64,000 nucleotides of DNA from Gammaproteobacteria bacterium (GTDB lineage Bacteria > Pseudomonadota > Gammaproteobacteria > Arenicellales > Poriferihabitantaceae), in the NCBI GenBank assembly GCA_009842505.1, contig VYFG01000139.1:1-64000 (forward strand), in the 5' to 3' direction. How positions within the stretch are numbered: position 1 is the stretch's first letter; each line of letters starts with the position of its first letter. The notes beneath the pieces are model-generated. The model saw only the letters and a list, made by a program, of their open reading frames with translations. It was not told the origin of the DNA and did not search any database. Of the stretch, positions 1 to 64,000 are shown one piece after another. Made by a program: the position numbers and the translations under genes.

Positions 1-79
1 CTCAGTCAGTTACATCGGGCGGGGTGTTCACGGCCGCGAACATGAACGTTTGACTACCGATTATTCAGGGGCACCTTCT

Positions 80-1285
80 TTAACAATATTTTGATTCGAG
101 TCCACGGATCTGTGCGGATATTCCTGCTTTGATTAGATTCTCGAAATTCACTACATCCCACCCAACATAGTCCGGTTTCCGTCCTGCTCGTGGCACTATC
201 CATCTCTCCTTTACAAGCTCACTAACTTCGTCCACAGACTTTATTGTGCTGAATATTGGTCGTTTTTGCTCACCGAGAAGAATCTTTGTCGCATTGGTAG
301 CGAGGTTGCAGGTGAACACTTCACGTTGAATTCCATGGCGCAAGAGATCTCCTCTGAATCCCAACTCGTCAAGTGCAGCGCGTATGGTTCTCAGTCGCCA
401 ATTTGGTCCATCCCCAAAGGCGTGGCTGTTCACATATTTATGGCCGATGCCTCGTAGGTATTCTCTCAAATCCCAGAACAAATCATCCGGAACGTGAAAA
501 TGACCCCACCCGCCGGTAAAGCCGATGGAACGAAAATATTCTTCGCCATTGATCTTCAGGCGGTTATATACCGATGACCGGCCCAGCGCTGAAGAGGTCG
601 TCACCATAACCAATTTTGCTCGTTTTGCTTCCTGCGAGATAATGCCGATCGTTTGACCATACTTCGATTGGAAATCACGGCGAACCTGATCTGTTCGCAC
701 CAAGCAAGCGACGAGTTTTCCACAGAGCAGAGAATTGTAGGGGGGAACAGCGCCAAGAACATATGCATCTAGTATGTAGACCATACGCTGTCGGCGTGCT
801 TCTGAATCCCAACCAATATATTCGTCGCGCGCCTTTAAATTGAAGACAGGATCTCCCAATGCAATCAGGCCAATAATCTTCTCGTTATGCTGATCCCAAA
901 CTAGATATCGCATTCTACGGCCAAAGCCTGCGGAAACAGGAATAGACCAGGATAGTGTTGCAAGTCGAAAGAGCTCAGATTGCCATGTGCCAGACCGAAT
1001 AAGTTCTAATTTAGGTTGAATTCTGCCTGGATCGATTTCATACCCTGATGCAAAATAATGTTTTAGCTTGGGTAGTTGACAAGCTACGAAATCGGCATTT
1101 CGTTTCAGAACATCGGCTCGATGAACAGCATGGACTTTTCTGATGGAATCTTTCGTCGAAGCGGGTGGAATTAAATTTCCATTTTTATTCTTTTGGAATC
1201 CAAGAGCTCGTAGGTGGTTGCGAATACGACGCTTTAGTTTGGAGTCTTTGGAAAATGCCGGAATTACTGTACTGTTCTTACCCAT
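80..1285 (-). CDS. druA-like: DruA-like / DUF4338 domain protein (Druantia-associated family)
   Basis: 401-aa ORF with DUF4338-type segments (RYLVWDQ..KIIGLIALGDPVFNLKARDEYIGW, LVACLVRTDQVRRDF, LVMVTTSSALGRSSVYNRL). Recognised from family memory, not searched. Confidence 0.75.
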   Translation of the reverse strand: MGKNSTVIPAFSKDSKLKRRIRNHLRALGFQKNKNGNLIPPASTKDSIRKVHAVHRADVLKRNADFVACQLPKLKHYFASGYEIDPGRIQPKLELIRSGTWQSELFRLATLSWSIPVSAGFGRRMRYLVWDQHNEKIIGLIALGDPVFNLKARDEYIGWDSEARRQRMVYILDAYVLGAVPPYNSLLCGKLVACLVRTDQVRRDFQSKYGQTIGIISQEAKRAKLVMVTTSSALGRSSVYNRLKINGEEYFRSIGFTGGWGHFHVPDDLFWDLREYLRGIGHKYVNSHAFGDGPNWRLRTIRAALDELGFRGDLLRHGIQREVFTCNLATNATKILLGEQKRPIFSTIKSVDEVSELVKERWIVPRAGRKPDYVGWDVVNFENLIKAGISAQIRGLESKYC

Positions 1286-1327
1286 ACTTAGAATTTTCTT
1301 TCATACTGGTATTTCGCATAGGCCCGT

Positions 1328-1588
1328 TTATGCTATGGGATACAACTTCGGAAAGAGTACTTCCAACGTTTCATCAGGCAATCCAGTAATCTGGGGTGTC
1401 TCACCCCGCTTAGACTGGCCACGGATTAACGTCCCCTCTAGAAGCCTAGAAGCCTCCGGTTTCAGCCTATCCCTCCTCTCGATGTAGGTACGAAGTCGCC
1501 ACGCTAGGTATTCCAAGTCGAAAAGGTAGAACACCAAGGTCACCCGATCTGGTCGAGATATTACATAAAGAGACGAGAAGGTCACCAC
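1328..1588 (-). CDS. small hypothetical protein encoded just upstream of the DruA-like gene
   Basis: 86-aa ORF, co-directional, ends 42 bp before the DruA-like ORF; charged/hydrophobic composition plausible for a real protein. Confidence 0.35.
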   Translation of the reverse strand: MVTFSSLYVISRPDRVTLVFYLFDLEYLAWRLRTYIERRDRLKPEASRLLEGTLIRGQSKRGETPQITGLPDETLEVLFPKLYPIA

Positions 1589-1868
1589 AAAAAAAACGAT
1601 ATAATTCAGTTAGTTATACGAATATCGGAGGAGGCCCTACCGTGACAGAATGGTACCCGAATCCCATCTGATTTTCATCCGTTAGAGGCCAGCGAGGAAT
1701 GACGATCACCGCGTTGTCGGCTGTTACCGTGCCCAGATGGTTTATTTCTGGTCGGACTGGCAGGGATTGCGACGGTTATGATCCTAAGAAGACCCTGGCT
1801 CCGCCCGGGATGATACCGGCCCGCCGCCGAGGCGACGTTGCGCATGGCGTTGGGCGTCTGCTAGAATT

Positions 1869-1884
1869 CTGACCAAATAGTCAG
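1869..1884. promoter_or_regulatory. candidate operator CTGACCAAATAGTCAG upstream of xdhA
   Basis: Inverted repeat CTGAC-N6-GTCAG 14 bp before the xdhA start; matches the site at 10157-10172. A TAGAAT -10-like hexamer lies at 1862-1867. Confidence 0.6.
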
Positions 1885-1897
1885 GATTTTCTCCAGT

Positions 1898-3373
1898 GTG
1901 ATCCGGTTTCTGCTCAACGACCAGGAAATTGCGCTTGCGGATTTCGGGGCCCAGACCACCGTGCTTGACTGGCTCAGGCAGGATCGTGGCCTTTGCGGCA
2001 CCAAGGAGGGGTGCGCCTCCGGTGACTGCGGCGCCTGCACCGTGGTGGTGGCCGAACCGGCGGGGGAGGGGCTCGCGTACCACTCGGTCAACAGCTGCAT
2101 CACCTTTCTCGGCGCCCTCCATGGCCGGCAGCTGATCACCGTGGAACATCTGCCGGACGGCGAAACCCTGCACCCGGTGCAGCAGGCCATGGTGGATCAC
2201 CACGGATCCCAGTGCGGTTTCTGCACACCGGGATTCGTCATGTCCCTGTTCGCGCTGGGCAAGGAGCCTCCGCTTGGCGGCGGGACAGAGCACCGGCAAG
2301 CCATACATGAACATCTCGGCGGCAACCTGTGCCGCTGCACCGGGTATCGTCCCATCATCGACGCCGCGCTGGCATCGACCGCTGCCAGGGTGCCGGACCG
2401 GTTTGACCGCCAGTCCCGGAAGACCCGCGCGGTCCTGGACGGAATCCAGTCCGGGGACGGCGTCGGGAGCAATGGGGGGGAAATGCCCGGTGCCCCGGGA
2501 TTCCTGATTCCCCGGGACATGGATGAACTCTCACGGGCGTATCTGGAATACCCGGATGCGAGGTTGCTTGGCGGGGGTACCGATCTTGCGCTCGAGGCGA
2601 CCCAGGCGCTGCGGACCCTGGACAGAATCATTCTTCTTGACCGGGTCGCGGAACTCCGGCAGGTGACCAAGCGCGGCGGGTGGGTGACCGTGGGCGCTAC
2701 GGTTTCCCTGACCCGTTGCCTGGAACTGTTTTCCGGGCACTATCCGCCGGTCACCGACCTCCTCCTGCGCTTCGGATCGCGCCAGGTCCGCAACCTGGGG
2801 ACCTTGGGGGGAAACATCGCAAATGCCTCGCCCATCGGGGACCTGCCGCCGGTCCTGCTGGCCTTGGGCGCCGAGGTTACCCTGCGGCGCGGGAACGACC
2901 AGCGGTCATTGTCGCTGGATAATTTTTTCCTGGATTACCGGGAGACCGCACTCGGGCGGGGAGAGTTCGTGCGCAGCGTTTCCGTGCCGTTGCCGGAGCC
3001 CCGACAGTTCTTCCGCGTCTACAAGATCAGCAAGCGGATCGATGACGATATCTCTGCGGTCTGCCTCGCCGTGAACCTGGTGTTTGAAGATGAAGGGCAT
3101 GACGCCGTGATCCGCAGCGCACGAATCGGCGTCGGCGGCATGGCGGCCATTCCCAGGCGCGCCCCGGCCTGCGAGGCGGCGATGACCGGGAAGCCGTTCG
3201 ATGAATCCACCGCGGCAGTGGCCGCGGCTGCCATTGACGGGGAATTCAGCCCCATCGACGATGCTCGGGCCAGCGCTGCCTACCGCGCGACGGTGGCGGG
3301 CAACCTGTTCCGCCGCTGCTTGCTGGAGTACCGGGGGTCCGAATATCCCCTCAAGGTGACCGATGTCCATTGA
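1898..3373 (+). CDS. xdhA: xanthine dehydrogenase small subunit (2Fe-2S/FAD)
   Basis: N-terminal CGTKEGCASGDCGACTV and CGFCTPGF/GNLCRCTGYRPI Fe-S motifs, FAD-binding domain GGGTDLALE. Confidence 0.95.
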   Translation: MIRFLLNDQEIALADFGAQTTVLDWLRQDRGLCGTKEGCASGDCGACTVVVAEPAGEGLAYHSVNSCITFLGALHGRQLITVEHLPDGETLHPVQQAMVDHHGSQCGFCTPGFVMSLFALGKEPPLGGGTEHRQAIHEHLGGNLCRCTGYRPIIDAALASTAARVPDRFDRQSRKTRAVLDGIQSGDGVGSNGGEMPGAPGFLIPRDMDELSRAYLEYPDARLLGGGTDLALEATQALRTLDRIILLDRVAELRQVTKRGGWVTVGATVSLTRCLELFSGHYPPVTDLLLRFGSRQVRNLGTLGGNIANASPIGDLPPVLLALGAEVTLRRGNDQRSLSLDNFFLDYRETALGRGEFVRSVSVPLPEPRQFFRVYKISKRIDDDISAVCLAVNLVFEDEGHDAVIRSARIGVGGMAAIPRRAPACEAAMTGKPFDESTAAVAAAAIDGEFSPIDDARASAAYRATVAGNLFRRCLLEYRGSEYPLKVTDVH

Positions 3374-5672
3374 AAGAATCCGGCTGGTCGGCCAGGCCCT
3401 GGCCCATGACAGTGCCCGCGGGCACGTCTCCGGCACGGCGGTCTATGTCGATGACCTGGTGCCGAGGGAGGGCCAGCTCCATGCATGCGTGGGCGGCAGC
3501 GCCATCGTTCGGGGACGGGTGAGAACCATGGATCTGGCCCCGGTGCGTGCGTCGCCCGGAGTGGTGGACGTGATCACGGCGGACGATGTGCCCGGCAAGC
3601 TGGATATCGGCCCGGTTTTTCCCGGGGACCCCTTGCTGGTGGCCGATGAAATCGAATTTTGGGGCCAGCCCCTGTTCGCCGTCCTGGCGACCAGCCACGA
3701 ACTTGCGCGCCGGGCGGTCGGCCTCGCCGAAATCGAATACGAGGAAATGGAACCGGTGCTGGATCTTGAACGGGCCATTGCCGACGAGTACTACGTACGC
3801 CCGCCGCACCGGATGCAGCGGGGGAATGCCGTGGCAGTGCTCGAGGGGGCGGCCAGGCGATTTCACGGCGAACTCAGGGTGGGCGGCCAGGAACACTTCT
3901 ATCTCGAGGGGCAGGCCTCTCTCGCGATCCCGGAAGAGGAGGGTGGCATGACCATCCACACTTCCACGCAGAATCCCACCGAGGCCCAGAAACTGGCGGC
4001 GGATGTGCTCGGCATTCCCATGCACAAGGTCAACGTCGTCACCCGACGTATGGGCGGGGGGTTCGGCGGCAAGGAAACCCACGGCTCGCCCTGGTCCTGC
4101 ATTGCCGCGGTGTTCGCCCTGCGCAACGGCTGCGCCGTCTCCTGCAGGCTGTCGCGAAGGGACGACATGGTCATGACCGGCAAGCGGCACAATTTTCTGA
4201 ACCGCTACGACGTCTGCCACGACGGGGAAGGCCGGCTGGAAGCCATCCGCTACCGTCTTGCGGCGCAGTGCGGAAATTCGCCGGACCTGTCCGATGCCAT
4301 CGTGGACCGGGCAATGTTCCATTGTGACAACGCCTATTACATTCCGGATGTGCTGGTCGACGGGCTGCGTTGTAAGACCCATACCGTTTCCGCCACGGCC
4401 TTTCGCGGATTCGGCGGCCCCCAGGGGATGATCGCCATGGAGGCGATCATGGATGAAATCGCCTTTAGGGTGGGCAGGGACCCCCTGGATGTGCGGCGGG
4501 TGAATCTCTACGACACCGGGGACCGCAGCGTCACGCCCTATCACCAGCGGATCGAATCCTTTTCGGTGCCGCGCATCCTGGACCAGCTCGAGGCCGAATC
4601 CGACTACCGGGCCCGCAGGGAACAGGTCCGTGCATTCAATCGCCGAAGCCCAGTGCTGAAGAAAGGCATCTCAATGACCCCGGTGAAGTTCGGCATTTCC
4701 TTCACCGTGTCCCATCTCAACCAGGCCGGGGCCCTGGTCCATGTGTATACCGACGGAAGCATCCATCTGAACCACGGCGGCACCGAAATGGGGCAGGGGC
4801 TGATGACGAAGGTGCGGCAGATTGTGGCGGAAGAATTCCGGGTCAGCCCGGACCGCATCTCGGTGACCGCCACCCGCACGGACAAGGTGCCCAACACCTC
4901 GCCCACTGCGGCATCGTCCGGCACCGACATCAACGGCATGGCGGCACTGGACGCGGCGCGTACCATCCGTCGGAGGATGGTGTCGTTCCTTGCCGAAAAA
5001 TACGGCACCGAGGAATCGGAAATTGCATTCCTGGATGACCGGGTGCATGTGGGAGGCCAGACTCTCGGGTTCGGACAGGCGGCGAAGGAGGCCTGGCTCG
5101 GCAGGGTCTCGCTGTCCGCCACGGGCTTCTACCGCACTCCGAAGATCCACTACGACCGACAGCAGGCATCCGGGCGGCCGTTCTACTACTACGCCAATGG
5201 CGCCGCGGTTTCGGAAGTGGTCATCGACACCCTGACCGGGGAATCCCGGTTGCTGCGCGTGGACATCCTGCACGATGTCGGGCGGTCCATCAACCCGGCC
5301 ATCGATATCGGCCAGATCGAGGGCGGTTTCATCCAGGGCCTCGGCTGGCTCACCTGCGAGGAATTGAAATGGGACCGGGAGGGGCGGCTCCTCACCGACG
5401 GGCCGGCCACCTACAAGATCCCGGCCATCTCCGACACGCCGCCAGTCTTCAATACCCAGCTGCTGACCGAGGCGGAGAACAGCGAGGAGACCGTCTTTCG
5501 TTCCAAGGCGGTGGGCGAGCCGCCGCTGATGCTGGCCATCTCCGCCTGGTGCGCGATCCGGGATGCCGTGGCGGCGGTGGGCGACTACGGGATTTTCCCG
5601 GAACTGCACGCGCCGGCCACCCCGGAGGAGATCCTGCGTGCGGTGGACGGGGTGCGGGAGCGGGCCCCATGA
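3363..5672 (+). CDS. xdhB: xanthine dehydrogenase molybdopterin-binding subunit
   Basis: Typical XdhB: RRMGGGFGGKETH, AFRGFGGPQGM, NHGGTEMGQGL; overlaps the xdhA end. Confidence 0.95.
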   Translation: MSIERIRLVGQALAHDSARGHVSGTAVYVDDLVPREGQLHACVGGSAIVRGRVRTMDLAPVRASPGVVDVITADDVPGKLDIGPVFPGDPLLVADEIEFWGQPLFAVLATSHELARRAVGLAEIEYEEMEPVLDLERAIADEYYVRPPHRMQRGNAVAVLEGAARRFHGELRVGGQEHFYLEGQASLAIPEEEGGMTIHTSTQNPTEAQKLAADVLGIPMHKVNVVTRRMGGGFGGKETHGSPWSCIAAVFALRNGCAVSCRLSRRDDMVMTGKRHNFLNRYDVCHDGEGRLEAIRYRLAAQCGNSPDLSDAIVDRAMFHCDNAYYIPDVLVDGLRCKTHTVSATAFRGFGGPQGMIAMEAIMDEIAFRVGRDPLDVRRVNLYDTGDRSVTPYHQRIESFSVPRILDQLEAESDYRARREQVRAFNRRSPVLKKGISMTPVKFGISFTVSHLNQAGALVHVYTDGSIHLNHGGTEMGQGLMTKVRQIVAEEFRVSPDRISVTATRTDKVPNTSPTAASSGTDINGMAALDAARTIRRRMVSFLAEKYGTEESEIAFLDDRVHVGGQTLGFGQAAKEAWLGRVSLSATGFYRTPKIHYDRQQASGRPFYYYANGAAVSEVVIDTLTGESRLLRVDILHDVGRSINPAIDIGQIEGGFIQGLGWLTCEELKWDREGRLLTDGPATYKIPAISDTPPVFNTQLLTEAENSEETVFRSKAVGEPPLMLAISAWCAIRDAVAAVGDYGIFPELHAPATPEEILRAVDGVRERAP

Positions 5673-6481
5673 ACTGGGTGGAGGCAATTGCGCGGCTGAC
5701 TGCCGGCAACCGGGGATTCGTGGTGGTCACGGTGCTGGAGACCCGGGGTTCCGCACCCCGGGATCGGCAGTCCAAGATGGTGGTCACCGAGGACGCAAAC
5801 CACGATACCATCGGCGGCGGGAATCTCGAATTCCGCGCCATCGAACATGCAAGGGGGCTGCTGTCACGGGGACAGCCCGGCAACGATCGGCAGGTGTACA
5901 CCCTGGGTGAGGATCTATCCCAGTGTTGCGGGGGACGGGCGGAACTCCTCTACGAATGCTTTCCTGCCTGCGATTTCCTCGTTGCGCTCTTCGGCGCAGG
6001 CCATGTTGGCAGGGCCCTGGTACAGATCTTGGCGGGCCTTCCCTGCCGGGTCACCTGGTTCGACAGCCGGGAAGATGTCCTGTCCGCCTCGATGGCGGAA
6101 TCCGGCATGCCCGGCAACGTCATCAGCCAGCTCATGGACAATCCGCATTGCGCGGTGGAGGAACTGTCTCCGGGGACCCGGTGCCTGGTCATGACCCACA
6201 GCCATGAAATCGATTTCGAACTCGTGGAGGCCATGCTGTCGCGCGATGATTTTCCCTACTGCGGCCTGATCGGGTCCAGGTCCAAGTCCGTGAGTTTCCG
6301 CAAGAGATTGTCACGCAAGGGATTTTCCGAGGCAGAACTCGCACGGCTCACCTCGCCCATCGGTGTCGATCTCGGCGGCGGCAAGTTGCCCATGGAGGTG
6401 GCGGTTTCGGTGGCCGCCCAGCTGCTCGGTCAGTACCGGGCAGAATCCCGCAGGCGGGGCGGCCTGTCCGCGGTATCCTAG
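5669..6481 (+). CDS. xdhC: xanthine dehydrogenase accessory protein XdhC
   Basis: MNWVEAIARLTAGNRGFVVVTVLETRGSAPR...FGAGHVGRALVQIL...CGLIGSRSKS; ATGA overlap with xdhB. Confidence 0.92.
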   Translation: MNWVEAIARLTAGNRGFVVVTVLETRGSAPRDRQSKMVVTEDANHDTIGGGNLEFRAIEHARGLLSRGQPGNDRQVYTLGEDLSQCCGGRAELLYECFPACDFLVALFGAGHVGRALVQILAGLPCRVTWFDSREDVLSASMAESGMPGNVISQLMDNPHCAVEELSPGTRCLVMTHSHEIDFELVEAMLSRDDFPYCGLIGSRSKSVSFRKRLSRKGFSEAELARLTSPIGVDLGGGKLPMEVAVSVAAQLLGQYRAESRRRGGLSAVS

Positions 6482-6611
6482 CCAGGAATTCTCCGCCCCG
6501 GGTTCGCTCAACCGAGGAACATCGATCAGCCCGAGCGTCCAGTCCAGCTTGCGCCCGGGGGAAGCCTCCTCTCAGGAATCAACCGGTCCGAAAACTACCT
6601 GGCAGGGCGCA

Positions 6612-7502
6612 TCAGGAGGATTGGCCAATGGGAAACTCAAAAGGAATGACATGAATTGACTCCAAAAACACCACGATGTCCCGGATAGCATTCCAGGCCT
6701 CATCAAAATCAATCGACTTCGGAAGGGTTGGATCGTTCTCGTAGGAAGACCGTGTGGTATCAAGGTCCTCTTCGAATGACTGGAGCCCCAGGCAGTCAAT
6801 CAGACGGGACTTACATGCGACTTGAAACTCCTTGCCGGCGGCAATCCAGAATTCGTGGTCATCAAGAGACCTTACACGACGAATTCTGGCAATGTCGAAT
6901 ACATCCTTCACCCGAACGGCCTCACCGGGTTTTGTAACCTTGGTGCGATATGCGGGCAAAGAACTGAGAAACGCCCGAAGCTTCTCACCGGTGATACGTT
7001 CCAGGGTATAGGCCCAAACGGTCGCCTCGTTCATTCTCAGAGGAGCAATGGACCCTTGCCCAAGTGCCTCGGGTGCGGCGATGTCCAGCGTTATCGATGG
7101 CAAACCCAGAACGCGGGGACGGGTGTGGTCGATAATAGAAATTCGTACATCGTACGAATCCCAGCCTCTCGGATGCAATCGAGGAGGTCTTGGCTTTACA
7201 TGAATTGTCTGAAGAGAATACTTTACCGGAGATTGGCTCTGGAAGTATCGAGAGATCGCAAGTTGGAGTTCGCGTTCAAGTATCTCCTGTTGGGTCGTGC
7301 GATCGGGCGTCGATTGGACAAAGCCTTGCAGGAGATTGCTGTCGATATCCAGAGAACGTCTCCCGGGTTCCTGAAGACGTTCGTTCAGTACGTGTGCCCC
7401 TTTGAATACAAGTACAGACTGGAGAGGAGCATGCGTCAATAGAGATTCAAAAATCTCAAGCAGTACTTCTTCTTTCCAATCTTCCGCATCAGCACGATTC
7501 AC
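6612..7502 (-). CDS. abiEii-like: AbiEii/AbiGii-family nucleotidyltransferase toxin
   Basis: FKGAHVLNERLQEPGRRSLDIDSNL resembles the KGG/A-xxL...R.S.DIDF nucleotidyltransferase signature of AbiEii toxins; in operon with an AbiEi-like gene. Confidence 0.75.
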   Translation of the reverse strand: MNRADAEDWKEEVLLEIFESLLTHAPLQSVLVFKGAHVLNERLQEPGRRSLDIDSNLLQGFVQSTPDRTTQQEILERELQLAISRYFQSQSPVKYSLQTIHVKPRPPRLHPRGWDSYDVRISIIDHTRPRVLGLPSITLDIAAPEALGQGSIAPLRMNEATVWAYTLERITGEKLRAFLSSLPAYRTKVTKPGEAVRVKDVFDIARIRRVRSLDDHEFWIAAGKEFQVACKSRLIDCLGLQSFEEDLDTTRSSYENDPTLPKSIDFDEAWNAIRDIVVFLESIHVIPFEFPIGQSS

Positions 7503-7505
7503 TTG

Positions 7506-8486
7506 TTACGGGACCTCAAGACCCCAGCCATGGTTCGGGTGACTGAATTCATACCCTGGAAGAAGGGAAATCATTGCGGCTGCCTGGTCTTTGCTGTGTT
7601 GACTACGTATGCGATAAAGGTAGCGACGCAAATCAGTGTTGAGCTTGTGTTGTAGATGATCGTGTAGCATGAAACCTACACGACGGGTCAATCGCTGGTC
7701 CTTGATTGTTCTCAAATGATCCAAGATACGCTTCTGGTCGAGTTCGCCTGCCGCATTTTCCCACGCTTCAAACACGACAGATGGGCCGCCACAGCTCAAT
7801 GGACGATCAAGGGTGTCGAGTAGTGTTTGTTCGTAGGTGGTTATGGAAAATACCGTCTTGTCCGTGTAGTAGCGTTTCTGGATACCAGGTACCCGTGTAC
7901 TTTCGCGATTCGTAATATAGTAAGGAATTCCGTGATAGAGAAATTGTTGTCTACCGAGGCGATTGCGCTTTTTTGGCGCGCCCGTCGAAGGGATTCTGTG
8001 TATGGGTGAAATGGATGGAGCCTTGCGAGGTCGGGACGAAGTTTTGGTTATCCGGGCAATGTGGTGATGTGTCGGGATTTGTGTCGAGAGATTATGAAAT
8101 TGGACTGCGGTGAAGTAACAAACTATGCCCTGGGACACCATCGCCTGAAGGAGTTCAATAGGATTCAGTTCGGAGGTAGACCCATTCAGCCCGATGGAGA
8201 AGAATTGTGCAGGTGACTGGTTATCGGCCGAGTCAATATGCGATACCCGATGTACGAGTCCGCTCCTGAGGAGGAACTCCAAGAGCGCCTGTCCGGAGAT
8301 GTGCCTGGTGCCCGGGTGAGAGAGCCGGTCCCGGATCTCTACGAGTTCCCGGATCAGGGCAGTCCTGGAGATGCAACGAACGGTGGGGTACTTCGAGGAA
8401 GGTGAACCGAAGGTCTTGGAGAACTCTGCCAGGATGTTCGCGAAATGATCGTCCTGAGTTGTTGTTCTTGGGGTAGTCTCACCCAC
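7506..8486 (-). CDS. abiEi-like: AbiEi-like antitoxin / transcriptional regulator of a type IV TA system
   Basis: ORF directly upstream of the AbiEii-like toxin (3-bp gap); size and position fit AbiEi. The track start (8549, TTG) reads through a perfect palindrome; GTG at 8486 preceded by AGGGG with 7-nt spacing is preferred. Confidence 0.6.
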   Translation of the reverse strand: MGETTPRTTTQDDHFANILAEFSKTFGSPSSKYPTVRCISRTALIRELVEIRDRLSHPGTRHISGQALLEFLLRSGLVHRVSHIDSADNQSPAQFFSIGLNGSTSELNPIELLQAMVSQGIVCYFTAVQFHNLSTQIPTHHHIARITKTSSRPRKAPSISPIHRIPSTGAPKKRNRLGRQQFLYHGIPYYITNRESTRVPGIQKRYYTDKTVFSITTYEQTLLDTLDRPLSCGGPSVVFEAWENAAGELDQKRILDHLRTIKDQRLTRRVGFMLHDHLQHKLNTDLRRYLYRIRSQHSKDQAAAMISLLPGYEFSHPNHGWGLEVP

Positions 8487-8489
8487 AAG

Positions 8490-8540
8490 GAATCCCCTGA
8501 AGCTAGGCTCTTGGCCCAAGAGCCTAGCTTCAGGGGATTC
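8490..8540. repeat. perfect palindrome 1 (25-bp arms, 1-bp centre)
   Basis: GAATCCCCTGAAGCTAGGCTCTTGG-C-CCAAGAGCCTAGCTTCAGGGGATTC, checked base by base. Confidence 0.98.
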
Positions 8541-8549
8541 GATTGTCAA
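8521..8549 (-). promoter_or_regulatory. predicted sigma70 promoter P1 of the abiE-like operon
   Basis: Minus strand TTGACA (8549-8544), 17-bp spacer, TAGGCT (8526-8521); -10 lies inside palindrome 1. Confidence 0.6.
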
Positions 8550-8597
8550 GCCCGAAATGAATCCGGGAGTTTTCTGTTAAGTATCAAGATGATGTGT

Positions 8598-8649
8598 ACA
8601 CAGACACCCCGGTATGCTTTGGGCCCAAAGCATACCGGGGTGTCTGTGT
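8598..8649. repeat. perfect palindrome 2 (26-bp arms, no spacer)
   Basis: ACACAGACACCCCGGTATGCTTTGGG|CCCAAAGCATACCGGGGTGTCTGTGT, checked base by base. Confidence 0.98.
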
Positions 8650-8657
8650 CCTGTCAA
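8629..8657 (-). promoter_or_regulatory. predicted sigma70 promoter P2 of the abiE-like operon
   Basis: Minus strand TTGACA (8657-8652), 17-bp spacer, TATGCT (8634-8629); -10 lies inside palindrome 2. Confidence 0.65.
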
Positions 8658-8827
8658 GTATTTCATTGCATAAGTCCTTCGGATCAAGGAAAAGTCTGCA
8701 TTACACGCCAATTGCAGGAAGTCTGACCAATTCAGGGGATTACATTCCAAACATCCCTACTATCTGGTCGGATTTTGGGTGAATTGCGAAAGTCAGATCG
8801 GAATTCTACTTCATGGAATCGAGCAGG

Positions 8828-10135
8828 TCATAGTGTCTGGCCCCGCCCGTGGGTGGTCTCTCCCAGTATCCGGGTCTCCCTGACGGCGCGGTCATCGCCC
8901 AGCATCTGCAGCACGAACAGTCGTTCCATGAGGCTGGCGGAACCGCGGATGCGCCGGTCGATCAACGGTGTGGCGCGGTAGTCGAGCACGATGAAATCCG
9001 CCTCCTTGCCGGGTTCGAAATTGCCGATATGCGGGTGAAGATCCAGCATGCGGGCACCTCCCAGGGTGGCCAGGTAAAGCGACTCGAAGGGTGACAGGTT
9101 GCAATCCTGCAACTGCTGCACCTTGTAGGCCTCGTTGATCACCCTGAGGAGGGAGAAGCTGTCGCCACCGCCGACGTCCGTGCCGAGCCCGGTATGGACG
9201 CGGTTTTCCCGGGCCGTGCGATAGTCGAACAGACCGCTGCCGATGAACAGATTCGACAGCGGGCAGTGGGCAATGCCGGAGCCCGTTTCCGCGAGCCGCC
9301 GCCATTCACCGTCATCCAGGTGGATTCCGTGGGCGAATACCGAGCGCCGGCCGAGCAGCCCGTGCCGTTCATAGACATCCAGGTAGCCGGCAGCATCGGG
9401 GAACAGTTCCGACACCCAGCGGCATTCCTCGGCGCTTTCAGCGAGGTGGGTATGCAGGTGCACGCCGGGGTGTTCGGCGAGCAGGCGGCCCGCCATGTCG
9501 AGCTGCTCCGGGCTGGAGGTTGGTGCGAAACGCGGCGTCACGGCATATCCCAGCCTGTCCACGCCGTGCCAGCTTTCGATCAGTGACTTGCTGTCGCGGT
9601 AACCCGTGCTTGGCGTGTCGCGAAGATACGCCGGTGCATTCCGGTCCATCAGGACCTTGCCGCAGATCATGCGCAGGTTGCGCTCGCGGGCTGCGGTAAA
9701 GAATGCCGACACCGACTGCGGGTGTACGGTGCCGAACACCAGGGCGGTGGTGGTGCCGTTGCGCAGGAGTTCCTCGAGGAAGAACGAGGCGGTGCTCTCG
9801 GCGTGTGCGATGTCCTCGAATTGCCTCTCCGCCGGGAAGGTATGGGTTTCCAGCCAGTCCAGAAGCCGGGTGCCATAGGCCGCGATGACGTCGCACTGGG
9901 GGTAGTGGATATGGGTATCCACAAGCCCGGGGACTAGGAGGGCGTCCCGGTGGTGCAGGATGTCCGCGTCCGGCGGAAGCGTCCCCCCGAGGACGTCGAA
10001 TGGTCCCGCATCCGCCACGAGGCCATCCTCGACCAGCAACAGTCCGTCGGGGAAATGGACGACGGCCTCCTGCCCCGCGATGCCGGGGTCATCGAGAAAG
10101 TGCAGGATTTCCCCGCGGTGGGCGGTCAAGGCCAT
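8828..10135 (-). CDS. guaD: guanine deaminase
   Basis: Amidohydrolase with PGLVDTHIHYPQCDVIAAYGTRLLDWLETHTFPAE and THLAES; typical guanine deaminase. Confidence 0.93.
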   Translation of the reverse strand: MALTAHRGEILHFLDDPGIAGQEAVVHFPDGLLLVEDGLVADAGPFDVLGGTLPPDADILHHRDALLVPGLVDTHIHYPQCDVIAAYGTRLLDWLETHTFPAERQFEDIAHAESTASFFLEELLRNGTTTALVFGTVHPQSVSAFFTAARERNLRMICGKVLMDRNAPAYLRDTPSTGYRDSKSLIESWHGVDRLGYAVTPRFAPTSSPEQLDMAGRLLAEHPGVHLHTHLAESAEECRWVSELFPDAAGYLDVYERHGLLGRRSVFAHGIHLDDGEWRRLAETGSGIAHCPLSNLFIGSGLFDYRTARENRVHTGLGTDVGGGDSFSLLRVINEAYKVQQLQDCNLSPFESLYLATLGGARMLDLHPHIGNFEPGKEADFIVLDYRATPLIDRRIRGSASLMERLFVLQMLGDDRAVRETRILGETTHGRGQTL

Positions 10136-10156
10136 GTCGGCATTATAGAAAAAAAC

Positions 10157-10172
10157 TTGACCATATAGTCAA
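10157..10172. promoter_or_regulatory. candidate operator TTGACCATATAGTCAA between guaD and uraD
   Basis: Inverted repeat TTGAC-N6-GTCAA; near-identical to the xdhA upstream site. Confidence 0.65.
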
Positions 10173-10211
10173 ACTTTCTCATAATCCGGTGACTCCGACC
10201 GGATATCGCCG

Positions 10212-10736
10212 ATGGAAATCGACACCTTCAACGGCCTCGGACATGCCGAGGCGGCTGATGTCATGCAGCGATGCTGTACCGCATCGCGCTGGGTGAACCG
10301 GATGGTGGAGGGCAGGCCATACCCCGGCATTGCAGAAATGCTGGAAAAGGCCAGGGAGCACTGGTCCGGGATGGTCGAGCCGGACTGGCTCGAGGCCTTC
10401 GAGGGACATCCCCGGATCGGGGACCCCGAATCCCTGAAGGCGAAGTACCGGGCCACTCGGGCCACCGCCAGCGGGGAACAGTCCTCGGTCCGCCAGGCGG
10501 ACGAGGAAACCCTCACCGCGCTGGCCGAGGGCAACCAGGCCTATGTCGAGCGCTTCGGTTTCATCTTCATTATTTTCGCAAGCGGCAAGAGCGCCCCGGA
10601 AATGCTGGCACACCTGCGAAGCCGTCTCGGCAACAACCGCCGGACGGAACTTGCCACTGCCGCCGGGGAGCAGTGGAAGATCACCCGGCGACGCCTCGAG
10701 GAACTGTTCGCCTTCACCCGCAGTCATGCTGCCTGA
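10212..10736 (+). CDS. uraD: OHCU decarboxylase
   Basis: W.E.FEGHPRIGDPESL..., ALAEGNQAYVERFGFIFIIFASGKSAPEML, typical of OHCU decarboxylase. Confidence 0.93.
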   Translation: MEIDTFNGLGHAEAADVMQRCCTASRWVNRMVEGRPYPGIAEMLEKAREHWSGMVEPDWLEAFEGHPRIGDPESLKAKYRATRATASGEQSSVRQADEETLTALAEGNQAYVERFGFIFIIFASGKSAPEMLAHLRSRLGNNRRTELATAAGEQWKITRRRLEELFAFTRSHAA

Positions 10737-10754
10737 ACCGGATTCCCGGACCCC

Positions 10755-11093
10755 ATGAGCCAGATCACCACGCACATCCTCGATTTGTCCCTCGGGATGC
10801 CCGCCCGAGGTGTGGCGGCGATACTGTACCGGGGAACAGGAGCGGACAGGACCGAACTCGGGCAGGGGGTCACCGATACGGACGGTCGGATCTCCCGGTG
10901 GCTCGGCGACGAGACATTGCCGGGCGGAACCTACAGTATCATCTTCGCTTCCGGCCGCTATTTCGCGGACCGGGGCGTGGACACGTTCTATCCCCATGTG
11001 GAGATTGTCTTCGGTGTCGCGGAGGGCGGGGCGCATTACCATGTCCCACTGCTCCTCAGTCCCTGGGGCTACTCCACGTACCGCGGAAGCTGA
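10755..11093 (+). CDS. hiuH: 5-hydroxyisourate hydrolase (transthyretin-like)
   Basis: THILDLSLGMPARGVAAILYR...HYHVPLLLSPWGYSTYRGS terminal signature. Confidence 0.95.
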   Translation: MSQITTHILDLSLGMPARGVAAILYRGTGADRTELGQGVTDTDGRISRWLGDETLPGGTYSIIFASGRYFADRGVDTFYPHVEIVFGVAEGGAHYHVPLLLSPWGYSTYRGS

Positions 11094-11293
11094 AATGGCT
11101 GATGCGGCCGGCAATGCTGAATCAGGGGACATACTTCACCAGGGTTTTGGTCATTCTGGCGAAAGCATGATTTCGCAGCGCGATGTTCAGGGCGATTCCC
11201 GGGGTTTTTGCTAGAATCTCCTCACTGAATATGCAAAACGAATACCAAAACCCAATCCATAAAACCGTCAACCGATCTTCAGAGATAATCACC

Positions 11294-12367
11294 ATGCAGA
11301 AAAGAACACTGATCAGGGCTCTTGCGGGAGCCGCACTGTCCGCCTCCCTGGCCATGGGCGCCGCCCAGGCCGAGGACGTCAAGGCGGGATTTGTCTACGT
11401 CGGCCCGGTGGGTGACCATGGCTGGACCTACCGACACGACAAGGGCCGATTGCAAGTGGAAGAGGAACTCGGCGTCGAGACCTCGTTCGTGGAAAGCGTC
11501 GCCGAGGGTGCGGACGCGGAACGCGTCATTCGCAAGCTCGCCTCCAGCGGCCACAATATCATCTTCACGACATCGTTCGGCTACATGAATCCCACCCTGA
11601 AGGTGGCGAAGCAGTTTCCCGACGTGAAGTTCGAACATGCCACCGGGTACAAGCGCCACGACAATCTCAGCACCTACTCCGGCCGCTTCTATGAAGGCCG
11701 CACGGTCATCGGCGCCATTGCCGGCCACATGACCAAGACCGGCGTAATCGGATACATCGCGTCATTCCCGATTCCGGAGGTCATCCGCGGCATCAACGCG
11801 TTCACCCTGGCGTTGCGCAACGTGAATCCTGACGCGGTGGTGAAGGTGGTATGGGTCAATACCTGGTATGACCCGGGCAAGGAAGGGGATGCCGCCAAGG
11901 CGCTGATCGACCAGGGCGCCGACATCATCGCCCAGCACACCGATTCCCCGGCGCCGCTGCAGGTGGCGGAACAGCGCGGCGTTTATGCGTTCGGCCAGGC
12001 CTCCGACATGAAGGCCTTCGCTCCCAATGCCCAACTGACCGCGATCGTGGACGACTGGGGTCCATACTACGTGAGCCGGGTCAAGGCGGTGATGGACGGC
12101 AACTGGGAGAGCATGGACACCTGGGACGGATTTGGTCCCGGCATGGTGGTCATGGCGCCCTACGGTGATGCGGTGCCGGAGAACGTGCGGGCCATCGCGG
12201 ACGAGATCATCGCGGGGGTCACGGACGGCAGCATCCACCCGTTCCAGGGGCCCATCAAGAACCAGGCAGGCGAGCAGGTGATTGGCGAGGGCGAGGCGCT
12301 TGACGATGGCGTGCTGCTCGGCATGAACTACTACGTCGAGGGCGTGCAAGGCGAAATACCGCAGTAA
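11294..12367 (+). CDS. BMP/PnrA-family ABC transporter substrate-binding protein
   Basis: Signal peptide, then VKAGFVYVGPVGDHGWTYRHDKGRLQVEEELG; start chosen at the ATG preceding the signal peptide. Confidence 0.88.
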   Translation: MQKRTLIRALAGAALSASLAMGAAQAEDVKAGFVYVGPVGDHGWTYRHDKGRLQVEEELGVETSFVESVAEGADAERVIRKLASSGHNIIFTTSFGYMNPTLKVAKQFPDVKFEHATGYKRHDNLSTYSGRFYEGRTVIGAIAGHMTKTGVIGYIASFPIPEVIRGINAFTLALRNVNPDAVVKVVWVNTWYDPGKEGDAAKALIDQGADIIAQHTDSPAPLQVAEQRGVYAFGQASDMKAFAPNAQLTAIVDDWGPYYVSRVKAVMDGNWESMDTWDGFGPGMVVMAPYGDAVPENVRAIADEIIAGVTDGSIHPFQGPIKNQAGEQVIGEGEALDDGVLLGMNYYVEGVQGEIPQ

Positions 12368-12388
12368 CCCTCCCCCGGGACCATTGAT

Positions 12389-12416
12389 GAAAAAAGCCTC
12401 CTCGGAGGCTTTTTTC
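12389..12416 (+). terminator. rho-independent terminator
   Basis: GCCTCC-TC-GGAGGC stem followed by TTTTTT and preceded by AAAAAA. Confidence 0.85.
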
Positions 12417-12496
12417 TTGGCTGAAACCGCCATGGTCACCGGGCAGTCCTGATCCGGAAGGCCGGTCCGGCCCGGTTTGCCGCCGCCATCCGGGTG

Positions 12497-12913
12497 TTAG
12501 GGGGGTGCCCGGGACTGGCCGATGGCAGCCAGGAATCCGTCTCTGTCCTCCGGGGATACCAGCACATGCCGTCCCCCGCGGTAGGTGATGCACAGACGGT
12601 CCAGCGACAGCGCGGGCCCGGACCGGGGGCTCCGGGTGGGGTGAACCGATTCGATCTCGCCGAGCCGAATCCGCCAGGAAAACGGCCCGCTGCGGATATC
12701 GAGCAGGTCCTCCGATACGGTATAGGCGGTCGAGCGAAGTACCCAGAACGGAAGCCCGGCGCCCGCCAGGATGATGACCAGCGCGAACCACTTGCCGCCG
12801 CCCGGCATCACCAGCGCCTGGTAGGCGGCGACGAAGCTGATCACGGTGAGCGCGATCAGGGACCGGACCAGCCAGCGATCCACCCTGGTTCCGAAACGCC
12901 GCTCCGTCGTCAT
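12497..12913 (-). CDS. small membrane protein with PH-like domain
   Basis: Two hydrophobic helices followed by bacterial PH-like segment (YTVSEDLLDIRSGPFSWRIRLGEIESV). Confidence 0.55.
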   Translation of the reverse strand: MTTERRFGTRVDRWLVRSLIALTVISFVAAYQALVMPGGGKWFALVIILAGAGLPFWVLRSTAYTVSEDLLDIRSGPFSWRIRLGEIESVHPTRSPRSGPALSLDRLCITYRGGRHVLVSPEDRDGFLAAIGQSRAPP

Positions 12914-12929
12914 TCGGGGCGGCCCTGGT

Positions 12930-13793
12930 TCAGGTGATATCCGCTTCGGCGCGGGCTGCCAGACCGCCGTCAGGGTCGGCGACCCACAGGCGGCAGACAT
13001 CTTCATCCTTCACCAGGTGCATGGTGAAGGGGCGGTCCGCGAACAGCGGGCTCATGGCCCGGAAACGGAAATTCCGGATATTTTCCTGTCCGGCTTCATC
13101 CGTCAGCAGGTCCAGCAGCAGGGTGGCCGTCAACGGACCGTGGAATACCAGGCCCGGGTAGCCCTCGACGTCACGGCAGTAGTCGATATCGTAATGGATC
13201 CGGTGGCCGTTGAAGGTCAGGGCGGAATACCGGAAAAGCAGCAGGGGCGACGGATCGACGGTGCGCCGGACATCGGACCTGGTTTCCGCCGGCGGCGGCG
13301 AAGGGGGCCCCGACCCGGGCGCTGGGTCCTCCCGGTAGACGATGTCGTGTTCCTCGTCGAGCAGGACCTCGTCTCCGCGGCGATAGGTATGGGAGACGGT
13401 GACGAAACACAGCGGGCCCGACCGCCCGCTTTTCTCTTGGATGCCGCGGATAACCGATTCCCGGGAGATGGCATCGCCCAGCCGGAGCGGCTGGTGAAAC
13501 TCCAGCCTCGAACCTGCCCACATGCGCCGCGGCAGGGAAACCGGGGGGAGGAATCCGCCGCGCATGGCATGCCCGTCGCGGCCGGTTTCCGAAATCCTTG
13601 CGCCGTCGATGAAATACAGCCAGTGCCAGGCGGGCGGCAGCGCGTCTCCTTCACCCAGGGTGGGCTCCCGGTCCAATGTCTGCTGCATGAAGCGGGTGGG
13701 CTGGGGATCGATCCGGTCCTCCGTGACCCGGCGCCGGCCGATCCACTGCGACAGGTCTCCGGTGGGGACTTCGCGGCTGGTGTCGGGTTCAGT
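12930..13793 (-). CDS. MaoC-like / mesaconyl-C4-CoA hydratase-type dehydratase
   Basis: FHQPLRLGDAI.RES, HDIVYRE, FNGHRIHYDIDYCRDVEGYPGLVFHGPLTATLLLDLL are hotdog dehydratase signatures. Confidence 0.82.
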   Translation of the reverse strand, partial: TEPDTSREVPTGDLSQWIGRRRVTEDRIDPQPTRFMQQTLDREPTLGEGDALPPAWHWLYFIDGARISETGRDGHAMRGGFLPPVSLPRRMWAGSRLEFHQPLRLGDAISRESVIRGIQEKSGRSGPLCFVTVSHTYRRGDEVLLDEEHDIVYREDPAPGSGPPSPPPAETRSDVRRTVDPSPLLLFRYSALTFNGHRIHYDIDYCRDVEGYPGLVFHGPLTATLLLDLLTDEAGQENIRNFRFRAMSPLFADRPFTMHLVKDEDVCRLWVADPDGGLAARAEADIT

Positions 13794-14907
13794 CATGAAG
13801 GAACTCCTCGCGTATTGACCGGGTGTGTTCGCCTGCAAGCGGCACCCTGGCGGCGGCGGCTTCCCCGACGGGCCTGGCCGGGAACAGGATCTCGTCGCCG
13901 CCGGAACTGGTGCCCCGGCGCCGTGCCAGGGCGGGGTGGCGCGAAAAATCCGCCACCGAGTTGACCGCGCCGTAGGCGATATCCGCGCTCTTCAGCCGGT
14001 TCACGAGATCCTCCCGGGAGAGGGACCGCGTCACCGAGATTATGCGTTCATCCAGCGCCGGGCGGTTGGCGACCCGCCGGTCGTTGTCGCGGAAGGCCTC
14101 GCCGTCGACCATCTCCGGCATCCGCAGGACACCTTCGCAGAACCGTGACCATTCCCGCTCGTTCTGGACGGCGATGATCACCAGTTCCCCGTCGCGGGAC
14201 GGGTAGGCGCCGTAAGGGGCGATGGAGGGATGGTTGAGCCCTGCCCGCCCGGGCGCTCTGCCAACATAGTCGTGATGGAGCAGGGGCACCGTCATCCAGT
14301 CCGCGGCGACCCCGAACAGCGACACTTCAACAGCCGACCCCCTGCCGGTCCGCTCCCGTTCAAGCAGTGCTTCCAGGATGCCCGCGTGGGCGGTCATGCC
14401 GGCGCCGATGTCGCAGATGGATACACCGATCCGGCCGAGTTCGTTCTCTCCGCCGGATATGCTGACCAGGCCGGATTCACCCTGCACCAGCAGATCATAG
14501 GCCTTCAGGTCCCGGCCCCCCGGGCCGTTGCCGTAGCCAGAAATTTCGCAGGTGATCAGGCGCGGATGACGCTCGCGAAGCGTGGCAGGGTCGAAACCCG
14601 ACCGGGCGAGCGCCCCCGGTGCGAGATTCTGGATCAGCACATCCGCACGTCCGATGATTCTCTCCAGCAGTTCCGCATCCGGCGGGTTCTTGAAATCCAG
14701 CTCCAGGGACTCCTTGCCTTGGTTCAGCCAGAAGAAATAGGAACTGTCTCCGCCTGCTACACCGTCGTAGGCCCGGGCGAAATCACCCCCTGGACGCTCT
14801 ACCTTGATGACCCGGGCACCGGCCTCCCGGAGCCTCGCACTGCAGAACGGCGCAGCGACAGCTTGCTCCACGGAGACCACCAGAAGGCCTTCGAGGGCGC
14901 CGCTCAT
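13789..14907 (-). CDS. CaiB/BaiF family CoA transferase
   Basis: LEGLLVVSVEQAVAAPFCSARLREAGARVIKVERPGGDFAR...; overlaps the MaoC gene. Confidence 0.93.
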   Translation of the reverse strand: MSGALEGLLVVSVEQAVAAPFCSARLREAGARVIKVERPGGDFARAYDGVAGGDSSYFFWLNQGKESLELDFKNPPDAELLERIIGRADVLIQNLAPGALARSGFDPATLRERHPRLITCEISGYGNGPGGRDLKAYDLLVQGESGLVSISGGENELGRIGVSICDIGAGMTAHAGILEALLERERTGRGSAVEVSLFGVAADWMTVPLLHHDYVGRAPGRAGLNHPSIAPYGAYPSRDGELVIIAVQNEREWSRFCEGVLRMPEMVDGEAFRDNDRRVANRPALDERIISVTRSLSREDLVNRLKSADIAYGAVNSVADFSRHPALARRRGTSSGGDEILFPARPVGEAAAARVPLAGEHTRSIREEFLHD

Positions 14908-14923
14908 CTTCCGTCTCGGGCCC

Positions 14924-15703
14924 TTATTCCCTGACCGGGACCACGTAGTTCAGGCCGAGCCGGCCCCCGTCCGGATACACGGTCTGACCGGTCACGTAGC
15001 TGGAATAGGGGCTGGCAAGAAATACCGCCACCCGGGCCACCTCGTCAGGCTCCCCTGCCCGCTGCATGGGGGTGCGAGACATGACCTCGACCCTTTTCTG
15101 CGGGTTGTCCGCAATCGTCCGGAACATCTCGGTATTGATGGAGCCCGGCCCGATCCCGTTGACTCGGATCTTCTCCGGGGCCAGGCGGATGGCCAGTACC
15201 TTGGTCCACTGGTTCACGCCGCCCTTGGCGATGACGTAGGGCGCAATGGCGGGGATGGCCAGGATCGCGTTGACCGAGGACATGTTGATGATCGTGCCGC
15301 GGGAATCCTCCCGGTCGGGTTCCTGGCCGACCATCAGCCTGGCTGCGGCCTGCCCGGTCAGGAAAACGCCCTTGAGGTTGATGTCGATGACACGGTCGAA
15401 GTCCTTCTCCTCCAGTTCAAGGATGTCCGCCGCATGCACGATGCCGGCATTGGCGATGACCGTGTCCACGCGGCCGTAACGGTCCCAGGCGTAGTCAAGC
15501 AGGGCCTCGATTTCCGGCTTGTGGCAGACGTCGCAGCGGCGGTATACGGCCTTTTTACCAAGCAAGGCCGCAGCAGCCTGCCCCGCCTCGTCGTCGATAT
15601 CGGAAAGAACGACATTCGCACCCTCCTCGACGAATCTCCTGGCGCAGGCCAAGCCGATTCCCCGGGCGGCGCCCGTGATGACGGCGGTCTTGTCATTCAG
15701 CAT
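14924..15703 (-). CDS. SDR family oxidoreductase
   Basis: TGAARGIGLACARRF Rossmann motif, active-site YVIAKG, PDGG C-terminal. Confidence 0.93.
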   Translation of the reverse strand: MLNDKTAVITGAARGIGLACARRFVEEGANVVLSDIDDEAGQAAAALLGKKAVYRRCDVCHKPEIEALLDYAWDRYGRVDTVIANAGIVHAADILELEEKDFDRVIDINLKGVFLTGQAAARLMVGQEPDREDSRGTIINMSSVNAILAIPAIAPYVIAKGGVNQWTKVLAIRLAPEKIRVNGIGPGSINTEMFRTIADNPQKRVEVMSRTPMQRAGEPDEVARVAVFLASPYSSYVTGQTVYPDGGRLGLNYVVPVRE

Positions 15704-15829
15704 GGTTCATGCTTGCAGTTGCAGGGCACAGAGTAATGCATCACGCACCAAAGCATACCGCGAAAATCGCGGTTGCCACCATCGCGAGTCGGCCGGTGAA
15801 ACCTCCCTCCTTCACCGCCGGATGCCTTC

Positions 15830-16420
15830 CTAGAGCTGCAGGGTGGCAGTGCCGACAGGGCAGGTGATTCCGAAATGGCTGGCGAACACGGCGGCAAACT
15901 GGTTCCAGACCGGGATCTGGCTCTGGATGCGGCAACCCATGCCCATCATGACATCAAAGCAGCCGTTGGTCTGCTGCGCGACTCGGGCATGTTCCAGCAT
16001 GTACTCCTGCCCCGTCATTCCCTTCCCGGCGTATACCGGGAGGGGCTCCTGTCCGGTCACCTCCTGCCCTGCCGGTACCGGGATGAGCGCCTGCTCCGTC
16101 ACCTCCTGCGCTGCAAGCTCCTGCTGATGCTCCTGTCCGGTCATCTCTTGCGCTGGAAGCTTCGGCTGATGCTCCTGTCCGGGCATCTCTTGCGCTGGAA
16201 GCTTCGGCTGATGCTCCTGTCCGGGCATCTCCTGTGCTGCTAGCTCCGCGTCATGCTCCTGTTCCGGCATCTCCGTCACGGCATGAACCGCAGGTTCCGG
16301 GGGCAATGGAGCGACGGTTGACAGCTCATGGTCGACGTTCGCGGAATCGAACACGGATGGGGGCAGCGTCAGGGCAAGTGCCAGTCCCAGTGCCGCCATG
16401 ATGTAGACGAGGGGTTTCAT
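15830..16420 (-). CDS. exported protein with 14-aa tandem repeats
   Basis: N-terminal signal-like segment, seven degenerate 14-aa repeats (e.g. PAQEMPGQEHQPKL), Cys-containing C-terminus. Confidence 0.65.
   Translation of the reverse strand: MKPLVYIMAALGLALALTLPPSVFDSANVDHELSTVAPLPPEPAVHAVTEMPEQEHDAELAAQEMPGQEHQPKLPAQEMPGQEHQPKLPAQEMTGQEHQQELAAQEVTEQALIPVPAGQEVTGQEPLPVYAGKGMTGQEYMLEHARVAQQTNGCFDVMMGMGCRIQSQIPVWNQFAAVFASHFGITCPVGTATLQL
15989..16282 (-). repeat. 7 x 42-bp coding tandem repeat
   Basis: Residues 47-144 of the ORF divide exactly into seven 14-aa units; the inner copies are almost identical at DNA level. Confidence 0.85.
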
Positions 16421-16604
16421 TGTTGTAGTCGTTCCCGAAGATTGGTGTTTTGTCGTGCTTTCGCCACATGGCCCCGGTTTTTATCGTGCGCACCACCCCA
16501 AAAAGCGACCGGTCACGGCAGAAGCCACGCGGCATTGTAGCAGAACTCCGGGGACCGATCGTGCGGGGCAACCGCCAGGGGCGTGGCAGACGTCGTGCCG
16601 GGTC

Positions 16605-18227
16605 TCATTCCACCCGGATTTCAATGATGGAGGGGACCTTGTCCTCAAGCGCGGCGGCAAAAGCCGGCATGAATTCCTCGGTATAGGTCACGACATATCC
16701 CCGGCCCCCGTAGGCCTCGGCCAGACGGGCGAAATCCGGATTCATGAGGTCCGTGCCGACGACGTGTCCGGGATAATGCCGTTCCTGGTGGTTGCGGATG
16801 GAGCCGAGTCGGTTGTTGTTGATGACCAGGAACACGATTGGCAACCCGTATTTCACCGCGGTCGCGAACTCCTGGCCGTTCATGAGAAAGCAGCCGTCAC
16901 CGTTGAAGGACACGACAGGAACTTCCGGCCTGAGCAGTTTCGCCGCCACTGCGGCGGGAACGCTGTACCCCATGGTGCCATTGGTGGAACCCAGCTGGGT
17001 GCCCGACTGCCTGTACTGGTAGAAACGCTGTCCCCAGGAGGTGTAGCTGCCGGCACCCACGGTGATCACGGCTTCCGCCGGCAGGGTTTTCCGGAGTTGG
17101 GAGCAGATCGCATCCATGCGCACCGCCTGGCCCTCGCTCACCGGTTCGTCCACCCATCGCTGGTAGCGCTCGTGCAGTGACTTTATCATCATGCGGCGAC
17201 CGGCGTCCTGTACGGAAACATGCTGCATGGCGGACAGGAAGGCCAGGCTGGTGCTGGTCACGGCGATATCGGCATGAAATACCGCGTTCATCTCCTCGGC
17301 GCCCGGGTGAACATGCACCACCTGCTGGTCGGTGAAACCGATCGCCGGGGGGATGATTTCATAGCCCTGCGTGGTCATTTCACCGAGCCTTGGACCAATG
17401 ACCAGCAACAGGTCGGCGGCGGGAAGGTACTCCTGCAGGACCGGCGATACCATGAGACCCAGTTCGCCGATGTAGTTGGTATGGGTGTTGTCGAAGGCGT
17501 CCTGACGTCGGAACGCGGCGGCCACGGGAATCTGGTGCCGGTCCGCGACCCGGGTCAGCAGGACCAGTGTATCCTGGTTCCAGCTGCTGTCCCCGCAGAT
17601 GATCAGTGGCCGTTCCGATTTTCCCAGAAGGTCGACCACCCGGTCGACCGCGGCGGGTGAGGGCGCTGCGGCGAACCGGGCCTGGGTATGGAGATCCGAC
17701 AAGGGAATGTCGGGCACATCCACCTCGTCACGGAGCATGTCCTCGTACAGCACCACCATCACCGGGCCCGGCCGGCCACCCGTGGCGCATTGCCACGCAT
17801 GATTCAGTTGCTCCGGGATCCGGCGGGCGTCGTCGATGCTGATGACGTGCTTGGCGATCCCGTCGAATGCCCGGTGATAATCCAGTTCCTGGAAAGCCTC
17901 CCGGCCCCGGAAACCCCGGGGGACTTGGCCGACAAAACAGATCACCGGCGTGGAATCCTGGTACGCGGCATGTATGCCCACCATGGCATTGGTTGCCCCG
18001 GGTCCCCGGGAGACGAAACAGATGCCGGGCTGTCCGGTCAGCTTGCCCCAGGCCTCGGCCATATAGGCGGCGCCGCCCTCCTGCCTGCAGGTGACCAGGC
18101 GAAAACGGCCGTGGTGCCCGTAAATTGCATCCAGTGCAGCGAGAAAGCTTTCGCCCGGCACGCAGAACGCGGTGTCCGCGCCCAGACCGAGCAAGCCATC
18201 GATCAGTATCCTGCCCCCGCTACGCAT
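16605..18227 (-). CDS. thiamine pyrophosphate-dependent enzyme (acetolactate synthase-like)
   Basis: GVPGES...SRGPGATNAMVGIHAAYQDSTPVICFVGQV; NGDGCFLMNGQEFATAVKYGLPIVFLVINN TPP motif. Confidence 0.93.
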   Translation of the reverse strand: MRSGGRILIDGLLGLGADTAFCVPGESFLAALDAIYGHHGRFRLVTCRQEGGAAYMAEAWGKLTGQPGICFVSRGPGATNAMVGIHAAYQDSTPVICFVGQVPRGFRGREAFQELDYHRAFDGIAKHVISIDDARRIPEQLNHAWQCATGGRPGPVMVVLYEDMLRDEVDVPDIPLSDLHTQARFAAAPSPAAVDRVVDLLGKSERPLIICGDSSWNQDTLVLLTRVADRHQIPVAAAFRRQDAFDNTHTNYIGELGLMVSPVLQEYLPAADLLLVIGPRLGEMTTQGYEIIPPAIGFTDQQVVHVHPGAEEMNAVFHADIAVTSTSLAFLSAMQHVSVQDAGRRMMIKSLHERYQRWVDEPVSEGQAVRMDAICSQLRKTLPAEAVITVGAGSYTSWGQRFYQYRQSGTQLGSTNGTMGYSVPAAVAAKLLRPEVPVVSFNGDGCFLMNGQEFATAVKYGLPIVFLVINNNRLGSIRNHQERHYPGHVVGTDLMNPDFARLAEAYGGRGYVVTYTEEFMPAFAAALEDKVPSIIEIRVE

Positions 18228-18515
18228 GTTGAAATCGGCCGGTCAGTTTGGTTTGCTGAATTATACGCATGTCCCATCCCCCATTTGACCATGATTCCCC
18301 GCCCCTGCTCCTGTTGCATGCCGCACAGGCGGATGTCACCGGTTGATGGAAACGGGGTCGCGGGTACGGCCTGTCATGGGATACGCCGGCATGGGCGGTC
18401 CGGTTCCGTCCATGGCCGGGATGACCGGAATGACCGGAAGTAATCACGGCCTGCATTGACAATGCCCGCAGCCGGGTTGCATGCTTCGCCGGTCCGTCAT
18501 TCCCCGCCTGCCACC

Positions 18516-20549
18516 ATGTCCAGTTCGCAGGACCCCCTGTTGAGTCCCTTCACGATCCGCGGCAAGCGGTTCCGCAACCGCATCATGTCCACCAGCCATG
18601 CCTGCGGCCTGGAGGAGGACGGCGGCATGCCGGCGGAACGCTACCAGGCCTATCACGAGGCGAAGGCGCGGGGCGGCATCGGTCTGACCATGTTCGGCGG
18701 CTCGGCCTACGTGGCGCCGGATTCCACCTGGCAGTCGGGGCAGCTCAACATGTCCTCGGACCGCATCATCCCCTACCTGACGCAGTTTTCCCGGCGGGTG
18801 CACGATGCCGGTGCGGCGATCATGATCCAGCTGACGCACCTCGGGCGCCGCGGCGAGTCCCTGAGCCAGAACTGGCTCCCCACCCTGGCGCCCTCCGTGG
18901 TGCGGGAAACCGGGCACCGGAGCTTTCCCCGGGAAATGGATCGGCACGACATCGCACGCGTCGTCCGGGCCTTCGGCGACGCGGCCTGGCGTGCCAGGGA
19001 AGGCGGGCTGGAGGGCCTGGAGACCATGATCTGCGGGCATCTGATCGGCCAGTTCCTCTCGCCGGTCACGAACCGGCGAACGGACGTCTACGGCGGCTCC
19101 GAGGAAAACCGTTGCCGTTTCGGCATCGAGGTGCACGAGGAGATCCGCCGCCGGGTGGGGGACGGCTTCATCGTCGGCATGCGTTTCCCCATCGACGAAA
19201 CCCTGGAGGATGGACTGGATTTCGAGGCATGCGTGTCCATGGCGTTGCGTTTCCAGGCATCGGGGCTGGTGGACTACTTCAATGTGAACTACGGCCGCAT
19301 CGACACCGAACTGGTACTGATCACCGATTGCATGCCGGGTATGGCCTCACCCATGGCGCCCTGGCTCGAGAAGGCGGGCGCATTCAAGCGTGAAGTGGGT
19401 CTGCCGGTGTTTCACGCCGCGCGGATCACGGATCTTGCCACCGCCCGATACGCAATCCGTGAGGGCCTGCTCGACATGGTGGCCATGACCCGGGGGCACA
19501 TTGCGGACCCGGAAATCGTCAACAAGCTGATCCGGGGAGAGGAGGAGCGCATCCGGCCCTGCGTTGGGATGACCCATTGCATGGGGGACACCCGCCCCAC
19601 CTGCGCGCACAACGCCGCCACCGGACGGGAACAGCGATGGCCCCAGGTCATCGGCAGGTCGCCGGCACCGAGCCGCCGGTGCGTGGTGGCCGGTGGCGGT
19701 CCCGCGGGACTGGAAGCCGCCCGGGTGCTCGGCAGCCGGGGCCACGACGTCATCCTGTTCGAGGCGGCGGATGACATTGGCGGACAGCTTCGCATGGCCG
19801 GCAGGGCGAGCTGGCGGGGGGATGTCAGCGGCGTCATCGACTGGCGGCGGAACGAACTCGGGCACCTTGGCGTCGACGTGCGTCTCAACACCTATGCGGA
19901 AGCGGAGGACGTCACGGCGGAAAACCCGGATATCGTGATCATCGCCACCGGCGGCGTGCCGGATCTCGAATGGCTGTCCGGCCATGAACTGGTGACCCCG
20001 GCCTGGGATGTGCTCAGCGGGATGGCCACGCCGGTGGACGAGACGGTGATCTATGACGGCACCGGGCGGCATCCCGCACTGACCGTGGCGGAGGTCTGCC
20101 GGGAAGCCGGCAGGGAAATGAAACTGGTGTTGCTGGACGACCGGCCCGGGGTGGAACTGCCTTACGGCGAGCGGGTGATCTGGAAACGGGAGTTTGCCAG
20201 GAAGGGGATCGTGCCGATCCTGGAGCGCCGGCTCACCGGCGTGGAGCGGGACGGGGACCGGCTGCTGGCCCGCTTTCACCATGAACTGACCGGTGAGCCG
20301 ATGACACTGTCGGCGATGCAGGTCGTGGTGGAGCACGGCACTGTGCCCGCCGACGAGCTGTTCCAGTCGCTCAGGGGAGATTCGGTCAACGACGGGGTCA
20401 CCGACCTGGATGCGTTGCTGGCGGGCGAGCCCCAGCCCCACACAGGCGGAGAAAACGGATACGCCCTGTACCGGATCGGCGACGCCGAGTCCAGCCGCAA
20501 CCTGGCGGCGGCGATCTTCGATGCCCTCAGGCTGTGTTCGGTGATGTGA
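18516..20549 (+). CDS. OYE/trimethylamine-dehydrogenase-like FMN/FAD oxidoreductase, candidate N-methylproline demethylase
   Basis: N-terminal OYE barrel (MSSSQDPLLSPFTIRGKRFRNRIMSTSHA), CVGMTHCM..CAHN cluster region, FAD domain VVAGGGPAGLEAARVL. Confidence 0.8.
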   Translation: MSSSQDPLLSPFTIRGKRFRNRIMSTSHACGLEEDGGMPAERYQAYHEAKARGGIGLTMFGGSAYVAPDSTWQSGQLNMSSDRIIPYLTQFSRRVHDAGAAIMIQLTHLGRRGESLSQNWLPTLAPSVVRETGHRSFPREMDRHDIARVVRAFGDAAWRAREGGLEGLETMICGHLIGQFLSPVTNRRTDVYGGSEENRCRFGIEVHEEIRRRVGDGFIVGMRFPIDETLEDGLDFEACVSMALRFQASGLVDYFNVNYGRIDTELVLITDCMPGMASPMAPWLEKAGAFKREVGLPVFHAARITDLATARYAIREGLLDMVAMTRGHIADPEIVNKLIRGEEERIRPCVGMTHCMGDTRPTCAHNAATGREQRWPQVIGRSPAPSRRCVVAGGGPAGLEAARVLGSRGHDVILFEAADDIGGQLRMAGRASWRGDVSGVIDWRRNELGHLGVDVRLNTYAEAEDVTAENPDIVIIATGGVPDLEWLSGHELVTPAWDVLSGMATPVDETVIYDGTGRHPALTVAEVCREAGREMKLVLLDDRPGVELPYGERVIWKREFARKGIVPILERRLTGVERDGDRLLARFHHELTGEPMTLSAMQVVVEHGTVPADELFQSLRGDSVNDGVTDLDALLAGEPQPHTGGENGYALYRIGDAESSRNLAAAIFDALRLCSVM

Positions 20550-20620
20550 CGGACCGGGTCAGCGCCGCCGCGGGGAGGAGCAGGGGGCAGCGCGGTTGAG
20601 CGGGTGCATCAGCCGGCGAT

Positions 20621-21583
20621 TCACCCCGCCGGCCCTGAGGAATCCTCCGCCAATAATATCCCGGCCACCATCAGGTCCAGGTGACCGCCTCCGCCGTTCT
20701 TGTACACGGTGATCTCCCTGCCGGATCGCCTGCCGGGATGTTTTCCGCGCGCAAGATCAAAGAGATCGGCCTGGATATCCTCCCTCGACAGCGTACCCTC
20801 GCTGAACGCCGTGATCAGCTCTCCCGAGTCCTCGAGCGCGCTCCAGGGAGAGTCCACGAACACCGAGGAGCGGCTGATGGCCTCCCCGTCGCATTCATGC
20901 ATGTCGGTGCGGAAGCTGCCCACCAGGTCGAGGTGCGTACCCGGCTTCAGCCACTTTCCCAGGATCAGCGGCTCCGTCGCCATGGTGGCGCAGGTGATCA
21001 GGTCGGCCTCGCGGGTGGCGGCCTCGAGGTCCCGGACGGTGGTGAGTTCGACGCCGGGAAGGTCAAGGTCCCTGACCATGCTCGCGGCTCGGGACGCGGT
21101 GCGGTTCCAGACGGCCACCCGGCGGATGGCGGGACGGACCGCCAGGTGGGCCATGGCCAGGTGCGGCGCCAGTGCGCCGGCACCTACCACCAGCAGGGAT
21201 TTGCAGTCCTCGCGGGCCAGGAAATGGCTGCCGGCGGCGGAGTCGGACGCAGTCTTGCGCAGCGTCAGCGCGGTACCGTCCACCACCGCCCTGGGCTTGC
21301 CGTTTGCGCCGTCGAACAGCACGAACACGGCCTGGACCGACGGCAGTCCGCTGCCGTTGAGCTCGTTGTGCGGAAAGACCGTCACCAGCTTTGCTCCCAT
21401 CGCATGTCCGCGTTGCCAGGCCGGCAGGCTGAGGAAGATGTCCTCGCCTCCCCCGGCGCTCGGCTGCGTCTGGAGCAGGCTCTGGGAAAGGTCCACATCG
21501 CGATGGTGCGCGTCGATCAGGGCCGGAACCAGCGATGCGTAGGGCAATGCCCCGTGGACTTGGCTGCTGTCGAAGAAGCGCAT
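20621..21583 (-). CDS. ornithine cyclodeaminase / mu-crystallin family protein
   Basis: LVVGAGALAPHLAMAHLAVRP, DGTALTLRKTASDSAAGSHFLARED typical of the OCD family. Confidence 0.9.
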   Translation of the reverse strand: MRFFDSSQVHGALPYASLVPALIDAHHRDVDLSQSLLQTQPSAGGGEDIFLSLPAWQRGHAMGAKLVTVFPHNELNGSGLPSVQAVFVLFDGANGKPRAVVDGTALTLRKTASDSAAGSHFLAREDCKSLLVVGAGALAPHLAMAHLAVRPAIRRVAVWNRTASRAASMVRDLDLPGVELTTVRDLEAATREADLITCATMATEPLILGKWLKPGTHLDLVGSFRTDMHECDGEAISRSSVFVDSPWSALEDSGELITAFSEGTLSREDIQADLFDLARGKHPGRRSGREITVYKNGGGGHLDLMVAGILLAEDSSGPAG

Positions 21584-21911
21584 GCTGGAACCCGTTCAGG
21601 AATATCGTGATGATCGTACTGCCGGCCCGGGCATGTGGCGCGATGCCCGGCCCGGAAGAGAATACGCCTTTTGCGGGTCCAGGCATAGCCGTGACCGGCC
21701 GTGATTGGCATCCCCGCGGCTTTCAGCGGAAACTGACCCGGGAGCAACGTAGCGGTTACAATCGGAATTCGGGGTCGGGCCGATCAGGGCGGACCAGGCC
21801 GGCGCATCGCCGCCGTTGAAATCGGGAAGCCAGGGCCCAAGTATTTCTACCAGTGAATTCTTCCAGATCGCCAGAAGGCCAGCAGCAACCGTGAATCAGG
21901 CAACCGTTCCC

Positions 21912-23144
21912 ATGGAATCCAGCGTGACGTTCGACATTGATCGGATACGGCGTGACTTTCCCATCCTGTCCCGGGAGGTCAACGGCCGCCCGCTGGTCTA
22001 TCTCGACAACGGCGCCACCTCGCAAAAGCCCCGGTCGGTGATCGACACCATCGACCGCTACTACACGGATGAGAACGCCAATATTCACCGCGGCGTGCAT
22101 CACCTGAGCCAGGTCGCCACCCAGGCCTACGAGGATGCGCGTGAAACCATTGCCCGGTGGATCAACGCACCGGCGAGCCGCCAGGTGCTGTTTACCCGCG
22201 GCACCACCGAAGCCATCAATCTGGTGGCCTCCAGCTGGGGCCGTGACGTGCTCTTCCCGGGTGACGAGATGGTGGTTTCAACCATGGAGCACCATTCCAA
22301 CATCGTTCCCTGGCAGATGATCTGTGAGGAGCGGTGCGCGAAACTGAAAGTGATTCCCATGTCCGGGAACGGCGAGTTGGACATGGACGCCTTCGAGGGA
22401 CTGCTTACCGAGCGCACCCGGCTGGTGTCGGTGGCCCACGTGTCCAATACGCTGGGCACGATCAACCCGGTGCGGGAGATCATCGCCCGGGCCCATGAGG
22501 CGGGCGCGCTGGTGCTGCTCGACGGCGCCCAGGCGCTGCCGCACATGCGGATCGACGTGCAGGAACTGGGCGCCGACTTCTATGCGTTTTCGGGGCACAA
22601 GGTGTTCGGACCCACCGGCGTCGGCATACTCTACGGGCGCGAGGAACTGCTGGATTCCATGCCGCCCTACCAGGGTGGGGGCGACATGATCGAGAAGGTG
22701 ACTTTCGAGCGCACCACCTACAATACATTGCCGCACAAGTTCGAGGCCGGTACGCCGAACATTGTCGGGGGCATCGGCCTTGCGGCGGCCATTGACTATG
22801 TCTCGGCCATGGACCAGGCGGCATTCATGGCCCACGAGAAGGACCTGCTCGACTACGCCACGTCGGCGCTTTGCGACATTCCCGGGCTCGGCATTGTCGG
22901 CACCGCGGCCGACAAGGCCAGCGTGATTTCCTTCAACCTGGAGGGACAGCATCCGTTTGATGTCGGTACGCTGCTGGATCAGCAGGGTGTGGCGGTCCGC
23001 ACGGGGCATCACTGCACCCAGCCGCTGATGGATTACTACGGCATTCCGGGCACGGTGCGGGCATCCTTCGCGTTCTACAACAGCCGCGCGGATGTGGATG
23101 CGCTGGTCAACGCCATCCGGCGCGCGGCGGACATGCTGGGCTGA
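21912..23144 (+). CDS. sufS: cysteine desulfurase SufS
   Basis: VYLDNGATSQKP, HRGVHHLSQVAT, FSGHKVFGPTGVGILYG, RTGHHCTQPLM. Confidence 0.96.
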   Translation: MESSVTFDIDRIRRDFPILSREVNGRPLVYLDNGATSQKPRSVIDTIDRYYTDENANIHRGVHHLSQVATQAYEDARETIARWINAPASRQVLFTRGTTEAINLVASSWGRDVLFPGDEMVVSTMEHHSNIVPWQMICEERCAKLKVIPMSGNGELDMDAFEGLLTERTRLVSVAHVSNTLGTINPVREIIARAHEAGALVLLDGAQALPHMRIDVQELGADFYAFSGHKVFGPTGVGILYGREELLDSMPPYQGGGDMIEKVTFERTTYNTLPHKFEAGTPNIVGGIGLAAAIDYVSAMDQAAFMAHEKDLLDYATSALCDIPGLGIVGTAADKASVISFNLEGQHPFDVGTLLDQQGVAVRTGHHCTQPLMDYYGIPGTVRASFAFYNSRADVDALVNAIRRAADMLG

Positions 23145-23569
23145 TGAACGGGACCATCAACGCTATCCAGGACGAGGTGGTGGAGGAGTTCGGCTTTTTC
23201 GACCGGTGGATGGACAAGTATGAATACCTGATCGACCTCGGCAGGAAACTGCCGCTGATCGATGCGGCGTACAGGGACAGCGCACACCTGATCCCCGGTT
23301 GCCAGAGCCAGGTCTGGCTCCATTCCGAACTTGAGGGCGGACGCGTCCGGTTCACCGCGGACAGCGATGCCATCATCACCAAGGGCATCATCGCGCTCCT
23401 CGTCCGGGTGCTGTCGGATCAGAAACCGGGCGATATCGCCGCCGCGGACCTTTACTTCATCGACCGCATCGGTCTCAGGGAACACCTGTCGCCCACCCGG
23501 TCCAACGGCCTGGTCAACATGGTCAACCGGATGCGGACGATCGGGGAGGAATACGCCCGGTTGAACTGA
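23144..23569 (+). CDS. sufE: cysteine desulfuration protein SufE
   Basis: KYEYLIDLGRKLP...LIPGCQSQVWL; overlaps the sufS stop. Confidence 0.96.
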   Translation: MNGTINAIQDEVVEEFGFFDRWMDKYEYLIDLGRKLPLIDAAYRDSAHLIPGCQSQVWLHSELEGGRVRFTADSDAIITKGIIALLVRVLSDQKPGDIAAADLYFIDRIGLREHLSPTRSNGLVNMVNRMRTIGEEYARLN

Positions 23570-23697
23570 ACCGTCCGGGTACTTGTCCGGCTTCGCCATG
23601 GCCGGGCCGGAGGGTTCGGTCCGCTACGGGTGTCCTGCCACGGCCGGGCGGGAGCTGCCGCCGGTTCGGGTTCGAAGCCGGCGGCGGCAGTCTGATG

Positions 23698-25671
23698 CTA
23701 CTGGTCCGTGGCGGTGACAGACTGGGCCAGGCGCACGAGCCGGATGAACTCGTTCCGGTAGCCGTAGGGGTCGTCCCCGCGCGCGCCCTGCGCCAGTGCG
23801 ACGACATCGTCATAACCGTATTCGACGGTGTAACGCCCCCCGTGCAGCAGTTCGCCGAAGGCGGCGACTGCCGCGGCAAAGCGCACATCACGGGGTGCGT
23901 CGTCCACGGTCCCGAACGCATCTGCGACGGTGACAGGCCGCGTGATCAGTGTGCTGGTCTCGGCGTCGGGCTGCTTGTAGCGGATTTTCAGGAAAGCGAA
24001 TTCGTCATTGAATTCGGTGCCCGGCTCCGAACTGTTTTCCTGATAACGGAGGGGCCGTATCAGGCCCCCGTCCGAATCCGTCAGTATCACCTCGTAGATG
24101 GCGGTGACCGTATGTCCCGCACCGATTTCTCCGGCATCGACCTTGTCGTTGCGGAAATCCTCGCGCGCGAGCATGCGGGTCTCGTAGCCGATCAGCCGAT
24201 ACTCCCGAACCGCCGCGGGGTTGAACTCCACCTGTATCTTCACGTCCTTCGCGATGGTCACGAGCGTCGAGGTCACTTCCTCGAGCAAGACCTTGCGGGC
24301 CTCCGACAGTGAATCGATGTAGGCGGCGTTGCCGTTGCCGCTCTGGGCAAGGTGCTGCATGATGTCGTCATTGTAGTTCCCCATCCCGAAGCCGAGCACC
24401 GACAGTGAGATCCCGCTCGCGCGCTTGCGCGAGATGAAGTCCTCCAGTTCCCCGGGGTCGGTCATGCCCACGTTGAAATCCCCGTCCGTGGCGAGGATCA
24501 CCCGGTTGACGCCGTCCTCGACCAGATGCTGCTCGGCCAGGAGGTAGGCCTGGCGGATGCCCTCCTCGCCTGCGGTGGAGCCGCCGGCCCAGAGATTTTC
24601 AAGACTGGCCAGGATCGTTTTCCGGTCAGCGGCCGGGGTCGGCTCCAGCACCACGCCGGAGGACCCGGCATACGCCACGATCGCGACCCGGTCATCCGGT
24701 GCCAGGGCGGTCAGCAGGAGCTTGAAGGAACGGATCAGAAGCGGCAGCTTGTTCGGCTCGTCCATGGACCCCGAGGTGTCGATGAGAAACACCAGGTTCG
24801 CACGGGGCGCGGCGCTCCGGTCTATCTCGTATCCCTTGATTCCGATGTGCATCAGCCGGGCCGCCTCGTTCCACGGTGCCGGCATCAGGGAGACCTGCGC
24901 CGCGAACGGCGGGTTTCGCGTCTCGGGCGGAGTGTAGTCGTAGGCGAAGTAGTTGATGAGTTCCTCGGTTCGCACCGCATCCGTGTCATGGGGCAGATAT
25001 CCGTGGTTCAGCGAAGCCCTGAGGAAAGCGTACGAGGCGGTGTCCACGTCAATGGAGAAGGTCGATACCGGCTCCTCGGCGGCCACCTTGACGGGGTTGG
25101 GAGAGAACTCCGTGAAGCGGTCCTCGCCCTGATATTGGGAATGGAGGGATTCGGCCGGATTTGACAATATCATCAGGCCTCCAGACTTGTTACCGGCCTG
25201 GTAGACCTGCGACCACAACCCGTCCTCCACGGACAGCGGCTGGGTTACGCTTTCTTCCAGTGCTCTGGTTCTGGCCTCCAGGTCCAGAGTCATCTCCGCC
25301 GCGATCTTGGCTTCGTCCCCGGCCGGCTGCTCCGTGCTCGCCGCGGGGGCAGGCGGAGGCTGGTAGGACTGGTAGGGCAGTTTCTGCGTCACCAGGATCT
25401 GGTAGGTGATCAGTCCGGTAACCGCCAAGGCGGCACTCCCGGCGAATGCGAGTGAAGGGCGTGTCAGGGGCATGGCAAGTCTCCTTATCCATTGTGCGAA
25501 TGCGCCGGAATTCGGCGCTCTTCCCCTGTGACGTACTGCGTCGCCGATTCCTTGGTGATGGCGGCTGAACGCCACCTTCGCCTCGGAGATTGTCCGCTCG
25601 CGCACCGGTGCCGGTGCCCGCGGTGTCGTCGCGTGAAGCGCCGACTCAAGTTTCTCGAGTTCGTCACTCAT
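23698..25671 (-). CDS. von Willebrand factor type A domain protein (YfbK-like)
   Basis: TFSIDVDTASYAFLRASLNHGYLP, NLVFLIDTSGSMDEPNKLPLL, ATDGDFNVGMTD; start set at the ATG overlapping the sigma gene. Confidence 0.92.
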   Translation of the reverse strand: MSDELEKLESALHATTPRAPAPVRERTISEAKVAFSRHHQGIGDAVRHRGRAPNSGAFAQWIRRLAMPLTRPSLAFAGSAALAVTGLITYQILVTQKLPYQSYQPPPAPAASTEQPAGDEAKIAAEMTLDLEARTRALEESVTQPLSVEDGLWSQVYQAGNKSGGLMILSNPAESLHSQYQGEDRFTEFSPNPVKVAAEEPVSTFSIDVDTASYAFLRASLNHGYLPHDTDAVRTEELINYFAYDYTPPETRNPPFAAQVSLMPAPWNEAARLMHIGIKGYEIDRSAAPRANLVFLIDTSGSMDEPNKLPLLIRSFKLLLTALAPDDRVAIVAYAGSSGVVLEPTPAADRKTILASLENLWAGGSTAGEEGIRQAYLLAEQHLVEDGVNRVILATDGDFNVGMTDPGELEDFISRKRASGISLSVLGFGMGNYNDDIMQHLAQSGNGNAAYIDSLSEARKVLLEEVTSTLVTIAKDVKIQVEFNPAAVREYRLIGYETRMLAREDFRNDKVDAGEIGAGHTVTAIYEVILTDSDGGLIRPLRYQENSSEPGTEFNDEFAFLKIRYKQPDAETSTLITRPVTVADAFGTVDDAPRDVRFAAAVAAFGELLHGGRYTVEYGYDDVVALAQGARGDDPYGYRNEFIRLVRLAQSVTATDQ

Positions 25672-26213
25672 CAGGCTGTTTCCTCTTCTGCGGCCAGGGC
25701 ACGAAGTCGTCTGCGAACCTCGTGCATCCGCCATGAAACCGTCTTTTCCGAGATGCCGAGCACCTCTCCTGCCTCCGCGTGGCGCAGCCCCTCTCCGAGC
25801 ACCAGGAACACGGTGGTCCTCAGTTCTTCCGACAATTCGCCGAGGGCCTGGCGCAGCCAGACCGACTCGAACATGCCGGTGCCCTGGCCTTCCCGGGCAA
25901 GGGAATCGAGTTCGGCATAGTTCCGCTCGCCCCGCTGACGCGCGGTCCTGCGGCGCAGGGCATCGTGGGCGGCATTGACCACGACCCGGTAGAGCCATGT
26001 GGTGAACCGGCTTTCTCCGCGGAAGGAGGAGAGCTTGGCTGGCAACGCCACACAGACCTCCTGGGCGAGGTCCGCCGCCTCCTCCGCTTCCCCGAGCACA
26101 CGGGCGCCCACCCGGTAGATCCGGTCATAGTGGCGCTCAAGCAGTGCCGCGAACGCATCCGGATCACCCGCGGCAGCCTTGCGGGCCAGCGAACTGTCGG
26201 TGTTGTCACCCAT
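25671..26213 (-). CDS. ECF-type RNA polymerase sigma factor
   Basis: Region 2/4 features: DLAQEVCVALPAKLSSFRGESRFTTWLYRVVVNAAHDALRRR; AGEVLGISEKTVSWRMHEVRRRL. Confidence 0.93.
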   Translation of the reverse strand: MGDNTDSSLARKAAAGDPDAFAALLERHYDRIYRVGARVLGEAEEAADLAQEVCVALPAKLSSFRGESRFTTWLYRVVVNAAHDALRRRTARQRGERNYAELDSLAREGQGTGMFESVWLRQALGELSEELRTTVFLVLGEGLRHAEAGEVLGISEKTVSWRMHEVRRRLRALAAEEETA

Positions 26214-26514
26214 GGGGGTACATCATGGTTCATCCCACAGCAATTTTCCCGTTTGACGCATGCCGTACAGGAATCCTTGGGTTACCCCGCGGGCGGGAAG
26301 GCAGGCGGCGGCGTCACGGTTGCTGGCCCCGGCAGGGATAGCCTCTGCAATGGCGTCGTATTCCGGCGGGAGAGTCCGGGTGCGCATTTCTTCTCGTCCA
26401 GACCCCGCGAATCCGGAACGAATCATGTCCGGGGATTCCGCCTGCCGGAAATTCCGGAGTTCGGTTTGTTTCCCGGATTTCCTGCCGGCGGAATCTCGCT
26501 CCTCCGGGCGGAAA

Positions 26515-27123
26515 TCAGTCTTGTCCGGACATCGCTGCCGAATCGGCGGCGATTCCCCGTACCAATCGCACGAGGTGTTCCGAAGTGGAGCCGAATGGCG
26601 CCATGGCCCGGATCGTCCCTTCGGGGTCCAGGACATAAACATTGGCCGGGTGTTCCATGGTGTAGCTGGTGCCCTGTTCGATCCGCCGGTAGGAGATGTT
26701 GTACTGGTTCGCCACTTCCCTGATCTCCTCCTCGGTGCCGGTCAGCCCGATGAGGTCCGGATGAAAGAAGGTGACGTAGGACGCCAGCCGCTCCACGGTG
26801 TCCCGCGAAGGGTCGATGGTGACGAAAAGGCCGGTTACCTGGTCATCGGGAAGTGCGTGGAGGGCACGCCCGATGTTGGACAGTTCCAATGGGCAGACAT
26901 CGGGACAGCTGGTGAACCCGAAGTACAGCAGGACAATCTTTCCCTTCAGCCTGTCCGATTCGAACCGGCTGCCGTCATGCGCCGTCAGCGTGAAACTGTC
27001 GCCGGCGGATGGAAGGGATTCTGCCTTGGCATTGACCGGTGCCGACAGGAGCAATCCCGGCGAAGTCAGCAACAGCGCCCCGACAAGACAGTGAATCAGG
27101 CGGGATCCGGGCCGTGCATTCAT
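26515..27123 (-). CDS. SCO1/SenC family copper chaperone
   Basis: LYFGFTSCPDVCPLELSNIGRAL, FVTIDPSRDTVERL, canonical CxxxC. Confidence 0.95.
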   Translation of the reverse strand: MNARPGSRLIHCLVGALLLTSPGLLLSAPVNAKAESLPSAGDSFTLTAHDGSRFESDRLKGKIVLLYFGFTSCPDVCPLELSNIGRALHALPDDQVTGLFVTIDPSRDTVERLASYVTFFHPDLIGLTGTEEEIREVANQYNISYRRIEQGTSYTMEHPANVYVLDPEGTIRAMAPFGSTSEHLVRLVRGIAADSAAMSGQD

Positions 27124-29069
27124 GGGTCGCGGCCGGAATTCTGCCCGGGATCGCCCACCGGCGCGGCGAATGCATCGAGCACCAGTGCATCCACGTTATC
27201 CCCCGTCAGGGCATGCAGGAAGGCAACCAGGTCCTCCTGTTCGCCGGCATCCAGGCCCAATGGCCGGATCAGCGGGCTGAGGAGTTCGTGGTCCACGCCG
27301 CCCCGGTTGTAGAACTCAACGACCTCCTCCAGGGTGCTGAACTGGCCGTTGTGCATATAGGGCGCGGTCAACGCGACGTTGCGCAGGGTGGGCGTGCGGA
27401 ATTTCCAGCGGTCCGCCGGATCCTCGGTGATCTCGTAGAGCCCGACATCCCCGGGAGGCTTTTCGCCGACGGAAGCCATTACTTCAGGATCCACATCCAG
27501 GAAGACCCCGGGCGCCAGGGTGACGCGGCTCGGCTTGAAGGCATCGCCGATGGAGTTCTCGAAACCCAGGCCGGCGTTGTGAAGCCGGTGATCCGTAAAC
27601 AGCGCGTGATCCCTGTTGACAAGATGGCAACTGGAGCATCCGGCCTTGCCGGTGAACAGGCTGAAGCCGCGCCGTGCGGCATCGTCGAGCGCCGTCTCGT
27701 CCTTGCCGTAGAACCAGCGGTCGAACGGCGAGTTGGCCGAAAGGAGGGTTCGTTCGTAGCTGGCGATCGCCATGCCCAGGGTTTCCATGCCGATGGGTCT
27801 TCCGTCGAAGGCCTCCTCGAACATGCCCTCGTAGTCCGCAAAGGACCGGATCTTCCCGAGCAGGTAGCCCACCGACGGGTTCGCCATCTCGTTCCGGGCC
27901 AGGAACGGCGCCCAGATCTGTTGCTCCAGGTTTTCCTCGCGCCCGTCGTGAAACAGTTTTTCCATGTAGGCGACGTTGTACAGCGTGGGGGCATTGCGGC
28001 GTACCGAGCGCCCCTCGACGCCCACCGCGGTGGCCATTTCGTTGTTGGAGAATCCCTGCTCCGGGATGTGGCACATGGCACAGGAAAAGGTGTCGTTGAT
28101 CGACAGGCGGCGGTCGTAGAACAGTTTCCTGCCGAGTTCGATCTTTTCCCGGGACAAGATATTGTCCGGCGGCTCGGGTATGGGCGGCAGTCCGAGGGGA
28201 GGGGACTCGGCAAGCCCGAGGAGGTCGAACCCCTCTCCCTTCCGGTCGGTGAGGGCCAGGCTGTCCGTTACATAGTCTTCGGACTCGTAGCCTTCCTTGT
28301 CATCGCCGGGGCGCGACAGGACGCTGCCTGACCTGGCCAGCGCCGGGACGGCCCCTTTTCCGTCCGCTTCGAGGAACAGGGAGCGTATGTCGTTCAGCAG
28401 AAGGTCCGCATGCAGGAAGGACACGCTGTAGATGTTGCGGATTTTCCGGTCGGGGTCGATCAGGAACACCTTGAGCAGATGGGAGATGTCCAGGGTTTCC
28501 CCCGTTTTTGCGTCAACCAGTTTCTGCATGTCCTGTCCATAGGCATCGAGAATCGGCTTCAGCGTTTCCTCGGAGTCTGTCGTGACGAAGTCCCAGTCGC
28601 CCCTGGTGCCCGCAAAGCGGAAGTTGTTGCCATAGAGCTTCATGACTTCGGGCGTGTCGCGCTCGGGGTCCAGGCTCAGGCTGACAAGGCGCAGGCCGGC
28701 TTCCAGTTCCGGGTCATCCTGCATCGTCGATTTCAGCCGGTTGAACACATAGGAGGACAGCGGGCATCCGTTGATGTCGCTGCACCGGCTGAACATGAAG
28801 TTCAGCAGGACAATGCGGCCGTCATAGAGGTCGTGGAGGCGGATGCGCCGATTCTCCTCGTCGAGGACCTGCGCATCCCTGGCCGCGCCCAAGGGAGGGA
28901 GGCCGTAGCTGCCGGGTTCCGGCAATTCGTATTCCAGGGGCCCGTAACCGAGTGCGAGTATTCCGCTGCCGGTGTCGGCATGGGTCACGTGGGCGGGCAC
29001 CAGGAACAGGAACGCGCTCCAAAGGAGTGCGCATGATGTTCGGGCTCGCCCGGAAGTGGCCCATGCCAT
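27120..29069 (-). CDS. mauG-like: SCO-like domain fused to di-haem MauG/cytochrome c peroxidase
   Basis: N-terminal redoxin (LLNFMFSRCSDINGCPLSSYVF), C-terminal di-haem domain with FSCAMCHIPEQGFS and GCSSCH; start set at the ATG before the signal peptide. Confidence 0.88.
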   Translation of the reverse strand: MAWATSGRARTSCALLWSAFLFLVPAHVTHADTGSGILALGYGPLEYELPEPGSYGLPPLGAARDAQVLDEENRRIRLHDLYDGRIVLLNFMFSRCSDINGCPLSSYVFNRLKSTMQDDPELEAGLRLVSLSLDPERDTPEVMKLYGNNFRFAGTRGDWDFVTTDSEETLKPILDAYGQDMQKLVDAKTGETLDISHLLKVFLIDPDRKIRNIYSVSFLHADLLLNDIRSLFLEADGKGAVPALARSGSVLSRPGDDKEGYESEDYVTDSLALTDRKGEGFDLLGLAESPPLGLPPIPEPPDNILSREKIELGRKLFYDRRLSINDTFSCAMCHIPEQGFSNNEMATAVGVEGRSVRRNAPTLYNVAYMEKLFHDGREENLEQQIWAPFLARNEMANPSVGYLLGKIRSFADYEGMFEEAFDGRPIGMETLGMAIASYERTLLSANSPFDRWFYGKDETALDDAARRGFSLFTGKAGCSSCHLVNRDHALFTDHRLHNAGLGFENSIGDAFKPSRVTLAPGVFLDVDPEVMASVGEKPPGDVGLYEITEDPADRWKFRTPTLRNVALTAPYMHNGQFSTLEEVVEFYNRGGVDHELLSPLIRPLGLDAGEQEDLVAFLHALTGDNVDALVLDAFAAPVGDPGQNSGRDP

Positions 29070-29145
29070 TTGGCAGACTTCCGAAAAACCAGGGAACCGG
29101 AACCCCGGGCGCACCGGCGGAACGTGCCGGTGCGCCGTCAGGGGG

Positions 29146-30525
29146 TCAGTCGCTGGAGGCCAGGCGGGTACCCGATTCAATCGCGTTGTTGGACGCGAAC
29201 AGGGAATACGCATTGAAGCGCATCTGGTGGGACCTGCCCAGCTTTTCCTTGTAGAAGTCGACCTCGAACTGCTTGACCAGTTCCTTGCCGTCCCAGTGGT
29301 AGGCGCGGAAATACTGCTCGTCATCCGCACCCTTCTTGTCCCAGTTGGCCAGCAGCGAGCTGGTGAAGTACTGGCGCTTGCCGTCCCAGCTGCCGGAAAC
29401 CATGTTCACTTGCGTGCCGATCACCGTTTCGTACACCTGCTTCGGATTGTGCGGGTCGGTCATGTCGAAGAAACGGGTTTTTCCGTCCATGAAGGTGTTC
29501 ACAAAGAACCCGGAATCGTCGGAAAGGATCGAGAAGTCCACCGGCAGGGGCACCTTGGAGGGATCCCCGATATCGGCCACCGCCTTGGCATGCCACTCGC
29601 CCGTCTCATCCTCGTAGATCATCCAGACCTTGGATGTCAGGGCCGTGGTGGTCAGGCACCAGTTGTGATTCGGCTGCCACGCACAGCGAAGTTCCAGCGG
29701 GGCGCCGGGTACGTCCAGCACCTTTCTGGGTTTGCGGGTGTGCAAATCCCACACGACGACGGTGTTGCCGAACCGTTTCATGGCCTCGGCGTCGCCCAGC
29801 ATCTTGCCGAAATCCATCATGTAGTTGGACCAGCCGGTGAAGGAAGAGGTGACCATGAGGTTCTTTCTGGGCAGCACGCGCACGTCGTAGCCGTAGCCGT
29901 CAGCGTACTTCCCGCCCTTTTCGGCTCCCAGGAGGTCTCCATCGGTGGGCATCCAGTGGGTTGCCACGTATTCGCCGGTATTGGTGTACTCGACCATGCC
30001 GGTCCGGCCACCGTGGTCCTTGTTGTTGGACAACCCGGTAACCATCATGCGGCCGGGAAACGCATACATCGTGTGGGGTCCGACCACTCCCCCGCTGGCC
30101 GATACGAAATCCTCGATGGTCTTGAACAGGACGGGTTTCGCCGGGTCGGTATGCACATCGAAGATGAATATCTTGTTGGTGTCCAGTCCGCCGGCCCAAA
30201 GGTAGCGCCTGTCATCGGTAAATCCCGAATGATGCGCTTCGTTGCGTCCGCCGACCGACAGGGAATCGATTACGGTGCCATAGTTCGGCGAGGCCGGGTT
30301 CACATCGATCGTGACCAGCTTGTCCTGCCCGTCACCGATGCCTTCCACGCCCAGGGTCCACACGTAGACAAAGTCCTCCTGGCCGGTGATCTTGGCCATG
30401 TAGGGTGACATGCAGGTTTCATCCGCGGTCGCGGTCGAGACCGGCAGGCCCATCGCGAGACCCGCGCCGACGACGATCCCAAGGGCCATCGTACGCATTT
30501 TCTGAATCATCGTAGCTGTCTTCAT
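29146..30525 (-). CDS. mtoX: methanethiol oxidase (SBP56 selenium-binding protein family)
   Basis: Signal peptide plus SBP56 sequence (FVYVWTLGVEGIGDGQDKLVTIDV, GRNEAHHSGFTDDRRYLWAGGL, ELRCAWQPNHNWC); followed by SCO/MauG genes as in described mtoX loci. Confidence 0.9.
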   Translation of the reverse strand: MKTATMIQKMRTMALGIVVGAGLAMGLPVSTATADETCMSPYMAKITGQEDFVYVWTLGVEGIGDGQDKLVTIDVNPASPNYGTVIDSLSVGGRNEAHHSGFTDDRRYLWAGGLDTNKIFIFDVHTDPAKPVLFKTIEDFVSASGGVVGPHTMYAFPGRMMVTGLSNNKDHGGRTGMVEYTNTGEYVATHWMPTDGDLLGAEKGGKYADGYGYDVRVLPRKNLMVTSSFTGWSNYMMDFGKMLGDAEAMKRFGNTVVVWDLHTRKPRKVLDVPGAPLELRCAWQPNHNWCLTTTALTSKVWMIYEDETGEWHAKAVADIGDPSKVPLPVDFSILSDDSGFFVNTFMDGKTRFFDMTDPHNPKQVYETVIGTQVNMVSGSWDGKRQYFTSSLLANWDKKGADDEQYFRAYHWDGKELVKQFEVDFYKEKLGRSHQMRFNAYSLFASNNAIESGTRLASSD

Positions 30526-30879
30526 CTTTTCTCCCCTTATGTCAGTTATGTAATTCAAATTGTGAGCATTGCGGTTTGCAACAGGAAGATAGTGAATACC
30601 TTTCGGGCTGCCTTGTCAAGAAAGGTGCAGGCAAGGTGCAGGCAAGGTACCGGATGTACGATCACCCTGGGAAGATTCCCTGGCAATCGACGCCGACAGG
30701 GAAACTGCCGGGATACCGGTAACGGGGGCCGAAGGGTCGGGATCTGTACCTCAACTGGACGGGCGAGGATGGAATCGCCGCTCCCTGTTGCCGGACCCGG
30801 CAAGATTGGCGGATACCGGTACTTCCCACTGCGTGCGGCACCCCGTTGCCGCCGTCGCATGACGTGCGGGGATGCAGGC

Positions 30880-31150
30880 ACTTGATGGGCGTGCAGGGTT
30901 CCATCACGATGTGCATGGCGGACCAGAACCCGGCGCGGCATCGCAGCGACGATCTTGACAATGCCCGCCATATCGCCGAGGGAATGTTCACTGCCGCGGG
31001 GCGGGATGGGATTGAGTTGTTCATCGACACGTTCATGGACCTGGACCGGGGTCACGGGGTGCGCAACGGAGTGATCGACCGATGGTGCAATCCGCGGCCC
31101 GCGATGTCCGTGGTGCGAAATCTATGCGCCATCATGGCCCCCGTCCGCGG
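30880..31150 (+). pseudogene. possible remnant of a decayed coding sequence
   Basis: Within the 200-aa ORF 30846-31448, only HRSDDLDNARHIAEGMFTAAGRDGIELFIDTFMDLDRGHGVRNGVIDRWCNPRPAMSVVRNL looks protein-like; the rest does not. Confidence 0.25.
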
Positions 31151-31472
31151 CCGGTCATGTCGGGTTGATCGTGGGATGCTGAACGCTGGGCGTTGGATAT
31201 CCAGAGGGCAGGGTGACGAGATGCTGTTGCTGATCTTGCCAAACTCCCCGTCAAGGGAATTTGTTCTCGAAGGCCCGGTTCCGGAGTTCAGGGACGGATG
31301 CCATGAAGCGGTGGACCTCGTCGCCGGAACGGTCAGGCCGGTCGAGGCCAGGCCCGGGAAAGAGGGCGGGGTGCTGGATTTCGGGAGCAGCGTATCCGGG
31401 GCACTACTGGTCTGGCTTTCTCCGGGAAGGCAGGCGAATGCGCCGTGACTTCCCGGTCGGAAACCATTCCGC

Positions 31473-32393
31473 CTAGCCGGTAGTCTTCCCGTTTGCGTGC
31501 CGGAAAAAAAGCAGCCAGGCAGTTTCCAGCACGCCGGCCACGGTGATGAACGTCACTCCGATGACCTGCCGGAGACCGAACGGCTCGCCAGCCCAGATCG
31601 CCGCGGTGATCACACCCACGCTGATCTCGGCCATGAACAGGATACCCACGATGCCGGGATTGAGCTTGGTCGGGGCGAAGACGGTGGCCACCGCGGCGGG
31701 AACAATGACGATCAGCGCAAAGGGAATCAGCCACAGCATGACCTCCCCGATCAACGACCAATTCGCGGGGGAAAGCGTTCCTTGGCCGGTGGAAAGCCCG
31801 GCAAGGGTCGCGGTGATCAGGAAGGCCCAGACGATAAACCCGGCCCCGTAGGTGGTCGCCTTCTCCTGCCGGTCCATCAGGAGCATCAGGGAGGCTCCCG
31901 CCCACAGCAGGCCGGCGGACAGAGACATCCAGTCGCCGATGTTGCGGGGCAGGGGGAATGCCATGCCTTCACCGAGGATCACCCACATGCCGGCGAACCC
32001 CAGGATCATGGACCACCAGCGTGCGGGGGTGATGGGGTCGGCGATGATCCAGCGCGCCAGGAGAAAACCCCAGATCGGCATCAGGTAGAAAAGGACGATG
32101 ACATTCACCACCTCGGTATAGACATAGGCGGACGCGTAGAGGGCGTACCCGAGGCCGGTGCCGAAACAGATGACGTGGAAGCGAAGGCGGCCGGGGAAAA
32201 AGCGTCTACGGTCACGCCAGATCAGGGGCAGGATAATGAGCACGGACGCCAGGTTGAATATCGTGGTGGCCCACAACCCTGGAAATCCGGCGCCTTCCAG
32301 CGCCCGGATGGGTATCCAGTAGATGCCGAAGACCAGGCCCGCGTACACAGCGGCCAGCTTGGCCAGGGTCTGGTCGTCGGGGCGTTTCAGCAT
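31473..32393 (-). CDS. EamA/DMT-family transporter
   Basis: About ten hydrophobic segments, YWIPIRALEGAGFPGLWAT. Confidence 0.88.
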   Translation of the reverse strand: MLKRPDDQTLAKLAAVYAGLVFGIYWIPIRALEGAGFPGLWATTIFNLASVLIILPLIWRDRRRFFPGRLRFHVICFGTGLGYALYASAYVYTEVVNVIVLFYLMPIWGFLLARWIIADPITPARWWSMILGFAGMWVILGEGMAFPLPRNIGDWMSLSAGLLWAGASLMLLMDRQEKATTYGAGFIVWAFLITATLAGLSTGQGTLSPANWSLIGEVMLWLIPFALIVIVPAAVATVFAPTKLNPGIVGILFMAEISVGVITAAIWAGEPFGLRQVIGVTFITVAGVLETAWLLFFRHANGKTTG

Positions 32394-32516
32394 GGCCCGA
32401 TTTGACTGGCAGCGGACCCGGCGGTCAAGGAGGCAGATGGCATACCGCTTTTCGGGTAGGGGTCCGGGTACCTATGCGTCCGCACGCGAAGGCTCCGCTC
32501 CTGCAGTGTGATCCGG

Positions 32517-33446
32517 TCAGAACGCGCCCAGCTCCCGGATCGCATCACAGGTCCGGCGAAAGCTGTCCCCGATATCCGCGCTCATGTAGCGACCGCGCAG
32601 GTAGCCGTGCACCAGGCCCCTTTCCACGGTACAGGTGGCCTTGACGCCGGCGGTGTCCAGCCGGCGCACGTATTCGACCGCATCGTCCCGTATGGGATCG
32701 TGCTCCGCCGCGAAGGCCGCGCAGGCAGGCAGGTCCGAGAAATCCGGGTGTGCAAGGGGGAAGTAGGTCGGGTCGTGTGTTTCGGGTGCCCCCGCACTGC
32801 GCAGGGCCTGATAGTCCCTGATGTCCTGGCGGGATAGTCCGGGCGCGTCCGCCTTCTCGTCGTAGGATGGAAGATCGAACATTTCCCCGCCAAGCCAGGG
32901 ATAGATCAGCACCTGTCCCACGGGCTGTCTTTCGCTGCCGTGCTGGGCCACGCACACCGCCGCCGCCAGGGTGCCGCCGGCGGAATCGCCGGCCACCACG
33001 GTATGGCCGAGGTCCAGGGCCAGGAAGACATCCAGGGCGTCCTCGAACGGTACCGGGTGCACGAACTCCGGTGCCAGCCGGTAGTCCACCGCGACCACCC
33101 GGTAGCCGGTCGCATGGGCGATGTCCGCACAGATCGAGTGATGGCTGTCGAGATTGCCCACCACGAATCCGCCGCCGTGATAGTAGATGACCGTCACCGG
33201 GGAGTGGTGTTGCGGGTTCTCGTAGATGCGGATGGGTATGTTCCCGTTGCGGCCGGGAATCTGGTGGTTAGTTGTCGCCACATCGTCGGCGACGGGAGCC
33301 TCGAAATCCGCACACATGGCGAGATAGAGGCGCCGGTTTTCTTCCACGTCGAGCGCGCCGCTGTCGTCCGGGTATCTGGCCGCCACCCGGTCCAGGTAGG
33401 CGATCACTTCCGGTTTCATGGGGTACTTGGAAAGGTCGTAGGGCAT
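32517..33446 (-). CDS. alpha/beta hydrolase (HSL-type esterase/lipase)
   Basis: YYHGGGFVVGNLDSHHSICADIA and GDSAGGTLAAAV motifs. Confidence 0.95.
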   Translation of the reverse strand: MPYDLSKYPMKPEVIAYLDRVAARYPDDSGALDVEENRRLYLAMCADFEAPVADDVATTNHQIPGRNGNIPIRIYENPQHHSPVTVIYYHGGGFVVGNLDSHHSICADIAHATGYRVVAVDYRLAPEFVHPVPFEDALDVFLALDLGHTVVAGDSAGGTLAAAVCVAQHGSERQPVGQVLIYPWLGGEMFDLPSYDEKADAPGLSRQDIRDYQALRSAGAPETHDPTYFPLAHPDFSDLPACAAFAAEHDPIRDDAVEYVRRLDTAGVKATCTVERGLVHGYLRGRYMSADIGDSFRRTCDAIRELGAF

Positions 33447-33593
33447 GGCCGGAAGAGGGGTGAGCTTTTCCCGTTAGGATACCCTGATTTCTGCGGCCCG
33501 TGGGCCCGGCGGTCCTCCCCGGCGGGGCGCGGGCCATGGCCCGTTTGCGGCTGCGAGCGGCCCGGCAGGGGACCCGTATTGTCCGGGGGGCCC

Positions 33594-34271
33594 CTATTCC
33601 ACGACCGGGTAGTAGGGGCGGCCCCAGTCCTCGTCCGGGTTGTCCATCATGACATCGATGAAAACGGGCACTAGGAAGGACAGGATGGCGGCCCCGTCAC
33701 GCACCTGGCTGCGGTTGACGCTGCTGTTCCAGGTCGCGCCGCCATGGATGATCTGGTTGCGCAGGACATAGAGCCTGTCGAACACGAGATTCAGGACCTC
33801 GACGGTGTTGTGCGTCTTTAGCGCCAGTATGAAACGCCGCTCCGCGGACCGGAACATTTTCTCCCACTCCTCGTATCCGCTGATCCCGTTGTGGTGCTTC
33901 CAGAACGGGCTGAACACGTAACGGTTGTCCAGAAGCACCCGGATGGGTCCCGAGAAATTGTCCCAGATGGCGTCGTATACCCTTTGGCCGGTATCGAGCG
34001 TCACGACCTTGTGGAAAAACCCGGTGAACTCGGTCCGCGCTTCTGACATGGTCTTGTGGACCTCCTCTTCGTCCGCATAGGCCGCGTTGAAACCGATCCA
34101 CATGAAGATGAACCGCCCGTCGTCATCGGTTGCCTCCTCGGCCCGCCCGATCCAGCTGATCGAGCGGTGCACGCGCAGTCCCATGGTTTGCGGAAAATCT
34201 TCACGCAACGCCCGTTGCTTGGCCTTCAGGACTGCATGCGTAAGGGCTGTTGGCGTCGTTTCTTCCAGCAT
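33594..34271 (-). CDS. HEPN-like domain protein
   Basis: C-terminal VLRNQIIHGGATWNSSVNR matches an Rx4-6H HEPN motif in a helical protein. Confidence 0.55.
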   Translation of the reverse strand: MLEETTPTALTHAVLKAKQRALREDFPQTMGLRVHRSISWIGRAEEATDDDGRFIFMWIGFNAAYADEEEVHKTMSEARTEFTGFFHKVVTLDTGQRVYDAIWDNFSGPIRVLLDNRYVFSPFWKHHNGISGYEEWEKMFRSAERRFILALKTHNTVEVLNLVFDRLYVLRNQIIHGGATWNSSVNRSQVRDGAAILSFLVPVFIDVMMDNPDEDWGRPYYPVVE

Positions 34272-34496
34272 CGTTCGAAACTCGGGCTGCCGCGTGGGGA
34301 CCGCCAGGGGGTCGGGGCACCGGGTATTTCACCATACGCCCGAGCAGCCCGTCTGTGCAACCCCCGAACGAATTCGACCGCCCAAAACGGATCGCCGGCA
34401 TGTCCCGGGGCCGGCCGCAGGCGTCCCGCCGTTCCATGCCCTGCTGTTCAGGGGTCGGCCGGGCCGGGTGCACCCCTCATGGCGTTTTCCCGGGAA

Positions 34497-35867
34497 TCAG
34501 GCGGTCACACCGGCATACAGGTCGGCGAAGCTGGCGTCGATTGCCTGCTCGAAAAAGGCCACGTCCTCCATCTGGATGCAGAGCGGCGGGCAAATCCGCA
34601 GCACGTTCCGGTAGGCGCCGGACTTGGACGCCACCAGGCCGTGCTTGCGGGTTAGCTGGAAGAGCTGGTGCATCTCATCCGGAGCCGGCTCCTTCGTTGC
34701 GCTGTCCTTTACCAGTTCCGCTGCCATCATGAGTCCCCGTCCCCGGACATTGCCGACAAGGTCGTACTTCCGCTCCATGTCCTTCAGCACCTGCAGCATG
34801 GCCGCGCCCACTGTCCGGGCATTGTCGATGAGCCCGCATTCGTCGATGACGCGCAGTACCGCCCGGCCGGCGGAGCAGGATACCGGGTTGGCCCCGTAGG
34901 TGTTGAAATAGAACTTGTCCGCCATGGCCTCGGCGATGTCGCGCTTTGCCACCACCGCGCCCAGCGGGTATCCGTTGCCGATGCCCTTGGCCAGGACCAC
35001 GATGTCCGGCACGACACCGTCATGTTCGTATGCCCAGTACCCCTCACCGGTACGGCCGAAGCCCGACTGGACCTCGTCCACGATGCAAAGGCCTCCGGCG
35101 GCCCGCACCCGTTCGAAGGCGCCCTCGAGGTAGCCGTCCGGTGCGGGAACGATGCCGCCGTAACCCTGGACCGGTTCGAAGAACATGCCGGCGATCCGGC
35201 CGCTCGTGCCGTAGTGGATGGCCCGGTCGATGTCGTCGAGGTAGGGCTCGACCCCTTCGCCATGGATGCCCCGGTACTGGTCCGGGTTGGGGACGAACTG
35301 GATGCCTCCGAGAAGGGGCACCGGGTGGCGGAAATTACTGATCCCGGTCACGGACTGGGCGCCCAGGGTAGGGCCGTGATAGGAGTTGGTCAGCGAAAGG
35401 ACATCGCCAGTGCGGGTGTGGGAGCGGGCAAGCAGGAGCGCGAAATCGATTGCCTCGGCGCCAGAGTTGGTGAAATGGACCACCCATTCCTCCCCCTCGG
35501 GGAACTTGGCGGCCAGTTCCTCGGCAAGGTGGGCGGGCACCGGGTGAAAGAACATGGTGGTGCAGTGCTGGATCTGTGCGGCCTGTGCCTGCACGGCCCG
35601 GGTCACCGCCGGATTGTTGTAGCCGATGCTGACGCAGAGATTCTGGCTCAGGCAGTCGAGGTACTGGTTGCCCTGTTCATCCCAGAGATACTGGTCCTGG
35701 CCGCGCTGGAAGATGAGCGGGGTCTTGTAGGGGACGAAGGCACGCTGCGAAGCGGCGTAAAACCGCTCCCGGCGGCCGACGATGGCGTCGGTGTTCCAGT
35801 CCACGGGCAGGGTGAAATGATCGGGGTCTGCCTCGATCCGGTTGGTAATTCGCGTAGTGGTCTTCAT
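34497..35867 (-). CDS. class III PLP aminotransferase (AGXT2-like)
   Basis: VHFTNSGAEAIDFALLLAR, IVDEVQSGFGRTGEGYWAYE, VVLAKGIGNGYPLGAVV. Confidence 0.95.
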   Translation of the reverse strand: MKTTTRITNRIEADPDHFTLPVDWNTDAIVGRRERFYAASQRAFVPYKTPLIFQRGQDQYLWDEQGNQYLDCLSQNLCVSIGYNNPAVTRAVQAQAAQIQHCTTMFFHPVPAHLAEELAAKFPEGEEWVVHFTNSGAEAIDFALLLARSHTRTGDVLSLTNSYHGPTLGAQSVTGISNFRHPVPLLGGIQFVPNPDQYRGIHGEGVEPYLDDIDRAIHYGTSGRIAGMFFEPVQGYGGIVPAPDGYLEGAFERVRAAGGLCIVDEVQSGFGRTGEGYWAYEHDGVVPDIVVLAKGIGNGYPLGAVVAKRDIAEAMADKFYFNTYGANPVSCSAGRAVLRVIDECGLIDNARTVGAAMLQVLKDMERKYDLVGNVRGRGLMMAAELVKDSATKEPAPDEMHQLFQLTRKHGLVASKSGAYRNVLRICPPLCIQMEDVAFFEQAIDASFADLYAGVTA

Positions 35868-35878
35868 GGTCAGTTCGG

Positions 35879-36523
35879 TTACGGGGTAGGGTGACCCAGG
35901 CAGCCGTCGATGTACCGGTCGCACAGTGACTGGGCGGATTTTCTGGTCAGTCGGTCCTTGCCGGTGGCGAGGCTGTTCCACAGGCCGTCATCGAGTATAT
36001 ACAGGCCAAGGGCGCATTTACGGGCGTCGATCCGGATACCGTGTTCCAGGGCGGCACCTTCGAAGAGCTCCCGCACAATGGCGGTGACACGGCGGCTGGT
36101 ACGCCGGATGGGGCGGACGAATTCGGGGTGGTAACGGCTCGCGTTGGTGAACGCCTGCCAGGCTGCCGCCATTTCCCAGCGGTAGGTGGGGGGCATGAAC
36201 GAGGAATGCGCCACCTGCCTGAGCCTGGATTCGGCTGTACTCCCGCTGTCCGCCGCGATGGCCGACTTGATGGCAATGGACTGCCGGTACCATTCCTCCA
36301 GGGCGGCCAGGAGGAGCGCCTCCTTGCCGTCGAAGTAGTGGGCGATCAGGCCGCGTGAGGCCCCGGCCTCGGCACAGATTCGTTCCACGGTGGCGCCGTG
36401 GATGTCATGCCGGGCCACGGTCCGGATGGCGGCGTCCAGCAGGCTGCGCAGGCGGTATTCGCGGTTCTCCGCCCGGGTCCGGCGCCCCGGCCCGCCGCCG
36501 AACCCGTGAAGATTCGGATTCAT
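35879..36523 (-). CDS. TetR/AcrR-family regulator, BetI-like
   Basis: LLDAAIRTVARHDIHGATVERICAEAGASRGLIAHYFDGKEALLLAALEEWYR HTH; divergent from the amine-catabolism genes. Confidence 0.88.
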   Translation of the reverse strand: MNPNLHGFGGGPGRRTRAENREYRLRSLLDAAIRTVARHDIHGATVERICAEAGASRGLIAHYFDGKEALLLAALEEWYRQSIAIKSAIAADSGSTAESRLRQVAHSSFMPPTYRWEMAAAWQAFTNASRYHPEFVRPIRRTSRRVTAIVRELFEGAALEHGIRIDARKCALGLYILDDGLWNSLATGKDRLTRKSAQSLCDRYIDGCLGHPTP

Positions 36524-36560
36524 CGATACCAGGTTCCGGGTGACAGGCACAGATAAAAAT

Positions 36561-36596
36561 ATTGGACGATCATCATAATTATGACTATTATTCAAT
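36561..36596. promoter_or_regulatory. candidate BetI-type operator in the divergent promoter
   Basis: AT-rich imperfect dyad ATTGGACGAT...ATTATTCAAT between the regulator and the MttB-like gene. Confidence 0.4.
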
Positions 36597-36628
36597 AAAT
36601 CACCGCCTGCCACAATCCTGTTATCCCG

Positions 36629-38224
36629 ATGCCCGATGCCGCCAAGCCCGCCTGTCCGCCTGCCGGGGATCCGGTCCCGTCCGCAGGGACCGGCGCCGGT
36701 CCGGGGCGCAGGGCGGGGCGCCGGCAGCGGACGGCGGCGCGCAGGGAGGCCCGCCCCGTACGGGCTCCCCATATCCGTCGCCGCATCGCGACCTACGACG
36801 TCCTTTCCGAGGAAGGGCTCTGCCTGATCGAACGGAACGCCGACACCATCCTGCGCGACGTGGGCATGGAGGTGCGGAACGACCCCGAGGCGCTACGTCT
36901 TTACCGGGAGGCGGGGGCGGATGTGCGGGATACCCGGGTGCGGTTCGAACCCGGGTTCTGCCGGCGGATCATCCAGGATTCGGCGCCCGCTGAATTCGTC
37001 CAGCATGCACGGAATCCCGACAACAGCGTGGTCATCGGGGGGGACAACACCGTGCTGGCGCCGTCGTGGGGCCCCCCGTTCGTGCATGACCTCGACCGCG
37101 GCCGGCGCTACGCCAGGCTCGAGGACTTCCACGAGTTGGTGAAGATTCACCAGACCATCCCCTGGCTGCATCATTCCGGCGGCATCGTCTGCGAGCCGGT
37201 GGACGTCCCCACCAACAAGCGGCACCTGGACATGCTGCTCGGGCACTTCCGGTATTCGGACCGGGCCTGTTTCGGCGCGCTCATCGGAGAGGAACGGGCA
37301 AGGGATTCGGTTGCCATGGCGAAGGTAGTATTCGGCGAAGAGTTCGTCGAGCAGCATTGCGTGCTCTATTCCGTGGCCAATACCAATGCGCCGCTGGTGC
37401 TGGATTCGGCCATGTCCGGCGCCCTTCGGACCTATGCCGCCCACAACCAGGCGGTGGCCTGCACCCCCTGGACCCTGGCCGGTGCCATGAGCCCCTGCAC
37501 GGTGGCGGGCACCCTGGCCCAGGTCCTGGCAGAGGCCATGGCGGTGTGTGCGCTGACCCAGCTCGTGCGGCCCGGCGCGCCCTGCCTCATGGGCAGTTTC
37601 GCCACGGCCATCTCCATGCAATCCGGCGCGCCCACCTTCGGCACCCCGGAAGCCGCCAAGCTGGTGCTGGCGTCGGGACAGCTCGCCCGCCGCCTGGGAC
37701 TGCCCCTGCACACCGTAGGCGCACTGTCGGCCTCCAAGCTGCCCGATGCCCAGGCAGAGCAGGAGGCGGTGATGGGCCTGACCATGGCGGTGCTTGCCGG
37801 GGCGAACTTCATCAACCACGCCACCGGCTGGCTGGAGGGCGGGCTGGTGACCGGGTACGAGAAGACCATGATCGACGCCGACCTCTGCGGCAAGCTCGTC
37901 GATTTCTGCAAGGGCGTTGACCTGTCCGACGAGGCCCAGGCCCTGGAGGCGATCCATGAAACCGGGCCCGGCGCCCACTTCCTGTCGAGTCCCCACACCC
38001 TGCGCAATTTCGACAGCGCCTTCTACCGTTCCAGCGTGGCGGACAACAATGCCTTCGAGCAGTGGCAGGCGGACGGCGCCATGGACGCGGCCGCCCGCGC
38101 CAACCGGCTCTGGAAACAGGCCCTCGAGGACTACCGTGAACCTGCCATGGAACCCGCCATTCTCGACGGCCTTGAGGATTACGTGGCCCGGCAGAAGGCC
38201 CGGACGCCGGATCGGTGGTATTGA
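36629..38224 (+). CDS. trimethylamine methyltransferase family protein (MttB-like, non-pyrrolysine)
   Basis: MttB superfamily: GMEVRNDPEALRLYREAGADV, INHATGWLEGGLVTGYEKTMIDADLCG, HFLSSPHTLRNF; uninterrupted ORF without in-frame TAG. Confidence 0.88.
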   Translation: MPDAAKPACPPAGDPVPSAGTGAGPGRRAGRRQRTAARREARPVRAPHIRRRIATYDVLSEEGLCLIERNADTILRDVGMEVRNDPEALRLYREAGADVRDTRVRFEPGFCRRIIQDSAPAEFVQHARNPDNSVVIGGDNTVLAPSWGPPFVHDLDRGRRYARLEDFHELVKIHQTIPWLHHSGGIVCEPVDVPTNKRHLDMLLGHFRYSDRACFGALIGEERARDSVAMAKVVFGEEFVEQHCVLYSVANTNAPLVLDSAMSGALRTYAAHNQAVACTPWTLAGAMSPCTVAGTLAQVLAEAMAVCALTQLVRPGAPCLMGSFATAISMQSGAPTFGTPEAAKLVLASGQLARRLGLPLHTVGALSASKLPDAQAEQEAVMGLTMAVLAGANFINHATGWLEGGLVTGYEKTMIDADLCGKLVDFCKGVDLSDEAQALEAIHETGPGAHFLSSPHTLRNFDSAFYRSSVADNNAFEQWQADGAMDAAARANRLWKQALEDYREPAMEPAILDGLEDYVARQKARTPDRWY

Positions 38225-38307
38225 GCCGGTGACGGTGGGCAGCCCGCTTCCGTGCCGGCGGATGACCCCGGCGCCCTGGCCGGGAGATTCCGTGGAGCCC
38301 GGTCCGG

Positions 38308-40728
38308 ATGGCTGACGGCTGGACCATCGTGGTCGGTGGCGGCGCCATCGGGCTCAGCGTTGCCTACCACCTTGGCAGGGCAGGGGTCGGTGATGTCCTG
38401 CTGCTGGAACGCAACCGGCTCGGCAGCGGCACCTCGTGGCACGCCGCCGGCATCGTCGGCCCGCTCAGGGCGACCCGGAACCTGACCGAACTCGCCCGTT
38501 ACGGCGTCGGCCTCTTTCGCCGCTTGGAGGACGAAACCGGGCAGGCCACGGGCTATCGACGGACCGGCGGCTACTGGCTGGCACAGACCGATGCCCGCCT
38601 GGTGGAACTGAAGCGCCTGGCCGGCCTTGGACAGATGCATGACCTTGATGCCCGTGTCGTTGCACCGCGGGCCGTGGAGGAGCATTTTCCTCACCTGGAT
38701 GCCGGGGATCTGCGCGGCGCGCTATGGGTCGCCGAGGACGGCCAGGTCAACCCGGTGGACCTCTGCATGGCCTACGCGCGCGGCGCCCGCAATCACGGCG
38801 TGGAAATCCGGGAACAGGCCGGTGTCACCGGCATGACCCGGCGCGGCGGCCGGGTGGCGTCGGTCAGGCTTAGCACCGGGGAGGAAATTCCCGCCCGTGC
38901 GGTGATCAACTGCGCTGGCCTCTGGGCCCGGGAACTGGCTGCCCTGGTAGACGTGGACGTGCCGCTCAGGGCGGTGGAGCACATGTACATTGTCACCGAG
39001 CCGGTCGACGGACTGCCGCATCCCTGCCCGGTTGTCCGCGATCTCGACAGCGGCATCTACCTCAAGGGAGATGCCGGGAAGCTGGTGCTCGGCATGTTCG
39101 AGCGCAATGCCCGTACCTGGGATCCCGCCAGCGTGGACGCCGGGGCGGATTTCCTGGAATTCCCGGAAGACTGGGATCACGCCGAGCCCATGCTGGAGGC
39201 GGGCATCCGGCGGGTGCCAACGATGGCGGAACTCGGCATCTCCCGGTTCATGAACGGGCCGGAGAGCTTTACCCCGGACACCCGGCAGGTCATGGGACGG
39301 GCGCCGGGCCTCGCCAACTTTTACGTCGCCGCGGGATTCAATTCCATCGGCATCATGTCTTCCGCCGGGGTGGGGCGGGCCATGGCGGAGTGGGTGATCC
39401 GCGGGCGTCCGGACCGGGAACTGTGGTCGGTGGACGTCCGGCGCTTCCTGCCCGGCGACAACGACCCGGATTTCCTCGATGACCGTATCCCGGAATCCGT
39501 TCACGCACAGTTCGACGTTCACTGGCCCTACCGGCAGCATTGCACCGGGCGGGACCGGGTACGAAGCCCCTGGCATGCCGAGCTGGCCGCCCGCGGAGCC
39601 GTGTTCGGCGCCCCCACGGGCTGGGAGCGGCCGTTGTGGTTTGCCAAGGACGGGGACGAGAGGGAGTTCCGCTACAGTTACGGCCCTCAGTGCTGGTGGC
39701 CGGCGGCCAGGCGCGAGGCCGGCCGGCTGATGGCTTCGGGGGCGGTGTTCGAGCTGTCGCCGTTCAGCAAGTTCCTGGTGGAAGGGGACGGCGTTCTGGA
39801 TTCGCTGCAGCGCCTTTGCACCAACCGCATTGATGTGGCTCCGGGACGGATCGTGTACAGCCTGTGGCTGAACGAGGACGGCGGGATCGAGGGGGACTGC
39901 ACGTTGACCCGGACCGCTCCGGGGGCCTGGCTGGTGATGACCGGCGCCGCCACCCGGGTAAAGGATTTCCATCATCTGCGCGAACGGCTGCCTGCACGGG
40001 TCAAGGTGACCGACGTGACCGCAGAGCATGCCGTCTTGGGGGTGATGGGGCCGGACAGCGGGGCGCTGCTCGGGGCGCTGTGTGACGTGGACACCGGCCA
40101 GGCAGCGTTTCCCTTCGCCTCGTCCCGGCAGGTCGCCATCGGCGGCGCGGACGTCCGGGCCAGCCGGATCAGCTATGCCGGCGAGCGGGGCTGGGAACTG
40201 ATGGTCCCGGCGGAGCAGGCCGGGAGCGTGCTGGATGCGGTGATGGAAGAGATGGAGCCGAGGAACATGGGTTTCGCCGGCCATTTCTGCCTCGACGGCT
40301 GCCGCCTGGAAAAGGGCTACGTGCACTGGGGGCATGACGTCGGTCCCGATGACGATCCCCTGGGGGCCGGGTTGATGTTCGCCGTACGGATGGATGGCGG
40401 ATTCGATTTCATCGGTAGGGCGGCGCTGGCATCGAAGGCCGGAACGCCGCCGGAGACGGCAAGGCGCCTGTTCGAGGTGCTGGCGCCGGAGCCGCCGCTG
40501 CTGCTCCACGACGAGCCCATCTGGTGCGGGGAAGCACGGGTGGGTCATACCACGTCCGGCGGTATCGGCTTTCGGACCGGCAAGGCGCTTTGCATGGGGT
40601 ATGTCTCCGCGGCCGGCGCCGGGCCGGATGAAGACGGATGGGCCGTCGAGCTCGCCGGTGAACGGCTTCCCCTGCGTGTTCTCGAACGCGCGCCCTACGA
40701 TCCTGAAGGCAGTAGGATGCGGACATGA
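38308..40728 (+). CDS. FAD-dependent oxidoreductase with GcvT-like C-terminus (dimethylglycine/sarcosine dehydrogenase family)
   Basis: IVVGGGAIGLSVAYHLGRAGVGDVLLLERNRLGSGTSWHAAGIV; C-terminal aminomethyltransferase-type region. Confidence 0.92.
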   Translation: MADGWTIVVGGGAIGLSVAYHLGRAGVGDVLLLERNRLGSGTSWHAAGIVGPLRATRNLTELARYGVGLFRRLEDETGQATGYRRTGGYWLAQTDARLVELKRLAGLGQMHDLDARVVAPRAVEEHFPHLDAGDLRGALWVAEDGQVNPVDLCMAYARGARNHGVEIREQAGVTGMTRRGGRVASVRLSTGEEIPARAVINCAGLWARELAALVDVDVPLRAVEHMYIVTEPVDGLPHPCPVVRDLDSGIYLKGDAGKLVLGMFERNARTWDPASVDAGADFLEFPEDWDHAEPMLEAGIRRVPTMAELGISRFMNGPESFTPDTRQVMGRAPGLANFYVAAGFNSIGIMSSAGVGRAMAEWVIRGRPDRELWSVDVRRFLPGDNDPDFLDDRIPESVHAQFDVHWPYRQHCTGRDRVRSPWHAELAARGAVFGAPTGWERPLWFAKDGDEREFRYSYGPQCWWPAARREAGRLMASGAVFELSPFSKFLVEGDGVLDSLQRLCTNRIDVAPGRIVYSLWLNEDGGIEGDCTLTRTAPGAWLVMTGAATRVKDFHHLRERLPARVKVTDVTAEHAVLGVMGPDSGALLGALCDVDTGQAAFPFASSRQVAIGGADVRASRISYAGERGWELMVPAEQAGSVLDAVMEEMEPRNMGFAGHFCLDGCRLEKGYVHWGHDVGPDDDPLGAGLMFAVRMDGGFDFIGRAALASKAGTPPETARRLFEVLAPEPPLLLHDEPIWCGEARVGHTTSGGIGFRTGKALCMGYVSAAGAGPDEDGWAVELAGERLPLRVLERAPYDPEGSRMRT

Positions 40729-43142
40729 CGAGTCACGCGCGGGTTGCCATTGTCGGCGGCGGCATCTACGGCTGCGGCCTGCTCCTGCAGCTGGTGGAAA
40801 AGGGCTGGCGCGACGTGATCCTGATCGAGAAGTCCGAACTCACCGCAGGCTCCACCTGGCACGCCGCGGGATTCTGCACCCACTACAGTTTCAGCCCGAC
40901 CCATCTCTACATGCGCCAGTTCAGCACCGATCTGTATCGCCGGCTGGAAGAGGAGGGCGCAGAGCCCACGGGCTACCATCGCTGCGCCGGCCTCCGCGTG
41001 ACCCATGATCCGGACCGCATGGACGAATTCCGTCACGGCATTTCCGTGGGCCGGCAGATGGACATCGACTTCGAGCTGATCGGCCCGTCCGAGATCGCGG
41101 ATCTCTTTCCGCTCATGGATACCGGAGGCTTGGTCGGCGCTCTCTACGAACCCACCGACGGTTACGTCGACCCGGCCCAGACCACCCATGCCATGGCCCG
41201 CCTGGCGCGGGCGGGCGGTGCGCGCATTTTCCGGCAGAACCCGGTGGAGACCATCGAGCGGACGCCGTCAGGGGAATGGCGTCTTGGAACACCGGAGCAC
41301 GAGATCATAGCCGAGCACGTGGTGATCGCCGCCGGCTTCTGGGCCAACGGGGTGGGCGGGCTGCTCGGCCTCGATTTGCCGGTCACCCCCATGCTGCACC
41401 AGTATGTCGTCACCGAGGACCACCCGGAAATCGCCGCCTGCCCGGCGGACAGCATTCCCCTGGTGCGTCATCATGACTATCAGTGGTACACCCGCCGCGA
41501 GCGCGACGGCCTGATACTCGGGGCCTACGAGGGGACGCCCCGGACCTGGTCCGTGGACGGGGTGCCCGAGGATTTCGGCATGGAGCTGTTCGACCCCGAA
41601 CTCGAGCGGGTGGCGCACCTGATGGCGGATGCCATGGAACGGATACCGGTGCTGGGCGAGGCGGGGATCCGGACAACTGTGCACGGTCCCGTGAGCTATT
41701 CGGCCGACGGCCAGCCGCTGATCGGTCCCGCACCGGGACTCAGAAACGCCTGGCTTGCCTGCGGCAGCGGTTTCGGTATCGGCGAAGGTGCGGGCGCGGG
41801 CAGGTTGCTGGCGGAATGGATCGTCGAGGGGCAGCCGCCCATGCACATGGGCATCTTCGACCCGCGGCGGTTCGGCGATTACGCCGGCCGCGTATATCGT
41901 GTAGCGAAGGCGGTGGAGGTGTTCGCGCTGCAGTTCGCCACCCATTATCCACTGGAGGAACGGCCTGCCGGCCGTCCTGTGAAGAAAACACCTGTCTACG
42001 ATCGGCTGAAGCAGGCAGGTGCCCGATTCGGCTGTGTCTACGGCTGGGAGCGGGCGAACTGGTTTGCCGCCGGCGATGAGCAGCATACCCTCGGCTTCCG
42101 TCGCACCGAATGGTTCGATGCCGTGGCGCGGGAAGTGAAGGCGGTGTCGGAACACGCCGGCGTGATCGACGCTTCCGGGTTCAGCAAGCTCAGGGTCAGC
42201 GGCGGAGATGCCGCCGCATTTCTCGATCGGCTGTCCGCCAACCGGTTGCCGGGCAGGGCAGGCGAGATTCGCCTTTGCCATTGCCTCAACCCGAGGGGCA
42301 CCGTGGAGTGCGAGTTCACCGTCACGCGGTTGCGGGACGGTGCGTTCTACCTGGTCTTTGCGGCCACTGCGGAGTCGCACCACCTGGACTGGCTTCGCGG
42401 TCACCTCCCCGAAGGCGCCGATGTCACCATTGAAAACATCACCGTCTCCCGGGGGGTTCTCGGGCTCGCGGGCCCCGCCTCGCGGGACATCCTGTCGGGG
42501 TTGACCGGCGCTTCCCTCGACAACGGGGCATTCCCGTGGCTGTCCGCGAAGTCCATCAGGGTGGCCGGGAAGGACGTTTTGGCCATGCGCGTCAGCTACA
42601 CCGGGGAACTCGGCTGGGAACTGCATCACGACCTCGACGACCAGGTTGCCCTGTACGACGCCCTGAAGGGGGTGGCAGGGATCGCGCCGCCTGCGGATTT
42701 CGGTTTTTATGCCATGAACAGCATGCGCATGGAAAAGGCCTACAGGGCCTGGGGCGGCGAACTCACGGTGGAGAACACTGCCTGGGAGCTTGGCCTGGAT
42801 CGTTTTGTCGACCTTGGGGGGCGTGATTTTATCGGCCGGGATGCTTTGGTGGAACAGCGAAGGGTTGGTGTCGGACGCCGCCTGTTTTTCGCGGAGGTGG
42901 ACACCGTCGATACCGACATCATCGGTGGTGAGACCGTGTTCCGGGAAGGCGAACGGATCGGTGTGGCAATTTCCGGTTCCTACGGACACCGGGTCGGACG
43001 GAACCTTGCATTCCTGCTGCTCCCGTACGACACGGCCAGGCAGAATGGCTCTCTTGTCGTCGAGGTGCTGGGACGCATGTGTCCCGCGATCCTGGTGAAC
43101 GAGCCCGCTTACGACCCCGAAAACAGGCTGGCCCGGGGGTGA
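40725..43142 (+). CDS. second FAD-dependent oxidoreductase with GcvT-like C-terminus
   Basis: VAIVGGGIYGCGLLLQLVEKGWRDVILIEKSELTAGSTWHAAGFC; same architecture; ATGA overlap with the preceding gene. Confidence 0.92.
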   Translation: MTSHARVAIVGGGIYGCGLLLQLVEKGWRDVILIEKSELTAGSTWHAAGFCTHYSFSPTHLYMRQFSTDLYRRLEEEGAEPTGYHRCAGLRVTHDPDRMDEFRHGISVGRQMDIDFELIGPSEIADLFPLMDTGGLVGALYEPTDGYVDPAQTTHAMARLARAGGARIFRQNPVETIERTPSGEWRLGTPEHEIIAEHVVIAAGFWANGVGGLLGLDLPVTPMLHQYVVTEDHPEIAACPADSIPLVRHHDYQWYTRRERDGLILGAYEGTPRTWSVDGVPEDFGMELFDPELERVAHLMADAMERIPVLGEAGIRTTVHGPVSYSADGQPLIGPAPGLRNAWLACGSGFGIGEGAGAGRLLAEWIVEGQPPMHMGIFDPRRFGDYAGRVYRVAKAVEVFALQFATHYPLEERPAGRPVKKTPVYDRLKQAGARFGCVYGWERANWFAAGDEQHTLGFRRTEWFDAVAREVKAVSEHAGVIDASGFSKLRVSGGDAAAFLDRLSANRLPGRAGEIRLCHCLNPRGTVECEFTVTRLRDGAFYLVFAATAESHHLDWLRGHLPEGADVTIENITVSRGVLGLAGPASRDILSGLTGASLDNGAFPWLSAKSIRVAGKDVLAMRVSYTGELGWELHHDLDDQVALYDALKGVAGIAPPADFGFYAMNSMRMEKAYRAWGGELTVENTAWELGLDRFVDLGGRDFIGRDALVEQRRVGVGRRLFFAEVDTVDTDIIGGETVFREGERIGVAISGSYGHRVGRNLAFLLLPYDTARQNGSLVVEVLGRMCPAILVNEPAYDPENRLARG

Positions 43143-43291
43143 CCATTGTTCCCTTTGCCGGTTTTGACGAGGTTCCTACATTAGGTTATCGTGTTGAGAA
43201 CAAGCTGGTTGCAGGGTTTCGCTGATGTAATCTGTCAGGGAGGCACTGTTGTGCTGGACGCACTCGAACTGCCGGTCAGGTCCTGCAGGCA

Positions 43292-44632
43292 CTATGCCTC
43301 CTTGATGTGACCGGCCCTTGTGGCGGCCTGCAGGGACAGGGGAACGTCGCTCGACTTCAGGTGCAGGTCCCGTTGCGGGAAGGGAATCTCGATCCCGCGC
43401 TCGTGGAACTGGTCCCATACCCGGAGCAGGACCTCGCTGATGACATTGGACCGGCCCTCGGACGGGTCATCGATCCAGATCCTTATTTGGAGGTCTACCG
43501 AACTGTCGCCAAAACCCATGAGCAGGCAGCGCGGAGCCGGGTTGGACAGCACCCGGGGAACGGCGGCGGCTGCCTCGCGGCACAGGTCGATCGCGAGACG
43601 CACATCGGACTTGTAGGAAATCCCCACCGGGATGTTGAGCCGGACGGCCTTGTCGCTGTGAGACCAGTTCTCCACCCGCTGGGTGATCAGTTCCTCGTTC
43701 GGGATGAGGTATTCGACCCCGTCGCGGGTCCGGATCGCCGCGTACCGCGCCCCGAGGGACGCGACCCAGCCATAGGTGCCGCCCACCGCGATGACGTCGT
43801 TCGGCTTGATCGACTTGTCCATCAGCAGCAATAGACCGCTGACCAGGTTGGATACGACTTTCTGCAACCCGATACCGACACCGATACCAAGGGCGCCGCC
43901 GAACACGGTGAGGGCCGTGAGGTCGATACCCAGTCCGCCGATTGCGATCAGGAATGCCAGGACGACCAGGACGATCTTGATGATTTTCGTGACCAGCACC
44001 TGGACCGACGGCGTCAGGTCTTTCGACTGGCCGATACGCCGCTCGAGCACCGTGGATACCGTTGCAAAGAACCAAAGGAGCAGGCCGAGGATCAGGGCTG
44101 CCTTGGCCAGGGAGAGGAGCGAGATCCGGACTTCCCCGAAGGTCATGCCGACACCGTCGAGCAGCATGATCGCGGCATCGAGCAACCCCAATGCCGCCAG
44201 CGCGGCGATACTCCACGCGGTCCAGGCCACGATCCGGGACAGCAGATCGTTCCGGATGATCCCTGAGGCCAGTCGGATGATCACCCAGGCCCCGGCCAGA
44301 ATGGCCGCGGTCTGCGTCAGGTAATGACCGAACAGGGCGGACTGTGCGCCCGCTTCGGCCACGATCCACAGGAAAACCAGGGCCACGATCGGGGTGGAAA
44401 GGCCGGAGAGGCGGGAGAGGAAACCCTGGAGTTCGGCGCGCTTGGCCTGGTTCTCCGACAGGTTCCCGATGACCCTTCTGAGCCTGGGGCCGAACAGCCG
44501 GGCGATTCCCAGCGCCAGCAGGATCAACCCGGCCTGGACCGCGTTGTCGACGACCAGCACATGGCTGTCGATCCAGCGCAACAGCGTTGCAAGGATCTCG
44601 GAAACATTCAGCATTTGGGTGAGTTCGTTCAT
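43292..44632 (-). CDS. MscS-family mechanosensitive channel
   Basis: GALGIGVGIGLQKVVSNLVSGLLLLMDKSIKPNDVIAVGGTYGWV. Confidence 0.94.
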   Translation of the reverse strand: MNELTQMLNVSEILATLLRWIDSHVLVVDNAVQAGLILLALGIARLFGPRLRRVIGNLSENQAKRAELQGFLSRLSGLSTPIVALVFLWIVAEAGAQSALFGHYLTQTAAILAGAWVIIRLASGIIRNDLLSRIVAWTAWSIAALAALGLLDAAIMLLDGVGMTFGEVRISLLSLAKAALILGLLLWFFATVSTVLERRIGQSKDLTPSVQVLVTKIIKIVLVVLAFLIAIGGLGIDLTALTVFGGALGIGVGIGLQKVVSNLVSGLLLLMDKSIKPNDVIAVGGTYGWVASLGARYAAIRTRDGVEYLIPNEELITQRVENWSHSDKAVRLNIPVGISYKSDVRLAIDLCREAAAAVPRVLSNPAPRCLLMGFGDSSVDLQIRIWIDDPSEGRSNVISEVLLRVWDQFHERGIEIPFPQRDLHLKSSDVPLSLQAATRAGHIKEA

Positions 44633-45190
44633 GGGACCGGCTCCTGGGGCTAAACCTGCCTCTGGAATGCTTGGGGATGACGTTTACGGCGAAGGCGGCA
44701 TGGCGCCTGCATGGCCGGGTCGGTCATCCTGATGACCAGCGGATTGAAGTGGCGCATGCCGGTACGCTCCCGCCCGATCCCTGGTTCCGGGGTCCGACAG
44801 CGCCGTCGAGGGGTGATCTGCAGCCGCGTTTTCGATTGCATGGTGATTTCTCGGGGTTCTTCCCGGGATCTTGTCGCATCCCGTTACCGGAAAAGTCCAT
44901 TATGAACCAATTTTCCCCTCTCGCCACCCGCTCCGCTGCGGGTGAAGGGGAAACGCTCATCCTACCGCCTTCAGTTCCCCGTCGGCCACGTAGACATGGT
45001 GCCGGTTTCGGCCTTCCCGAATGTCGGGTGACGCTGTAACGCAACCGATTTCACCACGGGCGGCTGCCGTGACCAGCCAAGGATTGAGTCCGCATGAAAC
45101 AGGCAAATCCTGCCAGGCAGATAGTGCCCCGGTTTCAGGGGATTCCAGGTTGCTGTCCGGGTGTTTTCGGGGAGTTCCCGAACCGGATGT

Positions 45191-45275
45191 TGGTGCCGAA
45201 GGAGGGACTCGAACCCTCACGCCGTAAAGCACAGCCCCCTCAAGACTGCGTGTCTACCAGTTCCACCACTTCGGC
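45191..45275 (-). tRNA. tRNA-Leu (anticodon GAG)
   Basis: Minus strand GCCGAAG TG GTGGAACTGGTAGACAC G CAGTC TTGAGGG GGCTG ... TGAGGGTTCGAGTCCCTC CTTCGGC ACCA; loop TTGAGGG gives GAG, CCA encoded. Confidence 0.95.
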
Positions 45276-45321
45276 GATTTTTCCTTGTCGGATTATACCC
45301 TTGACCGTGTGATTCGATGTA

Positions 45322-45708
45322 TCAGTTGCTGTCCGGTGCAGCGGGAATGTCGGACTCCTCCTGGAGGATCACCGGCTCATTGGCGCTGTCTGTTGCGGGC
45401 ACTTCGCTGTTCGGCGGGGATTCCGCCTGTTCCAGCACGGATCCTTCCAGGACGCTGCGGGGGCCCGCCTGCTTCGAGTAATAGAGCGCCAGGGTAATGC
45501 TGGTGGCAAAGAACAGGGTGATCAGTACCGAGGTGGTACGGCTGAGGAAATTTGCGGATCCCCTTGCCCCGAAGAGGCTCTGGGAGGAACCGCCGCCGCC
45601 GCCAAAGGCCGCCCCCGCATCGGCTCCCTTTCCCTGTTGCAACAGGACCAGGACCACGATTGTCACGGCAATGACCAGGTGAACGGCAAGCAACAGGTTG
45701 GCAAACAT
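45322..45708 (-). CDS. secG: preprotein translocase subunit SecG
   Basis: [40 protein letters not shown]. Confidence 0.96.
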
Positions 45709-45729
45709 GGATGGTATATGGAATGGTTG

Positions 45730-46506
45730 TCAGCCGGATTTCGGTACCGCCCTGTCGGCGGCTGCCCGGCAGATGGCAAGAAAGTCGTCTTCATTCAGGG
45801 AAGCGCCACCGATGAGCCCGCCATCGATATCCAGCTGGTCCAGGAGCTCGGCGGCATTGTCCGGTTTCATGCTTCCCCCGTACAGTATACGACAACGGGC
45901 GGCAATATCGGCATCGTGATCGGCCAGTCTCCGGCGGATCAGCGAATGAACCTCCTGGGCCTGGTCCGGAGTCGCGGTGAGGCCGGTGCCGATGGCCCAG
46001 ACCGGTTCGTAGGCGATGATGCCCTTGCTGAATGCCCCGATTCCGCATTGCCCGATGACCGGGTCCAGTTGACCGAGCACCACTTCATCGGTGTGGCCGC
46101 CTTCACGCTGTTCCCGGGACTCGCCCACGCATACGATGGGTATGAGCCCGCGGGACAGGGCGGCATGTACTTTGGCCGCGATCCGTTCGTCGTTTTCACC
46201 ATAAAGAACGCGTCTTTCGGAATGGCCGAGGATCGTGTGACTGCCGCCGGCGTCCCGCACCATGTCGGCGGAGACCTGCCCGGTAAAGGCGCCCTTTTCG
46301 TGTTCATCGATATCCTGGGCACCGGTGGCGATGATACTGCTGCTGACCGCTTCGCTGACCCGGTGGAGCAGCGTAAACGGCGGGCAAATGAGCACGTCGA
46401 TACCCGTCAGGGGGGCGACGCCCGACACCAGGTCGCGGCAGAGCGCGAGGGCCATGGACTGGCTCCCGTTCATCTTCCAGTTGCCGGCGATCAGGAGCTT
46501 GCGCAT
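45730..46506 (-). CDS. tpiA: triosephosphate isomerase
   Basis: RKLLIAGNWKMNGS, GHSERR, AYEPVWAIGTG, LYGGSMKPDNA. Confidence 0.97.
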   Translation of the reverse strand: MRKLLIAGNWKMNGSQSMALALCRDLVSGVAPLTGIDVLICPPFTLLHRVSEAVSSSIIATGAQDIDEHEKGAFTGQVSADMVRDAGGSHTILGHSERRVLYGENDERIAAKVHAALSRGLIPIVCVGESREQREGGHTDEVVLGQLDPVIGQCGIGAFSKGIIAYEPVWAIGTGLTATPDQAQEVHSLIRRRLADHDADIAARCRILYGGSMKPDNAAELLDQLDIDGGLIGGASLNEDDFLAICRAAADRAVPKSG

Positions 46507-46599
46507 TCCCTCGGGGTGGAAAAAAGGGGCTGGATGGTACCTTCTGGCCGCAGCGAAATCAAACCACCCGGGCGGCATGGGCCGGCCCCTGGCGCCGGC

Positions 46600-47745
46600 T
46601 CATTCGACAGGCTCCCTGGTCAGGCAGCGGAAGAACCAGATGGACAGCAGGGTCAGCACGACAAACACCAGGATCGTGCCCTGCCAGCCCATCCAGCGGT
46701 ACATGACCAGGGGCAGCCAGGAACCCAGTGTTCCGCTCAGGTAGTAGACCGACACGTAGATGCCGTTGACCACGCCCTTGTGCTCGCTGGCGGTGTGGTT
46801 GAGATAGCCGGACAGGGTGGCATGAATCAGGAACATGCCTGCGGCGAGCACCAGCATCAGTACAAACAGCAACGACATGTTCGGCACCAGGAATAGCGCC
46901 AGGGAGCACAGGATGGCGCCGGCACCGATCATCAGGACGATCTGCTCGCCGTGAAACCATGTGACCAGGCGGTTGCTCGAAAGCGCCACCGGTATGCCGA
47001 TCATGTAGCCGACGTAGGCCAGTGAGATGACGAAACTGCTGGTGCCGGGGCGGATGTCCTCGATGCGGAACGGCAGCATGGCGAGGATGCCGGTGAAGCA
47101 GAAGAAGATCGTGAACAGTGCGAGATAGGACCAGGCATAGTTGGGCACCCGCAATACCCGCCCGATCGCCCTGGCATCCAGGCGGTCGAAATTGAGCCTG
47201 GCATCCGCTCTCAGCCGTCCGCAGAGCCAGGCCGGGAGCAGCAGCGAGAGGCCGAGAACGAGGAATACCCACTGCCATCCCGCGGTGGAGGCCAGGAAAC
47301 CGGACAGAACCCGGCCGCCGAACCCTCCGGCAATGGTGGCCGCGATATACATGCCCATGACGGCGCGGATCCGGCCGGGCAGCGCCATGCTGGCGGCATA
47401 GGTCATGGCCGCGGTGAACAGGGCCGGCAGCAACAGGCCCTGGATGAAGCGCAGCGCCAGCAGCTGCCAGAATTCGGTGGCGAAGAACAGCGCCAGCTGG
47501 CCGAGGGAGATCAGGGAGAGGGAGGCGAGCAGCATGGTGCGCGCCGGCACCGCCTGGAGAAAGTAGCCATAGAGAACCGGTGCAATGCCAAGCGGCAGGA
47601 GCACCACCGTGATCATCAGCGCCGCGCTGGTGATGGGAACGTCGAAATCCCTGGCCAGTTGCGGCAGGATGGGCTGGGGTGTGTAGAGGGTACAGAAGAC
47701 GAGAAAGGTCGTCGCAAGTACGATCCCGAGCTGACCGCGGGTCAT
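46600..47745 (-). CDS. MFS transporter
   Basis: Twelve-TM-like hydrophobic pattern, LYTPQPILPQLARDFDVPITSAALMITVVLLPLGIAPVLYG. Confidence 0.9.
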   Translation of the reverse strand: MTRGQLGIVLATTFLVFCTLYTPQPILPQLARDFDVPITSAALMITVVLLPLGIAPVLYGYFLQAVPARTMLLASLSLISLGQLALFFATEFWQLLALRFIQGLLLPALFTAAMTYAASMALPGRIRAVMGMYIAATIAGGFGGRVLSGFLASTAGWQWVFLVLGLSLLLPAWLCGRLRADARLNFDRLDARAIGRVLRVPNYAWSYLALFTIFFCFTGILAMLPFRIEDIRPGTSSFVISLAYVGYMIGIPVALSSNRLVTWFHGEQIVLMIGAGAILCSLALFLVPNMSLLFVLMLVLAAGMFLIHATLSGYLNHTASEHKGVVNGIYVSVYYLSGTLGSWLPLVMYRWMGWQGTILVFVVLTLLSIWFFRCLTREPVE

Positions 47746-47766
47746 GGATGGCGGGTGCCCGGAGGC

Positions 47767-48627
47767 CTAGAAGTCAATTTCGGTCCAGAGCGGCAGGTGA
47801 TCCGACCCGGTGGCGGCGGTGTCGATGCGGCAACTTCGCACCCGTTGCCGGATGGCGGGGCTCACGAAGCAGTAGTCGAGGATTGCAGGGACACCGCGTA
47901 CGTCGCTGGTATGGCCCTCATCCCGGTCGTTGCCCGCCGCGACCCAGGCATCCACGAAGCCGTCCTCGGGGGTGATCCTGCCGCCGTAATCGCTCCCGGG
48001 GCCGGCGATCCGGTCGTATTCCGGCGAATCCGGCTGGCAGTTGAAATCCCCCATCAGGATGGCAAGATGGGGCACGGACTGGTCATGGACGCCGGTTTCA
48101 TAGGGAATTCCGGACAGGTTCCCGCACATGGCGGCACCCTCGTGCACGGCGCTGCGGTGGATATCGATCAGGCGGTCCACCTGGGGCAGACGGCTGGCGG
48201 AAGAAAGGTGGCACAGGTGTACCGAGTAGATCCTGACACGGGTGTCGCCGCAGTCGATGGTGGCCTCCACGATGCTGCGCTGGATGCTGAGGGCGTCGAC
48301 GCTGCCCATCTTCGGCAGAAGGTGATGGCGGCTTCTCAGGATGGGATACCGGCTCAGCACCAGGTTGCCGAACTGGCGGCGGCGCGCCTCTTCCGGGCGG
48401 CTCTTGCCGATGTGGATGTCCACCCCGGGCCCGTAGGACCAGAAGTACGCGGGCAGGTGCTCCGTCAGCAGCGCGACCTGGTCGACCATGCCGGTATGGG
48501 GCCAGTGACGGTCCACTTCCTGGAGCGCGATCACATCGGCGCCAGCCACTTCCCGCGCGATCCGCGCAAGGTCCACCGCCCCGTCCCGGCCCTTGCCGTA
48601 CTGGATGTTGTAGGAAACGAAACGCAT
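47767..48627 (-). CDS. endonuclease/exonuclease/phosphatase family protein
   Basis: MRFVSYNIQYGKGRDG...VIALQEVDRHW, MGDFNCQPDSPEY, ATGSDHLPL. Confidence 0.93.
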   Translation of the reverse strand: MRFVSYNIQYGKGRDGAVDLARIAREVAGADVIALQEVDRHWPHTGMVDQVALLTEHLPAYFWSYGPGVDIHIGKSRPEEARRRQFGNLVLSRYPILRSRHHLLPKMGSVDALSIQRSIVEATIDCGDTRVRIYSVHLCHLSSASRLPQVDRLIDIHRSAVHEGAAMCGNLSGIPYETGVHDQSVPHLAILMGDFNCQPDSPEYDRIAGPGSDYGGRITPEDGFVDAWVAAGNDRDEGHTSDVRGVPAILDYCFVSPAIRQRVRSCRIDTAATGSDHLPLWTEIDF

Positions 48628-49355
48628 CAGACCACCAGGCGCTGCCGGTAAAGCGACTGGTAGAACGGCTCCGCCGCGTCCGCGATCTTGCGAAGGGCCG
48701 GCCCGAGATCGGGTTCCCTATCCCGGTAGGGTTCGAACGAGGTGGATTTCCACACCGAGTCATACCAGTATTTGCCCCATACCCCGTCGCTGTCCCTCCG
48801 CCCCGGCGGCCAGGAAGTCATTTCACCGAGATAGGGTATGCCGAACTGATCGCACATGGCCTCCAGCATGGGCCTGGGATTCATCAGGAAGTCCCGGCTG
48901 TCGATCACCAGCGGCGGCGTGGTCGCGGTCCCGGCCACGTAGTCGTAGAGCTCGGCCTGTTGGCGGAATCCGACGTCCTCGGCCGTGACATCGGGACGGA
49001 CGCGGCCATAGGAGGCGACGACCTGGTCCGGGCGCCGGATCAGGAAGCAGTTGACGAGGCCGTGCATCCAGTCCCTGCCCATTTCAGGGAGCAGGTGCAT
49101 GGTCATGTGTTTCTGGTAGAAGACCGGGGATCCTCCGGGCGGATCCTCGAGGCAGCGCCTGGCGATTGCTTGCCAGTCCGTCCCCTGGTCTGCGATGACT
49201 TCCCCGGCTCCGGGATGCTGGATTCCGGTCCTGTGGAGGTAGTGACCGTAGAAGGGCTCGTCCCAGACCTCGGTGTCGGGCCGGTTCTCGAAGGCGCGCA
49301 TCATCGCGGTGGAGATGTTGCGCGGGCCCGACCACATGGCGATCCGCAGGGTCAT
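48627..49355 (-). CDS. sulfotransferase-like protein
   Basis: IAMWSGPRNISTAMMRAFENRPDTEVWDEPFYGHYL. Confidence 0.82.
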   Translation of the reverse strand: MTLRIAMWSGPRNISTAMMRAFENRPDTEVWDEPFYGHYLHRTGIQHPGAGEVIADQGTDWQAIARRCLEDPPGGSPVFYQKHMTMHLLPEMGRDWMHGLVNCFLIRRPDQVVASYGRVRPDVTAEDVGFRQQAELYDYVAGTATTPPLVIDSRDFLMNPRPMLEAMCDQFGIPYLGEMTSWPPGRRDSDGVWGKYWYDSVWKSTSFEPYRDREPDLGPALRKIADAAEPFYQSLYRQRLVV

Positions 49356-50257
49356 GACTCGTTTTCGATCAGTTCGAGGTACAGCTGCTGCAGCCGTTCC
49401 ACCAGGGGGCCGCGCCGGCCTTCGCCGATGACGCGGCCGTCCACTTCCGATACCGGTGCCACGCCCGCGAAGGTACCGGTGACGAAGCTTTCCTCGGCGC
49501 CGTAGACGTCGGTGAGGCTGAAATTCCGCTCGCAGACGGGGATGCCGTTGTCGCGGCAGATCCGGATGATGTTGCCACGGGTGATGCCGCCGAGGCAGTA
49601 GTCGCCCCCCGACGTCCAGACTTCCCCGCCCCGGACAATGAAGAAATGGGTGGAGTTGCAGGTGGCGACGAAGCCGTGGGGGTCCAGCATCAACGCCTCG
49701 TCCGCTCCGGCCTTGGCCGCCTGGATGCAGGCGGTGATGCAGTTCAGCTTGGAATGGCTGTTGAGCTTGGGGTCCTGGACATCCGGGTATCCCCGGCGGA
49801 CATGGACGGTAAAGAGCCGGATCCCGCGGGTCAGCGTTTCCGGCAGGGCGGTCTTGTATTCCGGGATGATCACGATGGTGGGCGGCGAGATCGTGACCCT
49901 GGGATCCTGGTAGGGCGTTGCCTTGACGCCGCGGGTGACCATGAGGCGGATGTGCACGCCGTCGGTCATGTCGTTTGCCTGCAGGCAGTCGCGGAGTCGC
50001 CGTTCCAGTGCTTCCGTTGACACGTCCATCTCCATGTCGATGGCCTTGGCGCCCTCGTACAGCCTTTTCAGGTGCTGGTCCAGGAAGGCGATTTTCCCTT
50101 TGTGGACACGGAGTCCTTCCCAGATCCCGTCACCGAGCACGAACCCGCTGTCAAAGACCGAGACCTTCGCCTGGTCCCGGGGATACAGTTCGCCGTTGAT
50201 GTCGATCAGGATGGACGCATTGCGCGGATCGTCCCGGTAATCGTGGGTGCCCTTCAT
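49352..50257 (-). CDS. class IV aminotransferase
   Basis: VSVFDSGFVLGDGIWEGLRV, KLNSHSKLNCITACIQAAKAGADEALMLD; start set at an internal ATG. Confidence 0.92.
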   Translation of the reverse strand: MKGTHDYRDDPRNASILIDINGELYPRDQAKVSVFDSGFVLGDGIWEGLRVHKGKIAFLDQHLKRLYEGAKAIDMEMDVSTEALERRLRDCLQANDMTDGVHIRLMVTRGVKATPYQDPRVTISPPTIVIIPEYKTALPETLTRGIRLFTVHVRRGYPDVQDPKLNSHSKLNCITACIQAAKAGADEALMLDPHGFVATCNSTHFFIVRGGEVWTSGGDYCLGGITRGNIIRICRDNGIPVCERNFSLTDVYGAEESFVTGTFAGVAPVSEVDGRVIGEGRRGPLVERLQQLYLELIENES

Positions 50258-50565
50258 GGCGGCGGTGGAGCAAAGTCGGTTTCGGGGAGCGCAATCATAC
50301 CAATCCGGGTGGTGTAAGTCCTGCGGGCCGGCGCCTGCAACGCCCGAACCCGGGCGATTTCCTCTTCCCGGCCCCCTGTGGCCGCAACGATGCGTCGTCA
50401 CGGCCTGGCTGCGGAATCCGGATCTCCATCGGTGATGCATGTCCGGCCCGTGGAGGGCACATGCTCCGCATGGTATGATGCGCGGCAGCCGGCGGGGCCC
50501 GCCGGCACAGCGCCGGGCGATGGAAAACCCGTGCCGCCACATCGCACTCGTGGGGGGAACAGACC

Positions 50566-51939
50566 ATGGCTTTGAACAATCCTAAACTCGGGACGCCGGA
50601 GCAGCTTCGGGACCCGGACTACACGCCATCGCTTGCATCGGCCATTCCGCTCGGCATCCAGCATGTGCTGGCGATGTTCATCAGCAACGTGACGCCCGCG
50701 ATCATCATCGCGGGCGCGGCGGGATTCGGCTTCGGCTCGAATTCGCCGGATTTCCCGAACCTCATCTACATGATCCAGATGTCGATGCTGTTCGCAGGCG
50801 TCGCGACATTGATCCAGACAATCGGCTTCGGGCCGGTTGGGGCGCGTCTGCCGATCGTGCAGGGCACGAGCTTCGCATTCATACCGATCATGATTCCGCT
50901 GGTTGCAGGCAAGGGCGTCGATGCCATGGCCGCGGTCATGGGCGGAGTGCTCGTCGGGGGCCTGTTTCACACCTGCCTTGCCCCGATCATCGGTCGAATC
51001 CGGTTTGCGTTGCCGCCGCTGGTGACCGGACTCGTCGTCATGATGATCGGATTGGCGCTGCTCAAGGTCGGGATCCAGTATGCCGCCGGCGGCGTGCCCG
51101 CAATCGGGAAGCCCGAATACGGCAGCCTGCTGAACTGGTCCGTGGCACTGGTCGTCATCGTGGTGACGCTGGGGCTGAAGTTCTTCACCCGCGGCATGGC
51201 CTCCGTGGCCGCCGTGCTGCTCGGGCTCGTCGCCGGCTACCTCGTCGCCCTGGCACTGGGCATGGTGAACTTCGGTGCTGTGGGACGGGCCGCGGTATTC
51301 GCGTTGCCGAATCCGCTGCATTTCGGGATCGAGTTTTCCGCTGCCGCCATTATCGGCTTTTGCCTGATGGCGTTCATTTCCGCCATCGAGACAGTAGGCG
51401 ACGTGTCCGGAATCACCAAGGGCGGCGCAGGCCGGGAGGCAACGGATGAGGAAATCAAGGGCGCGACGTTCGCCGACGGCGCCGGCACGGCGATATCCGG
51501 CCTGTTCGGTGCCCTGCCGAACACCTCGTTCTCGCAGAACGTCGGCCTGATCGCGATCACCGGGGTGATGAGCCGGCACGTCGTGACGTACGGCGCCATC
51601 CTGCTGGTGATCGCGGGCCTTGTGCCCAAGGTGGGGGCGCTGGTGTCGACCATCCCGATCGAGGTGCTCGGCGGCGGCGTCATCGTGATGTTCGGCATGG
51701 TGGTTTCTGCGGGCATCAACATGCTCTCCTCCGTCAACTGGAACCGGCGCAACATGGTGATATTCGCTGTCTCCGTGTCCATCGGGTTCGGCCTGCAGCT
51801 TGAGCCAGGCGCACTGCAGCACCTGCCGTCAACCGCCAAGATCCTGCTGACCTCGGGACTCCTGCCCGCCGCCGTCATCGCGATCGTCCTGAACCTGGTG
51901 CTGCCCGAGGAGCTCGTCGGCGATTCCGAGGAATCCTGA
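50566..51939 (+). CDS. NCS2-family nucleobase (uracil/xanthine) permease
   Basis: IPLGIQHVLAMFISNVTPAIIIAGAAGF, LPNTSFSQNVGLIAITGVMSRHV. Confidence 0.94.
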   Translation: MALNNPKLGTPEQLRDPDYTPSLASAIPLGIQHVLAMFISNVTPAIIIAGAAGFGFGSNSPDFPNLIYMIQMSMLFAGVATLIQTIGFGPVGARLPIVQGTSFAFIPIMIPLVAGKGVDAMAAVMGGVLVGGLFHTCLAPIIGRIRFALPPLVTGLVVMMIGLALLKVGIQYAAGGVPAIGKPEYGSLLNWSVALVVIVVTLGLKFFTRGMASVAAVLLGLVAGYLVALALGMVNFGAVGRAAVFALPNPLHFGIEFSAAAIIGFCLMAFISAIETVGDVSGITKGGAGREATDEEIKGATFADGAGTAISGLFGALPNTSFSQNVGLIAITGVMSRHVVTYGAILLVIAGLVPKVGALVSTIPIEVLGGGVIVMFGMVVSAGINMLSSVNWNRRNMVIFAVSVSIGFGLQLEPGALQHLPSTAKILLTSGLLPAAVIAIVLNLVLPEELVGDSEES

Positions 51940-52012
51940 CCCGGAACGGCGGCATCGCCAGCATGCATGATGCCGGGCCGGCCTCCGCCGGCAGGGGATT
52001 GAATCGGCTGCC

Positions 52013-53224
52013 TTATTGCCCGAAAACCAGTAGTTTGAGCTCCCTGTCCTGAACCGATACCAGTCCGAGTTCGGCCAGATTGCGCAGGTCCCTGTCCCGT
52101 GTTTTCCGGGTGAGTTTTTCGTACATCCCCGTATACCATGGCTGTGTCTGGACACTTCGGAGCGCGTGTCCGGTGCCCCTTGGCAGCAGGTTGTTGATGA
52201 TCATGAACTGGCGCCCGTTGATATCCCCTTCCCGGTAGCAGGACGAGACATGATTTTCGTAAAGGACCACGCCGAGCAATTGGTTGACCCGGAAATGCAG
52301 GGAGAAGAACACCTCCCTGAGGCGATTCAGGAAATACTCCACAAAGGGTGTATTTGCCACTTCTCTCTCCTTCTTTTCGAGTTTCCGTGACGTATTGAAT
52401 ACCAGGAAATACCCATCGATGTGTTCCAGGTAGGCCCTTGAGAGCGCATGGTGTGCCAACGGCATTCCCGAGCATTTGACCAAGAGTGCCTCGATGAGCC
52501 TTCCAATCCGTCCGTTTCCGTCATAAAACGGATGGATCCGTTTGAAATAGTAATGTGCCAGCGGAGCCCTGACTAGGGGATGCTGCCCAAGCATGTAGTC
52601 GCTGTTGATCCATTGGATGTAATGTTTCATCAGCTTCTGGATGTCCTCCAGGCACTTGGGCGGTGTATAGATGCCGCCATGAGCGGGATCGCCGACGACC
52701 GTTTCCGCCTGCCGGGTGTTGTTGCGATATCTGCCGGGTTTGTTTGACGGATGGGTGAGACCGCCGGTGATCAGTTCGTGCAGTTCAATGATCAGTTCTT
52801 CGCTCAGAAGGAACGAAATTCCATTGGGGTCCTCGACTCCGTCCTCCCGGTTCCGGGCGAGCAGATCGACATGCTCGTATGCCCTTTTCAGGTTCACCAC
52901 TCGGCGTTCCCTTTCTGTGGTGATCTCTTCGACCTGGGAGTCTTTCCTGAAGATCTCGCCGATTTCCGTTTCCGACATGGTTCCGCCCTCGATCGTGTTG
53001 GTACCGAACACGCTGGAGACCAATACCTCCCACTCCATTTCCATGGCGATTTGCGGCAACTGCGGCACCGATGCAAACACAGCATGGGCGTCCGCCACCC
53101 TCTCAATGAGTGGCGTAATGGCGGACATGTCCAATCCGACCTGGAAATGGAAATTTCCGGATCGATTTGTTTCCACAATAATGTCCTCGATTTCCTGAGA
53201 AAAAATGTCTGATTGTTTTCTCAT
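52013..53224 (-). CDS. Fic family protein, class II
   Basis: FIC motif HPFYDGNGRIGRLI; N-terminal inhibitory motif TNTIEG. Confidence 0.95.
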   Translation of the reverse strand: MRKQSDIFSQEIEDIIVETNRSGNFHFQVGLDMSAITPLIERVADAHAVFASVPQLPQIAMEMEWEVLVSSVFGTNTIEGGTMSETEIGEIFRKDSQVEEITTERERRVVNLKRAYEHVDLLARNREDGVEDPNGISFLLSEELIIELHELITGGLTHPSNKPGRYRNNTRQAETVVGDPAHGGIYTPPKCLEDIQKLMKHYIQWINSDYMLGQHPLVRAPLAHYYFKRIHPFYDGNGRIGRLIEALLVKCSGMPLAHHALSRAYLEHIDGYFLVFNTSRKLEKKEREVANTPFVEYFLNRLREVFFSLHFRVNQLLGVVLYENHVSSCYREGDINGRQFMIINNLLPRGTGHALRSVQTQPWYTGMYEKLTRKTRDRDLRNLAELGLVSVQDRELKLLVFGQ

Positions 53225-53598
53225 AATTATTTATTATATACAATAATATATATAATATTACCATAAACTATATGAAAAAATATGTCCTAATATATGTCTT
53301 GAAATTAGTTCGTGAATCAGCTGCAGTGTTCGCTGCAGTCCCGAAGGTCGATTTCCCGATAAACCGTACCGGCGCCAAGCCGGGTCTGGAATCACTTTCC
53401 TTCGTGGCATGCCATAATCAGGCCCATCAAGCGTCCGACCCATGATGCTGGTTTACAACAGGTGAAATCTGTCCATCCCGCGAAGTCCCGAATCTCCCGT
53501 ATGAAGGGTCTGCCTGGATCAATATGCGCATGCCGTGGACCTGCCCGAACGGGTATTCCGACTCGCGCACGTTGCAGCCGGTTGTACGGAATCTGAAC

Positions 53599-54069
53599 AT
53601 GTTCGAGGCTGCGCCCGACTGGACGGTCCGCGAGTGGCTGAATACCGACAGGCCGCTCTCATTGCAGGATTTCCAGGGGAAAGTCATCGTGATCGAGGCG
53701 TTCCAGATGCTGTGCCCGGGATGCGTCAGCCACGGTCTGCCCCTGGCCCAGAAGATTCGGGATACGTTCGGTGCCGACCAGGTCGCGGTGATCGGGATTC
53801 ATACCGTTTTCGAGCACCACGACGTCCAGGGAGGCAAACCGGCACTGGAGGCCTTCCTGCACGAGTATCGATACCGGTTCCCCGTCGGGATCGACCTGCG
53901 CAATGAAGGGGAGCGGATTCCCGCTACCATGGGCCACTATGAAATGCAGGGCACTCCCACCTTCGTTCTCATTGACAAGAAGGGTCGGCGCAGGAGACAG
54001 TATTTTGGTATGGTCAGTGAATTGGTCATTGGCTCCGAGATCGGCCAGTTGATAGCGGAACCGCTGTAG
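53599..54069 (+). CDS. redoxin / TlpA-like thioredoxin-fold protein
   Basis: FQGKVIVIEAFQMLCPGCVSHGLPLAQKI, GTPTFVLIDKKGRRRRQYFG. Confidence 0.88.
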   Translation: MFEAAPDWTVREWLNTDRPLSLQDFQGKVIVIEAFQMLCPGCVSHGLPLAQKIRDTFGADQVAVIGIHTVFEHHDVQGGKPALEAFLHEYRYRFPVGIDLRNEGERIPATMGHYEMQGTPTFVLIDKKGRRRRQYFGMVSELVIGSEIGQLIAEPL

Positions 54070-54285
54070 CGGTCGGGCACGTCCGGCGAATCAGAACAAC
54101 TCCTTGCAGCGGCGCCTGCTTTCGATTGATCCGTGACAGACAGTAAACTGGGCATCCCTGCTGGCACATTTCCCGGGCCTGGAATTCCTGGCGAGAAGGC
54201 CGGGACGATTCCGGGGCACCTGGCCGGGAGGGCGAACCGCCCGTTGGCCCTGAGAGAGCCTTAAAGCAACATTTTATCCAGAACC

Positions 54286-55692
54286 ATGAATACGCAGAAT
54301 CCGGGCATACGAATACTGGTGGACGCACTGTCAACCGGCGAACTGACCGCCACCGCGCTGGTCGGGGACAGGTACAACCGGGCGCAGGATATCGAGGGTG
54401 TGTTCGTCATGCTCGATGACGGGGCGCCGGAACAGGCGCGGGAGGTCGACCGGCGCCGCGCCGCCGGGCAGGCCGGTCCGCTCGAGGGTATCCCGGTGAC
54501 GCTCAAGGATCTTTTCAACGTCCGGGGCCAAAGGACGCTGGCCGGTTCCCGGGTGTTGTGGGATTCCGCGCCGGTCGAATCCGAGGATGCCGCGGTCGTC
54601 TCCCACCTGCGGGCGGCGGGGATGCTCTTCCTCGGGCGGGCCAACATGAGCGAGTTCGCTTTCAGCGGCATGGGGCTGAACCCGCACCACCCGCCGCTTT
54701 ACTCGGTATGGGACCGTGAAACCGGCCGCCTGCCCGGCGGATCCTCTTCCGGCAGCGCGGTCAGCGTGGCCCTTGGCATCGTGCCCGGCACCCTGGGATC
54801 CGACACCGCCGGCTCCTGCCGGATCCCCGCGGCGTTCAATGGCATCGTCGGCGTCAAGCCAAGCTTCGGCCGTCTCTCCCTGGAGGGCGTCTACCCGCTT
54901 TCCCCCACCTCCGATGCCCCCGGCCCCCTGGGCGTGGACGTGGATACCTGCTTCATCCTGGATCACCTGATGTCCGGCGCATTCGACGGGAGCCTGCCGA
55001 CCCTGCTGCCCCTTGAACCGGAACCGACGACGCTGACGGTTCCCGGCGGCGCGGCCCTGGCCGGGCTGGATCCCGAGGTGGAGCAGGCGTTTTCCATCGC
55101 CGTCAGCCGGCTGGCGGCGGGCGGGATCACGGTCGAGCGGCAGCCGACACCCGTCATCGACGACAGCATCCGGATGTTTCTCGAACGGCCTGTGGTTCTG
55201 TACGAGGTCTGGCGGGACCATGCGGCAAGACTGGAGAGCCGTGGCGATGAGTACGACCCCTACGTGCGCAAGCGGATGGGCGGTGGGCGCAACGTGAGCC
55301 GCGAGGATCAGGAAAACCGTTATCGTGAAAAAGAAAGCCTTGTCAGGAGGTTGGATTCCGAATTTAAAGAGAAATCGATGACAGCACTGATGTATCCAAC
55401 TGCGGTCTGCATCCCCCCGGCGGTGTCGGAGACCGGGGATCCGGACAGGATCGGCGACGTCAACATGCGCTGTCTTCGCAACGCCGCGTCGGTGAATTAT
55501 TTTGACGGATGTGCCATCAGCCTGCCCTGTCACCGGGACGGCGAAGCCCCGGTGGGGCTGATGCTGGCCATGCCCCGCGGCCATGACCGTGAACTGTTCC
55601 GGCTGGCAGCGCTGGTCGAAAACCTCCTCCGGCCGGTCCGGACCGGGCAGTACCGGGTCCCGCAGCCGGAACCGGCAAGGCAGTTCAACTGA
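54286..55692 (+). CDS. amidase signature family enzyme
   Basis: [65 protein letters not shown] (Ser-cisSer-Lys). Confidence 0.95.
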
Positions 55693-55804
55693 AAACCGGC
55701 GGGTTGCAGGGAATTCCCCCTTGGCTGCCGGCCCAGGGGAATCTGTCGTCCATTTCCGAACTGTGGGAAAATTCCGTCCCCCGGCACGCCACGAGCAGAG
55801 CGCG

Positions 55805-56425
55805 ATGCGAGAACACGACCACGAACACGGGCACCCCCATCACTCCGTCCCTGCCGGCGATATCGAACGGCGGGTAAGCAGCCTCGAGGCACTGCTGCTG
55901 GAAAAGGGGCTCGTGGACGCCCATGCCATGGACCGGCTGGTGGATACCTACACGAACCGGGTGGGACCGGGGAATGGTGCCAGGGTGGTGGCCCGGGCCT
56001 GGACCGATCCCGACTACAAGGCGCGCCTCATGGAGGACGCCACCGGCGCCATCCGGGAGATGGGTTACACGGGCCGCCAGGGAGAGCACATGGTGGTGGT
56101 CGAAAACACCGAAGCGGTGCACAACATCGTGGTCTGCACGCTCTGCTCGTGCTACCCGTGGCCGGTGCTGGGGTTGCCGCCGGCCTGGTACAAGTCCTCC
56201 GAGTACCGGGCGCGGGCGGTAAGTGAGCCAAGAGCGGTGCTGGCGGAGTTCGGGGTCGACCTCGATCCCGGCGTCGAAATCCGCGTGTGGGATTCCACGG
56301 CGGAAATCCGCTACCTCGTGCTGCCGCGCCGGCCCGGGGACACGGAACACCTGTCGGACGGGGAACTGGCGGTCCTGGTGCACCGTGACGCCATGATCGG
56401 CACCGCGCTCGTGGAGGCGCCCTGA
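55805..56425 (+). CDS. nthA: nitrile hydratase alpha subunit, cobalt type
   Basis: [41 protein letters not shown] is the Co-type metal motif. Confidence 0.96.
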
Positions 56426-57084
56426 TGGACGGCGCCCATGATCTCGGCGGGATGCACGGATTCGGCGCCGTCGACCGCAGCCAGGAGGCCCATTTCCCGC
56501 AGGACTGGGAGGAGCGCGTTTTCCGCCTGACCCTGGCCTGCGGAATGCTGGGAAAGTGGAACCTGGACATGTCCCGATCGGCCCGGGAGCGGATGGAGCC
56601 CGCGCATTACCTCGCCAGCAGCTATTACGAGCACTGGCTGCACGGGCTCGAATCGCTGCTGGTGGACAAGGGGCTGGTGACCCCCGGGGAGCTGTCGAGC
56701 GGACGTGCCGGGGAAGGCAGGATCTTCGATCCCGTTCCCGGGGACCGGGTTAAGGAGATCCTGGAAAGGGGAGGGCCGACGCTGATGGAGGCGCATGCGC
56801 CGAGGAAGTATCGCGCCGGCGACCGGGTTCGAATCGTCAACGAACACCCGCGTCACCATACCCGGATGCCGCGGTATATTCGCGGCCGCGCCGGGGAGGT
56901 CGTGTCCTGCCACGGAGCGCATGTGTTCCCGGACGAGCACGCCACGTCCGGCGAGAAGATTCCCCATTACCTGTACGGGGTCCGCTTCACCGGCGAGGAA
57001 CTCTGGGGGGCGGGTTTCGCGGAGGAAGGTGCAGTGGTCTACGTGGATGTCTTCGAGCCCTACATCGCCGGTATCGCCGATTGA
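56425..57084 (+). CDS. nthB: nitrile hydratase beta subunit
   Basis: [47 protein letters not shown]. Confidence 0.96.
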   Translation: MDGAHDLGGMHGFGAVDRSQEAHFPQDWEERVFRLTLACGMLGKWNLDMSRSARERMEPAHYLASSYYEHWLHGLESLLVDKGLVTPGELSSGRAGEGRIFDPVPGDRVKEILERGGPTLMEAHAPRKYRAGDRVRIVNEHPRHHTRMPRYIRGRAGEVVSCHGAHVFPDEHATSGEKIPHYLYGVRFTGEELWGAGFAEEGAVVYVDVFEPYIAGIAD

Positions 57085-57157
57085 AGCGCCTGCGGTACAT
57101 CCGGCGGACCCGGCCATCCCGGCAGCCGGCCGGTGGACGCAGTCCCTGGCCGGGCCG

Positions 57158-57412
57158 ATGATCGAGCCGCATCCCTCCCAGCCACGGGTGGACGGGGAGC
57201 CCGTATTCGATGCCCCGTGGCAGGCGCGTACGTTTGCCATGGCGGTACACCTGCACGAGGCGGGCCTCTTCACCTGGGGGGAATGGTCGGAACGGCTCGC
57301 GCGGCAGATCGCCGCGCGGGAACGCCTCCGGCCCATCGCCGGCAGCGACGACTATTACCGGGTATGGCAGGACACCCTGGAGGCACTGGTCGCGGAACGG
57401 GCCGGAACATGA
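57158..57412 (+). CDS. nitrile hydratase accessory (activator) protein
   Basis: FDAPWQARTFAMAVHLHEAGLFTWGEWSERLARQI matches NHase accessory proteins; located immediately after nthB. Confidence 0.85.
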   Translation: MIEPHPSQPRVDGEPVFDAPWQARTFAMAVHLHEAGLFTWGEWSERLARQIAARERLRPIAGSDDYYRVWQDTLEALVAERAGT

Positions 57413-58110
57413 TCGTGGACGACCAGGAAATCGAGTGCGTCACGTTCGATCTGGATGACACCCTGTGGCTGTGCTTCCCGGTGATCCTCAAGGCCGAGTC
57501 CGTCTTCTACGACTGGCTCGGGAAACACTATCCGCGGATCGCCGAAGCATTCACGTTTGAAGGCCTGATCGACCGTCGAAGAGACTTTTTCAGCGGGCTT
57601 CCCGCCGGGATGGCGCATGATGTCACCTGGCAGCGGATGCGCTGGCTGGAGAAACTGGCGGATGATTTCGCCTGCCCGCGCGGGCACCTGGTCCAGGAGG
57701 GTTTCGAGGTCTTCCTCGCGGCACGCAACGACATCGAGCTGTATGACGGCGCCCATGAAATCCTCCGACTCGCCAGCGAGCGGTACACTTGCGGCACCAT
57801 TACCAACGGCAACGCCGACGTTGCGCGCATCGGCATCGACCACTATTTCGATTTCAGTATCACCGCCTCCGGCGCCGGCGCAGCCAAGCCGGATCCGGCG
57901 ATCTTTCTCGCCGCCGCCGAGGCCGCGGGCATGCCGCCGGAAAAGATCCTGCACATCGGCGACGATCCCGAGCGCGATATCCGGGGTGCCGCCAATGTCC
58001 GGATGAAAACCCTCTGGATCAACCCGGACGGGAAGCTCTGGGAAGGACCGGGGAGTCCGGACATGGAGCTTCGAAGCATCAATGAACTGGCAGGCCTGCT
58101 GGTTCACTGA
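57409..58110 (+). CDS. HAD-family hydrolase
   Basis: VTFDLDDTLW, TNGNADV, KPDPAIFLAAAE, HIGDDPERDIRGA. Confidence 0.94.
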   Translation: MIVDDQEIECVTFDLDDTLWLCFPVILKAESVFYDWLGKHYPRIAEAFTFEGLIDRRRDFFSGLPAGMAHDVTWQRMRWLEKLADDFACPRGHLVQEGFEVFLAARNDIELYDGAHEILRLASERYTCGTITNGNADVARIGIDHYFDFSITASGAGAAKPDPAIFLAAAEAAGMPPEKILHIGDDPERDIRGAANVRMKTLWINPDGKLWEGPGSPDMELRSINELAGLLVH

Positions 58111-58209
58111 CGGGTTTCCGGCCGTGATGGACTCGCAACATGGAGGCAGCATGTTCCGGCTCCGGGGACCGGACCCGCAACCACCCGACACCACTTTCCG
58201 GATCACGCC

Positions 58210-59283
58210 ATGAACGAAACGCTTCCCTGGCACCAGCAGGCAACCAGGAAGATCGACCGTGCAGCCGTCGCGCGTGCGGAGGAACGCCAGCGCATGCTGA
58301 CAAAACCCCCGGGTTCCCTGGGAGCGCTGGAACGCCTCGCGGTGCGTGCCTGCGGATGGATGGGGGATGCGCCGGCGGTCAATCGCCCCGCCGTGGCGGT
58401 GTTCGCCGCCGATCATGGCATCGCGGCTGAGGGCGTGTCGGCCTTTCCCCAGGCCGTGACCGGGGAGATGGTGCGGAATTTTTCCGCGGGCGGCGCCGCC
58501 ATCAGCGTACTCGCCGGGTCCGTGGGGGCCATGCTGGAGGTGGTTCACCTGGGAACGGTCAATGATCCGGGTCCGCTGCCCGGCGTGGTTCGGGCGCACA
58601 TCGCGCCCGAGACCGCGAATTTTCTCCGCGGCCCCGCAATGACCGGGGACCAGCTGGAGCAGGCGCTGGCGGCGGGAAGAATGACGGTGGAGCGCTTCGT
58701 TGGCCGGGGCGCGGACATCCTCGCCTGCGGCGAGATGGGGATCGGCAACACCACCTCGTCCACGGCCCTGGCCTGCGCCTATCTCGGATTGTCCCCCAGG
58801 GACGTGGCGGGCCCCGGAACCGGCCTGGATGCCGCCGGGGTCGAGGCCAAGGCACAGGTGGTGGCCGGGGCGCTGGAATTTCACCGGGAGGGGCTCGCGG
58901 ACCCGATGTCGGTCCTTCGGCGGGTGGGCGGTTTCGAGATCGCTGCGCTCACCGGCGCCTTCATCGCCGCCGCCCAGTCGGGATTGCCGGTCCTGGTGGA
59001 CGGGTTCATCGCGTCCGCGGCGGCCCTCGCTGCCGTCAGGATCCGGCCATCGTCGGGCGAATGGATGCAGCTTTCCCATCTATCTGCGGAACCGGGCCAT
59101 GCGCTGCTCCAGGCAGCGCTCGCGCGGGAAACCGGAAGCCCCCCGCTGCTCGACCTCGGGATGCGGCTGGGCGAGGGCAGCGGTGCCGCACTGGCCATTC
59201 CCCTGGTGAGGCTTGCCCTGGACCTGCACCGGGAGATGGCCACTTTCGCGGAAGCCGGCGTCTCCGGGGCCGACAGACCATGA
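58210..59283 (+). CDS. cobT: nicotinate-nucleotide--dimethylbenzimidazole phosphoribosyltransferase
   Basis: [58 protein letters not shown]. Confidence 0.96.
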
Positions 59284-59903
59284 GTACCGCGGGCCATATC
59301 GAGCTCCTGCGCCATGGCCGCACCCTCAACGAGGGGGTCTTCCGGGGCCGGCTGGATGAATCCCTGAGTGACGAGGGGCACGCGCAGATGGCGGCGTCGG
59401 TGGACGGGCACCGGTGGTCCAGGGTCATTGCGTCCCCCCTCAGCCGCTGCCGGCGGTTCGGCGAGCATCTTGCCCGGGAAAGGGGGATTGAACTGGCCGT
59501 TGACGAGCGGCTGGCGGAATATGATTTCGGCGAATGGGAGGGCAGGACCATCCAGTCCGTGATGGAATCGGAGGGGGATTCCGTGCAGCGGTTCTTCGCC
59601 GATCCTTATGCCTTCACCCCGCCAGGCGGGGAGAATTTCCGCCGTTTCAACGAACGGGTGCTGGGAGCCTGGCGGGACCTATCGGGGAATATCCCCGGCA
59701 GCGCCGTTGAAACCGGTGATAACATTCTGGTCATCACCCACGGCGGAGTCATTCTCAGTATCCTTGCCTCCGTGCTGGACCGGGAGGGACTGCACATGCG
59801 AATCGACGTGCCACATGCCTGCATCAGCCGTATTGCCCGGGCCTGGGAAGACCGGCCCCAGCGTCTGCTGTTCCATGGTGTAGGGCCCATCCGGGATGCC
59901 TGA
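59280..59903 (+). CDS. cobC: alpha-ribazole phosphatase-like histidine phosphatase
   Basis: [27 protein letters not shown]; between cobT and cobS with overlapping starts and stops. Confidence 0.9.
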
Positions 59904-60684
59904 CATGCGCCTGGATTCGCTCCCGCCGATCCTTCATTCCCTCTGGCGTTCATTCCGGGTGGCCCTGGGTCTCTTGACCCTGCTGCCGGCGGGGGATCTG
60001 TCCGGTGCGACACCGGCGGAAAGAAGGCAATCGCTGTATCTCCTGCCGCTGATCGGGCTGGTGATCGGCATCCTGCTCTGGTTCGCCTGGTTCATGCTTC
60101 CCCGGTCCCCGTGGCTGGCCGCCATGGTGGTTCTCGTGATCTGGGTGGTGCTGACCGGCGCCCTTCACCTGGATGGCCTGGCCGACAGCATGGATGCATG
60201 GATGGGGGGACACCGGGACCCGAACCGGACGTTGTACATACTGCGCGATCCCACCTGCGGCCCGATGGCGATCGTGGCCCTGATCCTGGCTCTCGGCCTG
60301 AAACTCGTTTCGCTGGGTACCCTGTTCCAGGCGGATGCGGCGATATTCCTGCCCGCGGTGCCCGTGATTGGCCGCGTCGGCATCATCATCCTGTACGGAA
60401 CCACGCCCTATGTGCGCCCTGGCGGCCTCGGGGAGGCCCTCCGCCCCGAGGCCCAGGACCGATACTGGCTGTTTTCAAGCCTGGCGGGCAGCCTGGTGGT
60501 GATGGTATTGTTCCTCGGCTTCGTCCTGGTGGCAGCGCTGGTCGCGGCGGCGGTGGCGTTTGTCCTAGTCCGCTGGGCCGCCATGGTACGGCTGCGGGGA
60601 TTTACCGGTGACGTGGCCGGCGCCATGATCGAGTTGGTGGAGACGGCCGCGCTGCTGGTCATCGCCCTGGTTGTCGCCATGTGA
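59896..60684 (+). CDS. cobS: adenosylcobinamide-GDP ribazoletransferase
   Basis: LTLLPAGDL...GALHLDGLADSMDAWMGGHRDPNRTLYILRDPTCGPMAI. Confidence 0.96.
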   Translation: MPDMRLDSLPPILHSLWRSFRVALGLLTLLPAGDLSGATPAERRQSLYLLPLIGLVIGILLWFAWFMLPRSPWLAAMVVLVIWVVLTGALHLDGLADSMDAWMGGHRDPNRTLYILRDPTCGPMAIVALILALGLKLVSLGTLFQADAAIFLPAVPVIGRVGIIILYGTTPYVRPGGLGEALRPEAQDRYWLFSSLAGSLVVMVLFLGFVLVAALVAAAVAFVLVRWAAMVRLRGFTGDVAGAMIELVETAALLVIALVVAM

Positions 60685-60790
60685 TCCGGGGAGGCCGGCT
60701 GTCCGGCAGCCGGTTTCCCGTAGCGTATGCCCCGGTCCGTCGCAGGTCCCGCACCCGGGCTCCGCAACCACGCAGGGATGGAATATCAGC

Positions 60791-61546
60791 CTACGATTTC
60801 AGCAGCAGGCCGCCATCGACCGCCACATCAATCCCGGTGATGAAGCCAGCGCCATCGGAGAGCAGGAACATGGCGGTATTGGCCATGTCTTTCGGCGTGC
60901 CGAGCCGCCCGAGCGGAATGTTCTTTGCCACCTGGTTCTGCACCTCCTCGGTATCCCAGCGGGCCTGCATCGGAGTCAGTGACAGTCCCGGGCAAATCAC
61001 GTTCGACCGGATGCCGTCCGCCGCAAGCTGCATCGCCAGTGACCGCGAAAAGGCGCTCACCGCCGCCTTTGAGGCCGCATAGGCGTCCTGTGGCACCGGG
61101 TCGCCGCGCATCCACTGGATGGTCGAGAAGTGCACCATGGCGCCGGCACCGGGAGACGCCTTCATCAGGGGCGTACAGGCCCGTGCCGTGTACACCATGG
61201 ACTTCAGGTTGATGTCGAAGACCCGGTCCCATACGTCAAGGTCGATTTCGAACACCGACCTGTCGCGGTCGAACCATAGAACGCCGGCCACATTGCACAG
61301 GTAGTCCAGCCGTCCGGTGCGGTCATGGGTGTCCCGGGAGAAGCGGTTCACGAAAGCCTCGTCCGTGAGGTCGCCCCGGACGTAGACAACGTTGTCCAGT
61401 CCGGCAAGGGATTCGGGGCACGGTTTGAGATCAACGGCAGTCACCCGACAACCGGATGTCGCCATTCCAAGGGCAATCTGCTCGCCCATGCCGCCGCCGG
61501 CGCCGGTCACGACAGCGGAGCGTCCGGAAAAGTCAAATTGGATCAT
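60791..61546 (-). CDS. SDR family oxidoreductase
   Basis: VVTGAGGGMGEQIALGMA; YAASKAAVSAFSRSLAMQLAADGIRSNVICPG. Confidence 0.94.
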   Translation of the reverse strand: MIQFDFSGRSAVVTGAGGGMGEQIALGMATSGCRVTAVDLKPCPESLAGLDNVVYVRGDLTDEAFVNRFSRDTHDRTGRLDYLCNVAGVLWFDRDRSVFEIDLDVWDRVFDINLKSMVYTARACTPLMKASPGAGAMVHFSTIQWMRGDPVPQDAYAASKAAVSAFSRSLAMQLAADGIRSNVICPGLSLTPMQARWDTEEVQNQVAKNIPLGRLGTPKDMANTAMFLLSDGAGFITGIDVAVDGGLLLKS

Positions 61547-61650
61547 ACGTCTGCACCCTTCTGTTTCGGAGACATGTTGCTGCAGGTCCGCGGGGTATTG
61601 CCGCTTCGGAAATGCCGCGGCCCGTCAGACCGGCCCGCTCCCGGCCCGGG

Positions 61651-63036
61651 TCATGCGGTCACTTTCTTCAGGTGGAAGGACTTCGGCCTGGTCAGGTTGT
61701 GGTACCCGATGAATGACAGTCCTCCGCCACGGCCCGTGTTCTTGCAGCCGGTCCAGCACAGGGCCGGATCGAGATAGTCGCAGCGGTTCATGAACACGGT
61801 GCCCGTCTCGATCCGCCGGCCGATTTCCGCCGCCTTTGCCGCATCCCGCGTCCAGATCGAGCAGGTCAGGCCAAACTCGCTGTCGTTCATCAATGCGATG
61901 GCCTCTTCGTCCGACGATACCTTCATGATGCCGACCACGGGCCCGAAACTCTCGTCCTTCATGATCCGCATGTCGTGGTTGACGCCGGTCAGGATCTGCG
62001 GCGAAAGATAGGTCCCGCCATCATCTTCCGCGAAGGTTTCGATGTGGGCCTTCGCGCCGGCCGCCACCGCCTCGGCGATCTGTGCGCGCACCTCGTCGGC
62101 AAAGCGCACATGCGCCATCGGCCCGATGGTGGTTTCCCCGTCCAGGGGATTGCCCAGCCTGTAGTCGTTCACGATCCCGACCGCCTTTTCCACGAACGCA
62201 TCAAACAGGCTTTCGTGGACATAGATCCGCTCGATACCGCAGCAGCACTGGCCCGAGTTGAACATGGCCCCGTCGATCAGTGTTTCCGCCGCCGCGTCGA
62301 GATCGGCGTCGGCACGCACGTATCCCGGGTCCTTGCCGCCCAGTTCCGTGCCCACCCCGGTGAAGGTGCCCGCGGCCGCCTTTTCCATGGTCGCGCCGGC
62401 CCCCACGGAGCCGGTAAAGTTCACGAAGCCGAAATGGTTGGCCGCAATCAGGGCGGTGGTGGTGTCGTGGTCGAGATAGATATTCCGGAAAACATCCGCC
62501 GGGACGCCCGCCTGGGAGAAGGCCTGTTCCATGCGTTCGCCCACCAGCAGGGTCTGGGTGGACATCTTGAGCATGACGGCACTGCCGGTGATCAGCGCGG
62601 GTGCGACCGTGTTGATCGCGGTCATGTAGGGATAGTTCCAGGGCGCCACGACCAGGACCAGTTCATGGGGTATGCGTTCGATCCAGCGTTCGAAGTCGGC
62701 GCTGTCCTCGATCCTGACGGGCGCCAGCGCCTCGGCCGCGATCGACGCCATGTATTCCCCCCGCTCCCTGTAGCCGCTGAATTCGCCGCCATAGCGCACC
62801 GGGCGGCCCATCATGTGGGCCAGCTCGGTCACGAGTATCCCGTCGCCCATGTTGCCGAGCGCGTCGATGCCGGCGACAACCAGGTCGGCCCGCTCCTTGA
62901 GGGGGCGGGTGGCCCAGGCCTTCTGCGCCGCCTTGGCGCGCGCCACCGCGGCCTCGGCCGCGGCAAGGTCGGCCGTTTCCCGCTCGGCAAAGACCGAGCC
63001 GTCAATGGGCGAGATGCATGTCAGGACACGGGTCAT
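61651..63036 (-). CDS. aldehyde dehydrogenase family protein
   Basis: VVAPWNYPYMTAINTVAPALITGSAVMLK, ELGGKDPGYV, FNSGQCCCGIERIYVHESLFD. Confidence 0.95.
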   Translation of the reverse strand: MTRVLTCISPIDGSVFAERETADLAAAEAAVARAKAAQKAWATRPLKERADLVVAGIDALGNMGDGILVTELAHMMGRPVRYGGEFSGYRERGEYMASIAAEALAPVRIEDSADFERWIERIPHELVLVVAPWNYPYMTAINTVAPALITGSAVMLKMSTQTLLVGERMEQAFSQAGVPADVFRNIYLDHDTTTALIAANHFGFVNFTGSVGAGATMEKAAAGTFTGVGTELGGKDPGYVRADADLDAAAETLIDGAMFNSGQCCCGIERIYVHESLFDAFVEKAVGIVNDYRLGNPLDGETTIGPMAHVRFADEVRAQIAEAVAAGAKAHIETFAEDDGGTYLSPQILTGVNHDMRIMKDESFGPVVGIMKVSSDEEAIALMNDSEFGLTCSIWTRDAAKAAEIGRRIETGTVFMNRCDYLDPALCWTGCKNTGRGGGLSFIGYHNLTRPKSFHLKKVTA

Positions 63037-63092
63037 TTCATCCTCCGGGTTTCGCGCAATAGTCGGGGCAGCATCGGGAATCTGTCAGTCGG

Positions 63093-64000
63093 TCAGGCTT
63101 TCTCGAAGCCGCGTGCAATTTCGTAGTCGGTGACGACCCGGCCGAACTCCTCGAGTTCCCATTCGGCGGCACGGGCATAGTGATCCACCACATCGTCGCC
63201 CATCGCGGTGCGCAGCATGGCGGAACCCGCCAGGGTCTCGCGGGCATCGCGCAGGTTCGCGGGGATCGAGCCGCTGTCGTCGCCGGCATAGACATCCCCG
63301 ATCGCGGGCAGCGCCAGTTTGAGCTGTTCCTCGATCCCGCGGATCCCGGCAGCCAACTGCGCGGCCAGCGCCAGGTAGGGGTTCATGTCCGAACCGCCGA
63401 TCCGGCATTCGATCCGGACACCCCTGGTGTTGGCGCCGCACAGGCGGAAACCCGCGGTGCGGTTGTCCACCGACCAGATGATCCTGGTGGGTGCAAAGCT
63501 GCCTTTCACGAACCGCTTGTAGCTGTTCACATAGGGAGCGAGGAAATAGGTGTAGTCGGGGGCGTATTTCACTAGGCCCGCCACATACCGCTTCATCAGC
63601 CGGCTCATGCCAAGGGGGTCTTTCTCGTCAAAGAACGCGGGTTGGTCGTCCTGCCACAGCGACTGGTGCACATGGCTTGATGAACCCAGGTCATCATGGC
63701 TCCACTTGGCGATGAAGGAGGCGGCCCGGCCGTTCTGCCAGGCAATCTCCTTGACCGCGTGCTTGGCGATGGTGTGGTAATCCGCCGTATCCATCGCCGG
63801 GGCGTATTTGATGTTCAGTTCCTCCTGCCCGATCCCGGCCTCGCCCTTGGTGTTCTCCACGGGGATGCCCGCAGCCCACAGATGGTTGCGGACCGGACGC
63901 ATCACATGCTCTTCCTTGGTGGTCTGCAGGATGTGATAGTCCTCGTTGTAGCCGGAATACGGCTTCAGGTTGCGGTAACCGCCTGCGCGCAGTTCCTCAA
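63093..64000 (-). CDS. glutamine synthetase family protein (partial, runs off the window)
   Basis: SSHVHQSLW, NSYKRFVKGSFAPTRIIWSVDNRTAGFRLCG, RIECRIGGSDMNPYLALAAQLAAGIRGIE; frame open through the right edge. Confidence 0.92.
   Translation of the reverse strand, partial: EELRAGGYRNLKPYSGYNEDYHILQTTKEEHVMRPVRNHLWAAGIPVENTKGEAGIGQEELNIKYAPAMDTADYHTIAKHAVKEIAWQNGRAASFIAKWSHDDLGSSSHVHQSLWQDDQPAFFDEKDPLGMSRLMKRYVAGLVKYAPDYTYFLAPYVNSYKRFVKGSFAPTRIIWSVDNRTAGFRLCGANTRGVRIECRIGGSDMNPYLALAAQLAAGIRGIEEQLKLALPAIGDVYAGDDSGSIPANLRDARETLAGSAMLRTAMGDDVVDHYARAAEWELEEFGRVVTDYEIARGFEKA

Follow-up and report, generated by a model that had tools for sequence, protein, structure and literature searches.

Autorepression of AbiE operons by AbiEi proteins, acting through long inverted repeats, has been described in several systems (PMC3985639, PMC7319586, PMC11062541). 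In Streptococcus agalactiae, the site bound by AbiEi consists of two 23-bp inverted repeats, 3 bp apart and with 4 mismatches, that cover ~49 bp over the promoter; this promoter has a 17-bp spacing and its transcription start lies 26 bp ahead of the ATG (PMC3985639). Rv2827c binds two pairs of inverted repeats (PMC7319586). With respect to the possible structural fates of such repeats, an Escherichia coli promoter that is shut by cruciform extrusion has been described (Horwitz and Loeb 1988, as cited in PMC6060812), and template switching is established as a process by which imperfect inverted repeats become perfect (PMC7202029; see also PMC6060812).

The window analysed here, a stretch of 64,000 nucleotides from a Gammaproteobacteria bacterium (contig VYFG01000139.1, positions 1 to 64,000), contains two exact palindromes upstream of an AbiE-like operon on the minus strand, i.e. 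a proximal one at 8490-8540 (25+1+25 bp) and a distal one at 8598-8649 (26+0+26 bp), separated by 57 bp, precisely where the initial annotation had placed them. Both are candidate operators, having promoter geometry on the minus strand and counterparts in related loci. About 2e-10 such palindromes are expected by chance per 64 kb, and none with arms of at least 14 bp is present in the 64-kb window beyond these two. A search of the window's genome gave no further copies of them, two candidates (on C119 and C37) being rejected as short chance matches. It is very unlikely that the palindromes are an assembly artefact, because both are internal to a 65.8-kb contig and have non-palindromic flanks, and because the same architecture is found again in Malonomonas rubra DSM 5091 and other genomes.

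Each of the two palindromes holds a sigma70-like promoter reading into the AbiEi/AbiEii operon. In the distal promoter, the -35 hexamer TTGACA (8652-8657, minus strand) is 2 bp outside the arm and is followed, after a 17-bp spacer, by the -10-like hexamer TATGCT (8629-8634); in the proximal promoter, TTGACA (8544-8549, minus strand) is 3 bp outside the arm and is followed at the same spacing by TAGGCT (8521-8526). This arrangement had been recognised in the initial annotation and is borne out, except that the start of transcription had been predicted to fall at the dyad centre, whereas the dyad is ~28 bp past the -35, i.e. at about -2, so that +1 is expected ~2-4 bp downstream of it (at about 8510-8513 and 8619-8622, minus strand). 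The proximal dyad is 29 bp ahead of the GTG start codon (8484-8486, minus strand). The Shine-Dalgarno sequence AGGGGA (8493-8498, minus strand), six bases ahead of the GTG, is inside the right arm of the proximal palindrome, a feature that the initial annotation does not mention; it would be hidden in a hairpin in read-through RNA and partly free in RNA starting at the dyad.

The first gene of the operon (7506-8486, minus strand, GTG start) encodes an abiEi-like antitoxin/repressor of 326 residues, and the second (6612-7502, minus strand) an abiEii-like nucleotidyltransferase toxin (DUF1814; PF08843, E 1.3e-12). The abiEi-like protein has an AbiEi_1 C-terminal domain (PF09407, E 1.9e-5, over the cut-off; PADLOC AbiEi, E 1.3e-18). 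Judged by these family matches, the operon is of the AbiE (type IV toxin-antitoxin) kind, as had been proposed. The N-terminal part of the abiEi-like protein has no Pfam match; its predicted elements (H10-26, E38-40, H41-55, H65-75, E78-81, E95-98) are in the order H-S-H-H-S-S, which, with modest confidence, appears to fit the winged helix of AbiEi. The structure model is of low to moderate confidence (mean pLDDT 48 for the whole protein, 65 for the domain). The best structural neighbours of the N-terminal domain found using Foldseek are winged-helix domains, none of them below E 0.001; neighbours of the whole-protein model (pLDDT 48, poor) are not taken as proof.

The abiE block (window 6482-8827) is located between convergent xdhC and guanine-deaminase-like genes of a purine-degradation cluster. 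The same two genes are ~29 bp apart in a congener (G003), which thus represents the empty site and implies the insertion of abiE, palindromes included, as a piece of at most ~2.3 kb. Neither a transposase gene nor a recombinase gene was seen in the block. About 5 kb from it, the window also encodes DruA, a Druantia anti-phage protein (83-1285, minus strand; PF14236; PADLOC DruA, E 7.5e-187).

Profile and protein searches gave nine further loci of the same AbiEi clade, i.e. those from Malonomonas rubra (L010), a Verrucomicrobia metagenome-assembled genome (L011), G577 (L014), G1041 (L031), G1326 (L037), G1407 (L038), G1446 (L040), G1451 (L041) and G1525 (L042). Identity to the window protein is 31-41%, these values being from the clade alignment, of which L042 is not part. 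PF09407 matches 7/9 clade members, and an abiEii homologue (42-50% identity) adjoins abiEi in every related locus tested. Most of the loci are from metagenome assemblies, and no close relatives of any single locus were found. The G1525 locus is excluded from the counts that follow, its palindrome being a contig-end fold-back. Seven of the eight remaining related loci have one or two perfect palindromes of 46-56 bp directly upstream of abiEi, the exception being G1407, which has a 24-bp palindrome only; a second upstream palindrome is absent in L011, L031 and L041. The G1525 contig (C48; L042:1-2604) ends in a fold-back with 78-bp arms whose position coincides exactly with the abiE palindrome. 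This points to short-read assemblies being broken by such palindromes, and further members of the group may be hidden for this reason. Upstream of the Malonomonas palindromes, L010:2645-3696 encodes a helix-turn-helix protein and a Fic-like protein (PADLOC matches PDC-S04/SoFic), which we take to resemble the 'mobile mystery' A/B pair.

Protein searches gave no relatives in plasmids and phages, and a profile scan none in viral contigs; when 399 genomes of the window's phylum were scanned for the palindrome pattern (TTGACA, TATGCTTGC, GCAAGCATA), none matched. Matches to similar patterns in viral contigs, in L028 (16-bp arms) and L033/L034 (18-bp arms, then a terminator), were judged to be different elements, without abiE. 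The latter two (L033:13519-13557 and L034:466-504) have TTGACA, next a perfect palindrome of 39 bp whose core is TATGCTTCG, and lastly a terminator-like hairpin; such an element, which has no abiE nearby, would yield a transcript of ~40 nt.

The window included, the set comprises 13 long palindromes in 8 loci, all of 46-56 bp (arms of 22-28 bp, spacers of 0-3 bp) and positioned over a -35/-10 pair. Their arms pair without exception by Watson-Crick rules (336/336 pairs, with 0 mismatches and 0 G.T pairs), and complementarity drops at once to the chance level beyond the palindrome ends. An exact TTGACA is present -1 to +3 bp from the arm in nine of the 13 (binomial tail 4e-24), with a 4/6 match in the other four, and the distance from the -35 to the dyad is 26-28.5 bp in 13/13. 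At the G1326 distal and the G1446 proximal palindromes, a convincing promoter is missing at the expected place.

When the palindromes are aligned on their inner core, the core and the outer arms behave very differently. The common inner ~10 bp is TATGCTTGC..GCAAGCATA; in the direction of the dyad, the half-site usually reads TATGCTTGC, of which the window, G1326, G1446 and G1451 have variants. Core identity is 37/49 (76%) between the two palindromes of one locus and 67% between loci; outer-arm identity is 21/77 (27%) within a locus and 25% between loci, as compared with 26% by chance. The outer arms are thus without common sequence, yet perfectly complementary. The initial annotation had proposed comparison with other abiE promoters as a check for covarying arms, and the outcome is strongly positive; its proposal that the shared inner core is the probable operator is consistent with the core identities. 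By contrast, its assumption that 22-23 bp of core would be enough for a protein site does not agree with the known AbiEi sites, which are long and even doubled (PMC3985639, PMC7319586).

Each palindrome, then, covers a sigma70-like promoter, beginning at the inner edge of the -35 and ending near the ribosome-binding/start region. Members of this rare AbiE clade have kept the architecture but not the sequence of the outer arms. The plan of a ~50-bp inverted repeat is itself already known for AbiEi; what is new here is that the arms are constrained to self-complementarity alone. Less certainly, what is kept in the outer arms would be the ability of a strand to pair with itself rather than any sequence.

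In a background sample of 1.12 Mb from three genomes (the window's genome, M. rubra and G577; arms of at least 20 bp, spacer up to 4), no palindromes with arms of at least 20 bp were found outside abiE. In the window's genome, the longest palindrome after those of abiE is also perfect and spans 40 bp (18+4+18; L062:12383-12422, contig C20), directly upstream of the Shine-Dalgarno sequence of an 85-residue ParD-like antitoxin; no perfect palindrome is present in six plasmid relatives of this ParD-like gene. In other AbiE families of the class, long palindromes are either absent or imperfect (in some, 18/22 as in L015, 19/22 as in L023, or 17/22), the latter in line with the published imperfect AbiEi operators.

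The best reading of these observations, to which we give tentative preference, is that AbiEi represses its own promoter through a core operator and that this promoter is gated by the formation of a DNA hairpin or cruciform. By analogy with characterised members of the family, the AbiEi-like protein is likely an autorepressor that occupies the shared inner core symmetrically, in which case a symmetric dimer or pair of the protein on the core, covering the -10, would be the repressor. Repression via the core does not, however, account for the arms; with less assurance, a need for the DNA to pair within each strand may be what preserves them. The dyad, at about -2, would be inside the transcription bubble, and promoter opening could nucleate hairpins in both strands; negative supercoiling behind polymerase would be another way of nucleating them. 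In the cruciform state, the -10 and the start site would be inside the arms and the promoter off, whereas in the linear state TTGACA-N17-TATGCT would work. On this view, expression of the operon would be held down by AbiEi on the one hand and by local DNA topology on the other, and the two tandem promoters would each form such a gate.

Rough estimates of the supercoiling free energy released on extruding 46-56 bp are 13-15 kcal/mol at a sigma of -0.025 and 27-33 kcal/mol at -0.05; a 24-bp palindrome would gain only 7 at -0.025. The values for 46-56 bp are around the commonly quoted cost of a cruciform, and it follows from the estimate that the observed palindrome lengths are about where extrusion may become affordable. 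Several points nevertheless count against structural gating. Extrusion is slow for palindromes of ~50 bp whose centres are G+C-rich, GGGCCC being an example. Every pair is perfect, although a graded structural function should get by with less, and a copying mechanism is the simpler explanation of this. The G1407 locus, with its short palindrome, and the two palindromes without a convincing promoter also do not fit readily.

The main rival explanation, which we consider unlikely overall, is passive perfecting by template switching, in which only a core of ~20 bp is functional, and hairpin-mediated copying of arm onto arm extends the palindrome outwards until the -35 or the start region would be overwritten, leaving the outer arms functionless. 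At one stroke, this covers the perfect pairing without G.T, the unrelated arms, the sharp ends and the termination of the arms at the -35. A core with a tiny loop or none is ideal for hairpin formation, and the ParD-like operator of the same genome is likewise a perfect palindrome of 40 bp, whereas its plasmid relatives are not. If general, however, the process should touch other operators, and the 1.12 Mb of the three genomes has no other arms of at least 20 bp. Arm length is uniformly near the maximum, rather than spread between the core and the limit, and it is left unexplained why all the arms reach the -35 and none includes it. Left-to-right copying would give TTGACA..TGTCAA, which is seen in 0/13. 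Furthermore, near-perfect AbiE repeats elsewhere remain imperfect, e.g. in S. agalactiae (4/23 mismatched; PMC3985639) and in L015 and L023. Structural gating and such copying may operate together, selection maintaining the palindromes and copying their perfection.

It is improbable that the arms act principally in RNA, i.e. that read-through RNA carries a hairpin of ~26 bp which masks the ribosome-binding site or is a target for cleavage by RNase III, while RNA from the operon's own promoter, starting at the dyad, is hairpin-free, so that the toxin operon is silent under read-through. Protection of a similar kind operates for some transposase genes. The ribosome-binding region of the window is unpaired at 6% in read-through RNA versus 43% in RNA starting at the dyad, the equivalent values being 0 versus 70% in G1446 and 24 versus 87% in G1326. 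Against a role in RNA, G.U pairs number 0/336 (probability 3e-8 were 5% wobble tolerated), the Shine-Dalgarno/start region is outside the arm and accessible in Malonomonas, G577 and G1451, and the distal palindromes precede no gene start. An RNA hairpin, one of the roles suggested in the initial annotation, is therefore weakened as the main one. With selection at the RNA level unlikely, the DNA level is left, that is selection for a hairpin or cruciform, or arm-to-arm copying.

Quite improbable too is a plain long operator, in which AbiEi would read the whole half-site of 23-28 bp by sequence or DNA shape, the symmetry being perfect because the bound monomers are identical. The known AbiEi half-sites of 23 bp, forming pairs of ~49 bp over the promoter (PMC3985639), are near the 46-56 bp seen here, but within one locus, where a single protein presumably binds both palindromes, the outer arms are alike only at the chance level. 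A mobile-element end (as the initial annotation had allowed), a recombination site, a telomere-like hairpin site or an assembly artefact is very improbable indeed, for while the abiE block is inserted between two genes that are ~29 bp apart in G003 and the G1525 contig ends in a fold-back at its palindrome, the palindromes of eight loci lie within contigs, are found only at the 5' end of abiE and always in a fixed promoter register, have no copies elsewhere in the genome and are accompanied by no transposase or recombinase gene in the block.

Core repression combined with structural gating thus remains the preferred reading. A wider proposal, possible though on the unlikely side, is that the palindromes represent a natural, phylogenetically widespread class of promoter in which selection acts on strand self-complementarity rather than sequence, and in which cruciform extrusion of its own promoter gates a toxin-antitoxin operon, such that DNA topology, as altered by replication, transcription or phage-induced changes, would set toxin expression together with AbiEi. 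Regulation of natural promoters by cruciforms is a proposal of long standing that has few clear examples, if any; the retention of perfect self-complementarity while the outer letters vary freely separates structure from sequence. If the proposal is correct, DNA topology may be a further signal to which a phage-defence toxin-antitoxin system responds. Should passive perfecting prove right instead, the loci provide a clean natural record of how template-switch homogenisation shapes operators.

Of the systems with which the palindromes can be compared, hot spots of quasipalindrome correction (PMC7202029) are alike in that imperfect repeats are made perfect by template switching, but those concern a mutation process, whereas the present palindromes are candidate regulatory elements. 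The E. coli promoter of Horwitz and Loeb, as it is cited in PMC6060812, is alike in that its palindrome, located at the promoter, could silence it on extrusion; as cited there, it is a single E. coli case, whereas the present sites, as candidates for such control, are natural and recur in several lineages. The promoter of Rv2827c-Rv2826c of Mycobacterium tuberculosis is similar in that two sets of 23-bp inverted repeats are upstream of an AbiEi-like antitoxin (PMC7319586). Those repeats are, however, sequence-related and 13 bp apart within a pair, whereas the present pairs are fused, near-zero-spacer perfect palindromes with unrelated arms. AbiE of S. agalactiae and its AbiEi operator are also closely comparable, the AbiE of a Streptococcus suis ICE (PMC11062541) being similar. 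Both S. agalactiae AbiE and the window operon have a bicistronic abiEi-abiEii arrangement, a ~50-bp inverted repeat over the promoter and a 17-bp -35/-10 spacing, and the S. agalactiae transcription start, 26 bp upstream of the start codon, is at a similar distance to that of the window dyad, 29 bp upstream of the GTG. By contrast, S. agalactiae has one pair of imperfect repeats (4 mismatches in 23), the perfect part of which is the outer 11 bp. In the clade described here, the repeats are perfect and often in tandem copies, TTGACA is just outside the arm with a tight -35/arm fit, and the shared part is the inner core, the outer arms being unrelated between sites.
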